Shown piece after piece: positions 1-64,000 of a DNA stretch of 64,000 nt. Numbering within the stretch: the first letter of the stretch is position 1; every line of letters begins with the position of its first letter. The notes beneath the pieces are model-generated. The model did not search any database. It worked only from the letters and a program-made list of their open reading frames with translations, and was not told the DNA's origin. The position numbers were made by a program, and so were the translations under genes. The stretch lies in NCBI RefSeq assembly GCF_023806625.1, contig NZ_JAMTDX010000008.1:62001-126000 (forward strand). Reading direction: 5' to 3'. This DNA is from Accumulibacter sp. GTDB taxonomy: Bacteria > Pseudomonadota > Gammaproteobacteria > Burkholderiales > Rhodocyclaceae.

Positions 1-828
1 TCTCTCCTGCGCATCGATGAGCCTCTGATAATCTTCGAGCGGGAACTTGGCGTCGATCGGCAACCACACCGGGCGATCCTCTCCCTCGGCGACCCCCGGT
101 CCCGGCAGACGAATGGCAAACTCGACCCGTTCGGCGGTGTTCGGCCGGGTAGCAACGTTCCTGGCGTACTGGTCGCCAGTCAACAACTGATCGAGCAGGG
201 CGTCGAGCTGGACTTCACCCCAGCTGCCGCGTGTCTTGACGTTGGTCAGTACCCTCTTGAGGTCGCCGACACCCGTCGCCAGCGTGTGCATCTCGCCAAG
301 ACCTTTGTGCACTTGCTCGAGGCGCTCGCTGACCAGCCTGAACGAATCGCCGAGCCGCTGCTCCAGCGTCGCGTGCAGCTTCTCGTCCACGGTTCGGCGC
401 ATTTCCTCGAGCCTGGCAGAATTGTCGGCCTGCATTGCGCCGAGCCGTGACTCGATCGTCTGTCGCAGCGCGTCGAAGCGTTGGTCGTTGTTGCTGGTCA
501 TCCGCCCCAGCTGCTGGGCGAAGGACTCGAGCTGCTGCGCCTGCAGTCGCCCGAGCTCTGCGAGCTGCGCAGCCAGCGCCTGCGACAGGCGCGCCAGGGA
601 CAGCGATTGCTCCTCTCGGTCGTCGCGCGCCGTGTTCGCTGCTTCCTGCCTGCCGATGACGAGTTCCTGGCGGATCTCGCGCTCGAGTCGTTCGAGGCCG
701 TCGTGCAGATCCCGCAAGCGCGCGTCGCGCAGCTCACGTGCCGACCCTGCGCGGAGCAGAACGACGAGTTCGAGAACGACGACCAGGATCCCGACGGCCA
801 CTGCCGCATAGACGATTCCCTCATTCAT
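1..828 (-). CDS. rmuC: RmuC family protein, 3' end missing
   Basis: Partial gene. The frame is open from an ATG at 828 down to base 1 (276 codons, no stop). It starts with a membrane segment (residues about 4-26, MNEGIVYAAVAVG), followed by a long Gln/Glu/Arg-rich coiled coil to about residue 190. The conserved RmuC core then begins, with GSWGEVQLDALLDQ near 201 and WLPIDAKFPLEDY near 255. RmuC proteins limit recombination between inverted repeats in E. coli and carry a nuclease-like core; the rest of that core lies outside the window. The gene is followed on the same strand by the DUF748 gene's 3' end, 57 bases upstream of its start. Confidence 0.9.
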   Translation of the reverse strand, partial: MNEGIVYAAVAVGILVVVLELVVLLRAGSARELRDARLRDLHDGLERLEREIRQELVIGRQEAANTARDDREEQSLSLARLSQALAAQLAELGRLQAQQLESFAQQLGRMTSNNDQRFDALRQTIESRLGAMQADNSARLEEMRRTVDEKLHATLEQRLGDSFRLVSERLEQVHKGLGEMHTLATGVGDLKRVLTNVKTRGSWGEVQLDALLDQLLTGDQYARNVATRPNTAERVEFAIRLPGPGVAEGEDRPVWLPIDAKFPLEDYQRLIDAQER

Positions 829-885
829 CTGCGGCCCTCGGCGGACCAGAATGAATCGAACGGGGCAACAGCATGACCATTGCGC

Positions 886-3800
886 CTACTTCAGCGACAG
901 CGCCACTCGACTCTCGCCGGACGTCCCCGGCGATTCCTTTGCGGCGTCCGGTGTGACGACCCTGGCGGGCAGCAGGAAGATCCGCTCGGCAGGCAGATCG
1001 TGGGCGCCGAGCCAGTCCACAACCGCCCGTGCCCTCCGCTCGGCCAGATCACGGAGGTCTTCTTCGTCGACCTGGGTATTGGCCAGGATCAGCTTCTCCA
1101 TCTCATCGACCGGCAGGCTCCTGACCATGCCGACGAAATTGCGCGGCTTGGGAAACTTCTCCGCACGGTATACACGCTCGAGCAACACCGGATACTCCTT
1201 CGCGCCAACCTCCACCGACTCGGCTGATCCGCTCTCGACGCCCTGGCGGGTCAGATCCTCACGCTTCATTGCCCGCACCCTGTGCTCCAGTCGACTGCGC
1301 CGAAGACCCTCCGGATCGAGTTCGGAATCCGCTCGTCCCTCGATCTCGAGCCTCAACGCCGGTCTGTCGGCGAGTGCCTTGGCCAGGGTCTCGAGACGCT
1401 GTCGCGCGGTATCGGTCAGGGTCGCCTGGCCGACTTCGAATTCGACGTTCGACAGTTCCTCACCACCACCGAAGATCGAGCCGAGCAAAGCAAACGGCGC
1501 TGACGCCGCCTTGACCAGCAGGTTGACGATCACCCTGACGATCAGGCCGCCGACGCTGAACTCCGGATCGTCGAGCGACCCGGAGATCGGCAGATTGATG
1601 TCGATTTCGCCGCGGCTGTTCTTGAGCAGCGCCACCGCCAGAGTGACCGGCAGCTTCGTCGCGTCGGGACTGTCGACCGGGTTCCCGAAAGTCAGCTGGT
1701 CGAGAAAGACCCGATTCTCGGCGGTCAGTTGATTGTCCTCGATCCGGTACCTGACGAACAGCGAGAGCTTGCCCTTCTCGATCGCGTAGCCAGCGTACTT
1801 GCCGGAATACGGCGACAGCGAGGTCATCTCGATTCCCCTGACCTCAGCCTGCAGATTGAGATACGGCTTCTCCGAGAGAGGATTGATCTGCCCGGCAATG
1901 GTCACTGGAGCCGTGTTGTCGTAACTGCCGCGCAGGTCGACCGTGGCGAGGCTACCCATGGTCGACGACAGCCCGCTGACCGTGCCGCCGACTTTGCGCA
2001 GGTTCGCCGAGTAGTTGGGCTTGACGAAGTTGTCGCTGAACAGGATGTTCCCGCCCTGGAGCACGATCTTGCCGACGTTCACGGGCACCGGCAACCTGCT
2101 TCCGGCGGCGACGGGAGCCTGCGCTCTGCCCTCACCCGAGACGGCCACCGGCGCCACCGCCTTCGCCGGCTCAGGCGACGCGGTGCTTCCAGGCTGGCGA
2201 ACGATCTGCAGCAGATTGAGCTTGCCGTCGCGACTGATGATCACCCGCGCGAAAAAGTCGGACAGGGCAACCTCGCCGATCGACACCAGCGCCGGGTTGA
2301 CGCGCAGATCGAGCTTGCCGAGGAACAGCGACTTCCATTTGAGGAAGTCGGCGGAATTCAGCTTGTCGACCGCGTAAAAGTCACCGATCGTCACCTGCCC
2401 GCTGAACCCTCCGCTCAGCTCTCCGGTGCTGTCCTTCGCTTCGCGCAACTTCAACGCCCCATTGAGACTCACCTGGCCTCGCGTGACGTCGATGTTCACC
2501 TTTTCGGTGAAATAAGGCTGCAATGGCAGAAGTTCCAGCGACCGTGCGTCGAGACTGAGATCGGCTTCGAGCGGGAACAGACCGATCGTTCCGCCGGCCT
2601 CCACCTGCCCCTTGGCGTTCAGGGCAAAGCGCGCGGACAGCCGAGCCGTCTGGCCGGGTTCGGTGGTCAGATTTTCGGCATCGATGGTCGCCCCGCGGAC
2701 GACCTGAACGGCTGCCGGCGATACTGCCGCGTCCTCGAAACGCAGTTCGAGGTTCTCACCGTGAACGCGGGCAAACGTCAGCTTCCACGGCGTCGAAGCG
2801 GCTTTCTGCGAAGCCTCGACGAGCTTCAGTGACGGCGGCTTGACGAAGTCGAACGCGCCGTCCCTCGTCCTCCGGATCAGCAGCCTGGCCCCGCTGGCCA
2901 GGACCTCGCCGACGGTCACCTGCTGCCTGGCCATGTCGAGCCGCCCATCGCGAGCCGCGAAGGCCTCCGCGCGGACCCACGGGTCGGCACGCAGGCGCCA
3001 GGCAGCCGCGAAAGTGGCGACTGAGGCACCCCGGGCGTCGAGATCCTGCAGAGTCAGATCGAGATCGTCGACCGTTGCGTTGAACGGCTCGCCGTGCGAC
3101 TCGTCGAGCCAGTGCAGAGAGCCACGGGTGACCCTGATCTCGCCCAATGACCACTCCGGAACTGCGGCTGCTTCCGCTCCCTGCGCTTCGCCCCGGCCAC
3201 TGCCGCCGGCAAACCGCTGGCTGAAAAACTCGATCCAGTCGACCACCCCCTCGCGGCTGACGCGGGCGTGTATCTCGGGCGCCTCGACCTGAACCCGCTC
3301 GATCGCCAGACGGCGCTTGAGCGGGTCGATTTCGTCGACCACGACGTCGAGGCGGGCCAGCGAAAGCAGGGGGCCGCCGGCCGCGTCCCTGACCACCACA
3401 TCCTTGAGGGCCGCGCGTCCGGACAGATGGGCCGTCGACGGCCGGCCCGCCGGCGCACGGCGAAAGACGAGCTTCAACTCGCTGTCCAGGCCGGCCGAAA
3501 CGACTTCGATTGGCAGGCGGAAAGGCAGGTAGCCGACGTAGCGGCCGAGCTGGACGTCGCGCAGGTCGAGCGAGAGCTCACCGTCGAGCGAATCGGCGAA
3601 GGGCCTGCTCCTGCCCTTGAAGGCCAGCGGCGAGCCATCGATGGACAGCGAGATCGCTGGCTCGACGAAGCTGTCGACTTCACTCGGCAGACTCGATACG
3701 AACGGCAGCGCCACGTTGAGGTCGTCGACCCGGTGCTTCTCGCCAAGCCGGTGATCGTCGAACTCAAGCCGGCCGCCGCTGATCTGGATGTTGTTGACCG

Positions 3801-4257
3801 AGAACGCCGGCACCGGGTCGTCCGACGGCGGCCGGGCGACGAAAGCATCGAGCAGGTCGGAAAAGTTGAAACTTCCGTCAGGCAGCCGAACAACCCTGAC
3901 CATCGGGCCGGCGAGCCTAAGCTCGCTGACCACCGGCCCACCGCGAAAAAGCGACATGGCTTCCAGGTTCAGGTAGAGCTGGTCGAAGCCCGCGACCTTC
4001 TCTCCGCCACCCCTCTCGTCGATCGAAAGCCCATCGACTTGCAGGGAAAGAGCGTAGGGGTTTATGCTGATGCTCTCGATGCTCACCCGTCGCTGGAGGG
4101 ATTCGGACAGCCTGTCGAGCAGGATCGACTTGACGATGGGTGGCAGGACAAGGAAGCCGACGACTCCGATGACCAGCACGACGGACAGCGCCCACAAGCC
4201 ATACTTTCTTGCTCTTGCGGAGGCAGCCGACCTGGCAGAACCGGTTGTTTCGGACAT
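886..4257 (-). CDS. AsmA-like DUF748 envelope protein
   Basis: A 1123-residue protein with one N-terminal membrane anchor (about 20-42) and a long periplasmic body. The body carries repeated AsmA/DUF748-type beta segments (for example SIESISINPYALSLQVDGLS near 65 and a second block around 560-900). The C-terminus has an OmpA-like element (FEVGQATLTDTARQRLETLA, near 945), a peptidoglycan-binding type fold. The AsmA superfamily is linked to lipid transport between membranes and outer-membrane homeostasis; assignment to that superfamily is firm, but the exact role here is not. It is transcribed alone toward rmuC, with the response regulator diverging 99 bases upstream of its start. Confidence 0.85.
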   Translation of the reverse strand: MSETTGSARSAASARARKYGLWALSVVLVIGVVGFLVLPPIVKSILLDRLSESLQRRVSIESISINPYALSLQVDGLSIDERGGGEKVAGFDQLYLNLEAMSLFRGGPVVSELRLAGPMVRVVRLPDGSFNFSDLLDAFVARPPSDDPVPAFSVNNIQISGGRLEFDDHRLGEKHRVDDLNVALPFVSSLPSEVDSFVEPAISLSIDGSPLAFKGRSRPFADSLDGELSLDLRDVQLGRYVGYLPFRLPIEVVSAGLDSELKLVFRRAPAGRPSTAHLSGRAALKDVVVRDAAGGPLLSLARLDVVVDEIDPLKRRLAIERVQVEAPEIHARVSREGVVDWIEFFSQRFAGGSGRGEAQGAEAAAVPEWSLGEIRVTRGSLHWLDESHGEPFNATVDDLDLTLQDLDARGASVATFAAAWRLRADPWVRAEAFAARDGRLDMARQQVTVGEVLASGARLLIRRTRDGAFDFVKPPSLKLVEASQKAASTPWKLTFARVHGENLELRFEDAAVSPAAVQVVRGATIDAENLTTEPGQTARLSARFALNAKGQVEAGGTIGLFPLEADLSLDARSLELLPLQPYFTEKVNIDVTRGQVSLNGALKLREAKDSTGELSGGFSGQVTIGDFYAVDKLNSADFLKWKSLFLGKLDLRVNPALVSIGEVALSDFFARVIISRDGKLNLLQIVRQPGSTASPEPAKAVAPVAVSGEGRAQAPVAAGSRLPVPVNVGKIVLQGGNILFSDNFVKPNYSANLRKVGGTVSGLSSTMGSLATVDLRGSYDNTAPVTIAGQINPLSEKPYLNLQAEVRGIEMTSLSPYSGKYAGYAIEKGKLSLFVRYRIEDNQLTAENRVFLDQLTFGNPVDSPDATKLPVTLAVALLKNSRGEIDINLPISGSLDDPEFSVGGLIVRVIVNLLVKAASAPFALLGSIFGGGEELSNVEFEVGQATLTDTARQRLETLAKALADRPALRLEIEGRADSELDPEGLRRSRLEHRVRAMKREDLTRQGVESGSAESVEVGAKEYPVLLERVYRAEKFPKPRNFVGMVRSLPVDEMEKLILANTQVDEEDLRDLAERRARAVVDWLGAHDLPAERIFLLPARVVTPDAAKESPGTSGESRVALSLK

Positions 4258-4356
4258 CGTGTCGGAACGGTGGATGGCTTCGGATCTCAGTAATTTAGCA
4301 CGAAGGAGTGGACACCGTGACGCACGGCGTTGGTCCCGGTCGTGGCCGAGTCGAGC

Positions 4357-4767
4357 ATGAGCGAAACTTCGCGTCCGAGAGTCGTCGTCGTCGACGACAA
4401 CGACCTGACGCGAACGCTCCTGCGCAGCATCCTTCGTGAGGGCGACTATGAGGTCGTCGGCGAGGCACGGGATGGCGTCGGCGCACTCGCCCTCGCCGAG
4501 CGACTACGCCCCGAGATCATCTGCCTCGACCTGGTCATGCCCCAGATGGACGGACTCGAGGCCTTGCAGACGATCAGGCTGATGTACCCGGAGATCGCCG
4601 TCGTGATGCTCGCCGACCGGCCCAGCAAACAGACCGTCGACGAGTCGATCCGGAGTGGCGCTAGCGGCTTCATCGTCAAGCCGTTCAACGCCGCGAAGGT
4701 TCTCGACACCGTCGGCCGAGCCCGGCGATCAGCAAACCGGCGGGATGCGTCCCAGACAGCAGACTGA
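4357..4767 (+). CDS. Single-domain CheY-like response regulator
   Basis: A 136-residue stand-alone receiver domain (MSETSRPRVVVVDDND). The acidic pair is in VVVVDDND, the phospho-acceptor Asp in CLDLVMPQMDG and the conserved Lys in GFIVKPF. The switch Thr/Ser that normally follows strand 4 (as in VMVTA of CheY) is a Leu here (VVMLADRPS), which is unusual for a working switch. There is no output domain, so it must act through a partner; no histidine kinase lies nearby. An in-frame upstream ATG at 4330 is possible, but the SETS start looks more like the family. It diverges from the DUF748 gene and converges with gloB. Confidence 0.85.
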   Translation: MSETSRPRVVVVDDNDLTRTLLRSILREGDYEVVGEARDGVGALALAERLRPEIICLDLVMPQMDGLEALQTIRLMYPEIAVVMLADRPSKQTVDESIRSGASGFIVKPFNAAKVLDTVGRARRSANRRDASQTAD

Positions 4768-4858
4768 AACGACGCTCTCAAGAAAACGTTCTGTAGGTCG
4801 TTGCTTTCATGCCGCACACCTGCCGAACACCTGCCGCCACCAAGGGCGGCTGGGTGGC

Positions 4859-5614
4859 TCAGAAGGTGTTCTTCCATTCCCTGAGGACGCTGAAGACGCT
4901 CACCGGATCTTCTGCCGTCGCTCCGCGGCTGCGGGCAGCGGCAATGACTTCGGGCTCGGCACAGCGCAGGAACGGGTTGCTCGCTTTCTCGATGCCGATC
5001 GTCGAAGGTACCGTCGCGCACCCTCGCGCCCGAGCCGCGGCGACCTCGGCTGCACGCTCGCGCAGAACCGCGTTGTTCGGCTCGACCGCCAGGGCAAAGC
5101 GCAGGTTGGCCTCGGTGTATTCGTGCGCGCAATACACGGCGGTATCGTCGGGCAGGCCCGCGAGGCGGGCGAGCGATTCCGCCATCTGCGCCGGGGTCCC
5201 CTCGAAGACCCGACCGCAGCCGCCCGCGAAGAGCGTGTCTCCACAGAACAGGCAGCCTGCCCCATAATACGCCAGGTGGCCGAGCGTGTGGCCAGGCACG
5301 GCGAGGACCGCGAAGCTGATCTCGCACGCGGTGATCGTCTCGCCGCCGTGCAGGCGCCTCGTGATGCCGGTGATCCGCTCGGCAGCCGGACCAATGACCT
5401 CCGCCTGATGCCGATCGAGCAGGCCGGCAACGCCTCCCTGATGATCGGCATGATGGTGAGTGATCAGGATCGCAGCCAGCGAGAGACCCTCTCGATCGAG
5501 CACTTCGAGCACGGGGTCTGCGGCACCAGGATCAATGACCGCGGCCATCGCGCCCTTGCGCAGCAACCAGATGTAGTTATCCTTGAAAGCTGGAATGCAG
5601 ACGATCTGAACCAT
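4859..5614 (-). CDS. gloB: Hydroxyacylglutathione hydrolase (glyoxalase II)
   Basis: Glyoxalase II hydrolyses S-lactoylglutathione to D-lactate and glutathione, the last step of methylglyoxal detoxification in the cytoplasm. The 251-residue protein has the dinuclear metal motif THHHADHQGG (near residue 52), the bridging Asp in FCGDTLFAGGCGR (near 128) and the third His in YCAHEYTEANLRF (near 166). The C-terminal substrate-binding helical region is present and the length is typical. It is divergent from the methyltransferase gene at 5642, which continues the gloB-methyltransferase-rnhA-dnaQ order also found in E. coli. Confidence 0.95.
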   Translation of the reverse strand: MVQIVCIPAFKDNYIWLLRKGAMAAVIDPGAADPVLEVLDREGLSLAAILITHHHADHQGGVAGLLDRHQAEVIGPAAERITGITRRLHGGETITACEISFAVLAVPGHTLGHLAYYGAGCLFCGDTLFAGGCGRVFEGTPAQMAESLARLAGLPDDTAVYCAHEYTEANLRFALAVEPNNAVLRERAAEVAAARARGCATVPSTIGIEKASNPFLRCAEPEVIAAARSRGATAEDPVSVFSVLREWKNTF

Positions 5615-5641
5615 TGCCGAATTTTGGAAGAACTGCAGAAA

Positions 5642-6367
5642 ATGTCAATTCCCGGTCTGGACTCGTGGCTGCACAGTGCGCTGGGGCGCTACGTCATGGA
5701 CTGGGAACAGACAACGATCGATTCGGTGGTCGCCGATCTCTTCGGCTACAATGCCGTGCAGCTCGGGATGCCGGAGCGCGACCTGCTGGCCCACAACCGC
5801 ATCCCCCTGAGACAGGTGGCGAGCCCGTCGGGACACGCCGACGTGCTCTGCGACCTTCGCCGTCTCCCGTTCGCCGCGCAGAGCATCGATCTCGTGGTCA
5901 TGTCTCACGTTCTGGAGTTCCACGAAGACCCGCACCAGATTCTCCGGGAAGTCGAGCGCGTCCTGATCCCTGAAGGAGCGCTGGTCGTCGCCGGTTTCAA
6001 CCCCGTCTCGTTTTGGGGATTGCGCCGCAGGCTTCCCGGATGCCCCAGCGGCTTTCCGTGGAACGGGCGGTATCTCTCGGTAGCGCGTCTCAAGGACTGG
6101 CTGCAGTTGCTCGGCTTCGAGGTCGAGAAGGGAATTTTCGGCTGCTACTCCCCCCCCTGCAGCCATGAACGCTGGTTGAGCCGTTGGCGGGTTGTCGAGT
6201 CGGCCGGCGCCCGCTGGTGGAGTTTCGCCGGCGGAGTCTATCTGCTGCAGGCGACCAAGCGTGTCCACGGGATGCGTCTGATCGTGCCTGCATGGAAGCA
6301 GCAGAAGGTTCCGAGCAAGGTCCTTTCAGCAGTCAGCAAGAAACAGGGCGATCCGCATGAGCAATAG
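5642..6367 (+). CDS. Class I SAM-dependent methyltransferase (YafS-like)
   Basis: A 241-residue cytoplasmic protein with a type-11 methyltransferase core: [20 protein letters not shown] contains the post-motif I acidic residue and strand 4, followed by [20 protein letters not shown] and the motif [12 protein letters not shown]. The substrate is unknown. The longer open frame upstream overlaps gloB and is not coding, so the ATG at 5642 is preferred. Its position between gloB and rnhA matches E. coli yafS. The 3' end overlaps the rnhA start by 11 bases, suggesting translational coupling. Confidence 0.85.
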
Positions 6368-6851
6368 CAACGGGCCAACGGTGACCATCTACGCCGACGG
6401 CGGCTGCCGCGGAAACCCCGGCCCCGGCGGCTGGGGGGTTCTCCTGCAAGCGGGAGACCACGAGAAGGAGCTCTGGGGCGGCGAAGACGCAACGACCAAC
6501 AACCGAATGGAGCTGACCGCAGCGATACGCGCGCTCGAAGCCCTGAGAAGACCCGCGACGGTCGATCTGCACACCGACTCCCAGTATCTTCAGAAGGGAA
6601 TCAGCCTGTGGATAAAGCAGTGGCGGAGAAACGGCTGGCGCACCGCCAACCGCGAGCCGGTCAAGAATGCGGACCTCTGGCAGCGACTCGATGAACTCGC
6701 TGCACGCCACGAGATCAGATGGCACTGGGTCCGGGGGCACTCCGGAAATCCAGGAAATGAACGTGCGGATCGCCTGGCCAACCGTGGCCTCGACGAGTTG
6801 CTGCGTGACCGGCACAGGGCACCGGCAGGCCCACGACCCGCGCAGCAATGA
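6357..6851 (+). CDS. rnhA: Ribonuclease HI
   Basis: RNase HI cuts the RNA strand of RNA-DNA hybrids. All four carboxylates are visible: Asp in [13 protein letters not shown] (residue about 12), Glu in [14 protein letters not shown] (about 50), Asp in [13 protein letters not shown] (about 72) and Asp in [12 protein letters not shown] (about 136). The handle region ([20 protein letters not shown]) is also present. At 164 residues the length is typical, with a short Pro/Arg-rich tail. It overlaps the upstream methyltransferase and is followed by dnaQ after 112 bases. Confidence 0.97.
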
Positions 6852-6963
6852 CCGGGGGCCTCCGCAACAGCGCGTTTTCTTCCGCCACGGCCGCTCAGCC
6901 GGCGAGCGGATCGCGGTTCAGGACGCGTCGCTGAACACGCGTCGATCCTCAGGGAGTCGATCC

Positions 6964-7689
6964 ATGCGGCAGGTCTTCCTCGATACTGAAACCACCGGAC
7001 TCGAGCACAGGCTCGGCCATCGGGTCATCGAGATCGCCGGCGTGGAAATGTGCCACCGCCGCCTGACCGACCGCCACTTCCACACTTACCTCAACCCGGA
7101 GAGGGACATCGACGCCGGCGCTCTGGCCGTGCACGGGATCAGCCGGGAATTCCTGCTCGACAAGCCCCGCTTTGCCGACATCGCAACCGAGTTCGTCGAC
7201 TTCATCCGTGGGGCGGAACTGCTCATCCACAATGCCGCGTTCGACGTGGGCTTCCTGAACGCCGAGCTTGCGCTGCTCGACATGGCACCGGTCGAGACCG
7301 TCTGCCACGCGGTCTGCGACACGCTGCGCATGGCCAAGGACATGCATCCGGGCAAGAAGAACAGTCTGAATGCGCTCTGCGAGCGCTACGGCGTCGACAA
7401 CTCGCGGCGAACTCTGCACGGCGCCCTGCTCGACGCGGAGATCCTCGCCGAGGTCTACCTGGCGATGACTCGCGGCCAGGAAAGCCTGATCATCGACCTC
7501 GGCGGGGCGCGGTCGGGCGGCAACACAGAAGCGTCTGTCAGGCCAATGTCGGGGCAGCCGCGAGCAGCACTACAGCTGGTCAGGACGGCCAGCGATCAGG
7601 AGATCGCCGATCACGAAAGGATCCTCGCGGCCATCGAACAAGCCAGCAAAGGCAACTGCCTCTGGCTGCGCAGCCCGGACGGCCGCTGA
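6964..7689 (+). CDS. dnaQ: DNA polymerase III epsilon subunit (proofreading exonuclease)
   Basis: DEDDh 3'-5' exonuclease that proofreads for the replicative polymerase. Exo I is VFLDTETTGLE (Asp and Glu metal ligands, residues about 6-8), Exo II is LIHNAAFDVGFLN, and Exo III has the His-x4-Asp pair in LHGALLDAEILAEVY. The ATG giving MRQVFLDTETTG fits the family; the longer frame upstream overlaps rnhA. The 241-residue length and the C-terminal region, which in the family binds the polymerase alpha subunit, are as expected. Position after rnhA is conserved across many proteobacteria. Confidence 0.96.
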   Translation: MRQVFLDTETTGLEHRLGHRVIEIAGVEMCHRRLTDRHFHTYLNPERDIDAGALAVHGISREFLLDKPRFADIATEFVDFIRGAELLIHNAAFDVGFLNAELALLDMAPVETVCHAVCDTLRMAKDMHPGKKNSLNALCERYGVDNSRRTLHGALLDAEILAEVYLAMTRGQESLIIDLGGARSGGNTEASVRPMSGQPRAALQLVRTASDQEIADHERILAAIEQASKGNCLWLRSPDGR

Positions 7690-7768
7690 CCCGGCTGGCT
7701 GCGTCATTCCAGGGAGACCGGACCTTCGGCTGCGCGCCTCTTTCGCCCTCTCGGTGTCCATTGGCCAT

Positions 7769-7866
7769 CTCTCGTCGCGTTCGCTGCAGGAAGGAAACGA
7801 AGGCCTTCCCTTGATTGGCGCCGGGCATCTCGCCCTGCTCACGACGATTCCTTGACGACCTTTCAG
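7769..7866. repeat. Dispersed intergenic repeat, copy A
   Basis: Copy of a repeat also seen at 27967, 32086 and 50510. The core here is CCCTGCTCACGACGATTCC followed by TTGACGACCTTTCAG, and the outer part contains an imperfect palindrome (GAAGGAAACGAAGGCCTTCC). Its final TTCAG overlaps the stop codon of the minus-strand gene ending at 7863. Found by eye comparison of the four sites. Confidence 0.6.
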
Positions 7867-8258
7867 CCCTCGCCCGAGTTCTCCGGCGGGCGTCTAGGCC
7901 GGCGCACGTGCCGCTTTGGCGATCGCTGATCCGGCGCGCGGGCTTCCGCGCGGGCTTCTGCTGCTGCGTCGGGGTTGCTCTCCGGCCGCTGGCCGCCCGG
8001 CCGCGATTCAGGCCGTGCCCCGGTCGCAGGCGGTCTCGGCGTGGGCTTGCGCTGCTCTGGACGGCGAGCGGACGCGGCTGGCCCCTGCCGTTTGTCCTGT
8101 TGCCGATCGAAGTGACGGTCGGACTCACGGTTTCCAGGAGCGAGGGTGATCTCGATCTCGATGATTTCATCCCATTGCGCGTCGGTGCGATCACGCTCGG
8201 GAATGGCCAGCAGTTCACGGAGCCGCCGGCGCGGATCCTGGGGCGGGGAGTCGTTCAT
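7863..8258 (-). CDS. Hypothetical protein, Pro/Arg-rich tail
   Basis: A 131-residue protein I do not recognise. The first 40 residues look like a real folded or amphipathic segment (RRRLRELLAIPERDRTDAQW, then DEIIEIEI). The remainder is low-complexity Pro/Arg/Gln/Ala, probably disordered and basic, which could suit nucleic-acid binding. No clear ribosome-binding site was seen; an in-frame GTG at 8276 is an alternative start. It converges with dnaQ, and its stop codon lies inside repeat copy A, so the reading frame could have been extended by that element. Coding status is likely but not certain. Confidence 0.5.
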   Translation of the reverse strand: MNDSPPQDPRRRLRELLAIPERDRTDAQWDEIIEIEITLAPGNRESDRHFDRQQDKRQGPAASARRPEQRKPTPRPPATGARPESRPGGQRPESNPDAAAEARAEARAPDQRSPKRHVRRPRRPPENSGEG

Positions 8259-8498
8259 GGCGTCATTATCACTCACTCGCCGGCGATCGTTCAACTGGCC
8301 GCGCACTCGCGGTGTGCCGCCGCGGGATCGGCCACGCCGGGAGCCGGCTGACCGGCACCCGCGAATCGCGCGAATCCTCCTCGATCACCCTGCCGAGCAG
8401 CGGGTCGGGCAGCCCGCAAGCCGCAACACCCGGAACCAGTCCACGGTCAGGCGATGTCACGCGGCCGCCACGGGCCAGGCCCGTAGGATCAGGTCTGC

Positions 8499-8783
8499 TC
8501 AGTGCCCCGCGCGCAGGCTCGCAGAAAAGCTGCTCTGCAGAGCTTCCGGAAGGCGAAAACGCGCGAACGCTTCATGGATGCCCGACTCGTTGACGCCACC
8601 GGCGCGGTCCTGGAAGCGGATACCCAGCGGGCGACCGTTCGCCGCGAGAGTCGCGAAGGCAAAGCGCCACCGCTGGGCTTCGGCCAACCGCTCGCGCAAC
8701 TCGTCTTCGTTGCTGATTTCCACGCCCGCGCACTTCAATGAATCGAGAAACTGGTCAAAAGACTCGCTGCTGAGGCTGCCCAT
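8499..8783 (-). CDS. Small conserved-looking hypothetical protein
   Basis: A 94-residue soluble protein of unknown function (starts MGSLSSESFDQFLDSLKCAG). The start at 8783 is chosen because a GGAG ribosome-binding site lies about 7 bases upstream; the longer frame to 8930 starts with sequence that does not look coding. It has mixed charged residues, one predicted helical segment (ISNEDELRERLAEAQRWRF) and a Gly/Arg-rich middle. There are no membrane segments. It lies between the unknown gene at 7863 and the metallophosphatase gene, all on the same strand. Confidence 0.6.
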   Translation of the reverse strand: MGSLSSESFDQFLDSLKCAGVEISNEDELRERLAEAQRWRFAFATLAANGRPLGIRFQDRAGGVNESGIHEAFARFRLPEALQSSFSASLRAGH

Positions 8784-8904
8784 CTTGATCTCCTGTCGAA
8801 ATTGTTCGTACGCTCCACCCACGCGAGATTTAACGCTCGCCTCCAGCCCCGGTTGACAAGGACAGACGACGCAGAACGGCATTGACCGGCGCACCGCGCA
8901 GTCC

Positions 8905-10362
8905 TCAGGCGCCTTCGACGTCGATGCCATTGAGAACCGGGGTCAGCGAGTCGACCGGATAGATCAGAGGGACCATCATTCCGCCTACTCGGGTGAATAC
9001 GCCAACTTGGTCGGGATTGGCACTGAACAGGACGTGGTGGTGGTCGATCCCGTCCACGTCGAGCCACAGCGTGTGCTCGCGATCGAGCGGCGTATGGCCG
9101 ACGATGAAGGCAGCCGACGGATCGAGATCCAGCGCGCGACGCAAGCGCTTGATGTCGCCTCGCCCGTACCCCTGCGGGCGATTCGCCTTGCGCAGACGGT
9201 TGTTGATCAGGTCCAGGATCAGCTTCGGATGCCGGTGGATATTCACCAGCATCTCCCTGCTGACCTTCATCGTCGGAGCCGCCGCATGGCAGGCCACGAA
9301 ATCCTGCGCGACGACGACGTAGGGAAGCAGCGCGTAGAACTCGCCCATCGCCTTGAGATAGGCATTCCCGCGCCGCTCGCCGAGTTCCTTGGCCCACAAC
9401 AGGCCCTGCGGAATCCCCGCCTTGGCGATGTCCTCGGAGAAGGAATCATGATTGCCACGGACATAGAAGACCTGCCCCGGGAAGCGCTGCTTCAGGCGGA
9501 AGATGAGGTCCATGAGAATCATCGAGCTTTCCATCTCGCGCAACCGTCCGTCTTCTTCCGAGTGCACCGCGTCACCCAGAATCACCAGCGCGGCGGTGCC
9601 GTCTTCGAGCCCGTCGAGAAAGGCATTCTGGGTGAGGACCGTGAGCAGGTTGTCGACCTGCGCATGAAGGTCGGCGACGAGAATCGGCGCGAGCCGCTCT
9701 GGAAGCGAAAGCAGGCCGCCGGGCAGGCCGCGGTCATCAAGCACGCGATACGCCTCCTCGCGCATCAGGCGGTTGACGTCCTCGATCAGCGACAGAGCGT
9801 CGGCACGTGGCAGAAGCTCGACCGGCCCACCGAGAACTGCCCGCAGCCGCCTGAACTTCTCGGCTCGCCTCGAGCGCGGGTCGTCGATGACCGGGGCTAT
9901 CGAACTGCCGGCATCACCGAGATTGCGAAAGGCGAGCGAATCCCGGCCGTAGATGACCACCAGGTGCTGCTCGTCCACCGCTGGCGGAAACTCGAACAGG
10001 GCCTGCTGGAGCGGATCGCCTGAACCGATCGCCAGCCAGCTCTTCGGGGTGAGGCGCAGAAAGCCCCCGATGCGCTGCAGGTGTGTTCGCGGATCGACCA
10101 CCAGATAGCTGTCCAGCATGATCGGCTTCCCGCCTGGACCGATTCGCGTTTCCGGGTAGAGATGCAGCCGTTTGTCGCCGAGCCCAAGGGTCACCTCGAT
10201 CGCCAGACCTTCGATGGGTACGCGCACCTTGCTGGTGCCCAGGCGGTACGCATCGCCGAGCTTCAGGTGGTGTCCCCACCCGAAACCGAACCTCGCGGCA
10301 AACGCCCTGAGTCGGGCCAGCAGTTTCGAGAGCTTGCTCGGCCACCCGCTGAAATACCTCAT
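8905..10362 (-). CDS. Metallophosphoesterase with FHA-like N-terminal region
   Basis: A 485-residue protein. The C-terminal half is a calcineurin-type phosphoesterase: VADLHAQ (Asp-x-His, near 236), VILGDAVHSEEDGR, RGNHDSF (near 305), ACHAAAP and VGHTPLDREH supply the metal and phosphate ligands. This is the same superfamily as PPP Ser/Thr phosphatases. The N-terminal third holds a segment (KSWLAIGSGDP, VDEQHLVVIYG, FRNLGDAGSSI, about 108-160) that resembles a diverged phosphothreonine-binding FHA domain; that is my inference. The gene overlaps the upstream P-loop NTPase gene by four bases (ATGA), implying a functional pair. Confidence 0.8.
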   Translation of the reverse strand: MRYFSGWPSKLSKLLARLRAFAARFGFGWGHHLKLGDAYRLGTSKVRVPIEGLAIEVTLGLGDKRLHLYPETRIGPGGKPIMLDSYLVVDPRTHLQRIGGFLRLTPKSWLAIGSGDPLQQALFEFPPAVDEQHLVVIYGRDSLAFRNLGDAGSSIAPVIDDPRSRRAEKFRRLRAVLGGPVELLPRADALSLIEDVNRLMREEAYRVLDDRGLPGGLLSLPERLAPILVADLHAQVDNLLTVLTQNAFLDGLEDGTAALVILGDAVHSEEDGRLREMESSMILMDLIFRLKQRFPGQVFYVRGNHDSFSEDIAKAGIPQGLLWAKELGERRGNAYLKAMGEFYALLPYVVVAQDFVACHAAAPTMKVSREMLVNIHRHPKLILDLINNRLRKANRPQGYGRGDIKRLRRALDLDPSAAFIVGHTPLDREHTLWLDVDGIDHHHVLFSANPDQVGVFTRVGGMMVPLIYPVDSLTPVLNGIDVEGA

Positions 10363-10973
10363 GGAGACGGCTTGGCGTCGACGAATCGTCTTGGGCGACT
10401 GTCGGTACCCTCGCGGAGATAGACGGACAACCCCTGCCGATGCAGGTATTCTGCGAGCCGCCGGAAAACGGCCAGCTGCGCAGCGCAGATCTCCAGGCTC
10501 AGTTGCACATCGACGGGATGCGTGCTGTGCCGCGCGCGCGCGCTGCGGCGATCAAAAACGAGTTCGGCCGGTGGCAGCAGGAACTCGAAAACGTAGCGTC
10601 GATACCAGTCGACCGAGAAAAAGTAGCGCCTGTGCGGAGGCAGGACGATTCGCTCGAAATCGATCGGAGGCAGCGGATCGCAATCGAGGAACTCGGCGTC
10701 GAAGACGGAAACGGCTCCTGGCAAGCCGCGGAAGGGGATCCCGAGATGGATCTCGCGCGGCCGCACCGAGAGGATCTCGGATCGCCACCAGTGCCGCTTG
10801 GCGAGATCGAGATAGCCCTCTTCCGACCAGCCGCCGAGACGAGCGATCAGCGTGCTCTTCCCGGCTCCAGGCGGTCCGGTGACCAGGAGCTGACGATAGC
10901 GGAGGTCGGCCGGGTAATCGATCCCCTTGAAGCTCTGCAGCAGTTCGACGCGCTCGGTAGACAGAACCGACAT
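10359..10973 (-). CDS. P-loop NTPase coupled to the metallophosphatase
   Basis: A 204-residue cytoplasmic protein with a clear Walker A motif (LLVTGPPGAGKSTLI, near residue 30) and a possible Walker B-like strand (AVSVFDAEFLDCDP, near 90). I cannot assign it to a named kinase or ATPase family; the size and single core fit a small nucleotide kinase-like fold. The start at 10973 (MSVLSTERVELLQ) is chosen because the much longer frame upstream is only the shadow of the PiT gene. The stop overlaps the start of the metallophosphatase gene (ATGA), so the two are almost certainly co-translated. They could form a kinase/phosphatase-like pair, which is speculation. Confidence 0.7.
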   Translation of the reverse strand: MSVLSTERVELLQSFKGIDYPADLRYRQLLVTGPPGAGKSTLIARLGGWSEEGYLDLAKRHWWRSEILSVRPREIHLGIPFRGLPGAVSVFDAEFLDCDPLPPIDFERIVLPPHRRYFFSVDWYRRYVFEFLLPPAELVFDRRSARARHSTHPVDVQLSLEICAAQLAVFRRLAEYLHRQGLSVYLREGTDSRPRRFVDAKPSP

Positions 10974-11044
10974 CGGCGTAGTTCTAGCCGGAGAGGGCCA
11001 CCAGGACGACCGATGGGCGGCTGACTGAAGGAGTTCGAAACATC

Positions 11045-12310
11045 CTAGGTAAACACCTTTTCGAGCAGGAAAAAGCCGACCGCGCCGAGAAAGGCGGACA
11101 CCGGAACGGTGATCAGCCAGGAGACCAGTATTCCGGCAATCACCCGGAGATCGAGCGCCCCGATGCCCCGGGCGATACCGACCCCCATGACCGCTCCGAC
11201 GGCGATATGCGTCGTCGACACCGGCAGACCCAGCCCCGACGCGGTCACCGTAACCAGCGAAGCAGCAACCGTTGCACAGTAGCCCCGCGTAGGGGTCAGC
11301 GCGGTGATCCGGTGGCCCAACGTGGCCATCACACGATAACCATAGGTCGCCAGACCGGCAACGATGCCGAGACCACCCACCGCGAGGATGAACGGAGTCA
11401 CCGCCGACTGATCGGACACCGACCTCGTCTGGATGATCTGGATGGCTTCGGCCATCGGGCCGATTCCGTTGGCCACGTCGTTCGAGCCGTGCGCGAAGGC
11501 CATCGCCGCGCAGGTGAACACCATTTGCGGAATGAACAGGCGCTCGACACTGGCGAAATGGAGCGCGCGGTTGGCCTGATCGGGCAACTCGATGCGCCGC
11601 ATCATCAGCCAGGCGAGCAACGCCAGAGCAACGCCGATGGCTGCCGAAAGCAGGCGCCCTTCGACTCCGCCAAACTGGATATCGACGTACTTCAGGCCCC
11701 TGGTGATGGTGATCAGCGAGACGACCCAGCCGACGATGAACGCGTAGGCCGGCCCCCAGCGGCGCGCCTCGCGTATCGGGTTCTCGGTGTTGAAGATCAG
11801 CCGACGGATGCTCAGCGTCAGGAGCAGCGAGACGATCGCACCGAGCATCGGCGAAACGAACCAGCTGACGACGATCTCGCTGAGCTGGTACCAATGCACG
11901 GCGTCGGCGCCGCGCGCAGCGAGTCCGGCGCCGCATACCGCACCGACGATCGAATGCGTCGCCGAAACCGGCCATCCGCGAATCGTCGCGAGCATCAGCC
12001 AGAGACCGGCAGCAAGCATCGCGCCGATCATCACCAGCAGCAACAGATGCGGCACGGCACCGAACATCGAGCCGTCGACGATCCCTTTCGAGATCGTCGT
12101 CGTCACCTCCCCGCCGGCGAGGCAGGCACCGAGAAACTCCATGACCGCGGCCAGCAGGACCGCCCGCCGGACGGTCAGCGCGCCCGCTCCGACCGACGCG
12201 CCCATCGCGTTGGCCACATCGTTGGCGCCGATTCCCCAGGTCAGATAGACGCCGAGGACGATGGCCAGAACGAAGAAGAGCGCCTGATGTTCGGCGATGA
12301 TCGCCATCAC
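11045..12310 (-). CDS. pit: PiT family inorganic phosphate transporter (long form)
   Basis: A 421-residue inner-membrane protein with about ten membrane helices and the duplicated PiT signature: GANDVANAMGASVGAGALT near residue 25 and HGSNDVANGIGPMAEAIQII near 260, plus VSTTHIAVGAVMGVG near 345. PiT proteins move metal-phosphate with protons at low affinity and can run in both directions. This copy is longer than, and clearly diverged from, the second PiT at 14033. A DUF47 gene lies directly upstream on the same strand (12416-13096) and probably forms an operon with it. Confidence 0.93.
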   Translation of the reverse strand: MMAIIAEHQALFFVLAIVLGVYLTWGIGANDVANAMGASVGAGALTVRRAVLLAAVMEFLGACLAGGEVTTTISKGIVDGSMFGAVPHLLLLVMIGAMLAAGLWLMLATIRGWPVSATHSIVGAVCGAGLAARGADAVHWYQLSEIVVSWFVSPMLGAIVSLLLTLSIRRLIFNTENPIREARRWGPAYAFIVGWVVSLITITRGLKYVDIQFGGVEGRLLSAAIGVALALLAWLMMRRIELPDQANRALHFASVERLFIPQMVFTCAAMAFAHGSNDVANGIGPMAEAIQIIQTRSVSDQSAVTPFILAVGGLGIVAGLATYGYRVMATLGHRITALTPTRGYCATVAASLVTVTASGLGLPVSTTHIAVGAVMGVGIARGIGALDLRVIAGILVSWLITVPVSAFLGAVGFFLLEKVFT

Positions 12311-12415
12311 CCGGCCCCCGAAAGACCGACCCGCCGCCTCCCCAGCCAGGCATCGGAATTACGCGACTTCACGAGCTCATCACTCGCCCTTCCGCTCACC
12401 GCGCTCCTCCGTCGC

Positions 12416-13096
12416 TCAGCGCGCGATCATTACGCGCAGGCGTTCGCCCACTTTCTCCGCGGAATCGGCGAGGTTGCCGATCCATTGGATCAGTTGATAC
12501 CAGAACATCACCGACACCGGTTTGAGCCGCTCCTCCTCGACGAACAGGGCGCGCGCCAGCGCCATGCCCATGAGGTCCGTATCACTCTCCATGCGCGCCA
12601 GCTCGACGATCATTTCCTCGACACGTGCAAGCTCGCGGCCCCGAAAACCAGTCTCGAGCAACTGGTCGAGTTCGTCGATGATCCGCTGAGCCTGATGGCA
12701 GGTGTCCGTGCAGCGGACCACCAGGCGCACCAACGGATCGGCCAGCCCGGCCGGAACGTCCATCGTGCGTTCGACGAGCAGGCCGGCGATGTCCTGTGCC
12801 GTGTCGGCCATCGCGTCCTGTACGGCAAGAAGGTCGAGCAGATCGCGCCGGTCGACGGCAAGCAGCATGCTCCTCGGCAGCTGATCGCACATCTCGTTGC
12901 GCAGAGCGTCGGCCTCCCGCTCCTTGACGAAGATCCTGTGTTTGATCTCGCCAAGCAGCGCCTGCTCGCCGGCGATCAGCGCTTCGAAGAGCGGCTGGAC
13001 TTCGTTGACGCACTCGATGACCACGCGCATGTGCTGCTGCAGCGGCTTGAATGGCGACCTGCCAAAGAGCGCGGCCATCGGACTCGTCGATAACAT
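12416..13096 (-). CDS. DUF47 / PhoU-like PiT accessory protein
   Basis: A 226-residue all-helical cytoplasmic protein of the TIGR00153/DUF47 type (PhoU-like fold). Key family features are the repeated acidic helices around VKEREADALRNEMCDQLPRS (near 75) and LLVERTMDVPAGLADPLVRL. The family is encoded next to PiT transporters in many bacteria and is thought to tune their activity. It lies 105 bases upstream of the long-form PiT and is the most diverged of the three DUF47 copies here (about 210-226 residues each). Its C-terminus contains MFWYQLIQWIGNLADSAEKV. Confidence 0.85.
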   Translation of the reverse strand: MLSTSPMAALFGRSPFKPLQQHMRVVIECVNEVQPLFEALIAGEQALLGEIKHRIFVKEREADALRNEMCDQLPRSMLLAVDRRDLLDLLAVQDAMADTAQDIAGLLVERTMDVPAGLADPLVRLVVRCTDTCHQAQRIIDELDQLLETGFRGRELARVEEMIVELARMESDTDLMGMALARALFVEEERLKPVSVMFWYQLIQWIGNLADSAEKVGERLRVMIAR

Positions 13097-13221
13097 CGCC
13101 TCTCCACCTCGAGACGTCCCGCGCTAGCGCGGTAGCACTCCGTACCGGCAAGCGAAGCGCGCCAGAGCGAAGCTTCACCTGCCGGCCGGACCAGCTTTCT
13201 GTGAGGTGGGAATTGTAAGGC

Positions 13222-13256
13222 AAAAAGAGGCCGGCCCCCGCAAGCGGGGTGCCGGC
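13222..13256 (-). terminator. Rho-independent terminator after the DUF47 gene at 13296
   Basis: On the minus strand GCCGGCACCCCGC, loop TT, then GCGGGGGCCGGC makes a 12-pair stem with one bulge, followed by CTCTTTTTG. It sits 40 bases past the stop of the 13296-13931 gene and separates the two PiT/DUF47 units. Confidence 0.75.
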
Positions 13257-13295
13257 GCGAGGCCAGTGCGCCGCCGCGATTCCGGAATCCGCGGA

Positions 13296-13931
13296 TCAGG
13301 CAGTCTCGAGCAGAATCTCCTCGAGCGACTGGGCGGTCTTCTTGCTCGCCCTGAAGACCTTCTCCTGCAACGCGTACAACTCCTGCAGACGATACGCGCG
13401 CAACGCCGCGGCATCGTCACCTTCGGCGTCGTAGAGGGCCTTGATCGCCTGATACATCACGGCAACCGACTTCTCCTCGATCCGCTCGATCTCCTCGCAC
13501 AGGCTCATCGTCTCCGGACTGTGCGAATCCTTGTTCAGCGCCGCCATCGCCCGGGTCAGCCGCGAGCACGCCTCGACGGCCATCGCCGCCAGTTCGTGCG
13601 AGGCACGCGTCGACTCGGTGATGTTGTAGTCGCTGACCGCCATCGCCACGTCCTGGATGCAGTTCATGATCCGGTCGATGTCCAGCGTCAACTGATAGAC
13701 CTGATCGCGGTTCAGCGGGGTGACGAAGGCCTTGTGCAGCAACTCGATCATGTCCGCCTTGATCTTGTCGGAACTCGCCTCGTTCATGTTGATTTCCTCG
13801 ACCAGCGAAGCGACATCCTGCTTGCTGACCCCCATGCTGCTGACCAGGCGCAGCATCGCGCTGGCGCCGGCCTCGACTCGCTCGCAGTGCGCCGCGAGCA
13901 GATCGAAAAATTCCTTCCGCTTGGGTAACAT
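13296..13931 (-). CDS. DUF47 / PhoU-like PiT accessory protein
   Basis: A 211-residue helical protein that starts MLPKRKEFFDLLAAHCERVE, the characteristic DUF47 N-terminus, and contains VEEINMNEASSDKIKADMIE and the conserved LLHKAFVTPLNRDQVYQLTL with its metal-binding-type acidic helix (DIDRIMNCIQDV). It is a close paralogue of the gene at 15060. It lies just downstream of the short-form PiT (14033-15046), about 100 bases apart, and a strong terminator follows. The likely job is control of the neighbouring transporter; this is inferred from context. Confidence 0.88.
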   Translation of the reverse strand: MLPKRKEFFDLLAAHCERVEAGASAMLRLVSSMGVSKQDVASLVEEINMNEASSDKIKADMIELLHKAFVTPLNRDQVYQLTLDIDRIMNCIQDVAMAVSDYNITESTRASHELAAMAVEACSRLTRAMAALNKDSHSPETMSLCEEIERIEEKSVAVMYQAIKALYDAEGDDAAALRAYRLQELYALQEKVFRASKKTAQSLEEILLETA

Positions 13932-14032
13932 CCCTGACTCCCTCTATGACTTTGGAAACGATCGTCGTGCGGACTGTGGCGCCCCGGCGATACCGTCTTG
14001 CGCTGCCGCCGGGGTCGTGCCGAGTTGTTCGG

Positions 14033-15046
<1,014 letters not shown>

Positions 15047-15059
15047 TTCGCGCGACCTC

Positions 15060-15698
15060 TCAGGAGTTCTCGATCAGGATCTCTTCGATCATCTTGGCCG
15101 CTTCCTGACAGCAGTCCAGGACGGCTTCCTGCAGCGAGTAGAACTCGCGCATCCTCATCGTGTTCCACAGGTTGGCGCCTTCCTGGAAGAGCGCGGCGAT
15201 CGCCTTGTGCTGGATCTTGTCGGCCTTCGACTCGATCTCCTCGACTTCCTTGCACAGGTTGAGCGTCTCGGCACCGCGCGTCTTGTCGGACAGCGCAGCT
15301 ACCGCACGATTCAGACGCATGCACGCATCGGCACTCAGCGAGGCGAGTTCGCGCGCTTCGGACGTCGACTGCCGGATGTTGTACATGCCTACCGCGTTGG
15401 CCACGCTCTGCAACACGTTCAGGGTCATGTCCAGGTCGTCGATCAGGGAGTGGATCTGGTCACGGTTGATCGGCGTGGTGAACGACTGGTGGAGGCGCTC
15501 GATGACCTTGGCCTTGATCTGGTCACCCGCATGCTCGTGGTCGTTGACTTCATTGACCAGTGCGCCGAGGTCGGTCTTCCCGTCACCGAGACTGTTGATC
15601 AGACGCAGCGTGGCGTTCGCCCCGGCCACGACCTTTTCTGAATGCGCGGCGAGAAGCTGAAAGAATTCCTTGCGTTGCGGCATGAGACTGCTGAACAT
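15060..15698 (-). CDS. DUF47 / PhoU-like PiT accessory protein
   Basis: A 212-residue helical protein (starts MFSSLMPQRKEFFQLLAAHS). The start at 15698 is set by the family N-terminus and a GGGAGG ribosome-binding site a few bases upstream; the longer frame is non-coding. It contains LVNEVNDHEHAGDQIKAKVI and RLHQSFTTPINRDQIHSLID, the same helices as the paralogue at 13296. It is the first gene of the DUF47-PiT-DUF47 unit, only 13 bases from the PiT start. Confidence 0.9.
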   Translation of the reverse strand: MFSSLMPQRKEFFQLLAAHSEKVVAGANATLRLINSLGDGKTDLGALVNEVNDHEHAGDQIKAKVIERLHQSFTTPINRDQIHSLIDDLDMTLNVLQSVANAVGMYNIRQSTSEARELASLSADACMRLNRAVAALSDKTRGAETLNLCKEVEEIESKADKIQHKAIAALFQEGANLWNTMRMREFYSLQEAVLDCCQEAAKMIEEILIENS

Positions 15699-15740
15699 AC
15701 GACCTCCCTCGATTAATGCTCTGTCGAGCACTTGCCAGTG

Positions 15741-15783
15741 AAAGAAACCCCCCGGACCCGGGCCGGTCGGCTTCCGGCCCCGG
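15741..15783 (-). terminator. Possible terminator after the ParA/basic-protein unit
   Basis: On the minus strand CCGGGGCCGG, a 7-base loop, then CCGGCCCGGG forms a GC-rich stem with one mismatch, followed by TCCGGGGGGTTTCTTTC. The T-tract is interrupted, so the call is tentative. Confidence 0.35.
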
Positions 15784-15892
15784 AACAGACCTCTGCTCGG
15801 CTCGCCGGCCGGGCGGATCGCCGCAGTGGCTCGAGGCCCCTGCCGGTCGCTCCGTCGGTCGAACCGCTGGGCAATGGCTGATCCACCACTCG

Positions 15893-16588
15893 TCAACCTT
15901 TCTTCTTGACCTTGGACAGGCTGGCGAGTGATGCCAGCACCTCCTTCATCCGTTCCACCTTCTGTTCGGCGAACACACGAATCCCGGCGCGCAGGATGTC
16001 CGACTTGCTCGTCGCCCACCCCGCCGCTTTCGAAAGTTCGGTGCGCAGTGCTTCGATCGCTGCCTCTTCGCTCTTCAGCAGCTCGACCGAATAACGCACG
16101 AGCTTGTCACCCTTCTCCCGGGCGGCCTTTCCGAGCTTCTCCACCGCCTCGTCGATCTTCGCCGTCCTGCTGGCCGATTCGGACCTTAGCGCTGGAGCAA
16201 CTGCCCCGGACTTGGCAGGCTTGTCGGCCTTCTGCACGACCTCGCTCGCTTGCGAAGACGCAGCGCCCTTCTCCGCCGCCTTCGCCCTGCTTGCCCGCCT
16301 TGCGCCCTTCTTCGAGCCGACCGGCTTCGTGTCCGCCGCGTGCCTCTCGCTCTTTGCGGAGGACTTCATCTTTGCCACAGCCTTGCCCCGACGACCGGCC
16401 GCAGGCTTGCCCGCGGGCGGCTCGGGCACCGGCTCGGCGCTGCTCACCGCCGCGACGGGCAGATCGGGCGGACCCACCGGAACGAGCGGAACCTCGGCCT
16501 CGGCCAGGCGCTCGGCAAGTGACTCGTCCTCCTTCCTCAGGCTGGCACGCAAGGCCGTCTTGTTGCTGCTGTCCGGTGTTGTCGTCAT
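15893..16588 (-). CDS. Basic Lys/Ala-rich protein with C-terminal RHH-like segment, ParA partner
   Basis: A 231-residue protein with three parts: an acidic/Pro-rich N-terminus (to about 75); a Lys/Ala/Ser-rich, probably disordered basic middle (about 75-150, with KKGARRASRAKAAEKG) reminiscent of histone H1-like DNA-binding tails; and a helical C-terminus (KLVRYSVELLKSEEAAIEAL, then SDILRAGIRVFAEQKVERM) in which SDILRAGI resembles a ribbon-helix-helix turn. Its start codon overlaps the ParA stop (ATGA), so it is the likely cognate partner of that ATPase, either a nucleoid-binding adaptor or a cargo protein. I do not recognise a named family. Confidence 0.75.
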   Translation of the reverse strand: MTTTPDSSNKTALRASLRKEDESLAERLAEAEVPLVPVGPPDLPVAAVSSAEPVPEPPAGKPAAGRRGKAVAKMKSSAKSERHAADTKPVGSKKGARRASRAKAAEKGAASSQASEVVQKADKPAKSGAVAPALRSESASRTAKIDEAVEKLGKAAREKGDKLVRYSVELLKSEEAAIEALRTELSKAAGWATSKSDILRAGIRVFAEQKVERMKEVLASLASLSKVKKKG

Positions 16589-17253
16589 GACTTCTCTCCG
16601 AGTTGTTCAATGACCGCGGCAGTCATCCGGCGAACCTCTTCCTGCGCGGCTTCGGCACCCGAACCGAGCTGGAAGACGGACGCGCCGATCACTGCGCTCT
16701 GCGGATAGGCGTTGCGCTGACCGAGCGCCGCATCCAGAATCGGCAGCCTGAACTCATGCAGCAGTTCGAGCACGTCTGCGGCGAGAGCGGTGTTCTGCAC
16801 GCGATTGGGAAGAATGCAGCCGCGCAGCCGGTGGCTCTGTTCCATGCGATTGAGGATCAGGCGCTCGACGGCCAGCGTCGACCAGAGGTCTGTCGGACCC
16901 GGCACTGCCGGAACGACCGCCAGGTGAGCCACGGCCAGGGCCGCCAGAGTCGATGGGTGGTAGATCGATGGGGGAGTGTCGAGGACCACGTAGTCGGCCT
17001 CGTCCTGCAATTCGGCGACGTGCCTGATCAGTTCCAGACCGGACATCTTGCGCACGTCGAGGTGCACGTCCGAATCGATCAACAGCGCCGATTCAGCCCA
17101 GCGGAAGGCGCTCTGCTGTGGATCGAGGTCGACCACGACGACCAACCTGTTGATCGCCTGCAGACCGCCGGCCAGCTGAATGGCCACCGTCGTCTTGCCT
17201 GCTCCGCCCTTCTGCGAAACGATGGCGATCACTCGTCCGTTTGACATGGACAT
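16585..17253 (-). CDS. ParA/MinD-type positioning ATPase
   Basis: A 222-residue P-loop ATPase with the deviant Walker A of ParA proteins (IVSQKGGAGKTTVAIQLAGG, near residue 10), a Walker A' strand (VVVVDLDPQQSAFRWAES) and Walker B (YVVLDTPPS). It lacks the N-terminal DNA-binding domain of plasmid ParA, like the small chromosomal/orphan ParA and McdA-type ATPases that distribute cargo over the nucleoid. The start at 17253 follows a GGGAG ribosome-binding site; upstream in-frame ATGs exist. There is no parB or parS-like neighbour, and the coupled partner is the basic protein at 15893. Confidence 0.88.
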   Translation of the reverse strand: MSMSNGRVIAIVSQKGGAGKTTVAIQLAGGLQAINRLVVVVDLDPQQSAFRWAESALLIDSDVHLDVRKMSGLELIRHVAELQDEADYVVLDTPPSIYHPSTLAALAVAHLAVVPAVPGPTDLWSTLAVERLILNRMEQSHRLRGCILPNRVQNTALAADVLELLHEFRLPILDAALGQRNAYPQSAVIGASVFQLGSGAEAAQEEVRRMTAAVIEQLGEKS

Positions 17254-17300
17254 GAATTCGGACTCCCGGTGAGCGTCGTATTTTGTTTCCATGACTGGCA

Positions 17301-17328
17301 ATTATGCCATCATCGCGTGCACCGGCAA
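17301..17328 (-). promoter_or_regulatory. Sigma70-type promoter for the ParA gene
   Basis: On the minus strand a -35 TTGCCG (17323-17328), a 16-base spacer and a -10 CATAAT (17301-17306) predict a transcript start near 17294, about 41 bases before the ParA ATG. The -10 sits in a short palindrome, GGCATAATTGCC, which could bind a regulator. Confidence 0.5.
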
Positions 17329-17354
17329 GCGCACGGAGGTCTCGAAGGGTCCAT

Positions 17355-17383
17355 AAAATGGGCCACAAAAAGGGCCATTTTTT
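17355..17383. terminator. Bidirectional hairpin with A/T-rich flanks
   Basis: AAAATGGGCC, a short A-rich loop, then GGGCCATTTTTT forms a stem with one mismatch and T-runs readable from either strand. It lies about 200 bases past the stop of the MalT-like gene and upstream of the ParA promoter, so it probably insulates the ParA unit. Confidence 0.6.
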
Positions 17384-17580
17384 GTCGGAGTGCTGAACCT
17401 CTGACGCAGGTCAAGGAAAGCCCACGGTCAACGGGTGCGCGCGGATCGGACGAGGTCATCGCAGGGAGCTACGCGGGTCGCCCAACCGGCGGTCCCGGCA
17501 GACTCCCGCCTGGTGGCGACCCGGCGAGAATCATCGCTGGCGCGGTCTGCCGCCTGGCGCCCCAGCGAGCACGGCGGCTC

Positions 17581-20271
17581 TCAGCCGTCGAGAAGGATGT
17601 TGAGTGATTTCGCGCGGAGGACGGCCTCGCGGCGGCTCGACGCCTGCAGCTTGCGGTAGATGTTCTGCGTATGACGCTTGACGGTGGCCCGCGAAATGCA
17701 CAGTTCCTCGGAAATCTCGAGGTTGCTCAACCGGGCGGCGAGGAGTCTGAGGATCTTCAGCTCCCGGCGGGTCAGCTCGGCGCTGATCTGCTGCCTTTCC
17801 ACGCTGATCAGCCAGTCGTTCTTGAACGCCGCGAGGAGCTGCCCGACGTATCCGGTGCTCTGCCCGGCCCCGTGCACTTGCCGGAGTACCGGAACGAGCT
17901 GGTGACCGAGATCGACGAAGACCCGGACGAAGCCCGCTGGCTTTGCCAGCGCCAGCGCGCGCGTCAGTCGCTCGGCGGCTCCGGCTGCGTCGCCCTGCGC
18001 GCGTCGCAGCAATGCCTGCAGCGCGAGCACCTCGATCAGGTAGCGAGTGTTGTGCCTGGCGACGAGCTCGCTCTCGAGCAATTGCAGGAGCCGTCCGGCC
18101 TGCTCGCGGCCTTCGGCGCCGCCATCGGCAAGCCAGACGCGAGCCAGGGTCAGGTGCGGCGACCTCGACAGGTGGTAACAGGCAGGGGCCGGACCTGGAT
18201 CGAAGCTGCGCGCCCAGTCCCGCGCGGCGTCGATCCGACCCTGGCGAAGGGCCAGATCCGCCTCGCAGGCACGAGCGCGGAACAGCCTCGACAAATCACC
18301 CTTCTGCTGCAGCCGAGCGCACAGGCCATCGACTATCTCCCGTGCCTTGTCGCCTTGCCCGAGCGCCTGATAGACCTCCGCGAGAAGCATCGAGCCCTCG
18401 GCCCGGTAGCCCGGAGAAGGTTCCGGATACGGCCGTAGCACCGGGATCAGCGTCGCCTCGGCGACCGCCAGTTCGTTGCGCTGATACTGCACGAGACCCG
18501 CGAAGTAGCGGGCCATGAAGGCGTACCCCTGAGCCTCGCCAGGCGTCTCCCTGTAATATTCGTTCGCGGTCCACAGCAGCGCCGACAGATCGGCGGCCAT
18601 CCAGTCGATGAAGCACAACGCCGAGACCAGCCATGCCTCTGCGCTGGCACGCGGCCTGCAGGCCAGCGCATCGTGGATCAGGCGGCGCGCGTCGGCGACC
18701 TCGCCGTGCATCTGCCGGACACCGGCGAGAACCGACCAGGCCAGTGCGTGCTCCTCGACGTATTCGCCCGGTAGTCGCTGCAGTGCTTCCGTGGCGCAGG
18801 CGAGCGCATCGTCTGCCTGCCCCTCCAGGTACCTCAGCTGACTGCGCAGGGCCAGCAGACGGCCGCGCCAGAGCCAGAATCTCTCGGCGCTACGCTGGGC
18901 GAGCTCAGGGCAACCATCACCGAGGACATGTTCTGCTCGTTGGAGAACCCGCGCCAGCTCGACGTGACGTCCCTGATGATGGAGCAACCAGCTCTTCAAC
19001 AGCAGGAGTTCGGGATCGCTGTCGACCACAGCGGCTGGCAGACGGCTCAGGCAGCGTTCGAGGCGATGACGGCTGTCGCGTCCGACCACTCGAGCGTACT
19101 GGCGGACGAGCAGTTCGCTCGCCAGTCCCGGACCACCCGCCACCAGGGCATGGTCGAGGGCTTCCTCGATCAGCCCGTGTGCCTCGAACCAGCCCGAGGC
19201 GTAGCGGTGCAGTTCGCCGGCCCCGGCTGGGGAAAACTGCCTGGCGAGTTGGAGAAGCAGGAACTCGCGGAACAGCACATGGTAGCGGTACCAGCCGGGC
19301 CGATCGTCGACGGGAACGGTCCACAGTGAGGCGTCGATCAAGCGTTCAACGACGCTGGCAGCGGACTCCCGATTCGCTGGTGGCACACCAGCGACCAGCA
19401 GATCCGCGGCGAGCGAAACGCAGAAGCTGTCGACGATGGCCAGGCGGAGCAAGCCATTGCGGACAGCCGGATCCTCTCGGGCGATGAGCTCCTCGACGAG
19501 GTATTGCTGGACCTGCGGGTCTGCGGCACTGAGGCGCTGATCGAAACAGTCGTCCGCGCTCCCGGCGCGCAGTGCAAGCCCAACCAGCCTCACGCCGGCC
19601 GGCCATCCCTCGCTACGCTGGCAAGCCCTTTCCAGAGCCTCCGGCGGCAAGGCGCGCCCGGCGCATCGCTCGATAACCAGCGCTGCTTCACGGGTACTCA
19701 GGCGAAGCTCGCGCATCCCGATCTCGCTGAGCGCCTCGCGGACACGCAAAGCGCCCAGCGAAAGGGGCGGCAGCGTTCGCGAGATCAGCACGAGATGAAG
19801 GCGATCGGGGGGGCGCAGCAGGAGGCGATCGAGCAGCGCATGCGTCGAGGGCGATACGATCCGTTGAAAGTCGTCGATGACCACCACCAGCGGCGCCGGC
19901 AGTGCGTCGAGATCGTTGCTCAACGCGCCGGCGAGGACCGGCAGTGACGTCTCGCCATCAGCCAGGCAGGCCAGCGTCGCCGTGCAGGCATCGGGGAATG
20001 CACTCTGGATGGCAGCGACCAGATAGCTGAGGAAAACCCGCGGATCGCTGTCCTCGGTATCGGGCGACAGCCACGCCGACAGGCCCTCACGACTCTCGAT
20101 CCAGCTGACCACGAGTGTGGTCTTGCCGTACCCCGGCGGAGCATGGACCAGCGTCAGCGGCAACCGGCTGGCCGCATCGAGATCGCTGAGCAGTTCCTGC
20201 CGCTCGACCAGGTCACCAACGATCCTCGGACGCTGAAGCTTGCGGCGCACGATCTGGACGGGGGGAAGCAT
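17581..20271 (-). CDS. MalT-like LuxR-family ATP-dependent regulator (LAL type)
   Basis: An 896-residue transcription regulator. The N-terminus has a STAND-type NTPase with Walker A HAPPGYGKTTLVVSW (near residue 45) and Walker B LVVVIDDFQRIVS (near 130). A long helical-repeat (TPR-like) sensor region follows, about 350-820. The C-terminus is a LuxR helix-turn-helix (LTRRELKILRLLAARLSNLE, ISEELCISRATVKRHTQNIY). The architecture matches MalT, which is switched by a small-molecule inducer and ATP. The ligand and target here are unknown; no sugar operon is adjacent, and the neighbours are the ParA unit and an acyltransferase gene. Confidence 0.9.
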   Translation of the reverse strand: MLPPVQIVRRKLQRPRIVGDLVERQELLSDLDAASRLPLTLVHAPPGYGKTTLVVSWIESREGLSAWLSPDTEDSDPRVFLSYLVAAIQSAFPDACTATLACLADGETSLPVLAGALSNDLDALPAPLVVVIDDFQRIVSPSTHALLDRLLLRPPDRLHLVLISRTLPPLSLGALRVREALSEIGMRELRLSTREAALVIERCAGRALPPEALERACQRSEGWPAGVRLVGLALRAGSADDCFDQRLSAADPQVQQYLVEELIAREDPAVRNGLLRLAIVDSFCVSLAADLLVAGVPPANRESAASVVERLIDASLWTVPVDDRPGWYRYHVLFREFLLLQLARQFSPAGAGELHRYASGWFEAHGLIEEALDHALVAGGPGLASELLVRQYARVVGRDSRHRLERCLSRLPAAVVDSDPELLLLKSWLLHHQGRHVELARVLQRAEHVLGDGCPELAQRSAERFWLWRGRLLALRSQLRYLEGQADDALACATEALQRLPGEYVEEHALAWSVLAGVRQMHGEVADARRLIHDALACRPRASAEAWLVSALCFIDWMAADLSALLWTANEYYRETPGEAQGYAFMARYFAGLVQYQRNELAVAEATLIPVLRPYPEPSPGYRAEGSMLLAEVYQALGQGDKAREIVDGLCARLQQKGDLSRLFRARACEADLALRQGRIDAARDWARSFDPGPAPACYHLSRSPHLTLARVWLADGGAEGREQAGRLLQLLESELVARHNTRYLIEVLALQALLRRAQGDAAGAAERLTRALALAKPAGFVRVFVDLGHQLVPVLRQVHGAGQSTGYVGQLLAAFKNDWLISVERQQISAELTRRELKILRLLAARLSNLEISEELCISRATVKRHTQNIYRKLQASSRREAVLRAKSLNILLDG

Positions 20272-20623
20272 GGCGGGCCGATCCTGCTGCGCGAGAGCAG
20301 CGAACGATGAACAGTCGAACAGGCTCCTTAGTCCCTACTTCGCGCGCAGGGTTCCTGACAGGATGCCCGACGTTGCTTGTCGATCGGGGGCTGCGTCCCC
20401 GCGCCCCCGATGATCTCGGGGAAGCCCGGCAACTGCGCAAGTCGGCCAGCCAACGCTGCATCCCGTTCGGTGACGCTCACCGGCACTGCGCCAACTCGCT
20501 CGGGAAAGGTGATCGCTGCTTCGCGACATGCAGTTTGCGCATCCGTCTTTCCTCCCGGCGTGACTCGTCGTCCGCGCTGGCGCGGGGTTCCCGGCGTGTT
20601 GATGACGATCCCTGACCCACCGC
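20272..20623. other. Intergenic region upstream of the MalT-like gene
   Basis: 352 bases between the MalT-like start and the acyltransferase stop. Open frames here lack codon bias and family resemblance. I see no clear promoter, repeat or RNA gene. Confidence 0.5.
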
Positions 20624-21526
20624 TCAGCGCCGCGGCTCGTCGAGCAGCTGAGCGATCTCCCTGTCCTTCGCCTCCCAGATCGACTGAATCCATCGCTGGA
20701 AGGCCTCGCGGACCATCGGGTCGCCAGCATAGTCGGCACGAGTCAGGTCTGCCGGAACGGGCAAGGGATGTACGCGCACGCGCACCCGCCTCATCCGGCC
20801 GCAGAGGAACTCCCAGAAGTTCGGCGCGCCGTCGGGGTAGACGATCGTCACGTCGAGAATCGCGCGGAACTTCTCGCCCATCACGTTCAGCGCGAGTGCC
20901 ATGCCCCCTGCCTTGGGCCTGAGCAGATGCCGGTAGGGCGAGCGCTGGCGCTGATGCTTGGCGACGGTAAACCGCGTCCCCTCGCAGAAGTTCATCACGC
21001 TGGTCGGAATCAGCGAGAACTTCGCGCAGGCCTGACGCGTCGCCTCCTGGTCCCGGGCCCGCAAGTCGGGGCGTTTGCTGAGGGTCTCCTCGCTGTGCCG
21101 GCGCATGAACGGAAAATCGAGCGCCCACCAGGCCAGCCCCATGACCGGCACCCAGAGCAGTTGCTGCTTGAGGAAGAACTTGAGCAAGGGGATTCGCCCG
21201 GTCAGCACGCGCTGCAGGACGAAGATGTCGGCCCACGACTGGTGATTGCAGTTGACCAGGTACCAGCCCCACCGATCGAGTCCGTCGACTCCCTGGACGT
21301 CCCAGTCGGCGTTCTGGGTCAGCCACATCCATCCGCCGTTGCCGGCTATCCAGGCCTCGGCAACGCCGACGAGCAGTGGGTCCAGGCGGAGGCGAACGAA
21401 CCTGAACGGCAGGATCAGCTTGAGCGTCGCCAGGACGAGCAGCAGCGGCACCCAGATCAGAATGTTCAGCCCGAGCAGCAGACAGGCGATCAGGCCGATC
21501 AGCGGGGAAGGAAGGAAAGTGAGCAT
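20624..21526 (-). CDS. 1-acyl-glycerol-3-phosphate acyltransferase-like membrane protein (YihG type)
   Basis: A 300-residue PlsC-family acyltransferase that transfers a fatty acyl group to a lysophospholipid-like acceptor at the inner membrane. It has an N-terminal hydrophobic hairpin (about 1-40), the catalytic NHQSWAD motif (HX4D, near residue 95) and the substrate motif FCEGTRFT (near 165). Length and motif spacing match the YihG subgroup better than the shorter PlsC. The rbgA gene lies 14 bases upstream on the same strand. Confidence 0.88.
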   Translation of the reverse strand: MLTFLPSPLIGLIACLLLGLNILIWVPLLLVLATLKLILPFRFVRLRLDPLLVGVAEAWIAGNGGWMWLTQNADWDVQGVDGLDRWGWYLVNCNHQSWADIFVLQRVLTGRIPLLKFFLKQQLLWVPVMGLAWWALDFPFMRRHSEETLSKRPDLRARDQEATRQACAKFSLIPTSVMNFCEGTRFTVAKHQRQRSPYRHLLRPKAGGMALALNVMGEKFRAILDVTIVYPDGAPNFWEFLCGRMRRVRVRVHPLPVPADLTRADYAGDPMVREAFQRWIQSIWEAKDREIAQLLDEPRR

Positions 21527-21540
21527 CGCCGGTCAGTCTT

Positions 21541-22488
21541 TCATGCGGACACTGTTGGGCAACACTCCCCGTGGCCGCGCGAGTCGTCGTCCGGCACAGC
21601 CGCCCGGTCTGCCGCGCTTGCCCCAGCGAGCATCGCCCGGCGCGTCTCCGGGGTCTCCAGGCTGATCCGTCCGAGCAGGCCTTCCCGGTAATCTTGAAGG
21701 AGGACCCGGGCTGCCTTCTCCAGGTCGACCGCACCGCCCCTGAGGAGCAGCCCACGGCGCCGCGCAAGCTGCTCGATCACGGTCGCGGCATCACCGCCGG
21801 CGATCGCTTCGGCGCTCAGACCGTAGCGCCCGGCGAGCCGTGCCGGATAGCGAGACAGCAGCAGACCGGCCAGAAAACTCGCCACTTCCTCGTCGATCAC
21901 CGCATTGCGGCCGACGGCATTGCTCGCCGCGAGCATCAGGCCGTCGTTCGGATACTCGATCTTCGGCCAGAGCAGCCCTGGCGTGTCGGTCAGCGAATGC
22001 CGGATGTCGATCTGGGTGGTCTGCTGCGCGCGGGTCAGCGCGGGCTCGTCGCCGACCCTGGCCAGCTTGCGCCGCAGCAGCACGTTCATCAACGTCGACT
22101 TGCCGACGTTCGGTATACCCATGATGATCATCCTCAAAGGCTTCGTGTTGTCGTTGCGGTGCGGTGCCAGCGCCTGACAGAGAGCAGGAAGGCGCGCGAC
22201 CTCCCCGGCCTTCCTGCACGACAGGGCCAGCGCGTGCACCCCGTCCTGCCGATTGTAGTGGGCGATCCACGCGCCCGTGACCACCGGGTCGGCGAGATCG
22301 GCCTTGTTGAGAACCTTGAGGCAAGGCCGCTGGCGCTGCAGACGAAGCTCACGGATCAGCGGGTTGGTGCTCGCTTCGGGAAGGCGGGCGTCGACGACCT
22401 CGATGACCACGTCGATCGCCGCCATCGCTTCAGCCGCCTTCTTGCGCGCCGAGTTCATGTGACCCGGGTACCACTGAATGACCATCAC
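21541..22488 (-). CDS. rbgA: Ribosome biogenesis GTPase RbgA/YlqF
   Basis: A circularly permuted GTPase that helps assemble the large ribosomal subunit. G motifs appear in the permuted order: G4 LNKADLADP (near residue 60), G1 GIPNVGKSTLMN (near 122), then G3 TDTPGLLWPKI (near 168). The N-terminus MVIQWYPGHMNSARKKA is the family signature. 315 residues is a normal length; the C-terminal RNA-binding domain is present. The second ATG at 22485 is an equally good start. It is divergent from the methyltransferase gene at 22615. Confidence 0.94.
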   Translation of the reverse strand: MMVIQWYPGHMNSARKKAAEAMAAIDVVIEVVDARLPEASTNPLIRELRLQRQRPCLKVLNKADLADPVVTGAWIAHYNRQDGVHALALSCRKAGEVARLPALCQALAPHRNDNTKPLRMIIMGIPNVGKSTLMNVLLRRKLARVGDEPALTRAQQTTQIDIRHSLTDTPGLLWPKIEYPNDGLMLAASNAVGRNAVIDEEVASFLAGLLLSRYPARLAGRYGLSAEAIAGGDAATVIEQLARRRGLLLRGGAVDLEKAARVLLQDYREGLLGRISLETPETRRAMLAGASAADRAAVPDDDSRGHGECCPTVSA

Positions 22489-22614
22489 ACACCATCCGGA
22501 TGAAACATCACCGATTATCCCACTGCCCGAAGCAGACCGGCCGCTTTCACCGGGGCCCCGCCGGCCCCGGACGCGCTAGAATGCGCGCTCGACCCACCTC
22601 AGGACCACCAGGCC

Positions 22615-23436
22615 TTGCCGGCGATTCCCGAAATCAGGCCCCAGCAGTCGATCGAACTGCTCAAGCAACTGAACATCCTGACCCGCGACGGCAGGCTCAA
22701 CCAGGATAGCCGGCGAAAGCTCAAACAGGTTCAGCACCTGTACCAGCTCGTCGAGCCGCTGCTCGACGAACTCGAATCAGCAGGCGCGAAGCTCAGTCTC
22801 GTCGACCACGGCGCCGGGAAGTCCTACCTCGGCTTCATTCTTTACGACCTGTTTTTCAGAACCCGGGACAAGGGGCACATCTACTGCGTCGAGACGCGTC
22901 CGGACCTCGTCGAGCGATCGAGGAAGCTCGCCGGACGGCTCGGCTTCACACGGATGAGCTTTCTCCAGATGAGTGCAGAAGAGGCGATCGCCTCCCCCGC
23001 GCTCCCCAAGACCGTGGACATGGTCACCGCCCTGCACGCCTGCGACACGACCACCGACGATGCGATTCGTTGTGCCTTGCAGCGGCAGGCAGCCTGCCTG
23101 GTCGTCGTCCCGTGCTGCCAGGCTGAAGTCGCCGCGCTGCTGCGCTCACGGAAGAGCGAATCGCTCGCCCGCACCGCCCTTTCCGAACTCTGGCGACATC
23201 CGATTCACACTCGCGAATTCGGCAGTCTGGTGACCAACGTCCTGCGCTGCCTGCAACTCGAGGCCCACGGTTACCGCGTTACGGTGACCGAGCTCGTCGG
23301 CTGGGAGCACTCGTTGAAGAACGAGCTGGTCGTAGCCCGGTACACCGGATCGCGGCGCGGCGATGCGCGGCTGCGCATCGAGCAGATCCTCGACGCACTC
23401 GACCTCGATGAACTGCGCCAGCGTTTCCTCTGCTGA
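22615..23436 (+). CDS. SAM-dependent methyltransferase-like protein
   Basis: A 273-residue cytoplasmic protein with a Rossmann methyltransferase core: LSLVDHGAGKSYLGFILYDL is motif I (acidic residue then G-x-G), IYCVETRPDLVERSRKLAGR is the SAM-ribose strand, and VDMVTALHACDTTTDDAIRC with VVVPCCQAEVA forms motifs II-III. The HACD and PCC motifs resemble the METTL25-like family of unknown substrate. It begins with a TTG preceded by AGGACCACCAGG. It stands alone between rbgA (divergent) and a small membrane protein gene. Confidence 0.75.
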   Translation: MPAIPEIRPQQSIELLKQLNILTRDGRLNQDSRRKLKQVQHLYQLVEPLLDELESAGAKLSLVDHGAGKSYLGFILYDLFFRTRDKGHIYCVETRPDLVERSRKLAGRLGFTRMSFLQMSAEEAIASPALPKTVDMVTALHACDTTTDDAIRCALQRQAACLVVVPCCQAEVAALLRSRKSESLARTALSELWRHPIHTREFGSLVTNVLRCLQLEAHGYRVTVTELVGWEHSLKNELVVARYTGSRRGDARLRIEQILDALDLDELRQRFLC

Positions 23437-23558
23437 ACGCCTGACAGAGTTTCCCGCAGGGACTGCCAGGCGGGGTCCTCGCCGGGTAACGATCCCCACA
23501 GGCGAAGTCGCCCCGGGGCGGCCCGGGTGCGCGGACGGCCACGACACTGGAGGCAAGA

Positions 23559-23876
23559 ATGGAAAGATGGATCACCCGCGGGGCGGCTGCTCTCTGCGCA
23601 GCCGGGAGCATCGCGCTCTTCTGGACATTCGGAGCCTTTCTCGCAGTTCCGTGGCACGCTGGCCGGTTGTTCGCGTTGACCCCGATCGAACTGCAGGTTC
23701 TCGGTGTCGCGTTGCTCGGCGGTGTTGCGGTCGCCTGGGGAGCCCTGCATGTCCTTGCAATCGCCGACCGCGAAGCCCGGCCTGTCGTCTATCGCAGCCT
23801 CTGCGGCGCGCTGGTCGTCAGCTCGCTGCTCGCCGTCTGCGCCGGGATCGCGTGGACCACCGCGCGGTTCGCCTGA
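23559..23876 (+). CDS. Small membrane protein of unknown function
   Basis: A 105-residue protein with three hydrophobic segments (about 8-30, 45-67 and 82-102: AAALCAAGSIALFWTFGAFL, VLGVALLGGVAVAWGALHVL, CGALVVSSLLAVCAGIAWTT). A strong GGAGG-type site precedes the ATG. I do not recognise a family. It lies between the methyltransferase-like gene and nadB, all on the plus strand. Confidence 0.65.
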   Translation: MERWITRGAAALCAAGSIALFWTFGAFLAVPWHAGRLFALTPIELQVLGVALLGGVAVAWGALHVLAIADREARPVVYRSLCGALVVSSLLAVCAGIAWTTARFA

Positions 23877-24088
23877 GCCGAGGCCAGGCAAACCGCCCTG
23901 CCGCGGATCTGCGCTGGCCCCCGTCGTTTCCCGCCTTCCCGGCCAGGCGGGTCGCCTCCGTCGCTGGTCCTCGCCCATCGTGTTGGCCCACCCTCGACGA
24001 CTTCTCGATCGCCCACGCACGCCCTGGGCAGCCCGACGCATGATCCCATGTTATAGTTCGGGCCCCTCATTGGCAGGAAAGTCCGGTC

Positions 24089-25672
24089 TTGCGTCTTTGC
24101 TTCGACGTCCTCATCATCGGCAGCGGTCTGGCCGGACAAGCTACCGCCCTGCGGCTCGCCGACCAACGCACGGTGGCGCTGATCAGCAAGCGCACGCTCG
24201 AGGATAGCGCGTCGAGCTGGGCGCAGGGCGGAATCGCGGCGGTCCTCGACAACCGCGATTCGATCGAAGCGCACATCCGCGACACGCTGACCGCCGGCGC
24301 CTATCTCAACGATCCACGGACGACCCGATTCGTCATCGAGAATGGCAGGCGAGCCGTCGACTGGCTGATCGCCCAAGGCGTTCCCTTCACGCGCGACGCC
24401 GATGGCTATCATCTGACCCGCGAAGGGGGCCACAGCGCGCGGAGGGTAATCCACGTCGCCGATGCCACCGGCCTCGCCGTCCAGAACACCTTGAGCGGGA
24501 AGGTCCGCCGGCACCCGAACATCACCGTCCTCGAGAATCACATCGCCATCGACCTGATCACCAGTGACAAGCTCGGTTTGCCCGACCAGCGCTGCCTCGG
24601 AGCCTATGTCCTGGACAACGGCAGCGGCGAGGTGCTGACCATCGGAGCGAGAAGCACGCTGATCGCTGCCGGCGGAGCAGGGAAGGTCTATCTCTACACG
24701 ACCAACCCCGACACGTCGACGGGTGACGGGATTGCGATGGCCTGGAGGGCCGGTTGCCGGATCGCGAACATGGAATTCATCCAGTTTCACCCGACCTGCC
24801 TCTATCATCCCCAGGCCAAGTCTTTTCTGATTTCCGAGGCCGTTCGCGGGGAGGGAGGTCGCCTGCTGCTGCCCGACGGCAGCCGCTTCATGCCGCGCCA
24901 CGACCCGCGAGCCGAACTCGCGCCGCGCGACGTCGTCGCCCGCGCGATCGATTTCGAGATGAAGAAGCGCGGCCTCGATTGCGTCTATCTGGACATCTCG
25001 CACAAGTCTGCAGATTTTCTCGCCGAACATTTCCCGAACATCCTCGGGCGCTGCCTCGATCTCGGAATCGACCTCACACGGGAACCGATTCCCGTCGTTC
25101 CGGCGGCCCACTACACCTGTGGCGGGGTGATCAGCGACCTGCGTGCGCGAACCGACATCGCGGGCCTCTACGTCGCCGGCGAAGCCTCATGCACGGGCCT
25201 CCACGGGGCCAACCGACTGGCTAGCAACTCGCTGCTCGAATGTCTGGTCTTCGCCGAAGCCGCGGCCAATGACATTCTCGGGCAAGCCGAAGAAGACCAG
25301 CCACCACTGCCCGCATGGGACGCCAGTCGGGTCAGCGACCCCGACGAGGAAATCGTCATTGCCCACAACTGGGACGAATTGCGACGCTTCATGTGGGATT
25401 ACGTCGGAATCGTGCGCACGACGAAGCGCCTGCAGCGTGCCCAAAACCGGGTCCGCCTGCTCGGGCGCGAGATCGAAGACTTCTACTCGCATTTCCGCGT
25501 CAGCCACGATCTGATCGAACTGCGCAACCTCGTCGTCACCGCCGACCTGATCATCCGTTGCGCGCTCCGGCGCCGCGAGAGTCGCGGCCTGCACTTCAGC
25601 CGCAACTATCCGGATACGCTGCCGCGGGCACGCAACACGGTGATCAGACGCCGTCGGCCGTCTGCTCGCTAG
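24089..25672 (+). CDS. nadB: L-aspartate oxidase
   Basis: FAD enzyme that oxidises L-aspartate to iminoaspartate, the first step of NAD synthesis; it can use oxygen or fumarate as acceptor. The 527 residues start with the FAD dinucleotide motif [20 protein letters not shown]. They also show [33 protein letters not shown] and the [18 protein letters not shown] segment conserved in NadB and succinate dehydrogenase flavoproteins. The start is a TTG at 24089 with an AGGA about 10 bases upstream. nadA and nadC are not in the window. The 3' end overlaps the convergent YgfX-like gene by 29 bases. Confidence 0.95.
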
Positions 25673-26078
25673 GTTGGGCAAGCCAGCGCAACCACAGACG
25701 CAGCAGCCGATGGTCCGCGCCGCTCATGCTGTCGGGCAACAGGACGATGCTCCAGCGTTTCCGGCGGTCTGATTCCTGAACGCGCAGGACGACCAGGGCA
25801 CGGAAGACAGCGGTGTCGGCGAGCACGGCCGCCCGAAGCTGTTCGCCTGAGGCGAGTTCCAGGGTCAGTTCGCCGGCCCTGCCGAGGCGCAGGCCGACGA
25901 CCACCGGCGGTCGCAGGACGCGCCAGAGCGATGCAACGACGATCGCCAGGAGCAGGTATCTGGCCGCTTCGGCCCATGGCAACAGCCCCGCGCAACCTGC
26001 AGCCAGCAGGTGTGCAATAAGCACGATGAGCAACAGACGCGGCGAGCGGTGCAACCCCACCCGCGTCGGCAGCTGCAC
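25644..26078 (-). CDS. YgfX/CptA-like membrane protein
   Basis: A 144-residue protein with two N-terminal membrane helices (about 14-30 and 38-52) and a small soluble domain ending in [20 protein letters not shown], which matches the C-terminal signature of the YgfX (CptA) family. E. coli YgfX is the membrane toxin-like partner of SdhE (YgfY) and affects the cytoskeleton. No sdhE is adjacent here, so a toxin role should not be assumed. It follows fabF's 3' end on the same strand and overlaps nadB convergently. Confidence 0.7.
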
Positions 26079-26093
26079 CGCAGGCTGACGCGG

Positions 26094-27332
26094 CTAGACG
26101 CGCCTGAACGCCACCGTGGCGTTCGTGCCGCCAAACCCGAAAGAATTCGAGAGTCCGACGTCGATCTTCAGCTGGCGAGCTTCGTTCGCACAGTAGTCGA
26201 GATCGCAGGCCTCGTCCTGATTGAAGATGTTGATCGTCGGCGGCGAAATCTGCTGATGGACCGCGAGCACCGTGAATACGGCCTCGATCCCTCCGGCCGC
26301 GCCGAGCAGATGACCGGTCATCGACTTCGTCGAATTGACCACCAAGTCGCGGGCATGGTCACCGAAAGCCCGCTTGACCGCCGTCGTCTCGGCCTTGTCG
26401 CCAAGCGGCGTCGACGTCCCGTGGGCATTGATGTACTGGACTTCGTTCGGGTTCACCCCGGCGTTGCGCAAGGCATTGAGCATGCAGCGGGCCGCACCCT
26501 CGCCGTTCTCACACGGGGCGGTCATGTGGAACGCGTCCGAACTCATGCCGAAACCCACCAGTTCGCAATAGATCTTCGCCCCGCGGGCTCTGGCGTGCTC
26601 GAGTTCCTCAAGCACGACGACGCCGGCGCCTTCTCCGAGGACGAAGCCGTCCCGGTCCCGATCCCACGGACGGCTGGCGGTCTGAGGATCGTCGTTGCGC
26701 GTAGACAGCGCACGGGGCGCGCAGAAGCCACCCAAGCCAAGCTTCGAAACGCAACCCTCCGCGCCACCGGCGAGCATCACGTCCGCGTCACCGTACTCGA
26801 TCCAGCGCCCGGCGTCGCCAATGCTGTGCGTTCCCGAAGCACAGGCGCTGACCAGCGAGAGATTGGGACCGCGATAGCCGAACATGATCGAAAGGTTTCC
26901 GGAGATCATGTTGATGATCGAACCCGGTACGAAGAAGGGCGAGACCTTGCGGACTCCGCCGGCCAGGAAATCGCCGACCGTGCTCTCGATCATCGGCAGA
27001 CCGCCGATCCCGGAACCTATCGAGACTCCGATCCTTTCCGGATCGACTGCCGAGCCGTCGAGCCCTGCGTCGCGAATCGCCTGAATCGCCGCCGCCATCC
27101 CATAGTGGATGAACACGTCCATGCGCCGCGCGTCCTTCGCCGGCACATACGCGGCGACATCGAACCCGCGCACTTCTCCCGCGATCCGCACCGGGAAGCT
27201 CGAAGCGTCGAAACGGGTGATCGTGTCTATCCCCGAACGACCCGCAAGGACATTATTCCAGGCTTCGGCAACGCTATTGCCAACTGGAGAAACGATCCCC
27301 AATCCTGTGACGACGACTCTGCGACGTGCCAC
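26094..27332 (-). CDS. fabF: 3-oxoacyl-ACP synthase II
   Basis: Condenses acyl-ACP with malonyl-ACP in fatty-acid elongation. The 412-residue thiolase-fold enzyme shows the nucleophilic Cys in VSACASGTHSIGDAGRWIEY (near 163), and the two His of the decarboxylation site in INAHGTSTPLGDKAET and TKSMTGHLLGAAGGIEAVF. The Lys of TKSMTG is also conserved. It is the last gene of the fab operon, 113 bases after acpP. Confidence 0.97.
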   Translation of the reverse strand: MARRRVVVTGLGIVSPVGNSVAEAWNNVLAGRSGIDTITRFDASSFPVRIAGEVRGFDVAAYVPAKDARRMDVFIHYGMAAAIQAIRDAGLDGSAVDPERIGVSIGSGIGGLPMIESTVGDFLAGGVRKVSPFFVPGSIINMISGNLSIMFGYRGPNLSLVSACASGTHSIGDAGRWIEYGDADVMLAGGAEGCVSKLGLGGFCAPRALSTRNDDPQTASRPWDRDRDGFVLGEGAGVVVLEELEHARARGAKIYCELVGFGMSSDAFHMTAPCENGEGAARCMLNALRNAGVNPNEVQYINAHGTSTPLGDKAETTAVKRAFGDHARDLVVNSTKSMTGHLLGAAGGIEAVFTVLAVHQQISPPTINIFNQDEACDLDYCANEARQLKIDVGLSNSFGFGGTNATVAFRRV

Positions 27333-27445
27333 GTTCAGTACTCCGATCGCGAAAACGTCTCCGGGACCTGCCCCTCCGCCGCCGAGCCTGGCCGGCGCGC
27401 GGGTGACTCCGGTGGCAGCGTGCCCGAAGCCCGGAAGGTCGATGA

Positions 27446-27682
27446 CTACTTCTTGTGGGCGATGACGTAGTCGATGGCCTGCTGGACGGTGGTGATCTTC
27501 TCAGCCTCGTCGTCCGGGATCTCGCATTCGAATTCCTCTTCGAGAGCCATCACCAGTTCGACCGTATCCAGCGAATCGGCCCCTAGATCGTCGACGAATG
27601 ACGATTCATTCTTGATGTCGGCTTCATTCACTCCGAGCTGTTCGGCGACGATCTTCTTGACCCGCTGCTCAACATTTTCCAT
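27446..27682 (-). CDS. acpP: Acyl carrier protein
   Basis: A 78-residue acidic four-helix carrier. The Ser of [19 protein letters not shown] (near residue 37) receives 4'-phosphopantetheine. The sequence is close to E. coli AcpP ([18 protein letters not shown]). It is preceded by a strong AAGGAAGGA site and its own promoter (27727-27756), consistent with the high abundance of AcpP. Confidence 0.98.
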
Positions 27683-28061
27683 CGAACTAATCCTTCCTTG
27701 GATTCACACATCAAACAAAATGCGGCATTCTAGCAAACAGGCCGCTTCTTTGCCAATCATCAGAACGCAGCGGCGAGTCCCCGGGCCCGCGAGCCCGCGA
27801 AGTGGAGCCGCTAACCAGAGGGTTGTGCATCAATCGACTGCGCGGCCACTCTGCGCTGTTGCCCACTCACTTCCCCAACGGCCGGTCTTGCCTGACCGCC
27901 CGGCTACGGCGGCGCGCAGCATGCTGCGCGCAACCCCGCCTTCGCTCTCGCGTATCGATCCGATAGGTCTCGGCATTCGCTCCATGAGGGAAAGGAAGGG
28001 ACCCTCCGCTTCCCTGGCGCGGGCCATCTCGGCCGGCTCGCGACGATTTCCTCGCAACCTC
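27683..28061. other. Intergenic region between fabG and acpP
   Basis: 379 bases without a gene. It contains the acpP promoter near its acpP end and repeat copy B near its fabG end; the stretch between them shows nothing I can name. The gap is longer than in most fab operons and appears to be filled by the repeat. Confidence 0.6.
27727..27756 (-). promoter_or_regulatory. Sigma70-type promoter for acpP
   Basis: On the minus strand -35 TTGGCA (27751-27756), an 18-base spacer and -10 TAGAAT (27727-27732), each one base from consensus, predict a start near 27720 and a 38-base leader. Confidence 0.65.
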
Positions 28062-28065
28062 TCAG
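27967..28065. repeat. Dispersed intergenic repeat, copy B
   Basis: Core CCGGCTCGCGACGATTTCC followed by TCGCAACCTCTCAG. Its outer part holds a palindrome of the type AAGGAAGGGACCCTCCGCTT. The last bases coincide with the fabG stop codon (28062-28064), as in copies A and C. Confidence 0.65.
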
Positions 28066-28811
28066 CCCATGAACATGCCGCCATTGACATGCACGGTCGT
28101 TCCGGTGATGTAGCCCGCGTCGGCCGAAGCGAGAAAAGCCACCGCCGCGGCAACGTCTCCGGGGGCACCCAACCGGCCGAGCGGAATGCTGGCCAGCAGC
28201 GCCTCCCTCTGCCGGTCGTCGAGCGACCTGGTCATGTCGGTGTCGATCAGCCCGGGAGCAACGCAATTGACCGTGATGTTCCGGCTGCCAAGCTCTCGAG
28301 CAAGCGCCCGAGTCATTCCCCCGACGCCGGCCTTGGCCGCACAGTAGTTGGCCTGGCCAGGATTTCCGGCGTGGCCGACGACCGACGTCACATTGATGAT
28401 TCGCCCGTAACGAGCCTTCATCATGCCGCGCAGTACGGCGCGCGAGAGCCTGAAGACGGCCTTCAGGTCGGTATCGAGCACCGTGTCCCAGTCCTCGTCC
28501 TTGAGCCGCATGGCCAGATTGTCGCGGGTGATGCCGGCGTTATTGACCAGGATCGAAACTGCCCCGTGGGTCTTCTCGATCTGAGCGATCAGCGCGTCCA
28601 CCTGTCCGCCGTCGCGCACATCGAGGAGTGCACCTTCTCCCTTGCCACCCGCTTCGCCGAGCATCGCCGAGACTCTTGCGGCTCCCTCGACGGTCGTCGC
28701 CGTACCGACCACGCACGCTCCCCTGGCCGCCAACGCCAGGGCGATCGCCTGTCCGATTCCGCGAGACGCGCCCGTCACCAGTGCCACCTGCCTGTCCAGC
28801 ATCGTCGTCAC
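28062..28811 (-). CDS. fabG: 3-oxoacyl-ACP reductase
   Basis: NADPH-dependent short-chain dehydrogenase that reduces 3-oxoacyl-ACP in fatty-acid elongation. The 249 residues contain the cofactor motif TGASRGIGQAIALALAARGA, the NNAG of strand 4 (LVNNAGITRDNLAMRLKDED), and the catalytic Ser-Tyr-Lys in NVTSVVGHAGNPGQANYCAA followed by KAG. The start overlaps the fabD stop (ATGA). The end GGMFMG is typical. The stop codon lies in repeat copy B. Confidence 0.97.
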   Translation of the reverse strand: MTTMLDRQVALVTGASRGIGQAIALALAARGACVVGTATTVEGAARVSAMLGEAGGKGEGALLDVRDGGQVDALIAQIEKTHGAVSILVNNAGITRDNLAMRLKDEDWDTVLDTDLKAVFRLSRAVLRGMMKARYGRIINVTSVVGHAGNPGQANYCAAKAGVGGMTRALARELGSRNITVNCVAPGLIDTDMTRSLDDRQREALLASIPLGRLGAPGDVAAAVAFLASADAGYITGTTVHVNGGMFMG

Positions 28812-29752
28812 TCCAACGTTGCGATTGCGTTGTCGAGCGCGGCCAGGTCGGCCAGGGCGACACTGGCCAAGCTGTCGGCGCAGCGCCGGGTCAGTCCGGC
28901 GAGAACCTTACCCGGACCGCATTCGGCCACCGTCGTCAGGCCGTCGATCGCCGCGATCCGGCGAATCGTCTCGACCCAGCGTACCGGCGAATACGCCTGG
29001 CGGACCAGTGCCTCCTTGATCTTCAGAGGCTCGACCTCGATCGCCACGTCCACGTTGTTGATCACCGGCAACTGCGGCTCTGCGAAGCTCAGGTCCGCAA
29101 GACGCTCGGCAAGTCGGTCCGCGGCTGGCCTGATCAGCGAAGAGTGGAAAGGAGCCGAGACTGGCAGGAGAAGCGCCCGTTTTGCACCACGCGCCTTGCA
29201 CAGCTCGCACGCCCTTTCGACCGCCGCCCGACTGCCGGCGATCACCGTCTGCCCGGGCCCGTTGAAATTGACCGGCTCGACGACCGATCCACCACCGATC
29301 GCCGCCTGGGCCTCGCTGCAGGCCTCGGCAATCGTCTCGTCGTCGAGATTGAGAATCGCAGCCATCGCGCCGGTGCCCAGCGGCACCGCTTCCTGCATCG
29401 CCGCAGCACGCAGGCGCACGAGCGGCACGGCATCAGCAAAGGCGATCACCCCCGCTGCGACCAGCGCCGAGTATTCGCCGAGGCTGTGACCGGCGACCAC
29501 TGCCGGAACCCTTCCCCCCCGGTCGAGCCACAGGTGATAGACCGCCACCCCCGCCGCAAGCATCACGGGCTGGGTGTTGACCGTCTGTGCCAACGCATCG
29601 GCAGGCCCCTCGGCGAGCAAGCTCCACAAATCCTCGTCGAGAGCCTCCGATGCCTCGGCGAAAGTGGCCCGGATCACCGCAGAATCGCCGTAGGCCGACA
29701 TCATCCCGACCGACTGCGAGCCCTGACCGGGAAAAACGAAAGCGAAAGCCAT
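28808..29752 (-). CDS. fabD: Malonyl-CoA:ACP transacylase
   Basis: Loads malonate from CoA onto ACP. The 314-residue protein starts MAFAFVFPGQGSQSVGMM, has the nucleophilic Ser in VVAGHSLGEYSALVAAG (near 92), Arg in the region VRLRAAAMQEAV (near 117) and His in LPVSAPFHSSLI (near 200). It sits 11 bases after fabH and overlaps fabG. Confidence 0.97.
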   Translation of the reverse strand: MAFAFVFPGQGSQSVGMMSAYGDSAVIRATFAEASEALDEDLWSLLAEGPADALAQTVNTQPVMLAAGVAVYHLWLDRGGRVPAVVAGHSLGEYSALVAAGVIAFADAVPLVRLRAAAMQEAVPLGTGAMAAILNLDDETIAEACSEAQAAIGGGSVVEPVNFNGPGQTVIAGSRAAVERACELCKARGAKRALLLPVSAPFHSSLIRPAADRLAERLADLSFAEPQLPVINNVDVAIEVEPLKIKEALVRQAYSPVRWVETIRRIAAIDGLTTVAECGPGKVLAGLTRRCADSLASVALADLAALDNAIATLE

Positions 29753-29763
29753 GTCTGTGCCTT

Positions 29764-30723
29764 TCAGAACTCGAGCAGGACCGCACCCCAGGTGAAACCA
29801 CCGCCAACGCCTTCGAGCAGGACCTTGTGTCCCGGGCGGATCCGTCCGTCACGAACGGCCTCGTCGAGCGCCAGAGGCACCGACGCGGCCGACGTGTTGC
29901 CATGTCGATCGACGGTGACGACCACCCTGTCCATCGGCATCCTCATCTTCTTCGCCGTGGCCTCGATGATGCGCACGTTCGCCTGGTGCGGAATCAGCCA
30001 GTCGACCGCCGAAGGAGGGATCCCTGCCGCTGCGCAGCACTCCTCGCCGACTTCGGCGAGCACACGCACGGCGAACTTGAACACTGCCTGTCCATCCATC
30101 CGCAGAAACGGATCGCCGATGACCTTGCCGCCCGAAACACTGCCTGGCACCGACAGGATGCCGTGATGCGCGCCGTCGGCATGCAACGCGGTACTCAGGA
30201 TGCCGGGCCGATCGGAAGCTTCGAGCACGACGGCACCCGCGCCATCGCCGAAAAGGACGCAGGTTCCCCGCTCCGACCAGTCGAGTATCCGTGAGAAGAC
30301 CTCTGCGCCGACGACCAGGGCGCGGCGATGACTGCCCGAGCGGATGAACTTGTCGGCAACGACGAGCGCATAGACGAAGCCGCTGCACACGGCTTGCACG
30401 TCGAATGCAGTCGCGCCCCGATTGCCCAGCTTGCCCTGGAGCAGGCAGGCGGTGCTCGGGAAGATGAAATCGGGCGTCGACGTCGCGACGATGATCAGAT
30501 CGAGATCCGCTGCTTCAACGCCGGCTGCGGCAAGCGCCCGGGTACTCGCCTCGAGACCCAGGCCGCTCGAGGTCTCGGCGCCCTCCGCGAGGTGACGGAA
30601 CCTGATTCCGGTCCGGCTGGCGATCCACTCATCGTTGGTTTCGATCCCGCGCCGAGCCAGGTCAGCGTTGCTGACCGGCTCGCCGGGCAGGAAGCTGCCG
30701 ATCCCGGTGATTCGCGAGAACAT
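29764..30723 (-). CDS. fabH: 3-oxoacyl-ACP synthase III
   Basis: Starts fatty-acid synthesis by joining acetyl-CoA and malonyl-ACP. The active-site Cys lies in [20 protein letters not shown], the His in [19 protein letters not shown] and the Asn in [17 protein letters not shown]. The start at 30723 ([19 protein letters not shown]) matches the family and follows plsX by one base; the frame extends to 30759, which would add 12 non-conserved residues. 319 residues is typical. Confidence 0.97.
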
Positions 30724-30724
30724 C

Positions 30725-31744
30725 CTACGCCGTCTCCCGAAGCGGTTGCCGCTGCGCAACCCGTTCGCTGATTCGCCCCAGAACGCCGCTGCCCGCTTCG
30801 TCTGCGGCCCTCTCCAGAGCCCGCCGGAAAGCCAGCGAATCAGCCGAGCCGTGGCTCTTGACGACGATGCCCTTCAGGCCGAGCAGTGTCGCCCCGTTGT
30901 ACTGGCGGTGATCGACACGCTTCCGGAAGCGATTGAGCATCGGCAGCGCAAAGAGGGCCGCCGCCCGGGTCAGCGGATTGCGGCTGAATTCCTGACGGAG
31001 GAAGGTGGCCAGAAGTTGCGCCAGACCTTCCGATGCCTTGAGAGCCACGTTGCCGACGAAGCCATCGCAGACGATCACGTCGGCGTCGCCCTTGTAGATT
31101 CCATCACCCTCGACATTGCCGACGAAGTTGAGGCCGGACTCCCAGAGCAATTCGGCAGCGCGTTTCACGACGTCGTTGCCCTTGATCTCTTCTTCGCCAA
31201 TGTTGAGGATGCCGACCGTCGGGCGATCGCGATGCTCGATCGCGGCGACGAGCGAAGTGCCCATGATCGCGAACTGCAGCAGATGGTCCGGCGTGCAGTC
31301 GACATTCGCACCCAGGTCGAGAACATGCGTGTGACCCTTCAACGTCGGCAGAACCGCGCAGATCGCCGGGCGATCGATCCCTGGCAACATCTTGAGGACG
31401 AAGCGGGACACGGCCATCAGGGCGCCGGTGTTCCCCGCCGAAACACAGGCGTCCGCCTCGCCCTGCTTGACGAGATCGACGGCCACGCGCATCGACGAGT
31501 CCTTCTTGTTGCGCAGGGCCAAGGCAGGCGACTCGTCCATCTCCACGACTTCACTGGCGTGACGGATCGCGACTCGACCGCCTCCCGCGCTACCCAGCAG
31601 GGGCCGGAGGCTGTCGTCCAGGCCAACGAGAACCACCCGCAGGTCGGATCGGTCGCGCACGAGGTCGAGAGCCGCGGGAACCGTGACCCTCGGCCCATGG
31701 TCACCCCCCATGCAGTCGACGGCGACGGTGATGCTCATCCGCAT
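30725..31744 (-). CDS. plsX: Phosphate acyltransferase PlsX
   Basis: Makes acyl-phosphate from acyl-ACP, linking fatty-acid to phospholipid synthesis at the membrane. The 339 residues start with [20 protein letters not shown] and contain [20 protein letters not shown] and [20 protein letters not shown], all hallmark motifs. It is placed between rpmF and fabH as in most proteobacteria. Confidence 0.97.
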
Positions 31745-31807
31745 TCCCGAAAAAGAAAAGGCAGGCAGTTCACCATCGGATGAAGCTGCCTGCCCGATCC
31801 GCCGGAA

Positions 31808-31987
31808 TCACTCCCCGGAACCCTTGGCGACCTTCTTGCCCCGATAGAACCCCGTGGGGCTCACGTGATGGCGCAGGTGGACCTCCCCGGTCGTCGGCTC
31901 GACTGCCAACGGCGGGGCGCTCAGGAAATCGTGTGCACGGTGCATGCCGCGCCTCGACGGAGACTTCTTGTTCTGCTGTACAGCCAT
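31808..31987 (-). CDS. rpmF: 50S ribosomal protein L32
   Basis: A 59-residue ribosomal protein, [20 protein letters not shown] then [20 protein letters not shown] and a C-terminus with [14 protein letters not shown]. It lacks the two Cys pairs of zinc-binding L32, like the E. coli type. The start at 31987 is fixed by the family N-terminus; an 18-residue upstream extension of the frame is not real. The yceD-rpmF-plsX order is canonical. Confidence 0.97.
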
Positions 31988-32085
31988 AACGCACTCCAGG
32001 AAAATCAGACTCAGAGCTTCCGGCCAAATCTGCTGCGCCACCGATCGGCGCCGTTGTCCGGTCGCTCACTCCTCGCCTGTCTACA

Positions 32086-32155
32086 TGTCTCGCCATTCGC
32101 TCGCTTGCGCCGTGCATCTCGCCCTGCTCGCGACGATTTCTTCACAAACTCTCAG
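32086..32155. repeat. Dispersed intergenic repeat, copy C
   Basis: Core CCTGCTCGCGACGATTTC followed by TTCACAAACTCTCAG. It lacks the inner palindrome of copies A and B, going directly to GCGCAAGCGAGCGAATGGC on the minus strand. Its end coincides with the yceD stop codon (32152-32154). Confidence 0.65.
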
Positions 32156-32646
32156 TTCCTTCTCGCGGCCATCCCGGCGAGCACCGAGAAGGGCGAAACC
32201 CTCTCCGACTCCCCACCGCCAACCGGCAGGTGGCAATCGTCGTGCCGCGGCGCGACGGGAAGCGCGAGGAGGATCTCGTCCTCGATCAGCGACTCGACGT
32301 CGAGTGCCTTCTGATGCGGCAGAAAATCCCGCGAGTCGTCTTCCAGTTGCTCCTGCGTCAGGTCATCCTCGTCCTCGACGAACTCGATCAGGCTGCGCAG
32401 CCGCAGCGGATACTCGATCGCTTCCAGGCAGCGCTGGCAGCACAACGCCAGAACTCCCTGCACTTCAACGACCAGCAGCCCCCTGCCGCGCGACGCCGCC
32501 CCGCCTGCGAGGCGATAGACCAGCGAACCCGCAGGGTCGGCCAGCAAGTCGAAGAGCCGAGTCAACGTGGCGACCGGCACCTCGCCGTGCAGAACTCCGC
32601 CCTCGCGGCAGAAAGCGTCGCTGTCAATCAGCGTCCGTTGCGACAT
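32152..32646 (-). CDS. yceD: YceD/DUF177 protein (23S rRNA accumulation)
   Basis: A 164-residue cytoplasmic protein of the DUF177 family, linked to 23S rRNA accumulation in bacteria and plants. The zinc-type Cys pair and its acidic sequel are visible: LALCCQRCLEAIEYPLRLRS then IEFVEDEDDLTQEQLEDD. It starts MSQRTLIDSDAFCREGG. It is the first gene of the fab operon. No Shine-Dalgarno sequence is visible, and the predicted promoter would give an almost leaderless message. Confidence 0.92.
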   Translation of the reverse strand: MSQRTLIDSDAFCREGGVLHGEVPVATLTRLFDLLADPAGSLVYRLAGGAASRGRGLLVVEVQGVLALCCQRCLEAIEYPLRLRSLIEFVEDEDDLTQEQLEDDSRDFLPHQKALDVESLIEDEILLALPVAPRHDDCHLPVGGGESERVSPFSVLAGMAARRN

Positions 32647-32655
32647 AAGGCGCGC

Positions 32656-32684
32656 ATGATATTATCTTCACCTTTTGAAGTCAA
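32656..32684 (-). promoter_or_regulatory. Sigma70-type promoter for yceD-rpmF-fab operon
   Basis: On the minus strand -35 TTGACT (32679-32684), a 17-base spacer and -10 TATCAT (32656-32661) predict a start near 32649, only about three bases before the yceD ATG at 32646. It is either a leaderless transcript or a chance match. Confidence 0.45.
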
Positions 32685-32749
32685 AGCCGCCAGCCGACGA
32701 TCTGCACCGTTTGGTGTGCGGATCGTCACGCGCTTCGGCGGCGTTCACG

Positions 32750-33355
32750 ATGCCCAGAGTCCCGCTCGTCCTCGCCTCGGGTTCCCCCTACCGACGTGAA
32801 CTGCTCGCCCGCCTCGGTCTGCCGTTCGAAATCGCCACACCTGCCGTCGATGAGACGCTGCGACCGGATGAAAGGCCTGAAGCTGCCGCTCTGCGACTCG
32901 CCGAAGCCAAGGCGCGTGCGGCGGTCGCCGACCATCCCGAAGCCCTGATCATCGGTAGCGACCAGGTTGCCGTACTCGACGGCGAGGCCTTCGGCAAACC
33001 GGGCGACCACGAAAGCGCCGTCCGCCAGTTGAGGACGATGCGCGGGCGCAGCGTCGACTTCTTCACTGGTCTCTGCCTGCTCAATGCACAGGACGGTCGC
33101 GTGCACCTGCGCGGCGTCCCGACCGTGGTGACCTTTCGTGACCTGAGTGACGCAGAGATCGAGTCGTACCTGCGCATCGAACGGCCGTATCAGTGTGCAG
33201 GCAGCGCCAAATCCGAGGGACTCGGCATCGCCCTGATTGCCCGAATCCAGGGCGACGACCCGAATGCGCTGATCGGCCTGCCGCTGATCGCACTCTGCGA
33301 TCTGCTGCGCATCGAACAGATCGACCTCTTCGCCGACGCCGCGGCGAAGCAGTGA
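32750..33355 (+). CDS. Maf-like nucleotide pyrophosphatase (YceF type)
   Basis: A 201-residue house-cleaning enzyme of the Maf family, which hydrolyses modified or non-canonical nucleoside triphosphates. It starts [20 protein letters not shown] and has the conserved [20 protein letters not shown], the catalytic Asp in [20 protein letters not shown], and [17 protein letters not shown] in place of the YKGKAGAYGIQG of MafA, which suggests the YceF (m7GTP-type) subgroup. The ATG at 32750 is preferred over the longer frame from 32675. It is divergent from yceD and overlaps the next gene by four bases. Confidence 0.9.
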
Positions 33356-34095
33356 GCTCAGCGCGCGAAGCGGAGCCAGTTCGCCCGCCCCGCGGGCACC
33401 TCTATCTGATCCCCGTGCCTCTGGGGCAGACGCCACCCGTTTCGGTGCTGCCTGATCCGGTTCTCGCCTGCACGCGCCGGCTGACCCATTTCGTCGCCGA
33501 GAATGCGCGGACGGCGCGCGCTTTCATCAGGTCGGTCGGGTCGACCTGGCCGCTGCAGCAGATCCTGATCAGCGAGCTCAACGAGCATACCCCGGCGAGC
33601 GAAGTGGCCAGCCTGCTCGAACCGGCGCTCGCCGGAACCGACCTCGGCCTGGTGTCCGAATCCGGGTGCCCGGGCGTCGCCGACCCCGGCGCGGCGCTGG
33701 TCGCGCTGGCCCATCGGCTGGATGTCCCGGTTCATCCACTGATCGGGCCATCGTCGATACTGCTGGCCCTGATGGGCTCGGGCCTGTCGGGACAGAACTT
33801 CGCCTTTCACGGCTACCTGCCGACTGCCACAGCAGACCGCGAACGGCGTCTTCAGGTCCTGGAGAAGGAGTCGCGGATCCTGCGGCGGACGCAGATCTTC
33901 ATCGAGACCCCGTATCGCAATGCTCATCTGCTCGCTTCTTTGATCCGCGTCTGTGCTCCCGGCACGCTGATCTGCGTGGCCACCGACCTGACCCTGGACA
34001 GCCAGCAGATCAGCACCCATGCGGTCGCCGAATGGCGCCGTCGGCTACTACCCGCAATCGATCGGCGACCGAGCGTCTTCCTGCTTCAAGCGTAG
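33352..34095 (+). CDS. Tetrapyrrole-methylase-fold methyltransferase (RsmI-like)
   Basis: A 247-residue SAM-dependent methyltransferase of the RsmI/tetrapyrrole methylase fold: [35 protein letters not shown], the [20 protein letters not shown] loop and [16 protein letters not shown] are the family segments. It differs from true RsmI (longer, with a C-terminal domain), so rRNA methylation is not assured. The GTG start at 33352 shares GTGA with the maf stop, which indicates coupled translation. It converges with sppA 19 bases downstream. Confidence 0.85.
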
Positions 34096-34114
34096 GCGGA
34101 TTGCCCTGAACCGG

Positions 34115-35080
34115 TCAGTGGAAGAGCGGCAGTCCGGAAACCAGCGAATCGGCCAGCCCGCCCGGTCCGCCGGTGCGCAGACGCCGGGCGAAACGTTCGG
34201 CGAGGTTTTCCTTGATCGTGAAGTCGACCAGCCGGTCGGCCTTGATCACGTCGCGCGCGACCGACCCGACCGTACCGTAGCCGTCGGCCAGCCCGAGGCG
34301 GATGCTCTGGCTGCCGGTCCACATCAGCCCGCTGAACATTTCGGGAGTCTCCTTCAGCCGCTGCCCTCTCCCTCGCCGGACGACCTCGATGAACTGCCGG
34401 TGGATCTCGCGGAGCATCACTTGCGCGTGTTCCTTCTGCCTCGCGTCCTGTGGCGAGAACGGATCGAGAAACCCCTTGTTCTCTCCAGCGGTCAGCAGCC
34501 GGCGCTCGATGCCGAGCTTCTCCATCGCGCCGGTAAACCCGAACGCGTCCATCAGAACGCCTATCGAGCCAACGATGCTCGCCTTGTCCACGAAGATCTT
34601 GTCGGCGGCTACGGCCACGTAATAGCCACCCGAGGCGCAGACGTCCTCGACCACGGCGTACAGCGGAATCTGCGGGTGTTTGGTCCGCAGGCGCCGGATC
34701 TCGTCGTGGACGATTCCGGCTTGAACGGGACTGCCGCCCGGGCTATTCACGCGCAGGATCACCCCGGCAGTTCCCTTGTCGTCGAAGGCCTGCTGCAGCG
34801 CGTCGGTGATGTTCTGGGCACTCGCCTCGCCCTGTGCCTCGATCGTACCATGCAGGTGTATCACCGCCGTGTGCCGGCCATCGGCAAGCGGTTCCGGCGC
34901 ACCCCAGTCGACGACCAAGACCAGCACGGCGACAAAGTAGCCCAGCGCGGCGAGCTTGAAAAAGATGCCCCAGCGACGTCGAGCCCGCTGCTCGTTGAGG
35001 GCTGCGAAGGCAACCCGCTCCAGCAGTTGCCGCTCCCATTGGGGTTCGTGTTCCGGGGTGCTCAAGATTCCGGCTCGCAT
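34115..35080 (-). CDS. sppA: Signal peptide peptidase SppA (36K type, S49)
   Basis: Membrane-bound serine protease that degrades cleaved signal peptides. 321 residues with one N-terminal membrane helix (about 43-65, FFKLAALGYFVAVLVLVVDW). The catalytic Ser is in VCASGGYYVAVAADKIFVDK, and the Lys in the adjoining KASIVGSIGVLMDAFGF. The NSPGGSPVQAGIVHDEIRRL segment is characteristic. The start overlaps the Rieske gene's end by 19 bases. Confidence 0.93.
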   Translation of the reverse strand: MRAGILSTPEHEPQWERQLLERVAFAALNEQRARRRWGIFFKLAALGYFVAVLVLVVDWGAPEPLADGRHTAVIHLHGTIEAQGEASAQNITDALQQAFDDKGTAGVILRVNSPGGSPVQAGIVHDEIRRLRTKHPQIPLYAVVEDVCASGGYYVAVAADKIFVDKASIVGSIGVLMDAFGFTGAMEKLGIERRLLTAGENKGFLDPFSPQDARQKEHAQVMLREIHRQFIEVVRRGRGQRLKETPEMFSGLMWTGSQSIRLGLADGYGTVGSVARDVIKADRLVDFTIKENLAERFARRLRTGGPGGLADSLVSGLPLFH

Positions 35081-35421
35081 CCAGTGAAATAGATCGCGCC
35101 ATCACGTTCCTCGACAGCTAACGGCGCCAGCCCCCTCCCGTTGCAGCGGCCGCCGAGGCAACGACCGTCTTCAGGCGAGTAGAGCGCACCGTGAGTGGCA
35201 CAGATCAAGTATACCCTGGAATCGTCGAAGAACTCGCTGGGCTGCCAGTCGAGTTCCACGGGCAGATGCGCACAGCGATTGAAGTAGGCAACCGCGCGGC
35301 CCCTGAAGCGCACTGCGAAGGCCTGTTCATCCGCCCCATGGAAATTCACCGTGAAGCGGATACCCGGACCACCATCGACCAGTTCGGCAGAGGCACAGAT
35401 CAGGCGTACCGGCGCAACCAC
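35062..35421 (-). CDS. Rieske [2Fe-2S] domain protein
   Basis: A 119-residue stand-alone Rieske ferredoxin-like protein. The two cluster boxes are FNRCAHLPVELDW (Cys-x-His) and LICATHGALYSPEDGRCLGG (Cys-x2-His); the surrounding fold is complete. No membrane anchor or signal peptide is evident, so it is probably a soluble cytoplasmic electron carrier; no oxygenase genes are adjacent. The gene overlaps both gph (22 bases) and sppA (19 bases), a conserved-looking compact block. Confidence 0.9.
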   Translation of the reverse strand: MVAPVRLICASAELVDGGPGIRFTVNFHGADEQAFAVRFRGRAVAYFNRCAHLPVELDWQPSEFFDDSRVYLICATHGALYSPEDGRCLGGRCNGRGLAPLAVEERDGAIYFTGCEPES

Positions 35422-36056
35422 GCGCGAAGCTCCTCGCTGTGTTGAAGACAGGCCAGAGGCCGGAACCGACCGAGATCGGCAGCCGTGTGGGCGCCGTAGC
35501 TCACGGCCAGCGACTGCACGCCGGCGTTGCTGGCCATCTGCAAGTCATGCGTCGTATCGCCGATCATCAGCGCCTTGTCCGCGTCGACCGACAGTTCGTC
35601 GAGCAACTCGTGGAGCATCTGCGGGTGCGGCTTCGAAAAACACTCGTCGGCACAACGCGAGGCGTCGAAGTACGAGCCGATGCCGCTGGCCGCGAGCGCC
35701 CGGTCGAGTCCGTGACGGCTCTTTCCGGTGGCCACGGCGAGCAGGAACCCGTCGGCCGCGAGTTCGCCGATCAGTTCGGCAACACCAGCGAACAGTTGCA
35801 ACTCCTGGTCACCGGCGAGGTAATGATGGCGGTAACGTTCGGCGAGTTCCGGATAGCGATCCTCGCCGAGGTCGGGCAGCGCGTATTGCAGCGCCGCCTT
35901 GAGGCCCAGCCCGATGACGTGGCGAGCCCGCTCCTCGGGCGGCGGCACGAGGCCCAGGTCAGCGCAGGCCGAGGAAATCGCGCTGACGATTGCGCCGGCC
36001 GAATCGAGCAGCGTACCGTCCCAGTCGAATACCAGCAAATCAAATCTTCTCGCCAT
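35400..36056 (-). CDS. gph: HAD family hydrolase, phosphoglycolate phosphatase-like
   Basis: A 218-residue HAD phosphatase. Motif I is LLVFDWDGTLLDS (nucleophile Asp), motif II is the VATGKS stretch, motif III is the Lys of FSKPHPQML and motif IV is MIGDTTHDLQMASNAG. The alpha-helical cap domain of subfamily I is present. The precise substrate is not fixed by sequence; in betaproteobacteria this gene downstream of rluC is commonly called gph. It overlaps rluC by 17 bases. Confidence 0.88.
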   Translation of the reverse strand: MARRFDLLVFDWDGTLLDSAGAIVSAISSACADLGLVPPPEERARHVIGLGLKAALQYALPDLGEDRYPELAERYRHHYLAGDQELQLFAGVAELIGELAADGFLLAVATGKSRHGLDRALAASGIGSYFDASRCADECFSKPHPQMLHELLDELSVDADKALMIGDTTHDLQMASNAGVQSLAVSYGAHTAADLGRFRPLACLQHSEELRAWLRRYA

Positions 36057-37032
36057 AGTCCTGCTCCTCCGTCGCGGCGACGGTGTCCAGGAAGTTCCGC
36101 AGAGCTGCGGGCAGATCCGACTCCAGCAGCAGATCCCGACCTTCTATCGGATGCGGCAGACGAATCCTTGAGGCGTGCAGGAACATCCGCTTGAGACCCT
36201 CCCGGGCAAGCGTCCTGTTGAGCGCGAAGTCGCCATACTTCTCGTCGCCGACGATCGGGTGACCGAGCCCCGCCAGGTGAACGCGGATCTGATGCGTCCG
36301 CCCCGTTCTCAGCTGCGCTTCGAGCAGGCTGAAACTCTGCCATCGGGCGAGCAGTCTGAAGACCGTATGCGCGAATTTCCCATCGTCAGCAACCCGCACG
36401 CGCCGCTCGCCCGAGGCGAGCAGGTACTTGAGCAAGGGCAGCCGGACGTCGCGCACGGGTTCCATCCACCGCCCGGCGACCACCGCCAGATAGCGCTTGT
36501 CGGCTCGACGATCGGCCGGCGCTCCCGTGTGTTCGCGGAACGAGGCCTGCAGGGCAACCAGCGCCGAGCGCTTCTTGCCGAGCAGAAGGAGGCCCGAGGT
36601 CTCGCGATCGAGCCGGTGCGCGAGTTCGAGGAAGCGCGCCTCGGGACGCTGCCGGCGTAGCGCCTCGATGACCCCGAAACTCTCGCCGCTGCCGCCGTGG
36701 ACGGCTATCCCGGCAGGCTTGTCGACGACCAGCAGAGCGTCGTCTTCATGGACCACCGGCAGGCGGACCTTCCACTCGGCGCCGGCGACGACCTCGTGTT
36801 CCGCGCGAGCGATCCGCACGGGGGGAATTCGCAAGCGATCACCCGCCTGCAGCCGATACGAGACGTCGGCCCGACGCCCATTGACGCGCACCTGACCGCT
36901 GCGCACGATTCTGTAGACATGGCTCTTGGGGACCCCCTTGCAGAGCTTCAGCAACAGATTGTCGAGGCGTTGTCCGTGCTCATTGTCCGTGATCACCGCC
37001 TCGGTTACACAGTTTTTGCCAACTTCGACCAT
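36040..37032 (-). CDS. rluC: 23S rRNA pseudouridine synthase RluC
   Basis: Makes pseudouridines in 23S rRNA. 330 residues: an S4 RNA-binding domain at the N-terminus (RLDNLLLKLCKGVPKSHVYR, near 20), then the RluA-type catalytic domain with the catalytic Asp in LAHRLDRETSGLLLLGKKRS (near 155) and RTGRTHQIRVHLAGLGHPIV (near 270). The start at 37032 (MVEVGKNCVTEAV) is chosen as the first codon before the conserved S4 region. It is divergent from rne, and the rne promoter overlaps its start. Confidence 0.94.
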   Translation of the reverse strand: MVEVGKNCVTEAVITDNEHGQRLDNLLLKLCKGVPKSHVYRIVRSGQVRVNGRRADVSYRLQAGDRLRIPPVRIARAEHEVVAGAEWKVRLPVVHEDDALLVVDKPAGIAVHGGSGESFGVIEALRRQRPEARFLELAHRLDRETSGLLLLGKKRSALVALQASFREHTGAPADRRADKRYLAVVAGRWMEPVRDVRLPLLKYLLASGERRVRVADDGKFAHTVFRLLARWQSFSLLEAQLRTGRTHQIRVHLAGLGHPIVGDEKYGDFALNRTLAREGLKRMFLHASRIRLPHPIEGRDLLLESDLPAALRNFLDTVAATEEQDYGEKI

Positions 37033-37044
37033 TTTGAATATACT
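37016..37044 (+). promoter_or_regulatory. Sigma70-type promoter for rne inside the rluC start
   Basis: TTGCCA (37016-37021), a 17-base spacer and TATACT (37039-37044), each one base from consensus, predict a start near 37051. This gives rne a leader of about 376 bases. Confidence 0.65.
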
Positions 37045-37426
37045 TCGAGCGATTTGCGCCTTCCGTGGAGAAAGGGGCGCTGACCCGAAAGACCGGCGAG
37101 CGAAGCCGATTCCGCAGTCCTTGCGACGCACCTCCCGGCAGATCGGACCCTTCTCGCCCGCAGCCCCTCGTCCAGTCCCACGCGACGCCAATCGGCTGGT
37201 TAAGTACGCTCACCACGAAGTAGCGATACTACTTGAACTGCGCGCGCCTAGCATCTGTGGAGCGGCCTAGGTCATCCCCCGAGCCCCTGACTGACACGGC
37301 CTGCCTCGTTGGCGAGTTCGCCGCCTGCTCGATCTGGCGACGAGCCCGGCAGGCGTCCGGCCCAGAACTGATCCCTTGCTTCCAGCACCATGCAATGCCC
37401 AACCCAACCGCGCGGGAGCCCAAATT
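37033..37426. other. Intergenic region / long rne leader
   Basis: 394 bases between the rluC start and the rne ATG. It is filled by the predicted rne 5' untranslated region; no open frame with coding character. In E. coli the rne leader is of similar length and mediates autoregulation by RNase E. Confidence 0.6.
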
Positions 37427-40270
37427 ATGAAACGCATGCTGTTCAACGCAACGCAAGCCGAGGAACTCCGCGTTGCGATTGTCGACGGTCAGAAACTGAT
37501 TGACCTGGACATCGAATCGGCGACGAAGGAGCAGAAAAAGAGCAACATTTATAAGGCAGTCATCACCCGCATCGAGCCGAGCCTGGAAGCCGCATTCGTT
37601 GACTACGGCGCCGAGCGGCACGGCTTCCTGCCATTCAAGGAAGTCTCGCGAGCGTTCTTCCAGCCTGGAGTCGAGGCGAGCCGAAGCACGATCAGGGAGG
37701 CGCTTCGGGACGGGCAGGAACTGATCGTCCAGGTGGATAAGGACGAACGCGGCAACAAGGGCGCCGCTCTGACTACCTTCATCAGTCTCGCCGGGCGCTA
37801 CCTCGTGCTGATGCCGAACAATCCGCGCGGCGGTGGTGTCTCGCGGCGCGTCGAGGGAACCGAGCGCATCGAACTGCGCGAGGTGATGGACCAGTTGCAG
37901 GTACCGGGAGGCATGAGCCTGATCGCGCGTACTGCGGCGATCGGCCGAAGCGCCGAGGAACTGCAGTGGGATCTGAACTACCTGCTGCAACTCTGGAAAG
38001 CGATCGAGGCAGCCGCGCAACAGCAGCAAGGCGCCTTCCTGATCTACCAGGAAGGCAGCCTGGTGATCCGCGCGATCCGCGACTACTTTCAGCCGGAGAT
38101 CGGCGAGATCCTGATCGACACGGACGAGGTTTTCGAGCAAGCCCGGCGGTTCATGGAACACGTCATGCCGGGAACCGTCAACCGCGTCAAGCGTTACCGC
38201 GACGACGTCCCGCTCTTCTCGCGCTTCCAGATCGAGCATCAGATCGAATCGGCGTATTCCCGCCAGGTCAGCCTTCCCTCCGGAGGGGCGATCGTCATCG
38301 ACCACACTGAAGCGCTCGTCTCGGTCGATGTCAATTCCGGACGCGCGACGCGCGGCGCCGACATCGAGGAGACCGCGCTGAAGACCAACCTCGAGGCAGC
38401 CGAAGAGGTCGCCCGTCAGCTGCGTCTGCGCGACCTCGGCGGACTGATCATCATCGACTTCATCGACATGGAAAGCCAGCGCAACCAGCGCGAAGTCGAG
38501 AACCGGGTTCGTGAGGCGTTGCGTTTCGACCGCGCGCGGGTGCAGACCGGCAAGATCAGTCGCTTCGGTCTGCTCGAGTTGTCGCGACAAAGGCTGCGCC
38601 CCGCTCTCGCCGAAACCAGCTACATCCCCTGTCCGCGCTGTTCGGGAACCGGCCACATCCGCAGCACCGAATCTGCTGCACTGCATATCCTCCGGATTCT
38701 CGAAGAGGAGGCGATGAAGGACAACACGGCCGCCGTGCATGCGCAGGTGCCCGTCGATGTCGCGACCTTCCTGCTCAACGAAAAGCGGGCGGACGTGCAG
38801 GCCGTCGAGTCGCGACAGAAGGTCAACATCGTGCTGATCCCGAACATCCATCTCGAGACCCCACAGCACACTGTCGTGCGGATTCGCCAGGACGAAGCCG
38901 GTCAGGAGGACTTGCAGCAGGCCTCGTACCGCATGGTCAGCCTGCCCGCCGAAGAGGGCGCCCGAGGCGTCGCGCCGGCTGGCGAGGCGAAGGCGCCCAG
39001 AGCGGAGGCGGCGATCAAGGGGGTGACCCCCGAGCAGCCGGCACCGATCGTCGGCGAGACCACCACGCCGAGCGAAGCGCGCAAGCCCGAAACGGCAGCC
39101 AGCCGATTCCTGCACAGGATCGTCTCGTGGTTTCGCCACAGGTACCCGGCGAAGCCGGACGAGGAACGCCCACCGGCGAGCACGGAGAGCCCGCCGCCTC
39201 GCGAGTCCGTCCGGGAAGGCCGCCGCAGCGGAAGCCGCGGAGCACGCCGCGAAGACACCACCCAGGACCTCGGGACGCGAATCGGCCGCGAGCCCAGGGA
39301 AACGGTGGCCGAACCTCGTGCCGAGTCCCCCAGGCCACGCGAGGCGCGCGAAACGAGCACGGCGCGCGAACCGCGCGAAGCGGGAGTGGCCCGCGAGGCG
39401 CGTCGCCAACGCACCGAGCGCAAGACGCAGAGCGCTGCCCCGGCCGCCGCGGCACAGGCCCTGGAGACGCCGGCGACCGACGGTGTACCCGACGCCGTGC
39501 AAACTGGCGAGACGATTGGTGACGATACGGGCACCACTCCACGCCGCCGCGGGCGACGCGGTGGTCGCCGCGAACGCGGCGAAAGAACCGGTGTACCCGC
39601 CGAGCTGGCCAACACCCCCGAGGCCGCCGGTCGCGTTCCGGAATCCCGGGGTGCCGAGCCCGAACGACTCGCTGCACCCGTCGCGGCGAACGCCAAAGCG
39701 CCGACGGCCGCAGCGGCCCCGGTCGAAACACCACCAGTGTTGAGAAACGAGCCGGGCGAAGCTCAGGCAGAGGTCGTCAGATCGCCGGAATTCACCGCGG
39801 AGAGCGCCGAGCCGGCGGTGAAGGAGCTGGCCGCCGGACAGGCCGGCGCAACCGGGCCGGTGCTCGTCGAGCCGGCTCCGGAGTCCCTTCCTGCCGGACA
39901 GATCGACGCCGTAGAGGCAGCGACAGACCGCCAGTCGCCGCCAGCGGAGCGCCCGGCTGCCGGCGCTCGCGATCCTCAGGCGTCGGGACCTGCCAGGATG
40001 TCTACCGAGGACGAGGTCGGCGAGCGCCCTGCTGCGCAGTCAGCGATCGAGCCCCGACCGGCAATCGCCGTGCAGCCGCCGCTCGAGGAAGCCCTCGGCG
40101 CGAGCGGACTGATCATGGTCGAGACCGATGCGCGGAAGGCTCAGGTCCACACGACGGACGAAGTCGACACGCCGCGTCGCCCACCATTGCGCCGGCGCCG
40201 GGCAGCGCAGCTTCCCGTCCCGGAAGAACCGCTGATCATGGTCGAGACACGTCGGGAAGGTCCGGCCTGA
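37427..40270 (+). CDS. rne: Ribonuclease E
   Basis: Endonuclease that starts mRNA decay and processes rRNA and tRNA. 947 residues: start [21 protein letters not shown]1 domain (about 38-120), 5' sensor and RNase H-like region, then the DNase I-like catalytic site with the two Asp in [20 protein letters not shown] and [20 protein letters not shown]. The zinc link is [15 protein letters not shown]. Beyond about residue 510 the tail is Arg/Pro/Ala-rich and disordered, the scaffold region. Near the end the heptapeptide LIMVETD and LIMVETR occur 41 residues apart. A GGGAG site precedes the ATG. Confidence 0.96.
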
Positions 40271-40292
40271 TCGCGCACAGGAACAGGAACCG

Positions 40293-41321
40293 ATGATCAG
40301 GGTTGGAATCGTGGGCGGCACGGGTTACACCGGCGTCGAACTGCTGCGCCTGCTGGCCCAGCATCCCGAAGTGCAGGTCGCGGCGATCACCTCGCGCGGC
40401 GATGCGGGAGTTCCCGTGGCGGAGATGTTCCCGAGCTTGCGCCGGCGTGTGAGACTGAAGTTCGAGGATCCGGCGCAAGCCAACCTCAGGGCCTGCGATG
40501 TGGTCTTCTTTGCCACACCGAACGGCGTGGCGATGGAACAGGCTCCGGCACTGCTCGACGCCGGCGTGCGGGTCATCGACCTGGCCGCCGACTTCCGGCT
40601 CACCGACCTGGATGAGTGGAGCCGCTGGTACGGCCTGCCGCATGCCAGTCCGGAGTGGGCGGCGCGGGCAGTCTACGGACTGCCCGAGTGCAATCGCGCG
40701 GCCATCCGCAACGCACGCCTCGTTGCCAATCCCGGCTGCTACCCGACAGCGGTGCAACTCGGCTTCATGCCGCTGCTCGAACAGGGCTCGGTCGATTGTG
40801 ACGACCTCGTTGCCGACGCCAAGTCCGGAGTCTCGGGCGCCGGCCGGAAGGCGGAAGTGGCCAGCCTCTTTTCCGAGGCGGCGGACAACTTCAAGGCCTA
40901 TGCCGTTCCCGGACACCGGCATCTGCCGGAGATCTGTCAGGGCCTCTCGCGCATTGCCGGCAGCTCGGTCGGGCTGACCTTCGTCCCGCATCTGACCCCG
41001 ATGATCCGCGGGATCCACGCGACACTCTACGCCCGGGTCAAGCGCGAGACCGACTTTCAGACGCTGTTCGAGCAGCGCTATCGCGACGAACCCTTCGTCG
41101 ACGTGCTGCCACCCGGCTCGCATCCCGATACGCGCTCGGTACGCGCCGCCAACGTCTGCCGGATAGCCTTACATCGCCCCGGGCAGGGACGCGTTCTCGT
41201 CATCCTTTCGGTGATCGACAACCTGGTCAAGGGAGCAGCCGGCCAGGCGGTTCAAAACATGAACATCATGTTCGGGCTGCGCGAGACCGAGGGTCTCTGG
41301 CAGATCGCGGTACTGCCCTGA
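40293..41321 (+). CDS. argC: N-acetyl-gamma-glutamyl-phosphate reductase
   Basis: NADPH-dependent reductase, third step of arginine synthesis. 342 residues; nucleotide-binding [20 protein letters not shown] at the start, the catalytic Cys in [20 protein letters not shown] (near 148) and His in the [20 protein letters not shown] region. The final [20 protein letters not shown] is the family hallmark. It follows rne by 22 bases. Confidence 0.97.
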
Positions 41322-41682
41322 CGGCTCGGGGCGCGTACCGGACGGACCATCGCCGTCCAGGCACGATCCGGCAATCCGGACAGTGAGGGGCGACCCTCGG
41401 ACGGACCATAGGTGATAGGATAGGCGCCGCCTTCCCGGGAAGTGGCCAGCCAGGCGGTATCCGGCAGTTCGTCGGCGAATGACCGGTGCGCTGTCGGAAG
41501 GGTACAGCTTGTGATGATCGCGGAACTTCGCCTCGCCGGGTCTGTCGCAAGCGGGTATTGTCGCTTTCGCCAGAAAAGTCCACGGTGCCCGGCTTCCCCA
41601 ACCCGGGCCCTGGTGACCGGAACGCCAGTGATGGTCTCCCTTGCACGCGAAGGCGCCCTATGGAAAAAAGGAGAATCGATTG
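41322..41682. other. Intergenic region between argC and erpA
   Basis: 361 bases. CGGACGGACCAT occurs twice, at 41339-41350 and 41398-41409; the first lies in a small hairpin (GGACGG...CCGTCC, 41340-41357). I see no gene or convincing promoter. Confidence 0.45.
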
Positions 41683-42033
41683 ATGAACGTAGCAACAGAC
41701 ATGCCAATGCCATTCATCTTCACGGACAGCGCGGCCGGCAAGGTGAAGGAACTGATTGAGGAGGAAGGCAACCCCGACCTCAAACTGCGTGTTTTCGTAA
41801 CCGGGGGCGGCTGTTCGGGTTTCCAGTACGGTTTCACCTTCGACGAAGTGGCCAACGAGGACGACACCGCCATGGAAAAGAACGGAGTCACGCTGCTGAT
41901 CGACCCGATGAGTTACCAGTACCTCGTTGGTGCCGAGATCGACTACACGGAGGGGCTCGAGGGCTCGCAGTTCGTGATCAGAAACCCGAACGCGACGTCC
42001 ACCTGCGGCTGCGGATCGTCCTTTTCCGCCTAG
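41683..42033 (+). CDS. erpA: A-type iron-sulfur carrier ErpA
   Basis: Delivers Fe-S clusters to apoproteins. 116 residues; the three ligand Cys are in [17 protein letters not shown] and the terminal [11 protein letters not shown]. The Shine-Dalgarno AAAGGAG lies just before the ATG at 41683. The many Fe-S proteins in this window (the two cytochrome b fusions, the Rieske protein) would be plausible clients. Confidence 0.95.
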
Positions 42034-42140
42034 ACGGAATTCTCCGGCGAGGAGCAAAACGGCACTTGCTCGAGCGGCAACGGCCGGCCCACGGGTGACA
42101 CCACCTGCCGGGCGACCCGCCGTTCGAGCGTCGAACCTGG

Positions 42141-43064
42141 TCAGCGGCGAAGCAGCGAAACCAGTGTCGCCAGCATTGCGGCTGCGCACGCACCGTGGGC
42201 CACTGCGATCTCGATCGAATAGTTGCCAAGCACGAGCAGGCCACCGAGAAGCACTTCGGCCGGCAGCAGTGCGAGCATCAACATCGCGGACCGGCGTTTG
42301 CTTCGTTCGTCGAGCGCTCGCCACGCACCGCCACCAAGCAGGAGCAGCGTGGCCAGCGCCGAGTAGCGATGCAACAGGTGCAGGGCCTCGCCGGCGCGAT
42401 CTCCCGCCTGCGGAGCCCCGGAAAGACTGGCCAGCAACCCGAGTGCGGTCTCGGCGCCCACTCGCGGGAACCAGTTCCCGGCGCAATCGGGAAACGAGGC
42501 GCAGGTCAGCGCTGCATGACGCGCACCGATCATTGCTCCGAAAAAGACAGTCAGCGTAAGGCACAGCGCTCCGAGCCGCAGCAGTGGGTGCGCAGCGTCC
42601 ATGGCCGATCCACCCGCCGACGGTGAAGTGGCCAGGACCACGCGCCACGAAAAGCTGACCAGGCCCAATCCACCGAGGATGTTCAGCAGGTTGACCACGG
42701 TCAGCCGCGGGTCCGTGCTCCAGATACCCAGCGCCGAGAGGACCAGCATCAAGCCGAGGAGCGCAGTTGCCGGCCACGCGACCGGCATCAGCGGCGGCCG
42801 GCGCCAGCACTGCCAGACGACGATCACCGCGACGATCAGCGACAGCGAGGCGACCGCACGATGGAACACTCGCGCGGGCCCGAAGTACAGTGGTGGCGGC
42901 TCGCCGGCGAGCAGTTGGCCATAGCACGCCGGCCAGTCGGCGCAGCCGAGACCCGCCGCGTCGAGCCGCAGATAAGCGCTGGCCCCGACGACGAACAGCG
43001 AGAGGGCGACGAGCAGGAATCCCAGCCAGCGGACCATGCGCAGGCGGCCGGCGCCTCCGGACAT
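42141..43064 (-). CDS. ctaA: Heme A synthase homologue (CtaA type, Cys-containing)
   Basis: A 307-residue membrane protein with about eight helices and the CtaA/Cox15 two-fold repeat. AAGLGCADWPACYGQLL carries the Cys pair typical of bacterial CtaA; His ligands are in LHLLHRYSALATLLLL and IAVAHGACAAAML. Heme A synthase oxidises heme O to heme A for terminal oxidases. The start codon overlaps the stop of the upstream Cox15 homologue (TGATG), so the two are co-translated. Some His positions of the first half are less clear than in the partner. Confidence 0.85.
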   Translation of the reverse strand: MSGGAGRLRMVRWLGFLLVALSLFVVGASAYLRLDAAGLGCADWPACYGQLLAGEPPPLYFGPARVFHRAVASLSLIVAVIVVWQCWRRPPLMPVAWPATALLGLMLVLSALGIWSTDPRLTVVNLLNILGGLGLVSFSWRVVLATSPSAGGSAMDAAHPLLRLGALCLTLTVFFGAMIGARHAALTCASFPDCAGNWFPRVGAETALGLLASLSGAPQAGDRAGEALHLLHRYSALATLLLLGGGAWRALDERSKRRSAMLMLALLPAEVLLGGLLVLGNYSIEIAVAHGACAAAMLATLVSLLRR

Positions 43065-44116
43065 CAGAGGTGGCGCCCGACGACGCCTGGCGCCACGCGC
43101 AGTTCGTGGTTGAGCCAGAGCAACGCGGCAAGGACGACCATCGCCCCGCCCTGATGCGCAGTTCCGAGATCGACCGGGACGGCGAGAAGCAAGGTCGCGA
43201 TGCCCAGTCCGATCTGCACGAAAAGCACCACCAAGAGGCAGTTTGCCGCCAGACGGGCGCGCCCCGGAACCACCGCCGAGCGCACGGCCCACCAGAACCA
43301 GGGAACGAGGAAGGCCAGCAGCCATGCCCCCAGACGGTGGTTGAACTGGACGAGCGCCATATTGTTGAAGAAGTTGAGGTACCACGGTTCGAGGATGAAG
43401 CTTTCCGGCGGCAGCACGTGCCCGTGCATCAGCGGGAAACTGTTGTACGCCTTGCCGGCCCTGATACCGGCGACCAAGCCACCGGTGACGACCATGTAGC
43501 CGACCAGGGCGACCAGCCAGACGCCGGCGCGCTGCAGTTTGCGGACCAGTGCATCGTGCGTCACCGAAACCCGCTCGGCAACCAGTCCGAGCGCCAGCCA
43601 GAACATCGCGACGAAGATCAGGAAGGCGAGCGAGAGGTGCGCGGTTAGCCGGTAATGGCTCACTCGCGGATCGTCGACGAGACCGCTCTTGACCATGTAC
43701 CAGCCCATCGCCCCCTGAAGACCACCCAGGACGAAGATCCCGGCGAGTTTGGGCCACAGCGGTCGATCGATCTTCCCGCGCAGCCAGAAGAAGAGGAACG
43801 GCAGCAGGAAGACGACGCCGACCAGCCGCCCGAGAACGCGATGCACATATTCCCAGAAGAAGATCCCCTTGAACTCTTCGAGAGTCATCTGGTGATTGAC
43901 CTTCTCGAACTCGGGGGTCTTCCGGTATTTGGCGAAAGTCTCCTCCCATTGGTGCTCGTCGAGCGGCGGAACGATGCCGACGATCGGCTCCCATTCGACG
44001 ATCGACAAGCCCGAATGTGTCAGCCGGGTGATCCCTCCGACGACGAGGATGGCGAAGACCATCGCGCTGCAGGCTAGGAGCCAGCAAGCGATCTGCCGGC
44101 GAGCGACCTTATCCAT
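43064..44116 (-). CDS. ctaA: Heme A synthase (Cox15 type)
   Basis: A 350-residue membrane protein of the Cox15 subgroup (no Cys pair). Heme-ligand His and their context are all visible: GGITRLTHSGLSIVEWEPIV, WEYVHRVLGRLVGVVFLLP, HYRLTAHLSLAFLIFVAMFW, VQFNHRLGAWLLAFLVPWFW and LGTAHQGGAMVVLAALL. The start MDKVARRQIACWLL at 44116 is chosen; the longer frame upstream runs through the regulatory region of the ba3 operon. It is divergent from the oxidase genes it presumably serves. Confidence 0.9.
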   Translation of the reverse strand: MDKVARRQIACWLLACSAMVFAILVVGGITRLTHSGLSIVEWEPIVGIVPPLDEHQWEETFAKYRKTPEFEKVNHQMTLEEFKGIFFWEYVHRVLGRLVGVVFLLPFLFFWLRGKIDRPLWPKLAGIFVLGGLQGAMGWYMVKSGLVDDPRVSHYRLTAHLSLAFLIFVAMFWLALGLVAERVSVTHDALVRKLQRAGVWLVALVGYMVVTGGLVAGIRAGKAYNSFPLMHGHVLPPESFILEPWYLNFFNNMALVQFNHRLGAWLLAFLVPWFWWAVRSAVVPGRARLAANCLLVVLFVQIGLGIATLLLAVPVDLGTAHQGGAMVVLAALLWLNHELRVAPGVVGRHL

Positions 44117-44270
44117 GTGCGGAACCCGGAGAGAAGCGGAACGGGCGCAGATTATAGGCTCTTTCGCGGGGCGGTCCACGGCTCTGCGTGCTGCGACACG
44201 CAGCCGCAGGACCGGGCCCGGAAGCCGCTTCGCTGCTGGCTTTGCCGCAAGTGCCGAGCTTTTCCCGTTC

Positions 44271-44284
44271 TTGACGTGCATCAA
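44271..44284. promoter_or_regulatory. FNR/ANR-type box upstream of the ba3 oxidase operon
   Basis: TTGACGTGCATCAA matches the FNR consensus TTGAT-N4-ATCAA at 9 of 10 defined positions. A -10-like TATCCT at 44308-44313 places a start near 44319, which puts the box centre at -41.5, the classic activating position. It also faces the divergent Cox15 gene. Confidence 0.65.
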
Positions 44285-44401
44285 GTCGCTGGCTTGCCCG
44301 CAGCGGGTATCCTCGCGCCGATTGTGCCCCGAAAGGCCAAGGAGCTTACCCGTTTGCAGCACTCTTCCGGTGCCGCGCCACCCGCAATGGAGGATACCCA
44401 G

Positions 44402-44551
44402 ATGGCCGACAACAACGACGAAGACGTCCCGTTCATGCAGAAGTTGCTCGACAACCACTTCCTGCTGCTCTTTCTCGGCGTGGCCTCACCCGGGCTGCTG
44501 TACATCCTGTGGGGGATCATCGACATCATGAACGTGCCCGTCGCCCGATAA
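44402..44551 (+). CDS. 49-residue membrane peptide of the ba3-type oxidase
   Basis: A small protein (MADNNDEDVPFMQKLLDNHF, then one membrane helix LLLFLGVASPGLLYILWGII). A GGAGG site precedes the ATG by 7 bases, and the subunit II gene follows after 27 bases, so it is translated. Size and position recall the single-helix subunit IIa of Thermus ba3 oxidase; homology cannot be judged at this length. It is probably an accessory subunit in the inner membrane. Confidence 0.8.
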   Translation: MADNNDEDVPFMQKLLDNHFLLLFLGVASPGLLYILWGIIDIMNVPVAR

Positions 44552-44578
44552 CCTTTGCCTAAAGAGGGAGAAACCAGC

Positions 44579-45118
44579 ATGAGTGCAATTCTGCCGCCAT
44601 CCGAGAGACTCTGGTGGAAGCAGCCCATCGACAAGATCGAGTGGGCGTGGATCGCCATCGCGTTCGTCTGGGGCATGGTCATGTTCGTGATGATGATCTA
44701 TTGGCATATCAACGGGAAACAGAACCTGTCCAACGAGGTGTACAAGACGAGCCCAGAACTGTTCGCCGCCAAGGCCGAGAAGTTCATCGCCGAGAACACG
44801 GTGCGCACCGAGACCGACCAGCAGATCCCGGTGGTCAAGGTACCGGCCGGCGGAGACGGCTATCTGATCGCCCGGCTCTGGGCCTGGTACCCGATCCTCG
44901 AGCTCGAGAAAGGCAAGACCTACAAGATTCACCTCTCGTCGATGGACTACAACCACGGCTTCTCGCTGCAACCCGTGAATATCAACATCCAGGTCATTCC
45001 GGGCTATGAGCACGTGGTCAAGATGACTCCCACCAAGGAAGGTACCTACGCCATCGTCTGCAACGAATTCTGCGGCATCGGCCACCACTCGATGCTCGGC
45101 CGGATCTACGTGAAATAA
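44579..45118 (+). CDS. Cytochrome c oxidase subunit II, ba3/B-type
   Basis: A 179-residue subunit with one N-terminal membrane helix (about 22-42) and a periplasmic cupredoxin domain. The CuA site is YAIVCNEFCGIGHHSMLGRI (Cys-x3-Cys-x3-His, Met) with the upstream His in MDYNHGFSLQPVNINIQ. The single helix and short length are typical of B-type oxidases. The ATG at 44579 has a GGGAG site; the frame's upstream ATG at 44555 is not needed. It accepts electrons from cytochrome c. Confidence 0.92.
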   Translation: MSAILPPSERLWWKQPIDKIEWAWIAIAFVWGMVMFVMMIYWHINGKQNLSNEVYKTSPELFAAKAEKFIAENTVRTETDQQIPVVKVPAGGDGYLIARLWAWYPILELEKGKTYKIHLSSMDYNHGFSLQPVNINIQVIPGYEHVVKMTPTKEGTYAIVCNEFCGIGHHSMLGRIYVK

Positions 45119-45133
45119 GGGGGAACAAGTCAG

Positions 45134-46828
45134 ATGGCCACCACCTACCGCACCTGTCCCATCTCGGGACTCCAGTTCGAGGACCAGGCCGAGAAGCTGA
45201 TGCGCTGGAACGCCGTCGCCGGCGTCCTCGCCCTGCTCGCCGGCGGGATCACCGCGCTGCTCGTCATCCTCACCCGCTGGCCGGCGATCAAGCTGCTGCC
45301 GGCCGACCAGTTCTACCTGATCCTGACCGCCCACGGCGTCGACATGTTGATCCTGTGGATCATCTTCTTCGAGATAGCCGTGCTCTACTTCGCCTCATCG
45401 ACCCTTCTGCGCTGCCGACTGGCCGCGCCAAAGGTCGCCTGGTTCGCCTTCTGGCTGATGGTCGTCGGCAGCATCATGACCAATGTGGCGATCTTCCAGG
45501 GCGAATCGACGGTGATGTTCACCTCGTACGTGCCGATGCAGGCCAAGTGGCACTTCTACCTCGGCATCATTCTCTTCGCCGTCGGAGCACTGATCGGTTG
45601 CGGTATCTTCTTCGGCACGCTGGTCGTCGCCCGTCGCGAAAAGACCTACAGCGGATCGATCCCGCTGGTCACCTTCGGCGCGCTCACCGCCGCGATCATC
45701 GCCACATTCACGATTCTCTCCGGAGCCGGCATCCTGGTGCCGACCTTCCTCTGGGCGGTCGGAGTGATCAAGGAAATCGACGCGCAGCTCTACCGGATGG
45801 TCTGGTGGGGACTCGGCCATTCGTCGCAGCAGATCAACGTTTCCGCCCACGTCTCCATCTGGTACCTGATCGCCGCGGTCGTCTTCGGTGCCAAGCCGCT
45901 CTCCGAGAAGGTTTCGCGTTTTGCCTTCCTGCTCTACATCCTGTTCCTGCAACTGGCCAGCGCCCACCACCTGCTCTCGGACCCCGGCATGAGCGCCGAG
46001 TGGAAGGTCCTCAACACCTCGTATTTCATGTACTTCGCGGTGATGGCCTCGATGATCCACGGGTTCACCGTTCCCGGAGCGGTCGAGGCCGCGCAGCGGC
46101 GCAAGGGCTACACCAACGGCCTGTTCGAGTGGCTGCGCAAGGCGCCCTGGGGCAATCCGGTGTTTTCGGGAATGTTCATTTCGCTGGTCAGCTTCGGCTT
46201 CCTCGGTGGCATCTCCGGCGTAGTGCTCGGGACCGAGCAGATCAACATGCTGATGCACAACACCTTCTACGTGCCCGGCCACTTCCACACGACGGTCGTC
46301 TCGGGTACGACTCTGGCCTTCATGGCGGTCACCTACCTGCTCGTGCCAGTGCTCTTCAAACGTCAGATGATCCTGCCGAAGCTCTGCCAGATCCAGCCGT
46401 ACCTGTTCGGCATCAGCATGTCCGTCCTCGGCCTGGTGATGATGGGTGCCGGTACGCTCGGCGTATCCCGCCGGCACTGGGACATGGCCTTCTCTGGCGC
46501 GCCTTTCCAGTACGAATGGCCCGGTGCGGCGAACCTGATGATGGGCCTGACCGGCATCTTCGGTGTGCTCGCGGTGACCGGTGGCGCACTATGGATCCTC
46601 CTCGTCGTCGGCTCGCTGCTGTTCGGCAAGAAGCTCGACGGCGGCAAGGTCTCCGACCGGCCGACTCCGATTCCGGCAAGCACGCCGGCGGCCGCCGCGG
46701 TGGCCCACGGCAGCGATCACGTCGCGGTCCCGGGAACGGTCGTCCTCGCGCTGCTTCTGTTCGTCTGCTTCGTCCTCTACTACTTCGTCAACTGGAAGTA
46801 CCTCTCCGAAGTCTGGCTGCTCAGCTAG
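45134..46828 (+). CDS. Heme-copper oxidase subunit I, ba3/B-type
   Basis: A 564-residue catalytic subunit with about 13 membrane helices. Ligands: low-spin heme His in LTAHGVDMLILW (near 68) and PGHFHTTVVSG (near 383); high-spin heme His in the same PGHFH; CuB His in WWGLGHSSQQ (near 229) and the His pair in LQLASAHHLLSDPG (near 277). Low overall match to A-type CtaD and the small subunit II fit the high-affinity B family. It reduces oxygen to water and pumps protons. A hairpin pair follows before ctaB. Confidence 0.92.
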   Translation: MATTYRTCPISGLQFEDQAEKLMRWNAVAGVLALLAGGITALLVILTRWPAIKLLPADQFYLILTAHGVDMLILWIIFFEIAVLYFASSTLLRCRLAAPKVAWFAFWLMVVGSIMTNVAIFQGESTVMFTSYVPMQAKWHFYLGIILFAVGALIGCGIFFGTLVVARREKTYSGSIPLVTFGALTAAIIATFTILSGAGILVPTFLWAVGVIKEIDAQLYRMVWWGLGHSSQQINVSAHVSIWYLIAAVVFGAKPLSEKVSRFAFLLYILFLQLASAHHLLSDPGMSAEWKVLNTSYFMYFAVMASMIHGFTVPGAVEAAQRRKGYTNGLFEWLRKAPWGNPVFSGMFISLVSFGFLGGISGVVLGTEQINMLMHNTFYVPGHFHTTVVSGTTLAFMAVTYLLVPVLFKRQMILPKLCQIQPYLFGISMSVLGLVMMGAGTLGVSRRHWDMAFSGAPFQYEWPGAANLMMGLTGIFGVLAVTGGALWILLVVGSLLFGKKLDGGKVSDRPTPIPASTPAAAAVAHGSDHVAVPGTVVLALLLFVCFVLYYFVNWKYLSEVWLLS

Positions 46829-46841
46829 GCCGGTAAGCATC

Positions 46842-46861
46842 CCCCGCGCACCCGCGCGGGG
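46842..46861. other. GC hairpin after oxidase subunit I
   Basis: CCCCGCGC, loop ACCC, GCGCGGGG: a perfect 8-pair stem 13 bases past the stop codon. It has no T-run, so it is a pause or RNA-stability element rather than a classical terminator. Confidence 0.6.
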
Positions 46862-46903
46862 CCTGCCTGAATCGGGCCCCCCAAGAGACCCGATTCAAGC
46901 AGG
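46862..46903. other. 15-pair hairpin before ctaB
   Basis: CCTGCCTGAATCGGG, a 12-base loop, CCCGATTCAAGCAGG: 14 Watson-Crick pairs and one mismatch (G.U in RNA). It directly follows the first hairpin and ends 42 bases before the ctaB start. It may protect or uncouple the oxidase message from ctaB. Confidence 0.65.
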
Positions 46904-46945
46904 AAGAGCGTTCCTCACCACTCGATCGCCAGGGTATCGACCGCC

Positions 46946-47842
46946 ATGCCAACGACTCTCCGAGCGAAAGGCCTTCGCAGTTTCCCGCTCCGCACCATCC
47001 TCGGCGTCTTCAAGCTGCGCATCGGCGTGGTGATCACGCTGACCGCGCTCACCGGCCTGGCCGTGAGTCCGGGCCCGAGTCCGAGCCTGGCGCAGATTCT
47101 CGTCCTGGCCCTCTCGGTGCTCGTTTCATCGGCCAGCGCGGGCGCCTTCAACCAGTATTACGAATCCGACCGGGATCGGCTGATGTCGCGGACCCGCGGC
47201 CGCCCGTTCGTCACCGGCGAGGTGCGCCGCGGGCCGCTCTGGCTTCTGGCGATCGTCGTGCTGACCGTCCTGGCGGTGGCGGCAGCGTGGCTGGTGCTCA
47301 ACCCCTGGTCGGCGTTCTTCGTCTTCTTTGGCGCGTTCTTCTACGCGATCGTCTACACCGTCTGGCTCAAGCGGCGCACCTGGCTGAACATCGTCTTCGG
47401 CGGGCTGGCCGGCAGTTGGGCGGTTCTCGCCGGCGCGACCGCCGCCGACCCTCAGCCCGGAGCCGCGCCGCTGGCGCTCGCGCTGGTCCTCTTCCTGTGG
47501 ACGCCGCCGCATTTCTGGAGCCTGGCGCTCGCCTATCGCGACGACTACGCGGCCGCCGGAGTACCGATGCTGCCGGTCGTCGTCGGCGAGCAGCGGGCTG
47601 CACAGACGATCTTCGGGAGCACGCTGGCGCTGGTCGCCGCGAGCCTGCTGCCGCTCGCCACGGGCCTCGGCGTGATCTACGGCATCGGCGCGTGCGCCGG
47701 CGGCGGCCTGTTCATCGCCAAGGCCTGGCGCCTGAGCCGTGAGCCGACGCGCGGCAATGCACTGAGCTGCTTCCACGCCTCGCTGGCACAACTGAGCCTC
47801 GTGCTGCTCGCCGCGATGGTCGACTCGCGAGTCGCTTCGTGA
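46946..47842 (+). CDS. ctaB: Protoheme IX farnesyltransferase (heme O synthase)
   Basis: Adds farnesyl to heme B, making heme O for the oxidase. A 298-residue UbiA-type membrane protein with about eight helices. The first Asp-rich motif is NQYYESDRDRLMSRTRGRPF (near 66), and the second is ALAYRDDYAAAGVPMLPVV (near 195). It is followed by the SCO gene after 13 bases, the usual cluster of oxidase assembly genes. Confidence 0.95.
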   Translation: MPTTLRAKGLRSFPLRTILGVFKLRIGVVITLTALTGLAVSPGPSPSLAQILVLALSVLVSSASAGAFNQYYESDRDRLMSRTRGRPFVTGEVRRGPLWLLAIVVLTVLAVAAAWLVLNPWSAFFVFFGAFFYAIVYTVWLKRRTWLNIVFGGLAGSWAVLAGATAADPQPGAAPLALALVLFLWTPPHFWSLALAYRDDYAAAGVPMLPVVVGEQRAAQTIFGSTLALVAASLLPLATGLGVIYGIGACAGGGLFIAKAWRLSREPTRGNALSCFHASLAQLSLVLLAAMVDSRVAS

Positions 47843-47855
47843 CGGAGAACATCCG

Positions 47856-48725
47856 GTGATCGAACGTTTCCGTCGCCTCGTCTGCGCGCTGCTCCTCGCT
47901 CTGGCCGCAGGACAGGCACCTGCTTCCGAGCACCCGGACGAAAAGCCCAGGCTGACCGCGCGAGCGCAAGGTCTGAACACCGACCTCCAGTTGACCAGCC
48001 TCGACGAGAAAGCCGCCTTCGCGCTCTCACAGGGCGTCATCGGCCACCAGATCGGCGACTTCGTCCTCCTCGACCGACAGGGCAGACCCGTCGAACTGTC
48101 GCGTTACCGTGGCAAGCCGCTGCTCGTCACCTTCATCTACACCGCCTGCTTCCGGGTCTGTCCGACGATCACCCGCAACCTGCAGAAGGCCGTGCAGAAC
48201 ACGGTCGGCCTGATGGGCGCCGACCGCTTCAACGTGATCAGCATCGGCTTCAACCAGCCCTTCGACTCCCCCGAGGCGCTCCGGGATTTTGCCACGCAGT
48301 ACGGAATTCGCCTGCCCAACTGGGAGTTCCTGAGCCCGGCACCGGCAATCGTCGGCGAACTGACGCGCAGCTTCGGCTTCAGCTACGTCGCCACGCCCGC
48401 CGGATTCGACCATATCAATCAGGTCACTCTCGTCGATGCGAGCGGAACGATCGTCCGACAGGTCTACGGCGAGAAGTTCACCGCCGAGGACATCGCCGAA
48501 CCGCTCAAGACGCTGATCACCGGATCGGCAATTCCGCCCGAAGTCGGCACGCTCGAGGAAATCGTCGACCGGGTGCGCATCCTCTGCTCGGTCTACGATC
48601 CGCTGACCGGTCGTTACCGGACCAACTACTCGCTCTACTTCCAGTTCGCCGGCTTCCTGAGCTTTGCCGGCTTCATGATCTACCTCTCGATCCACTTCTG
48701 GAGAAACCGTCGTCGCTCGGGGTAG
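47856..48725 (+). CDS. SCO1/SenC-type copper chaperone with C-terminal anchor
   Basis: A 289-residue protein: signal peptide (about 1-24), a thioredoxin-like SCO domain with the copper-binding Cys pair TACFRVCPTITRNLQ (Cys-x3-Cys, near 109) and the His in ATPAGFDHINQVTLV (near 187), then an extra C-terminal membrane helix (GFLSFAGFMIYLSIHFW). It assists CuA assembly in oxidases. The start is GTG at 47856. Most SCO proteins are anchored at the N-terminus; a C-terminal anchor is less common. It lies between ctaB and the first cytochrome b fusion. Confidence 0.88.
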   Translation: MIERFRRLVCALLLALAAGQAPASEHPDEKPRLTARAQGLNTDLQLTSLDEKAAFALSQGVIGHQIGDFVLLDRQGRPVELSRYRGKPLLVTFIYTACFRVCPTITRNLQKAVQNTVGLMGADRFNVISIGFNQPFDSPEALRDFATQYGIRLPNWEFLSPAPAIVGELTRSFGFSYVATPAGFDHINQVTLVDASGTIVRQVYGEKFTAEDIAEPLKTLITGSAIPPEVGTLEEIVDRVRILCSVYDPLTGRYRTNYSLYFQFAGFLSFAGFMIYLSIHFWRNRRRSG

Positions 48726-48799
48726 AAAAAGGAGCGGCACCCGGCGATTGCGCACTCCGCGCCGCGCGCGATCGAGCGCGACGGGCGCTTGCCCGGGAT

Positions 48800-48813
48800 T
48801 TGACGCGCATCAT
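48800..48813. promoter_or_regulatory. FNR/ANR-like box upstream of the first cytochrome b fusion
   Basis: TTGACGCGCATCAT matches TTGAT-N4-ATCAA at 8 of 10 positions. A -10-like TAGACT at 48836-48841 places a start near 48848, with the box centre near -41.5. This argues that translation starts at GTG 48890 rather than at GTG 48851, which would be nearly leaderless. Confidence 0.5.
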
Positions 48814-48889
48814 TTCGGCGCCCAATGGTGGTCGATAGACTTGGCAGTCAGTGTTCTTGGCCAACGGCGGCTCCCGGAGCGTCAGCGAC

Positions 48890-50509
48890 GTGAAGTTCCA
48901 CGCAGCCTTGCGCGCGGGCGTGAGGAGTATTTTTCTGCGCGTCGAGGAAGCTCTCGACGCGCCTTTCGGTGGAGCAGACAATCCGTTGCGCCATCTCGGC
49001 GCGATCGGCCTGTATCTGCTGTGGATCGTGGTCGGGACGGGGATCTACCTCTACACGGTGCTCGACACCGGCATCGCAGCGGTGTATCGCTCGATCGGGC
49101 AGCTATCCACCGACCAGTGGTACCTCGGCGGAATCCTGCGCAGCCTGCACCGCTATTCAGCCGATGGCTTCGTTCTGGTGATGATGCTGCATCTGGTCCG
49201 TGAATGGTGCTACGGGCGCTACCACGGGTTCCGTCTGTACTCATGGGTGACTGGCGTGCCGCTGATCTGGCTCGCTTACATGGCCGGAATCGGCGGCTAC
49301 TGGATCGTCTGGGACCAGCTGGCCCAGTTGTCGGCGCTGTCCACCGCCGAGTTGCTCGACTGGCTGCCGGTGATCAGCGAGCCGACGGCGCGCAACTTCC
49401 TGGCCCCGGATTCGATCAGCGACCGCTTCTTCACGATGCTCGTCTTCCTCCACCTCGGCGTCCCGCTGTTGCTGATCCTCGGCCTCTGGGCTCACGTCCA
49501 TCGGATCAGCCACGTCGATTACCTGCCGTCGCGTCGGGCGATGCTCGCCACCTTGGCCGCGCTCCTCGTTCTCGCACTGATCAGACCGGTGGCCAGCCAC
49601 CCTCCGGCGAACCTGGCGACCGTTCCCCGAGACGTGGCGCTCGACTGGTTCATCCTGTTCATCCACCCGCTCACCGATCTCGGCTCGCCAGCGATCGTCT
49701 GGGCACTGCTCTTCGCGGCGACGATCGTCCTCTGCGCACTGCCGATCCTGCCTCACCCGGCGCGGGACCCTGTCGCCGTCGTCACCCCGGCGAGGTGCAC
49801 GGGTTGTGACCGCTGTCTCGCCGACTGCCCGTACGCAGCGATCACCATGACGCCGCATCCGCTGCGGCCTGGTTCGAACCTCGCCGTCGTCGACGCCGAC
49901 CTCTGCGCCGCCTGCGGGATCTGCGCAGGTTCGTGTCCCTCATCGACGCCTTTCCGCAGGCAGCCGACCCTGGTCACCGGGATCGACATGCCGCAACTGC
50001 CGGTCAACGCGCTGCGCGAGTGTCTCGATCGGTCGCTTGGCGAACACCGGCACGAGCCGACGATCGTCGTCTTTGCCTGCTCGCGAGCCGCTGACGCGAA
50101 CGCCCTGGCGATGCCGGACGCGATCGTCGTACCGTTGCCATGCACCGGCATGCTGCCACCCTCGTTCGTCGAGTACGCTCTACGCACGGGCGCAGACGGC
50201 GTGCTGCTGACCACCTGTCGGGCGGGCGGTTGCGCGTTCCGACTCGGCGAACGGTGGACAGCCGAGCGGCTCGCCGGTCGGCGCGAGCCTCACCTGCGGC
50301 GTAACGTTCCCCGGGATCTCGTCGCGGTCGTGCCGCTCGCCGTCGGAGACAGCGCGGCGCTCGACGCCGCTCTGGCGTCGTTCCGGCGCAACCTGCAGGG
50401 CGGTCCGGCGGCGAGCGCGTCCCTGCCGCCGTACGAAGTCTTGCGCAGACCCACGGCTGAACCGGTCTTCGGCAGTGTCCGGTCGCCGGATCCGCGGATA
50501 TCTGCCTGA
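48890..50509 (+). CDS. Cytochrome b - 2x[4Fe-4S] ferredoxin - MvhD-like fusion
   Basis: A 539-residue membrane redox protein. Residues about 1-290 are a cytochrome b N-terminal half with two bis-His pairs, each 14 apart (LHRYSADGFVLVMMLH near 87/101; FLHLGVPLLLILGLWAH near 187/201) and VPRDVALDWFILF where bc1 proteins have PEWY. Residues about 300-355 are a two-cluster ferredoxin (CTGCDRCLADCP and CAACGICAGSCP). Residues about 390-455 resemble MvhD/FlpD, the electron-transfer subunit of heterodisulfide reductase systems (FACSRAADA, LPCTGMLPPSFV, GADGVLLTTCRAGGCAF), with one of the usual Cys missing. The start follows a CGGAG site. Confidence 0.85.
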   Translation: MKFHAALRAGVRSIFLRVEEALDAPFGGADNPLRHLGAIGLYLLWIVVGTGIYLYTVLDTGIAAVYRSIGQLSTDQWYLGGILRSLHRYSADGFVLVMMLHLVREWCYGRYHGFRLYSWVTGVPLIWLAYMAGIGGYWIVWDQLAQLSALSTAELLDWLPVISEPTARNFLAPDSISDRFFTMLVFLHLGVPLLLILGLWAHVHRISHVDYLPSRRAMLATLAALLVLALIRPVASHPPANLATVPRDVALDWFILFIHPLTDLGSPAIVWALLFAATIVLCALPILPHPARDPVAVVTPARCTGCDRCLADCPYAAITMTPHPLRPGSNLAVVDADLCAACGICAGSCPSSTPFRRQPTLVTGIDMPQLPVNALRECLDRSLGEHRHEPTIVVFACSRAADANALAMPDAIVVPLPCTGMLPPSFVEYALRTGADGVLLTTCRAGGCAFRLGERWTAERLAGRREPHLRRNVPRDLVAVVPLAVGDSAALDAALASFRRNLQGGPAASASLPPYEVLRRPTAEPVFGSVRSPDPRISA

Positions 50510-50580
50510 CATGTCCCGTCGTGCGCCACCGAGTTCCGGCCATCCCGGCCTGCTCGCGACGAGTTCTTCACCAACCCTGA
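50510..50580. repeat. Dispersed intergenic repeat, copy D
   Basis: Core CCTGCTCGCGACGAGTTC followed by TTCACCAACCCTGA, preceded by CATGTCCCGTCG as in copy C. It is the most diverged copy and lies in the 90-base gap between the fusion gene and the small gene at 50600. Here it starts directly after a plus-strand stop codon, the reverse orientation to the other copies. Confidence 0.5.
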
Positions 50581-50599
50581 CTGCGGAGAGCGCCCCAAC

Positions 50600-51097
50600 A
50601 TGCCCAAACCCGCCGCGATAGCCGGCCAGGTCGTCCTCTACGGCGCCTTCGCCGCTTTCATCGGCTACTTCGCCACCTCGCCGAAGTACCGGCAGATCCC
50701 CGACGACGCTGCGCTGATCAAGCTGTCGATCAACCACCTCGGCGAGCGCGAGTGCCGCAAGCGGAGCCCCGAGGAACTCGCCCGCCTGCCGCCGAACATG
50801 CGCGCGCCGCTGGACTGCCCGCGTGAGCGCTCGGACATCAGGCTGGAAATGGACCTCGACGGAGAGCCGGTCCTGCGCACGACGATGCATCCAACCGGAC
50901 TCTACAAGGACGGCATCTCGACCATCTACCGCCGCTTCGAGGTCAAGGCGGGCAGCCACGAGGTGGCCGTGCGCATGAACGACAACGCCGTGAAACCTGG
51001 CTTCGCCTTCGTCCGGGAAGGCCGGGTGACGCTCGCCCCGGGACAGGTGATGGTCATCGACTTCAACCCGGACATGGGCGGGCTGTTCTTCAAGTGA
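50600..51097 (+). CDS. Small anchored protein between the cytochrome b fusions
   Basis: A 165-residue protein I do not recognise. It has an N-terminal membrane anchor (about 6-25, AIAGQVVLYGAFAAFIGYFA) followed by a soluble, probably periplasmic domain rich in beta segments (DGEPVLRTTMHPTGLYKDGI, FEVKAGSHEVAVRMNDNAVK, LAPGQVMVIDFNPDMGGLFF). Two Cys (ECRKRS, LDCPRERS) could form a disulfide; there is no heme or cluster motif. Its place between two related cytochrome b genes, all on the plus strand, suggests a subunit or assembly factor for one or both. Confidence 0.8.
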   Translation: MPKPAAIAGQVVLYGAFAAFIGYFATSPKYRQIPDDAALIKLSINHLGERECRKRSPEELARLPPNMRAPLDCPRERSDIRLEMDLDGEPVLRTTMHPTGLYKDGISTIYRRFEVKAGSHEVAVRMNDNAVKPGFAFVREGRVTLAPGQVMVIDFNPDMGGLFFK

Positions 51098-51192
51098 CCG
51101 CCCGCACGGTCCACCCGGAACGAGCGACTGCCTACGCCAGGTCCACGGCGTCCGGTGTCGATTCCCGCTGATCCTGAAACTACGAATCGATC

Positions 51193-53109
51193 ATGGTCAA
51201 AGTCCTGCAAGTCTGTCTGCGCTGGCTGTTCATGCGCGTCGAGAACGTCTTCAACGTCGCCTTCGGCGACAAGATGAACCCGTTCTATCACCTCGGGACG
51301 ATCAGCTTCTGGCAATTCTGGCTGCTGGTCGTCTCGGGACTCTACCTGTACATCTTCGCCGACACCGGAGTGCACAAGGCCTTCGAGTCGGTAGAGTCGA
51401 TCACCCATGACCAGTGGTGGGCTGGAGGCCTCCTGCGCAGCATCCATCGCTACGCGACCGACGGCATGATCCTGACGATGCTGCTGCACATGCTGCGCCA
51501 TTTCGCCTACGACCGCTACCGCGGCTTCCGCTCGTTCTCCTGGTTGACCGGCGTCGCGCTGCTCTGGCTGGTCTATATCGCCGGCGTCAACGGCTTCATG
51601 CTCGTCTGGGACAAGCTCGCCCAGTTCGTCGTCGTTGCCACGGCCGAATGGTTCGATGCGCTGCCGATCTTCAACGGCACGATGATCCGCAACTTCCTCT
51701 ACCTCGAGACGGTCAACAGCCGCCTGTTCACGCTGCTCGCGTTCATTCACATCGGCGCCCCGCTGATCGTCGTGTTCATCATGTGGGTCCATGTCCAGCG
51801 GGTGCCGCGCGCGCACATCAATCCGCCGCGCCCGATCGCCGTCGCCGTCACGCTGATGTTTCTGCTGCTCGCGCTGGTCAAACCGATCGTCAGCCAGGGC
51901 GGCGAGGCCGATCTGTCGGTCGTGCCGACGAACATCGCCTTCGACTGGTTCGAGCTGCCGGTTCTCGCGCTCGTCTATGTCGTCAACCCGCTGCACCTAT
52001 GGTACTGGGTTCTCGGTCTGACCGCCCTGCTCTTCCTCGTCCCCTGGCTGCCGCCGAAGCGGCGCGGCGCGGCGAAGGCGCAGACGGCGATCACCTTCCA
52101 CCCCGACCGGCGGACCGTCTCAGCGCGCTTCGGTGAGACGCTGCTCGACGCCGGCCTGCGCCAGGATATCGACCTGCCGTACGAATGCCGAAACGGTGGC
52201 TGCGGCGTTTGCAAGTGCACCGTGCTCAGCGGCAAGGTCGATCCGGGTCTCTATCAGCCGAGCGTGCTCTCGCCGGTTGAACTCGCCCAGGGCAAGGTCC
52301 TGCTCTGCTGCGCCACGGCGATCGAAGACGCTGAAATCGAGTACCAGCCGCGCACCGCGGCGAGCCGAATCCGGGAATACCGTGCGCAGGTCGCAGAGAT
52401 GCACAAGCTCGCCCACGACGTGATGCTCGTCCGGCTGCGGCTTCCTCCCGGCGAGACGATCGCCTTCAAGGCTGGCCAGTACATCAACGTGATTCTCGAT
52501 GATGGGCAGCGGCGCGCCTTCTCGTTCGCCAATCCGCCGCACGAACCCGAGTTCGTCGAGCTGCAGATCCGCCTGATGCCCGGTGGGCGATTCACCACCC
52601 AGGTCTTCGAAACGATGAAGGTCGGCGACGAGCTGCGCTTCGAGGGACCGCTCGGAGACTTCACGCTACGCGAATCTTCGCGCCCGATCGTTTTCGTCGC
52701 CGGCGCGACCGGCTTCGCTCCGGTCAAGAGCATGGTCGAGGACGCCTTCCAGCGCGGCCTGACCAGGCCGATTCATCTGTACTGGGGAGTGCGCAGCCTC
52801 AAGGATCTCTATCTGCCCGAACTTCCCGAGCGCTGGGCACGCGACCACGACAACTTCCATTTCATCCCCGTGCTTTCCGAACCGGCTGCCGAAGACGCCT
52901 GGTCGGGACGAACTGGCCTCGTCCACGAAGCCATTCTCGAGGACTTCCCCGAACTCAGGGAGCACGAGATCTACGCCTGCGGCTCGGTGCGCATGGTCGA
53001 AGCGATCTTTCCGTTCCTCAAGCAGCACGGCGCCGAAGACGGTGCGTGCTTCTCCGATGCGTTCAGCGTCTCGGCGCGATCGATGGCCTTCCAGCCCCGG
53101 CAATCGTAG
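51193..53109 (+). CDS. Cytochrome b - [2Fe-2S] ferredoxin - FAD - NAD(P) reductase fusion
   Basis: A 638-residue protein. Residues about 1-290 are a cytochrome b half with bis-His pairs (SIHRYATDGMILTMLLH near 85/99; FIHIGAPLIVVFIMWVH near 186/200) and VPTNIAFDWFELP in the PEWY position. Residues about 298-385 are a plant-type ferredoxin (YECRNGGCGVCKC, then LLCCAT). Residues about 395-615 are a ferredoxin-reductase module: FAD site RRAFSFAN, NAD(P) site FVAGATGFAPVKSMV and IYACGSVRMVE. The last three domains match phenol-hydroxylase-reductase-type proteins. The fusion should pass electrons between NAD(P)H and the quinone pool, or in reverse. Confidence 0.9.
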   Translation: MVKVLQVCLRWLFMRVENVFNVAFGDKMNPFYHLGTISFWQFWLLVVSGLYLYIFADTGVHKAFESVESITHDQWWAGGLLRSIHRYATDGMILTMLLHMLRHFAYDRYRGFRSFSWLTGVALLWLVYIAGVNGFMLVWDKLAQFVVVATAEWFDALPIFNGTMIRNFLYLETVNSRLFTLLAFIHIGAPLIVVFIMWVHVQRVPRAHINPPRPIAVAVTLMFLLLALVKPIVSQGGEADLSVVPTNIAFDWFELPVLALVYVVNPLHLWYWVLGLTALLFLVPWLPPKRRGAAKAQTAITFHPDRRTVSARFGETLLDAGLRQDIDLPYECRNGGCGVCKCTVLSGKVDPGLYQPSVLSPVELAQGKVLLCCATAIEDAEIEYQPRTAASRIREYRAQVAEMHKLAHDVMLVRLRLPPGETIAFKAGQYINVILDDGQRRAFSFANPPHEPEFVELQIRLMPGGRFTTQVFETMKVGDELRFEGPLGDFTLRESSRPIVFVAGATGFAPVKSMVEDAFQRGLTRPIHLYWGVRSLKDLYLPELPERWARDHDNFHFIPVLSEPAAEDAWSGRTGLVHEAILEDFPELREHEIYACGSVRMVEAIFPFLKQHGAEDGACFSDAFSVSARSMAFQPRQS

Positions 53110-53129
53110 GCCTGCCTCGCGGACGCGCC

Positions 53130-53164
53130 CGGCCGGCCCGGCCGTTCCCCTCGCGGGCCGGCCG
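53130..53164. terminator. Perfect 11-pair hairpin between convergent genes
   Basis: CGGCCGGCCCG, a 13-base loop, then CGGGCCGGCCG, between the stops of the cytochrome b fusion (+) and the thioredoxin gene (-). There is no T-tract; the call as a bidirectional terminator rests on position. Confidence 0.5.
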
Positions 53165-53184
53165 TCGCGGAGACCCATCCGTGC

Positions 53185-53781
53185 TCAGTTTGCGGTCAGC
53201 CGATCGAGAACGGGTTCGAGGGTCTGTTCGTCGAGCCGGCCGAGGCGGCTCATCGCGAAGCGCCCGTGGTGGTCGATGACCACCGTATACGGCAGCCCGC
53301 GGACCTGCAGCGCCGCCGTCTGCGTCCCGGCTGCCTCGCCGACAAGCAGCGGATAGCCGACCGGAGTCTTCCGCGCGAACGCCTGAAGACGTTCGGGCTC
53401 GTCGATCCCGATGCCCACGAACTGCACGCCCCGCGCCGCATAGCGTTGCTGGAGACGCGAGAAGGCCGGCATCTCTTCGAGGCACGGCGCGCACCAGCTC
53501 GCCCAGTAGTTGACCACCAGCACCTTGCCGCGCCACTGCGCGATACTCTGACGACGGCCGTCGAGATCAGGCAGGACCAAGGCCATGATCGCATCGGTGG
53601 CCGCCTGCCCCTGTTCCGGCGGCAGCGACTGGGTCGAGATCGATCCCGCGGGTGGGGCGGACGGGGCGAGCGGCGCCGGCTGGCGCCCCTGCTCAAAGAC
53701 CCGATAGCCGAGCCAGCCGGTGCCGGCCAGGGTCAACAGCACGAAACCGAGCGCCAGAGCGAGCGCGTGTCCCGGCTTCAT
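53185..53781 (-). CDS. TlpA/ResA-like membrane-anchored thioredoxin
   Basis: A 198-residue periplasmic thiol-disulfide protein with an N-terminal anchor (MKPGHALALALGFVLLTLAG) and a thioredoxin fold. The active site is VVNYWASWCAPCLEEMPAFS (CAPC), and the cis-Pro region is VRGLPYTVVIDHHGR. TlpA proteins reduce Cys ligands during CuA or cytochrome c maturation. The start overlaps the stop of the oxidase-like gene (ATGA), tying it to that protein. Confidence 0.9.
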   Translation of the reverse strand: MKPGHALALALGFVLLTLAGTGWLGYRVFEQGRQPAPLAPSAPPAGSISTQSLPPEQGQAATDAIMALVLPDLDGRRQSIAQWRGKVLVVNYWASWCAPCLEEMPAFSRLQQRYAARGVQFVGIGIDEPERLQAFARKTPVGYPLLVGEAAGTQTAALQVRGLPYTVVIDHHGRFAMSRLGRLDEQTLEPVLDRLTAN

Positions 53782-55142
53782 TGGCCGCTGCGCCGCGACA
53801 TCGCCTTGAGGCAGACGACGACGAACATCAATCCGCCGACGACGGCAATCAATCCACCGAGGCCCATCATGCCCATGCCGACCTTCTGCGGCCAGGTGGT
53901 CAGCAGCTGGTCTGCACCGGCGACCTTGCGCTGTACGCCATAGCCTCCCGACCACGCGAGACCGAGGATGTGGATCAACTGGCCCAGTCCATAGACATGC
54001 GGCTGCCAGACGGCGAGCCAGCCCTCGGGCCGAGCAAAGCCGAGCGCCGGCAGAAGAGCGTAGGCCAGACCCATGAAGGCCAGCGTCACGCCGACCGTCG
54101 ACCCGTGATAGTGCGCAGGAATGACCACGTTCACGCCCTGGATCAGGTAGCCGAGGACGCCGCCGAGCGCAAAGAGCACGAAGGACTCGAGCAGCGCCGA
54201 CTTCGCCGGATCAGGCGGAGAGCGACGCAGGCCAACGAGGGCGAGGAACCCGACGACGATCAGCGGCAACATGTACGGATGGCCCCAGATCATCAGTCTG
54301 GCGAAGAGATCCATGTGCTCCAGCGAGCCACCCGGGACAAGCAGGTAAATCGTCGGGATGGCCAGCAGCGGCAGCGCGGCGACGATGAAGAGGACGGACT
54401 GCGCACGCGCCGAGACCCGCGACGGGTGGCCGAGGCCGGCGGCAATCCACAGCCAGGCGACGACCATCAGCAGTGAATGCTGGAACTGCAGCGTGTGTCC
54501 GCCGCCCCAGAAGAGCACCTCGAAATAGACTGTCTCCTCGATTTGCGGCACCGTCAGCCACGACCAGAAAAACGCGACCAGCGACAACAGAGCCGCCAGG
54601 GCGCCGAGGAAGGCGCCGAGCCGCAACGGCTCCCCGAGGAATTTTTCCGGCCAGGTGCACCATAGCGCACGCACGACGGCAAGACACAGGCCGCCAGCAA
54701 AGAGCCAGAGCGAGGCGAAGAACAGTGGCTGCCTGAGCACCGGAATGTAGTTGTTGAGGACCGGCTCGGCCCCGGGGAAGAACGGCGAGATGCTCATCAG
54801 GGCGGTTCCGACCGCTGCCAAGGCGAAACCGCTCCAGCCGAGCCAGGCGAGGCCAGCTCCGCCGACACTGCTCCAGATCACCGCCGCAAAAGCCATGAAC
54901 CAGACGGCCACCGACAAATCGACGTGCACGACGAGCGCCGCGCGAAACAGATCCTTCAGCGGAAAGACGTCCTGAATACCCGGCGTTCGCGAAAGAACGA
55001 GCAACACGGCGAGCACGCCCGAGCCGATCAGGGCCATCACGCCGAGCCATAGCCAGGCCCGGGCCAGGCTTGCCGGAGTCCCCGCGAGGATCACCGGAAC
55101 CCGGCCCTGCCCGGGAGAAACGCTTGCCGAAAGAGAATTCAC
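53778..55142 (-). CDS. Heme-copper oxidase-like subunit I lacking the CuB His pair
   Basis: A 454-residue protein with about 12 membrane helices, related to the ba3 subunit I at 45134. Conserved: His in VVHVDLSVAVWF (near 73), FWGGGHTLQFQHS (near 216) and PAHYHGSTVGVTLAFMG (near 344/346). Where the functional paralogue has SAHHLL it has PTIYLL, so two of three CuB ligands appear lost by my alignment. The GTG start at 55142 follows a GAGGA site; the frame's TTG at 55160 is less likely. There is no subunit II gene nearby; the partner is the TlpA-like gene. Function is unknown: perhaps a heme sensor, an NO-handling protein or a quinol/cytochrome interaction subunit. Confidence 0.8.
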   Translation of the reverse strand: MNSLSASVSPGQGRVPVILAGTPASLARAWLWLGVMALIGSGVLAVLLVLSRTPGIQDVFPLKDLFRAALVVHVDLSVAVWFMAFAAVIWSSVGGAGLAWLGWSGFALAAVGTALMSISPFFPGAEPVLNNYIPVLRQPLFFASLWLFAGGLCLAVVRALWCTWPEKFLGEPLRLGAFLGALAALLSLVAFFWSWLTVPQIEETVYFEVLFWGGGHTLQFQHSLLMVVAWLWIAAGLGHPSRVSARAQSVLFIVAALPLLAIPTIYLLVPGGSLEHMDLFARLMIWGHPYMLPLIVVGFLALVGLRRSPPDPAKSALLESFVLFALGGVLGYLIQGVNVVIPAHYHGSTVGVTLAFMGLAYALLPALGFARPEGWLAVWQPHVYGLGQLIHILGLAWSGGYGVQRKVAGADQLLTTWPQKVGMGMMGLGGLIAVVGGLMFVVVCLKAMSRRSGQ

Positions 55143-55490
55143 TGTATCCTCACAGGACAATCACCCGCTGGCGCCCGCATCGGTCTCCGGCCTTCCGGAC
55201 GGCGTCCTGCAAGGCAACCCGACCCGACCTGCGCCGGAGCAGCAATGCGCCGACCCGAGATCCCCTCAGACCCACGCCACACCGGACCGCCGAACTGCCC
55301 GGAAAGGCGACGATTATAGGCGATGAACAATCGATCCTCGCGCTTCCCGCCGAACAAACGACGATCGCGCTCGTCGTCGTGCTCATGTATTTGAGGCCGG
55401 AACACGCCGGACGCACAACGAGCCGCCGCGAGTGGCCGCGGCGTCCCGGAGGACCCGGCGATGGAAGCGTCCATCCTCCGATCCGGGGTC
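55143..55490. other. Intergenic region upstream of the oxidase-like gene
   Basis: 348 bases before the ATP-grasp gene's stop. No FNR box, repeat or credible open frame seen. It presumably holds the promoter of the 53778-55142 gene. Confidence 0.45.
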
Positions 55491-56720
55491 CTATCGGTTC
55501 AGCAGCGCGGCCATCGCGTTGCGCAGGTCGGCAAGGAACGGCAGCGGATCATCGGTCGACCAGACGTAGTAGCGAACCTTCGGGCGAAAGAAGTCGGCCA
55601 CGAAGCGCGAGACCTCATGCCAGGGTCTGAGCGCGAAAGCCGGATCGGCTATCCGTCCGGGCTGGAAAAGGATGCGCCACAGCCGCTTGACTTCGGTCGC
55701 CACCATTCGGCAGCGGAGATCGGCGCGCGGCGGAGGCAGCGAAGCCGGCGGAAGACCTGCGGCAGTACGGTAGGCGAGCCAAGCAAAACCCGCTCCCGAA
55801 TGGACTGCCAGCGGAAAACTGCCCCAGAAGCGCCCGTTGACCTCCATCAGACGAGCCTCCTGGCGCAGCGGATCGAAGCGGTATTCGACCATCGCCACCC
55901 CCTCCCAGCCAATCGCCCGGAGCAGGGCGATCGATCGCTCCTGCAGTTCGGCGTGCTCGTCCAGCGGAACGGCGTCGCAGACACTCGAGAACCCACCCTC
56001 GGGCGGCCATTCGGCGATCCGTCGATGCTGAAAGCGGCGCAGCACCTGCCCCTGATCGATCAGGAAGAACTGGCCCAGTCCGTAACCGGGGCAGTACTCC
56101 TGAACCAGCGGCCACTCGCCAATGGGCGTGTAGCGCTCAAGCGCAGCCTGCAGATCGGATGGACGAAGAACATGTTCGGCCTTGAGCAGTGGCAGGCCGT
56201 GCGCCGCCAGCAACGGCGCCACCGACGCCGGATCACTCCACTTGAGCACTGCCGGCAACGGGCAGCGGCGCAGCAGGTCGGCGAGATCCCAGCCGCTTTC
56301 GGGGAGAATCGAAACGGGCGTGCGGATTCCCGCCGCCTCGGCCGCTTCGAGCGTCGCGCGCTTGTCGAGCACGACGGCCAAGGCCGTAGCGCTGGGGACG
56401 ACCGGTGTGACCAGGCCAAACTCGCTGCGCTGGCCTGCGAGCCAGACCAGATTAGCTTCCGAAACGGCCAGCAGCGGACACGGTCCATAGCGCTCGCCGA
56501 TGCCGCGGACGACGTCGATCAGATGCTCGCTACGCGGTTCAGCGACGACGATCCCCTCCGCCAGGTAACGCGAACGCAGCCCGATGGCCGACGGCTCCTG
56601 GGCGACACCGATTACCCGAACCCCTGCTCGCCCCAGCTCACGCACGAGGTTCAAGCCAATCTGTGTCTCCAGCCCGAGAACGACACAGGGCGGGCCGTCA
56701 ACAGGCCAGGCTTTCAGCAT
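55491..56720 (-). CDS. ATP-grasp ligase-like protein
   Basis: A 409-residue protein with the ATP-grasp architecture: N-terminal Rossmann-like lobe (CVVLGLETQIGLNLVRELGR), central lobe with the Lys of LPAVLKWSDPAS (near 175) and EWPLVQEYCPGYGLGQFFLI, and the metal-binding end ARLMEVNGRFWGSFPLAVHS (near 305). Such enzymes join a carboxylate to an amine or thiol through an acyl-phosphate; close homologues are often carbamoyl-phosphate-synthase-like proteins in polysaccharide loci. The substrate is unknown. It follows the LMW-phosphatase gene's stop by 22 bases and is probably in the same operon. Confidence 0.85.
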   Translation of the reverse strand: MLKAWPVDGPPCVVLGLETQIGLNLVRELGRAGVRVIGVAQEPSAIGLRSRYLAEGIVVAEPRSEHLIDVVRGIGERYGPCPLLAVSEANLVWLAGQRSEFGLVTPVVPSATALAVVLDKRATLEAAEAAGIRTPVSILPESGWDLADLLRRCPLPAVLKWSDPASVAPLLAAHGLPLLKAEHVLRPSDLQAALERYTPIGEWPLVQEYCPGYGLGQFFLIDQGQVLRRFQHRRIAEWPPEGGFSSVCDAVPLDEHAELQERSIALLRAIGWEGVAMVEYRFDPLRQEARLMEVNGRFWGSFPLAVHSGAGFAWLAYRTAAGLPPASLPPPRADLRCRMVATEVKRLWRILFQPGRIADPAFALRPWHEVSRFVADFFRPKVRYYVWSTDDPLPFLADLRNAMAALLNR

Positions 56721-56742
56721 GACTATACGGTCTGGGCGTGGG

Positions 56743-57357
56743 TCATCGCCCGAGACCGGCGCCGCCGACAGCAGCCAGCTGCTCGACGAGGCTGATCACC
56801 GCGGAATGGATGAGCGTGAAACAGGTCATGAAATAGTCGTCCGACTGCGAGGCCGGATCGTGCAAGTGCAGCCTCCGCGGGCTCGACCACGCGCCGAGCA
56901 GAGCGATGGCCTCGGCCGGAATTCCGCCGGCAATCAGCCGATGGACATGGCGAATCTCCATCGCCAGCAAGAGGTCGCCGGGGGTGTAGCGGAAATCCGT
57001 GAAATCGGTAGCCGCGTGAGCGGAGAGATCGATTCCAAAACGCCCTGCCGTGCTGACTGCCGTCTCGAACGCCGGCGCGCCGGTCGTCGTAGCCAGACCG
57101 ACCGAGCAGGCGGGCACCCCTCGCGCGCGGGCGACGGCCTCGCCAAAGGCACTCCGGTTGATGTTGCCGAGGCAGACGAAAACCAGCCGCCGAACCTTCT
57201 CCGGATCGGCGACGACGAAACGGTCCACCCTGCCGGCCAGCCATTCGATCTCGGCCAGGACGTGCCTGACCCACCCGCGAAAGGTGCCGTAATTGGCTGC
57301 AATCAGCAGCCTGCCGGTCGCGAAAGCGCGCCGGAAACGCACGAAGATTTCAGTCAT
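56743..57357 (-). CDS. Low-molecular-weight protein-tyrosine-phosphatase-like protein
   Basis: A 204-residue protein. The phosphatase loop is LVFVCLGNINRSAFGEAVAR (near 70-88), Cys-x5-Arg-Ser, differing from the usual CLGNICRSP by Asn for the second Cys. The general-acid Asp lies in LHLHDPASQSDDYF (near 170). Unusual is the 70-residue N-terminal extension, largely helical and basic. The start MTEIFVRFRR at 57357 is chosen; the longer frame is not coding-like. LMW-phosphatases often work with exopolysaccharide tyrosine kinases, none of which is here; the partner is the ATP-grasp gene. Confidence 0.82.
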   Translation of the reverse strand: MTEIFVRFRRAFATGRLLIAANYGTFRGWVRHVLAEIEWLAGRVDRFVVADPEKVRRLVFVCLGNINRSAFGEAVARARGVPACSVGLATTTGAPAFETAVSTAGRFGIDLSAHAATDFTDFRYTPGDLLLAMEIRHVHRLIAGGIPAEAIALLGAWSSPRRLHLHDPASQSDDYFMTCFTLIHSAVISLVEQLAAVGGAGLGR

Positions 57358-57728
57358 CGAAGAAAGGCAATGGACTCCCGGAAACCGGTCGGGAGCGGGA
57401 CACGAAGCTGCCAGCAGGCCGCGTCGCACATACCGCCCGCAACCAGCCAGCCGACACGCCCCAGGAGCCCGGCTGCGGCGGATTCTATACAAAACGACCC
57501 GCTTCCGCTCGGCGGATCCACCGATGACGCCGTTCGGGAGCGGGCGATCGGCGCAAAATGCCCGACTCATTCCTCAACCGGCATGCCCTCCCCCTGCATT
57601 GGAGAGCAGCGCGTACGGGCACTGACTCACGGCAGGCGGCGCCGTGGGTCCTTTCGGCATCGTCCCGACCGGATCACCGGTGGGCATGAGACGGCGCAAG
57701 ACCGTTGGGCAGCCGACCGCTGCTGCCC
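57358..57728. other. Intergenic region between LMW-phosphatase gene and hslU
   Basis: 371 bases with no gene I can support; open frames are scattered and lack conserved features. No repeat copy or strong terminator recognised. Confidence 0.45.
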
Positions 57729-59060
57729 CTAGAGGACGTAACGCGAGAGGTCCTCGTTCTGCGCCAGTTCGGCAAGCCGACTATCCACGTAAGCCGCGTC
57801 GATCGAGACCCGTTCCTGTCCGCGCTTGCCTGCCGAAAACGACACTTCCTCGAGCAGGCGCTCCATCACCGTGTACAGCCGCCGGGCACCGATGTTCTCG
57901 GTCTTCTCGTTGACCGACCAGGCGATCTCTGCGAGACGCTGGATGCCGTCGGGCGAGAAGTCGAGCAAGACATCCTCGGTGGCCAGCAGCGCCTGATATT
58001 GCTTGGTCAGGCAGGCATCGGTCTGGGTCAGGATGCACTCGAAGTCGGCAACCGACAGTGAATCGAGTTCGACGCGAATCGGCAGACGCCCCTGGAGTTC
58101 GGGAATCAGGTCGGATGGCTTGGCCAGGTGGAATGCGCCACTGGCAATGAACAGAATGTGGTCGGTGCGGATCATTCCGTACTTGGTCGACACCGTCGTC
58201 CCTTCAACCAGCGGCAGCAGATCGCGCTGTACCCCCTGGCGCGACACGTCCGCACCGTGCGTGTCGCTGCGTGAGGCGATCTTGTCGACCTCGTCGAGGA
58301 AGACGATGCCGTTCTGTTCGACGTTCCTGACCGCCTCGAGCTTGACCTCCTCGTCGTTGACCAGTTTTGCAGCCTCCTCGTCGACGAGCAGCCGCCGAGC
58401 ATCCAGGATCTTGAGCTTGCGCGACCGCTTGCGGCCCGTCCCGATATTCTGGAACATCCCCTGAATCTGTGCGGTCAGTTCCTCCATTCCGGGCGGCGCG
58501 AAGATCTCGGCCTGCATCGACGGCACCGCGACGTCGATCTCGATCTCCTTGTCGTCGAGATCGCCCTCCCGCAACTTCTTGCGAAACTTCTGGCGGGACA
58601 TGCTGTCTTCGGTCGATTGACCGTCGGCAAAGAAACCGCCGCGCGAGGGAGGCAGCAGGACGTCGAGAATGCGCTCCTCGGCCGCGTCTTCGGCGCGCAC
58701 ACGCACGCCCTTCATCGCCTGCTCCCGGCCGCTCTTGACGGCGATCTCGGCGAGATCACGGATGATCGTCTCGACATCGCGACCGACGTATCCGACTTCG
58801 GTGAACTTCGTCGCCTCGACCTTGATGAACGGCGCGTTGGCCAGCCGGGCGAGACGCCGGGCGATCTCCGTCTTGCCCACCCCGGTCGGACCGATCATCA
58901 GAATGTTTTTCGGGGTGATCTCCTGGCAAAGCGGCTCGGCCACCTGGGCCCGCCGCCATCGGTTGCGCAAGGCGATCGCCACGGCTTTCTTGGCCTTGCT
59001 CTGGCCGACGATGTGTTTGTCGAGTTCGTGAACGATTTCCTGGGGGGTCATCGACGACAT
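57729..59060 (-). CDS. hslU: ATP-dependent protease ATPase subunit HslU
   Basis: Hexameric AAA+ unfoldase of the HslVU protease. 443 residues: Walker [21 protein letters not shown] (near 60), pore motif VGYVGRDVE, the I domain (about 110-235), Walker [21 protein letters not shown] (near 250), and the C-terminal peptide LSRYVL that docks into HslV. The start [20 protein letters not shown] at 59060 lies two bases after the hslV stop. Confidence 0.97.
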
Positions 59061-59062
59061 GA

Positions 59063-59599
59063 TTATTCGAGCACCTCGATGGTCAGATTCTGATTGGTAT
59101 AGATGCACAGGTCAGCGGCGATGGCCAGCGACTTGCGGACGACCTCGAGCGGGTCGAGATCACTGTTTTCGAGCAGGGCGCGCGCCGCCGAATGCGCATA
59201 GGCCCCGCCCGAACCGATCGCCACGATGCCATGCTCGGGCTCCAGAACGTCGCCGTTGCCGGTGATGATCAGCGAGCTTTCCCTGTCGGCAACGGCGAGC
59301 ATCGCGTCCAGGCGGCGCAGCACGCGGTCGCCTCTCCAGTCCTTGGCGAGTTCGACTGCGGAGCGCAGGAGGTTGCCCTGATGCTTGTCGAGCTTCGCCT
59401 CGAAACGCTCGAACAGTGTGAAGGCGTCTGCGGTTCCTCCCGCAAAACCCGCGAGAATCCGTCCCTGATGGATACGCCGAACCTTGCGCGCACTCGCCTT
59501 GATCACCACGCTGCCAAGAGTGACCTGCCCGTCGCCGGCCATCGCTACACGGGTGCCGCGGCGCACCGACAGGATCGTCGTGCCATGAAACTGGTCCAT
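59063..59599 (-). CDS. hslV: ATP-dependent protease subunit HslV
   Basis: Proteasome-like peptidase. After a six-residue propeptide (MDQFHG), the Thr nucleophile starts the mature chain ([20 protein letters not shown]). The conserved Lys in [20 protein letters not shown] and [20 protein letters not shown] are present; 178 residues is typical. It is encoded directly before hslU. Confidence 0.97.
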
Positions 59600-59620
59600 C
59601 GGATACTCCTGATGCCTGAC

Positions 59621-60856
59621 CTAATTCCTGGCCAGAATGACCTCGGCCACGTCCGCAACCTTGACGACACGAAACAGTTCGGCGACGAGGTGGTTCGGGT
59701 GCCGAAGAACGATCTTCTTTCCCTTGCGCCGGATGTTGGTCAGGAGATTGAGCAGTTTGCCGGCGCTGACGAAATCCATCCGCGTGACGGCTGCACAGTC
59801 GACGAGCACCGGGTCGTTGGCATCGGCGTAAGACATCAGGTCACCGAATCCGGCAGCCCTGATTTCGCCCCTGATCTGGTAGGCTTCGGAAAGCAGATCT
59901 TCGCTCGCCACGGCAGCTATCGGCAGCGGTTCCGCCTCCATGACCCGCCGCGGCTCCCAGGAAGGAGGGGAAATCTCGAAGGTCACCGCGTACTCGATGG
60001 CCAGATCCTCGAAGGCCTCACGCGGACCCGAAAGCTGCAGAAACTCCAGCTTCAGAAGCCAGCACGCCCGATTTTCGGCGCAGCCGGAAACCACCCGGGC
60101 GTCGAGCAGGCTGGCGACCGGACCTCTCCCGACCAGATCGAGCTCACGCCGCGCCCGGTGCACCCGCTCGAGCACTGCGACGAGCCGCTCGCAACCCGCG
60201 GTATCGATCCGCCGCACTTTCGACAGGTCGAGGCGGCAGCTCGCCGTCTTCGCCAGGGCCTGTTGTACCGCTTCGAAACCCGCATCGTTGTCCCCGGTCA
60301 GTTCGCCCTTGAACAGCATCGTTCCCGACGCCCGCGCCTGCACCCGGGAAGCGGGAACGACGCCTCGCCAGACCGGGGGGGACTTTTCGAAACACTCGGC
60401 ATACTCGAGGCCCAGAGCCTCGAAACCCGATTTCTCCCCAGTCAGCCGCAAGACGTCGAAGAGCATCAGCCACAGACGCTCTCCCGGACCCGAGCGGTAG
60501 ACGCGCGCCGCCTTCTCGAGCAGAGTGCGCGCTGCCGCGTCCTGTCCGTTGGCGTAGAGAATCGCTGCTTGCTCGGCCTCCGCATCAACCGGGTCGGCGT
60601 CGAACTGCAGACCCTCCTCGACGCTGACTTCCAACTCGCTGAGACCCAGCGACTCCGGTTCCGACTTCGGCACCGGCTCGGCGAGCGGGATGTCGGCCCT
60701 CGTCAGGACTGGTGGGGGCGCCGGAGAACGCCGGGGGTGATCTTCGACCGCCGCCGGGACCTCACCCTTCTGGTCTTCTCCGGGACGCGGGACGGCCGCC
60801 GGCCTAGCGACCATTCTCTTCTCGGGCTGCGGCTTTCTGAAAAACGAAAAGACCAT
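59621..60856 (-). CDS. STAS-domain protein, probably two diverged copies
   Basis: A 411-residue cytoplasmic protein. The N-terminus is Pro-rich and disordered (to about 70). A short helical repeat follows (AAILYANGQDAAARTLLEKA), then a STAS-like domain around 170-240 (LDLSKVRRIDTAGCERLVAV) and a clearer one at the C-terminus, about 310-410 (VLVDCAAVTRMDFVSAGKLL, then HLVAELFRVVKVADVAEVI). These resemble anti-sigma-factor antagonists and the MlaB class. The ATG at 60856 is preferred to a TTG at 60883. The stop is 21 bases upstream of the hslV start, so they may be co-transcribed. Confidence 0.75.
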   Translation of the reverse strand: MVFSFFRKPQPEKRMVARPAAVPRPGEDQKGEVPAAVEDHPRRSPAPPPVLTRADIPLAEPVPKSEPESLGLSELEVSVEEGLQFDADPVDAEAEQAAILYANGQDAAARTLLEKAARVYRSGPGERLWLMLFDVLRLTGEKSGFEALGLEYAECFEKSPPVWRGVVPASRVQARASGTMLFKGELTGDNDAGFEAVQQALAKTASCRLDLSKVRRIDTAGCERLVAVLERVHRARRELDLVGRGPVASLLDARVVSGCAENRACWLLKLEFLQLSGPREAFEDLAIEYAVTFEISPPSWEPRRVMEAEPLPIAAVASEDLLSEAYQIRGEIRAAGFGDLMSYADANDPVLVDCAAVTRMDFVSAGKLLNLLTNIRRKGKKIVLRHPNHLVAELFRVVKVADVAEVILARN

Positions 60857-61084
60857 CGGACGATCGGCGAGAGCGTAGGTCAAACGAAGTGTCGTTGTAA
60901 CACATCGGTGAAATCACTGCAATTTCCCTGCACTCGGTAGGTTTCGCGGCGGGAAATGCACAAGCGTTTGCCGAACACGGCTTGCCTCGCTGGCAATCCC
61001 GGCTCCCTGCAGGCCGTCGAGCGATTGACCCCCATGCTCCGGAGTCTGATACTGCACGCGTAGCCCTGCAAGACGCCTGTCCCC

Positions 61085-61525
61085 ATGCTCTCGCCCCGTC
61101 GACCTGCCCGCCGCTCGCCGTGCCGCGCATCTGGCTTGTTCGCCACGATCGTGTTCGTGTCGAGTGGCTTGGCGCGCGCAGAGACACTGGTCTGCCACGT
61201 CAGCTACGGTGGTGAGACACTGATTCTGCGCGCGCAACCGGTCACCTCGCCATACGGCGTCCCGGTGCGGGCGATCGGCTCGTACTTTCTCTTCCGGATG
61301 GTTTTCCAGACCGACCCCCCCGATCTCGCGGCGATCAAGCTCTACGTCTTCGGCGAACGCGAAGGCCAGCCGGTGCCGATCCATCAGGCGACCTACCCCT
61401 ATCCTCCGCGCGAGCAGGGCGCCGGTTACGGGTTCACCGGCCTGCAGGCGGTCTATGAACCGGTCCGCGACGGCGAGATCCAGTACTGGTGCGAGTTGCC
61501 TGGCCAGCGCCGGGGTCGTCGGTGA
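61085..61525 (+). CDS. Exported protein of unknown function
   Basis: A 146-residue protein with an Arg-rich signal peptide (about 1-32, SGLFATIVFVSSGLARAETL) and a beta-rich mature part containing two Cys (VCHVSYGGETLIL and QYWCELPGQ) that could pair in the periplasm. I do not recognise a family. The stop overlaps the GTG start of the CapA-like gene (GTGA). Confidence 0.7.
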   Translation: MLSPRRPARRSPCRASGLFATIVFVSSGLARAETLVCHVSYGGETLILRAQPVTSPYGVPVRAIGSYFLFRMVFQTDPPDLAAIKLYVFGEREGQPVPIHQATYPYPPREQGAGYGFTGLQAVYEPVRDGEIQYWCELPGQRRGRR

Positions 61526-62553
61526 CTCGGGTCTCGCGAACGCGCCTGCTGGTCCTCGCGATCGGCGTGGCGTACGTCTTGAGTGCCGCCAGCGAACCTC
61601 TCAGCCTCGTTTTCGCCGGCGACATCATGCTCGACGACGGGCCTGGACGTCTGATCGCCCGCGGCGGAGATCCGCTGGCCGGTGTCGCCGCCCTGCTCGC
61701 CGGCGCTGACTACGCCATCGGCAACCTCGAATGCCCGATCGCCACCGTCGGCAAGCCGCTCGAAAGCAAGATCGCCAGCTTTCGCGCGCACCCACGGGTG
61801 CTGGAGACGCTGGCCGGGCGCTTCGCTGCCCTCGGCGTGGCCAACAACCATTCCGGGGACTATGGTCGCGACGCGTTCCGGCAAACCCTCGATTTGGTCA
61901 CTGGCCACGGCATCGCCGTATTCGGTGGTGGAGAGAACCTCGCCGCCGCGCACCGTCCGCTGCTGATCGACGCCGACGGCCTGCGCATCGCCGTGCTCGC
62001 CTACAACGAGTTCAAACCTCGCTGCTTCGAGGCCGGCGCCGACTGGCCAGGGATCGCCTGGAGCGAGGACACGCAGGTCATTGCCGACATCCGCGCCGCG
62101 CGCCGCGCCGGCGCCAGAATCGTCATTCCTTTCATGCACTGGGGCTGGGAACGCGAAGCGCAGCCCAGCCTGCGCCAGCGGCAGCTCGCCCGCGCGATGA
62201 TCGACGCGGGGGCCGAACTCGTCGTCGGCGGACACCCGCACGTGACCCAGGGAGCAGAGTACTATCGTGGGAAACTCATCGTCTACAGCCTCGGCAATTT
62301 CGTTTTCGACGGCTTCGACTACCCGGCTGCCAGGACCGGCTGGCTGCTGCGCCTGAAGCTTGACGGCAAGGGTTTGCTGGCCTGGGATACCGTGGTCGTG
62401 GACATCGATGAGCACGGCAGCCCGCGGCCCCGACCCGATCTTCCGAGTCCCTGTGGCCTGCGCGGCGACCTCCAGATCCGCGAATGCCGCCCGGCCGTTG
62501 ACGAACCCTCCCGACGACCGCAGGCGGGACTTCAGGAGCCGACGAGCAGATAG
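61522..62553 (+). CDS. CapA-family metallophosphatase-like protein
   Basis: A 343-residue protein with an N-terminal signal/anchor (about 6-22) and the PGA_cap fold: metal-ligand motifs LVFAGDIMLDDGPGRL, AIGNLECPIATVG, VANNHSGDYGRDAF, FMHWGWEREAQ and VVGGHPHVTQGAEYYRGKLI. CapA proteins take part in poly-gamma-glutamate capsule export or anchoring, but many homologues have other roles; no capB/capC is here. The GTG start overlaps the upstream exported-protein gene. The 3' end overlaps the convergent membrane-protein gene by 22 bases. Confidence 0.85.
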   Translation: MTRVSRTRLLVLAIGVAYVLSAASEPLSLVFAGDIMLDDGPGRLIARGGDPLAGVAALLAGADYAIGNLECPIATVGKPLESKIASFRAHPRVLETLAGRFAALGVANNHSGDYGRDAFRQTLDLVTGHGIAVFGGGENLAAAHRPLLIDADGLRIAVLAYNEFKPRCFEAGADWPGIAWSEDTQVIADIRAARRAGARIVIPFMHWGWEREAQPSLRQRQLARAMIDAGAELVVGGHPHVTQGAEYYRGKLIVYSLGNFVFDGFDYPAARTGWLLRLKLDGKGLLAWDTVVVDIDEHGSPRPRPDLPSPCGLRGDLQIRECRPAVDEPSRRPQAGLQEPTSR

Positions 62554-63773
62554 AGCCCCAGGCCGATCATGACCATACCGCTGCCCAGCCTGAGCCAGCG
62601 ACCCTCGCGCTCCTGCAGCCTGCGCCGTGACAGCGTGACGACCCCGACGGCCAGCACGATGGCGTCGTCGAACATGTAAGCCAGAACGTAGAGCAGCAGA
62701 TACGCATGATAGGTCCATGGGTCGAGCTGCCGAAGGGTCAGGATGCGCGTGTACAGCGCCGGAAAGCCCGAGGTGCAGAGGAGTTCGACGATCTGGACGA
62801 GCAGGCCGAGAATCACTGTGCCGACGATTGCCGCGCCCGTTCTACGGGCCTGCAGGATGCCGCGCAAGCGCGCGTAGATTCCCGGCCGGGCCTTCTCGGG
62901 AATGGCCAGCAACGGCGCCGAGCCGGGTGCCAGCCCGTCGTTCACGTTGAGCAGACCGGCGGCCATCGCAACCGCCGCGATGATCAGTTCCGAGCTGCGG
63001 GAGAGGCCGATCAGCAGGTACAGGTGCAGCCACGCGGCCATCAGCAGGTAGTAAACGACCGCCTCGACGAGGACGAAGGTCCCGGCGATGGCCAGCATCC
63101 GCCAACGGTCGTTCAACGGAGCGAGGAGCGAAATCATCAGGATCAGCACCCACATCGAACACGGATTGAAGCCGTCGAGCAGCCCGATGGCCAGCGTGAA
63201 GGCAGGCAGGCCGACTTCTTCCAGAGACACCCGGAAGCCGAGCAGACTGACCTCGAAAGCCGGTTCCGGCTGGCCGACGGGACAGACGAGACCGGTCTCA
63301 GCCGGGCAGGCGGCGGAATTCACACCCGAGGACTCGCCGGCATTCGGAGTCCCGGCGTGTCCTGAAAGGGCTTCGCGAAGCGCACGGTCGCTCCCCGCCT
63401 CGACCGAGAACCCTACGTGGAGCGCATCCCCGACCAGGATCGCCGGCACCGCAACGCGGGCGCCTCGAGCCCTGGCGATCGTCTGCAGACGTTCGATCGC
63501 CGCCGGATCCCGATCGAGGTGGTGAACGATGAGATGCAGCCCCGGCCGCTCCTCGCGCAGATCGGACAGGAAGGCCTCGGCCGCCGCGCAGTGTGGGCAG
63601 CCTTCACGGACGAACAGCTCGACGGTCGGTTCGCTGGCTGCCTCGTCTCCTGGAGCGGCAGCGACGACACGAGGGACGAGCGAGGCCGTCAGGCTGACGG
63701 ACAGCCAGAGCAGCCAGCGGAGCAAGGCCTCGGCCAGCGATCGCCAGCGCGAGACAGCCAGACCTCGAACCAT
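62532..63773 (-). CDS. Glutaredoxin-like domain fused to CcdA-like membrane domain
   Basis: A 413-residue protein: signal/anchor (about 14-40), a periplasmic glutaredoxin-like domain with FVREGCPHCAAAEAFLSDLR (CPHC, near 59) and a second Cys pair (AACPAETGLVCPVG, near 155), then six membrane helices (about 185-412) related to DsbD/CcdA (GFNPCSMWVLILMISLL, LLCTSGFPALYTRI). The two intramembrane Cys fit a thiol shuttle. It probably moves reducing power across the membrane to periplasmic thiols. It is convergent with the CapA-like gene. Confidence 0.82.
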   Translation of the reverse strand: MVRGLAVSRWRSLAEALLRWLLWLSVSLTASLVPRVVAAAPGDEAASEPTVELFVREGCPHCAAAEAFLSDLREERPGLHLIVHHLDRDPAAIERLQTIARARGARVAVPAILVGDALHVGFSVEAGSDRALREALSGHAGTPNAGESSGVNSAACPAETGLVCPVGQPEPAFEVSLLGFRVSLEEVGLPAFTLAIGLLDGFNPCSMWVLILMISLLAPLNDRWRMLAIAGTFVLVEAVVYYLLMAAWLHLYLLIGLSRSSELIIAAVAMAAGLLNVNDGLAPGSAPLLAIPEKARPGIYARLRGILQARRTGAAIVGTVILGLLVQIVELLCTSGFPALYTRILTLRQLDPWTYHAYLLLYVLAYMFDDAIVLAVGVVTLSRRRLQEREGRWLRLGSGMVMIGLGLYLLVGS

Positions 63774-64000
63774 TCGTCGGGCAGCAGAGCAGACTCACCT
63801 GGCCGGAGCACGGTACCGCGCCAGACAGGGCAAGTCTAGCGTCTTCCGGGCCGCCGCGCACGCGTCACGACTGGCCGGGTCGGCGATGAACCCTTGCTCG
63901 CCGCGTAGGGTTCTGCCCGGCCGCCTGTGCCGACGCAGCGCTCCCTCGACCGACGCACTCAGTGCTTCGGCGTGCGGACGGTGGTGTGCGACTGATGGTG
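63774..64000. other. Right-edge region, no gene recognised
   Basis: 227 bases upstream of the glutaredoxin-CcdA gene. No open frame with coding character or repeat seen. The promoter of that gene should lie here. Confidence 0.4.

What the first reader, a model, noticed from the sequence alone, without database searches (positions are those of the whole stretch)
48890..50509. Second cytochrome b fusion with two [4Fe-4S] clusters and an MvhD-like domain
A paralogous cytochrome b half (DWFIL in place of PEWY) is followed by CTGCDRCLADCP and CAACGICAGSCP clusters and a domain like MvhD/FlpD, which normally hands electrons to heterodisulfide-reductase flavoproteins. No HdrA is in the window. A membrane cytochrome b directly wired to MvhD suggests an unusual route between quinone and a low-potential partner. 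One of the standard MvhD Cys is missing (FACSRA), so the cluster there may be altered.
Basis: partly seen in the sequence, partly recalled or inferred. Interest (0 to 1): 0.85.

Follow-up and report, generated by a model that had tools for sequence, protein, structure and literature searches.

The report
Likely electron partner of NO reductase
A wastewater bacterium carries a membrane haem protein fused to iron-sulfur domains, and its gene keeps close company with an overlooked nitric-oxide reductase, so it probably handles electrons for that nitrous-oxide-forming enzyme.

Summary
The gene is real: 48890-50509 (+) encodes 539 aa with cytochrome b, two [4Fe-4S] clusters and a genuine FlpD/MvhD domain. 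Across 106 homologous rows, both haem-ligand pairs, eight ferredoxin Cys and four FlpD Cys are invariant or nearly so, so the 'missing' Cys is no defect. HdrA is not the partner: this is the genome's only FlpD, and the HdrA2 model finds no HdrA there. The neighbours give the meaning. The upstream 'ba3 oxidase' has Gln for the catalytic Tyr in 70 of 70 homologues, the published eNOR nitric-oxide-reductase signature (PMC8756737). In 398 Pseudomonadota genomes eNOR occurs in 30, the fusion in 29 of those and in 5 others. Among 101 relatives it is in 40 of 42 eNOR genomes and 0 of 59 others. Linkage is sometimes broken, yet co-occurrence stays. A TM/beta-sandwich protein accompanies it (80 of 82 loci). 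In one genome a cyt b-[2Fe-2S]-FAD-NAD fusion takes its place. Best reading: a dedicated redox module of eNOR; electron direction is inferred. My paper searches found no description, but the main eNOR paper was not readable.

The parts
48890..50509 (+). cytochrome b - 2x[4Fe-4S] - FlpD fusion protein, 539 aa (the finding)
   Evidence: conserved ligands in 106 rows
48935..49762 (+). cytochrome b domain (residues 16-291): four-helix haem core plus two more TM helices; haem ligands H87/H188 and H101/H202 (pairing by homology); D252-W253-F254 where bc complexes have PEWY
49772..49945 (+). dicluster ferredoxin domain, residues 295-352, eight Cys
50069..50395 (+). FlpD/MvhD domain, residues 394-502; invariant C397, C418, C443, C448
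50600..51097 (+). 165-aa protein: N-terminal helix (TM-like) plus beta-sandwich; steady neighbour of the fusion
   Evidence: no Pfam or NCBIfam match; 80 of 82 sources; 33 of 398 genomes, all holding the fusion; model pLDDT 92.7
45134..46828 (+). eNOR-type NO reductase subunit I (usually annotated ba3/cytochrome c oxidase subunit I); active site H229-S-S-Q232-Q233, Gln at the Tyr position
   Evidence: (70 of 70), alignment with ba3 oxidase
44555..45118 (+). eNOR subunit II (start uncertain), cupredoxin with CuA-type motif CNEFCGIGHHSM
44402..44551 (+). 49-aa single-TM-like protein directly upstream, like subunit IIa of B-family enzymes
   Evidence: translation and position; the assignment is by position and length, recalled
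46946..47842 (+). haem O synthase (CtaB/CyoE)
   Evidence: TIGR01473 273 bits against a cut-off of 210.3
47856..48725 (+). SCO1/SenC-type protein
   Evidence: PF02630
51193..53109 (+). sister fusion: cytochrome b - [2Fe-2S] - FAD - NAD (BenC-like reductase)
   Evidence: FNR-type cytochrome b halves form one 100/100 clade
43067..44458 (-). haem A synthase CtaA/COX15 (start uncertain), divergent to the cluster

Best explanation
The protein is the membrane part of a dedicated redox module of an eNOR-type (B-family, CuA, Gln-for-Tyr) nitric-oxide reductase. Two b haems span the membrane; two [4Fe-4S] clusters and the FlpD [2Fe-2S] cluster hang on the cytoplasmic side; the 165-aa TM/beta-sandwich protein is its periplasm-side partner. 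Most likely electrons enter from a cytoplasmic carrier through FlpD, run FlpD -> ferredoxin clusters -> haem bH -> haem bL/quinone, and end at eNOR, which reduces NO to N2O. FlpD acts as a docking plug for a donor other than HdrA. In many Betaproteobacteria a second copy carries a NAD(P)H-reductase plug instead. Shown: the architecture, conserved ligands, the predicted bc1-type cytochrome b fold, co-occurrence with eNOR, and exchange of the plug in one genome. Inferred: the side of the membrane (by homology), the direction of electron flow, the identity of the cytoplasmic donor, and contact with eNOR or with the 165-aa protein.
For: Ligands of both b haems, two [4Fe-4S] and one [2Fe-2S] are kept in at least 105 of 106 rows. 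The gene lies with eNOR subunits, CtaB and SCO in many loci (of 82 sources: SCO 72, subunit I 66, CtaB 60, subunit II 58, many contigs being cut) and on an alphaproteobacterial plasmid. Of 398 genomes, 29 of 30 eNOR genomes have the fusion, and the one miss ends its contig 34 bases after SCO. By the tool's family labels, 11 of 12 eNOR families have it and no family without eNOR does. 101 relatives: 40 of 42 against 0 of 59. Co-occurrence holds where the genes are apart (L158, L210, L211, L212). G081 has eNOR-CtaB-SCO-cytb-FNR-165-aa protein without the FlpD fusion, so the input domain is exchangeable (L218). The predicted fold over 16-291 is bc1 cytochrome b, which by homology puts the C-terminal domains in the cytoplasm. 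Cytochrome d1 domains are in 40 of 42 eNOR genomes against 24 of 59 others. The FlpD is not Hdr-linked here.
Against: No experiment shows contact with eNOR, electron direction or donor. G044 has eNOR and the 165-aa protein with a cytochrome b of 309 aa and no soluble domain detected nearby (L217), so a soluble input domain may not be obligatory. Five of 398 genomes have the fusion but no eNOR hit (G220, G236, G244, G324, G374; completeness 82, 77, 96, 74, 69%; G244 is in 730 contigs). eNOR has CuA and is reported to use cytochrome c (PMC8879329, passages), so it need not require this module. In strain UW-LDO-IC the 'ba3' transcripts changed little and grouped with aerobically expressed genes (PMC6446978, passages), which does not suggest a denitrification role there. 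The 165-aa protein shows no redox cofactor motif, so no p-side electron path is visible. Related genomes are not independent samples.
Confidence: 0.5

Rival explanations
1. Electrons run the other way. Quinol is oxidised at a Qo-like site; its electrons pass the b haems to the cytoplasmic clusters and reduce a ferredoxin or NAD(P)+, driven by proton-motive force or by giving the partner electron to eNOR.
For: The Qo-loop acid is kept as Asp252 (104 of 106) with Trp253 (106 of 106). The neighbouring cyt b-FNR fusion is probably the 'novel quinol reductase' proposed to let Accumulibacter reoxidise quinol anaerobically (cited in PMC4930944, passage; the match to this gene is my recall of Garcia Martin 2006).
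Against: No Rieske protein or cytochrome c1/f is among the identified cluster genes. PEWY is lost. No HdrA-type partner.
Confidence: 0.2
2. A biogenesis factor: the fusion supplies reducing equivalents for building eNOR (copper loading with SCO, haem A synthesis with CtaA).
For: It often lies next to CtaB and SCO, with CtaA divergent in the window; the 165-aa TM/beta-sandwich protein has two invariant Cys, Cys52 and Cys73, in 35 rows, and resembles a copper-chaperone layout only in outline.
Against: Sixteen conserved metal ligands for two haems and three clusters are more than a maturation reductase needs; the genes also stand apart from CtaB/SCO yet still co-occur with eNOR (L158, L166, L210-L212). 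No chaperone fold was matched, which does not exclude one.
Confidence: 0.15
3. One reading: a quinone/low-potential link that hands electrons to Hdr-type flavoproteins through MvhD.
For: True FlpD domain; the Fd+FlpD stretch matches the C-terminal part of HdrA2 (positions 571-768, E 1.6e-18).
Against: No HdrA found with the HdrA2 model in the genome; the fusion is the only FlpD above cut-off in 26 of 28 genus genomes.
Confidence: 0.05
4. It belongs to an ordinary ba3-type O2 oxidase operon.
For: Subunit I is B-family (best PDB matches are ba3-type and related oxidases) and a ba3 oxidase (cbaAB) is reported for all Accumulibacter genomes, with aerobic-type expression in one strain (PMC6446978, passages).
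Against: The Tyr needed for O2 chemistry is Gln in 70 of 70; by its motifs this is the only B-family enzyme among the genome's PF00115 matches.
Confidence: 0.05

Closest known systems
eNOR gene clusters ('ba3-a1' of alphaproteobacterial surveys)
   Same: B-family subunit I without the catalytic Tyr, cupredoxin subunit II, SCO in the cluster (passages of PMC6431628; PMC8756737; PMC8879329)
   Different: The passages I read do not mention a cyt b-Fd-FlpD fusion or the 165-aa protein as members; figures were not seen
Accumulibacter 'novel quinol reductase' (Garcia Martin 2006, seen only as cited in PMC4930944)
   Same: Probably the adjacent cyt b - FAD/NAD fusion (recalled); sister cytochrome b family
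   Different: Its soluble part is a NAD(P)H reductase, not Fd-FlpD; NO reduction was not part of the proposal as cited
Chloroflexi ORF RME88945.1 (Table A3 of PMC8756737, passage)
   Same: Listed with cytochrome b6, DMSOR-beta-like FeS and FlpD domains
   Different: It is in a list of ORFs with a cytochrome c (C1) domain; listed only in the passage seen, and I did not fetch it
MvhD/FlpD with HdrABC, HdrA2, Qmo
   Same: FlpD domain and ferredoxin neighbour
   Different: No HdrA flavoprotein found; a bc-type cytochrome b sits in the same chain
Cytochrome bc1/b6f cytochrome b
   Same: Fold and two bis-His haems with 14-residue spacing
   Different: Two TM helices after the four-helix core, PEWY changed to xDWF, no Rieske or c1/f gene identified in the cluster, FeS domains fused

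Membership tests
FlpD/MvhD (PF02662) | Profile match over the curated cut-off | tested here: met
   44.9 bits against 22.3
FlpD/MvhD (PF02662) | Cys set for one [2Fe-2S] cluster | tested here: met
   Four Cys invariant in 106 of 106 rows; MvhD has extra Cys in its FCCNWC stretch that are absent here
FlpD/MvhD (PF02662) | Works with an HdrA-type flavoprotein | tested here: not met
   HdrA2 model in the own genome: best match is this protein's own Fd-FlpD part; HdrA flavin part below 20 bits. Other HdrA models were not run on the genome
Cytochrome b of bc complexes (PF00033) | Fold and four haem-ligating His | tested here: met
   106 of 106 for each His
Cytochrome b of bc complexes (PF00033) | PEWY motif | tested here: not met
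   xDW[F/Y]: D252 in 104, W253 in 106 of 106
Cytochrome b of bc complexes (PF00033) | Rieske and cytochrome c1/f in the same cluster | tested here: not met
   Not among the cluster genes identified; the rest of the genome was not searched for them
eNOR (for the neighbouring subunits) | Gln in place of the active-site Tyr in subunit I | tested here: met
   70 of 70 (rows with under 0.75 coverage or under 30% identity left out); criterion from PMC8756737 section 2.7.1
eNOR (for the neighbouring subunits) | Cupredoxin subunit II | tested here: met
   COX2 domain; C169 in 71, C173, H177 and M180 in 70 of 71 rows
eNOR (for the neighbouring subunits) | NO reductase activity | not testable with these tools
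   needs purified enzyme
HdrABC/Qmo-type complexes | HdrA/QmoA flavoprotein subunit | tested here: not met
   own genome; QmoA models were not run

The most novel reading that the evidence does not exclude
The two cytochrome b fusions and the 165-aa protein form a Rieske-free, bc-like bifurcating complex: quinol oxidised at an Asp-Trp-Phe Qo site sends its high-potential electron toward eNOR's CuA and its low-potential electron across the b haems to ferredoxin (FlpD plug) or NAD(P)+ (FNR plug). NO reduction would then pay for low-potential reductant.
Probability: 0.1. Interest if true: 0.92.

Novelty: new variant of a known kind. Interest (0 to 1): 0.62.

Why it matters
eNOR makes N2O and is often annotated as an oxygen-reducing oxidase (PMC8756737). 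In this genome it is the only NO reductase recognised by the searches I ran: the PF00115 matches are, by motif, an A-type and a cbb3-type oxidase, eNOR and one divergent protein, and there is no qNOR domain; flavodiiron or other NO-removing enzymes were not searched. Of 18 genomes of the genus examined for qNOR, 13 lack it, while all 18 have eNOR. A partner protein so closely tied to eNOR would (i) be a marker that helps to separate eNOR from ba3 oxidases, (ii) suggest that eNOR is fed from the cytoplasm rather than only through cytochrome c, and (iii) change how N2O formation by Accumulibacter, a main phosphorus-removing organism of wastewater plants, is modelled.

Tried and rejected

'Accumulibacter' with 'eNOR' gave 0 papers. 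Of the 15 listed of 79 papers, only PMC8756737 holds the word FlpD. Murali et al. 2024 (the main eNOR paper) is not held; a DOI that I recalled for Skennerton 2015 is not held; Garcia Martin 2006 was not looked up. A published mention of this gene cannot be excluded. Papers were read as passages only (PMC4930944, PMC6446978, PMC8756737, PMC11388526, PMC10734462, PMC8879329, PMC8114936, PMC4653789, PMC8239418, PMC6431628).

Sampling limits: one search confirmed 201 relatives and kept the best 80; one search used those 80, the plasmid locus and the window (82 sources). The 165-aa protein was missed in 2 of 82 (L099, L110), whose contigs end with the fusion gene. The 106 rows leave out matches under 420 residues or up to 35% identity and may hold near-copies of one species. 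Phyla other than Pseudomonadota were not searched.

Full report

Is it intact? In 106 homologous rows (loci, and the window; matches under 420 residues or up to 35% identity left out) the four haem His are 106 of 106. The eight ferredoxin Cys are 106 or 105 of 106, the single exception L086 having gaps or an X at three of them. The four FlpD Cys are 106 of 106. D252 is 104 and W253 106 of 106. MvhD of methanogens has further Cys in its FCCNWC stretch, which here are variable.

The neighbours. Upstream lie a B-family haem-copper subunit I and a cupredoxin subunit II, haem O synthase and SCO; downstream a 165-aa protein and a second cytochrome b fusion, to [2Fe-2S]-FAD-NAD. The best PDB relatives of subunit I are B-family oxidases, mostly ba3; in the alignment the GHPIVY of ba3 stands against GHSSQQ. 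In 70 of 70 aligned homologues the Tyr position is Gln. PMC8756737 (passages) uses this Gln to define eNOR and states that many eNORs appear to be misannotated as cytochrome c oxidase. PMC6431628 (passages) describes the tyrosine-less 'ba3-a1' with SCO in its operon. PMC8879329 (passages) says that this subtype was renamed eNOR after NO reductase activity was reported. In the own genome the PF00115 search finds, by motif, an A-type, a cbb3-type, this enzyme, and a fourth divergent protein below cut-off (type names from motifs, recalled). The 'ba3 (cbaAB)' oxidase reported in all Accumulibacter genomes (PMC6446978, passages) is therefore very probably this eNOR (inference). There its transcripts in strain UW-1 were high in the anaerobic stages and fell after aeration. 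In UW-LDO-IC, however, changes were small and the genes grouped with those expressed at high oxygen, which speaks against a simple denitrification role in that strain.

How tight is the tie? I searched 398 Pseudomonadota genomes, drawn the same way, three times. The fusion was in 34 (E <= 1e-25, each with a near full-length match), eNOR subunit I in 30 (E <= 1e-60) and the 165-aa protein in 33 (E <= 1e-5). Twenty-nine of 30 eNOR genomes have the fusion; the exception G169 ends its contig 34 bases after SCO. Five have the fusion without an eNOR hit (G220, G236, G244, G324, G374), four of them 69-82% complete and one in 730 contigs. Fisher p is 8e-38, but the genomes are related; by the tool's family labels, 11 of 12 eNOR families have the fusion and no other family does. 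Among 101 closer relatives, eNOR is in 42. The fusion (counting three genomes with a cut gene: G002, G012, G041) is in 40 of these and in 0 of the 59 others. In several genomes the two loci are apart: G134, G165 and G173 have subunits II and I and SCO without the fusion in the 17-19 kb taken (L210-L212), and G165 and G145 have the fusion and 165-aa protein without eNOR genes in the 18 kb taken (L158, L166). So the tie is not just linkage. An alphaproteobacterial plasmid carries the whole set from subunit II to the 165-aa protein.

A swap tells about mechanism. The two exceptions among relatives are G081, where cyt b-FNR plus the 165-aa protein stand in the cluster without the FlpD fusion (L218), and G044, where a 309-aa cytochrome b of the FNR type has no soluble domain detected in the stretch (L217). 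In 17 loci of genomes related only at phylum level (L151-L156, L158-L168; three of them on contigs under 6 kb) the FNR fusion was not found beside the FlpD fusion. Cytochrome b plus the 165-aa protein is therefore the constant part, and the cytoplasmic plug varies. That is what one expects of a module that couples different cytoplasmic carriers to one membrane process. The 165-aa gene usually follows the fusion, but in some loci (L104, L115, L157, L169) it lies between the two cytochrome b fusions.

Mechanism. I commit to a dedicated redox module for eNOR, with electrons most likely entering from the cytoplasm (confidence 0.5 for the whole statement; about 0.75 for 'functional partner of eNOR' alone, and lower for direction). 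Against it: eNOR's CuA can take electrons from cytochrome c, the 165-aa protein has no visible cofactor site (two invariant Cys in 35 rows), and no wet data exist. The reverse direction and a biogenesis role remain open.

NO context. Cytochrome d1 domains (nitrite-reductase type, also NirF/NirN) occur in 40 of 42 eNOR genomes against 24 of 59 others, and three strong ones are in the own genome. A protein with cytochrome c and D1 domains (Pfam for L161) lies beside the cluster in several loci. Of 18 genus genomes examined, qNOR is in 5, and not in the own genome. PMC6446978 says that no Accumulibacter genome has norBC (passage).

Novelty. eNOR and FlpD are known. A cyt b6-FeS-FlpD ORF was listed once for Chloroflexi, among ORFs with a cytochrome c domain (PMC8756737, Table A3). 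The near-strict tie of this fusion and of the 165-aa protein to eNOR was not found in the held library, but the main eNOR paper was not readable here. I call it a new variant of a known kind.

Noticed in passing
window 53778-55160 (-): A 460-aa haem-copper-oxidase-like protein (PF00115 below cut-off) with H79, H222, Q225, H350, H352 conserved in an alignment of 53, but the Cu_B His-His region varies (WGHPYM in some, GGG in others). It was found near the fusion in 49 of 82 sources, in some loci inside the eNOR cluster; function unknown.
   Followed up: partly
window 50600-51097 (+): Family of 165-aa TM-plus-beta-sandwich proteins with no Pfam or NCBIfam match, found in 33 of 398 genomes, all of which hold the cytochrome b-FlpD fusion.
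   Followed up: partly
window 44555-46828 (+): The 'ba3 oxidase' of Accumulibacter is an eNOR by its active site; 13 of 18 genus genomes examined have no qNOR domain, so eNOR may be their main NO reductase.
   Followed up: partly
L151, L152, L156, L165: Genomes of one other family label (f72; 1.2-1.9 Mb assemblies) carry two tandem cytochrome b-FlpD genes, which form two clades.
   Followed up: no
   Followed up: partly
window 42144-44458 (-): Two CtaA/COX15-like genes side by side; the second (42144-43052) is a weaker match and may be a specialised haem A synthase for eNOR.
   Followed up: no
window 51193-53109 (+): Cytochrome b - [2Fe-2S] - FAD - NAD fusion, probably the published Accumulibacter 'quinol reductase' (recalled); here it lies in an eNOR cluster, which suggests re-examining that proposal.
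   Followed up: partly
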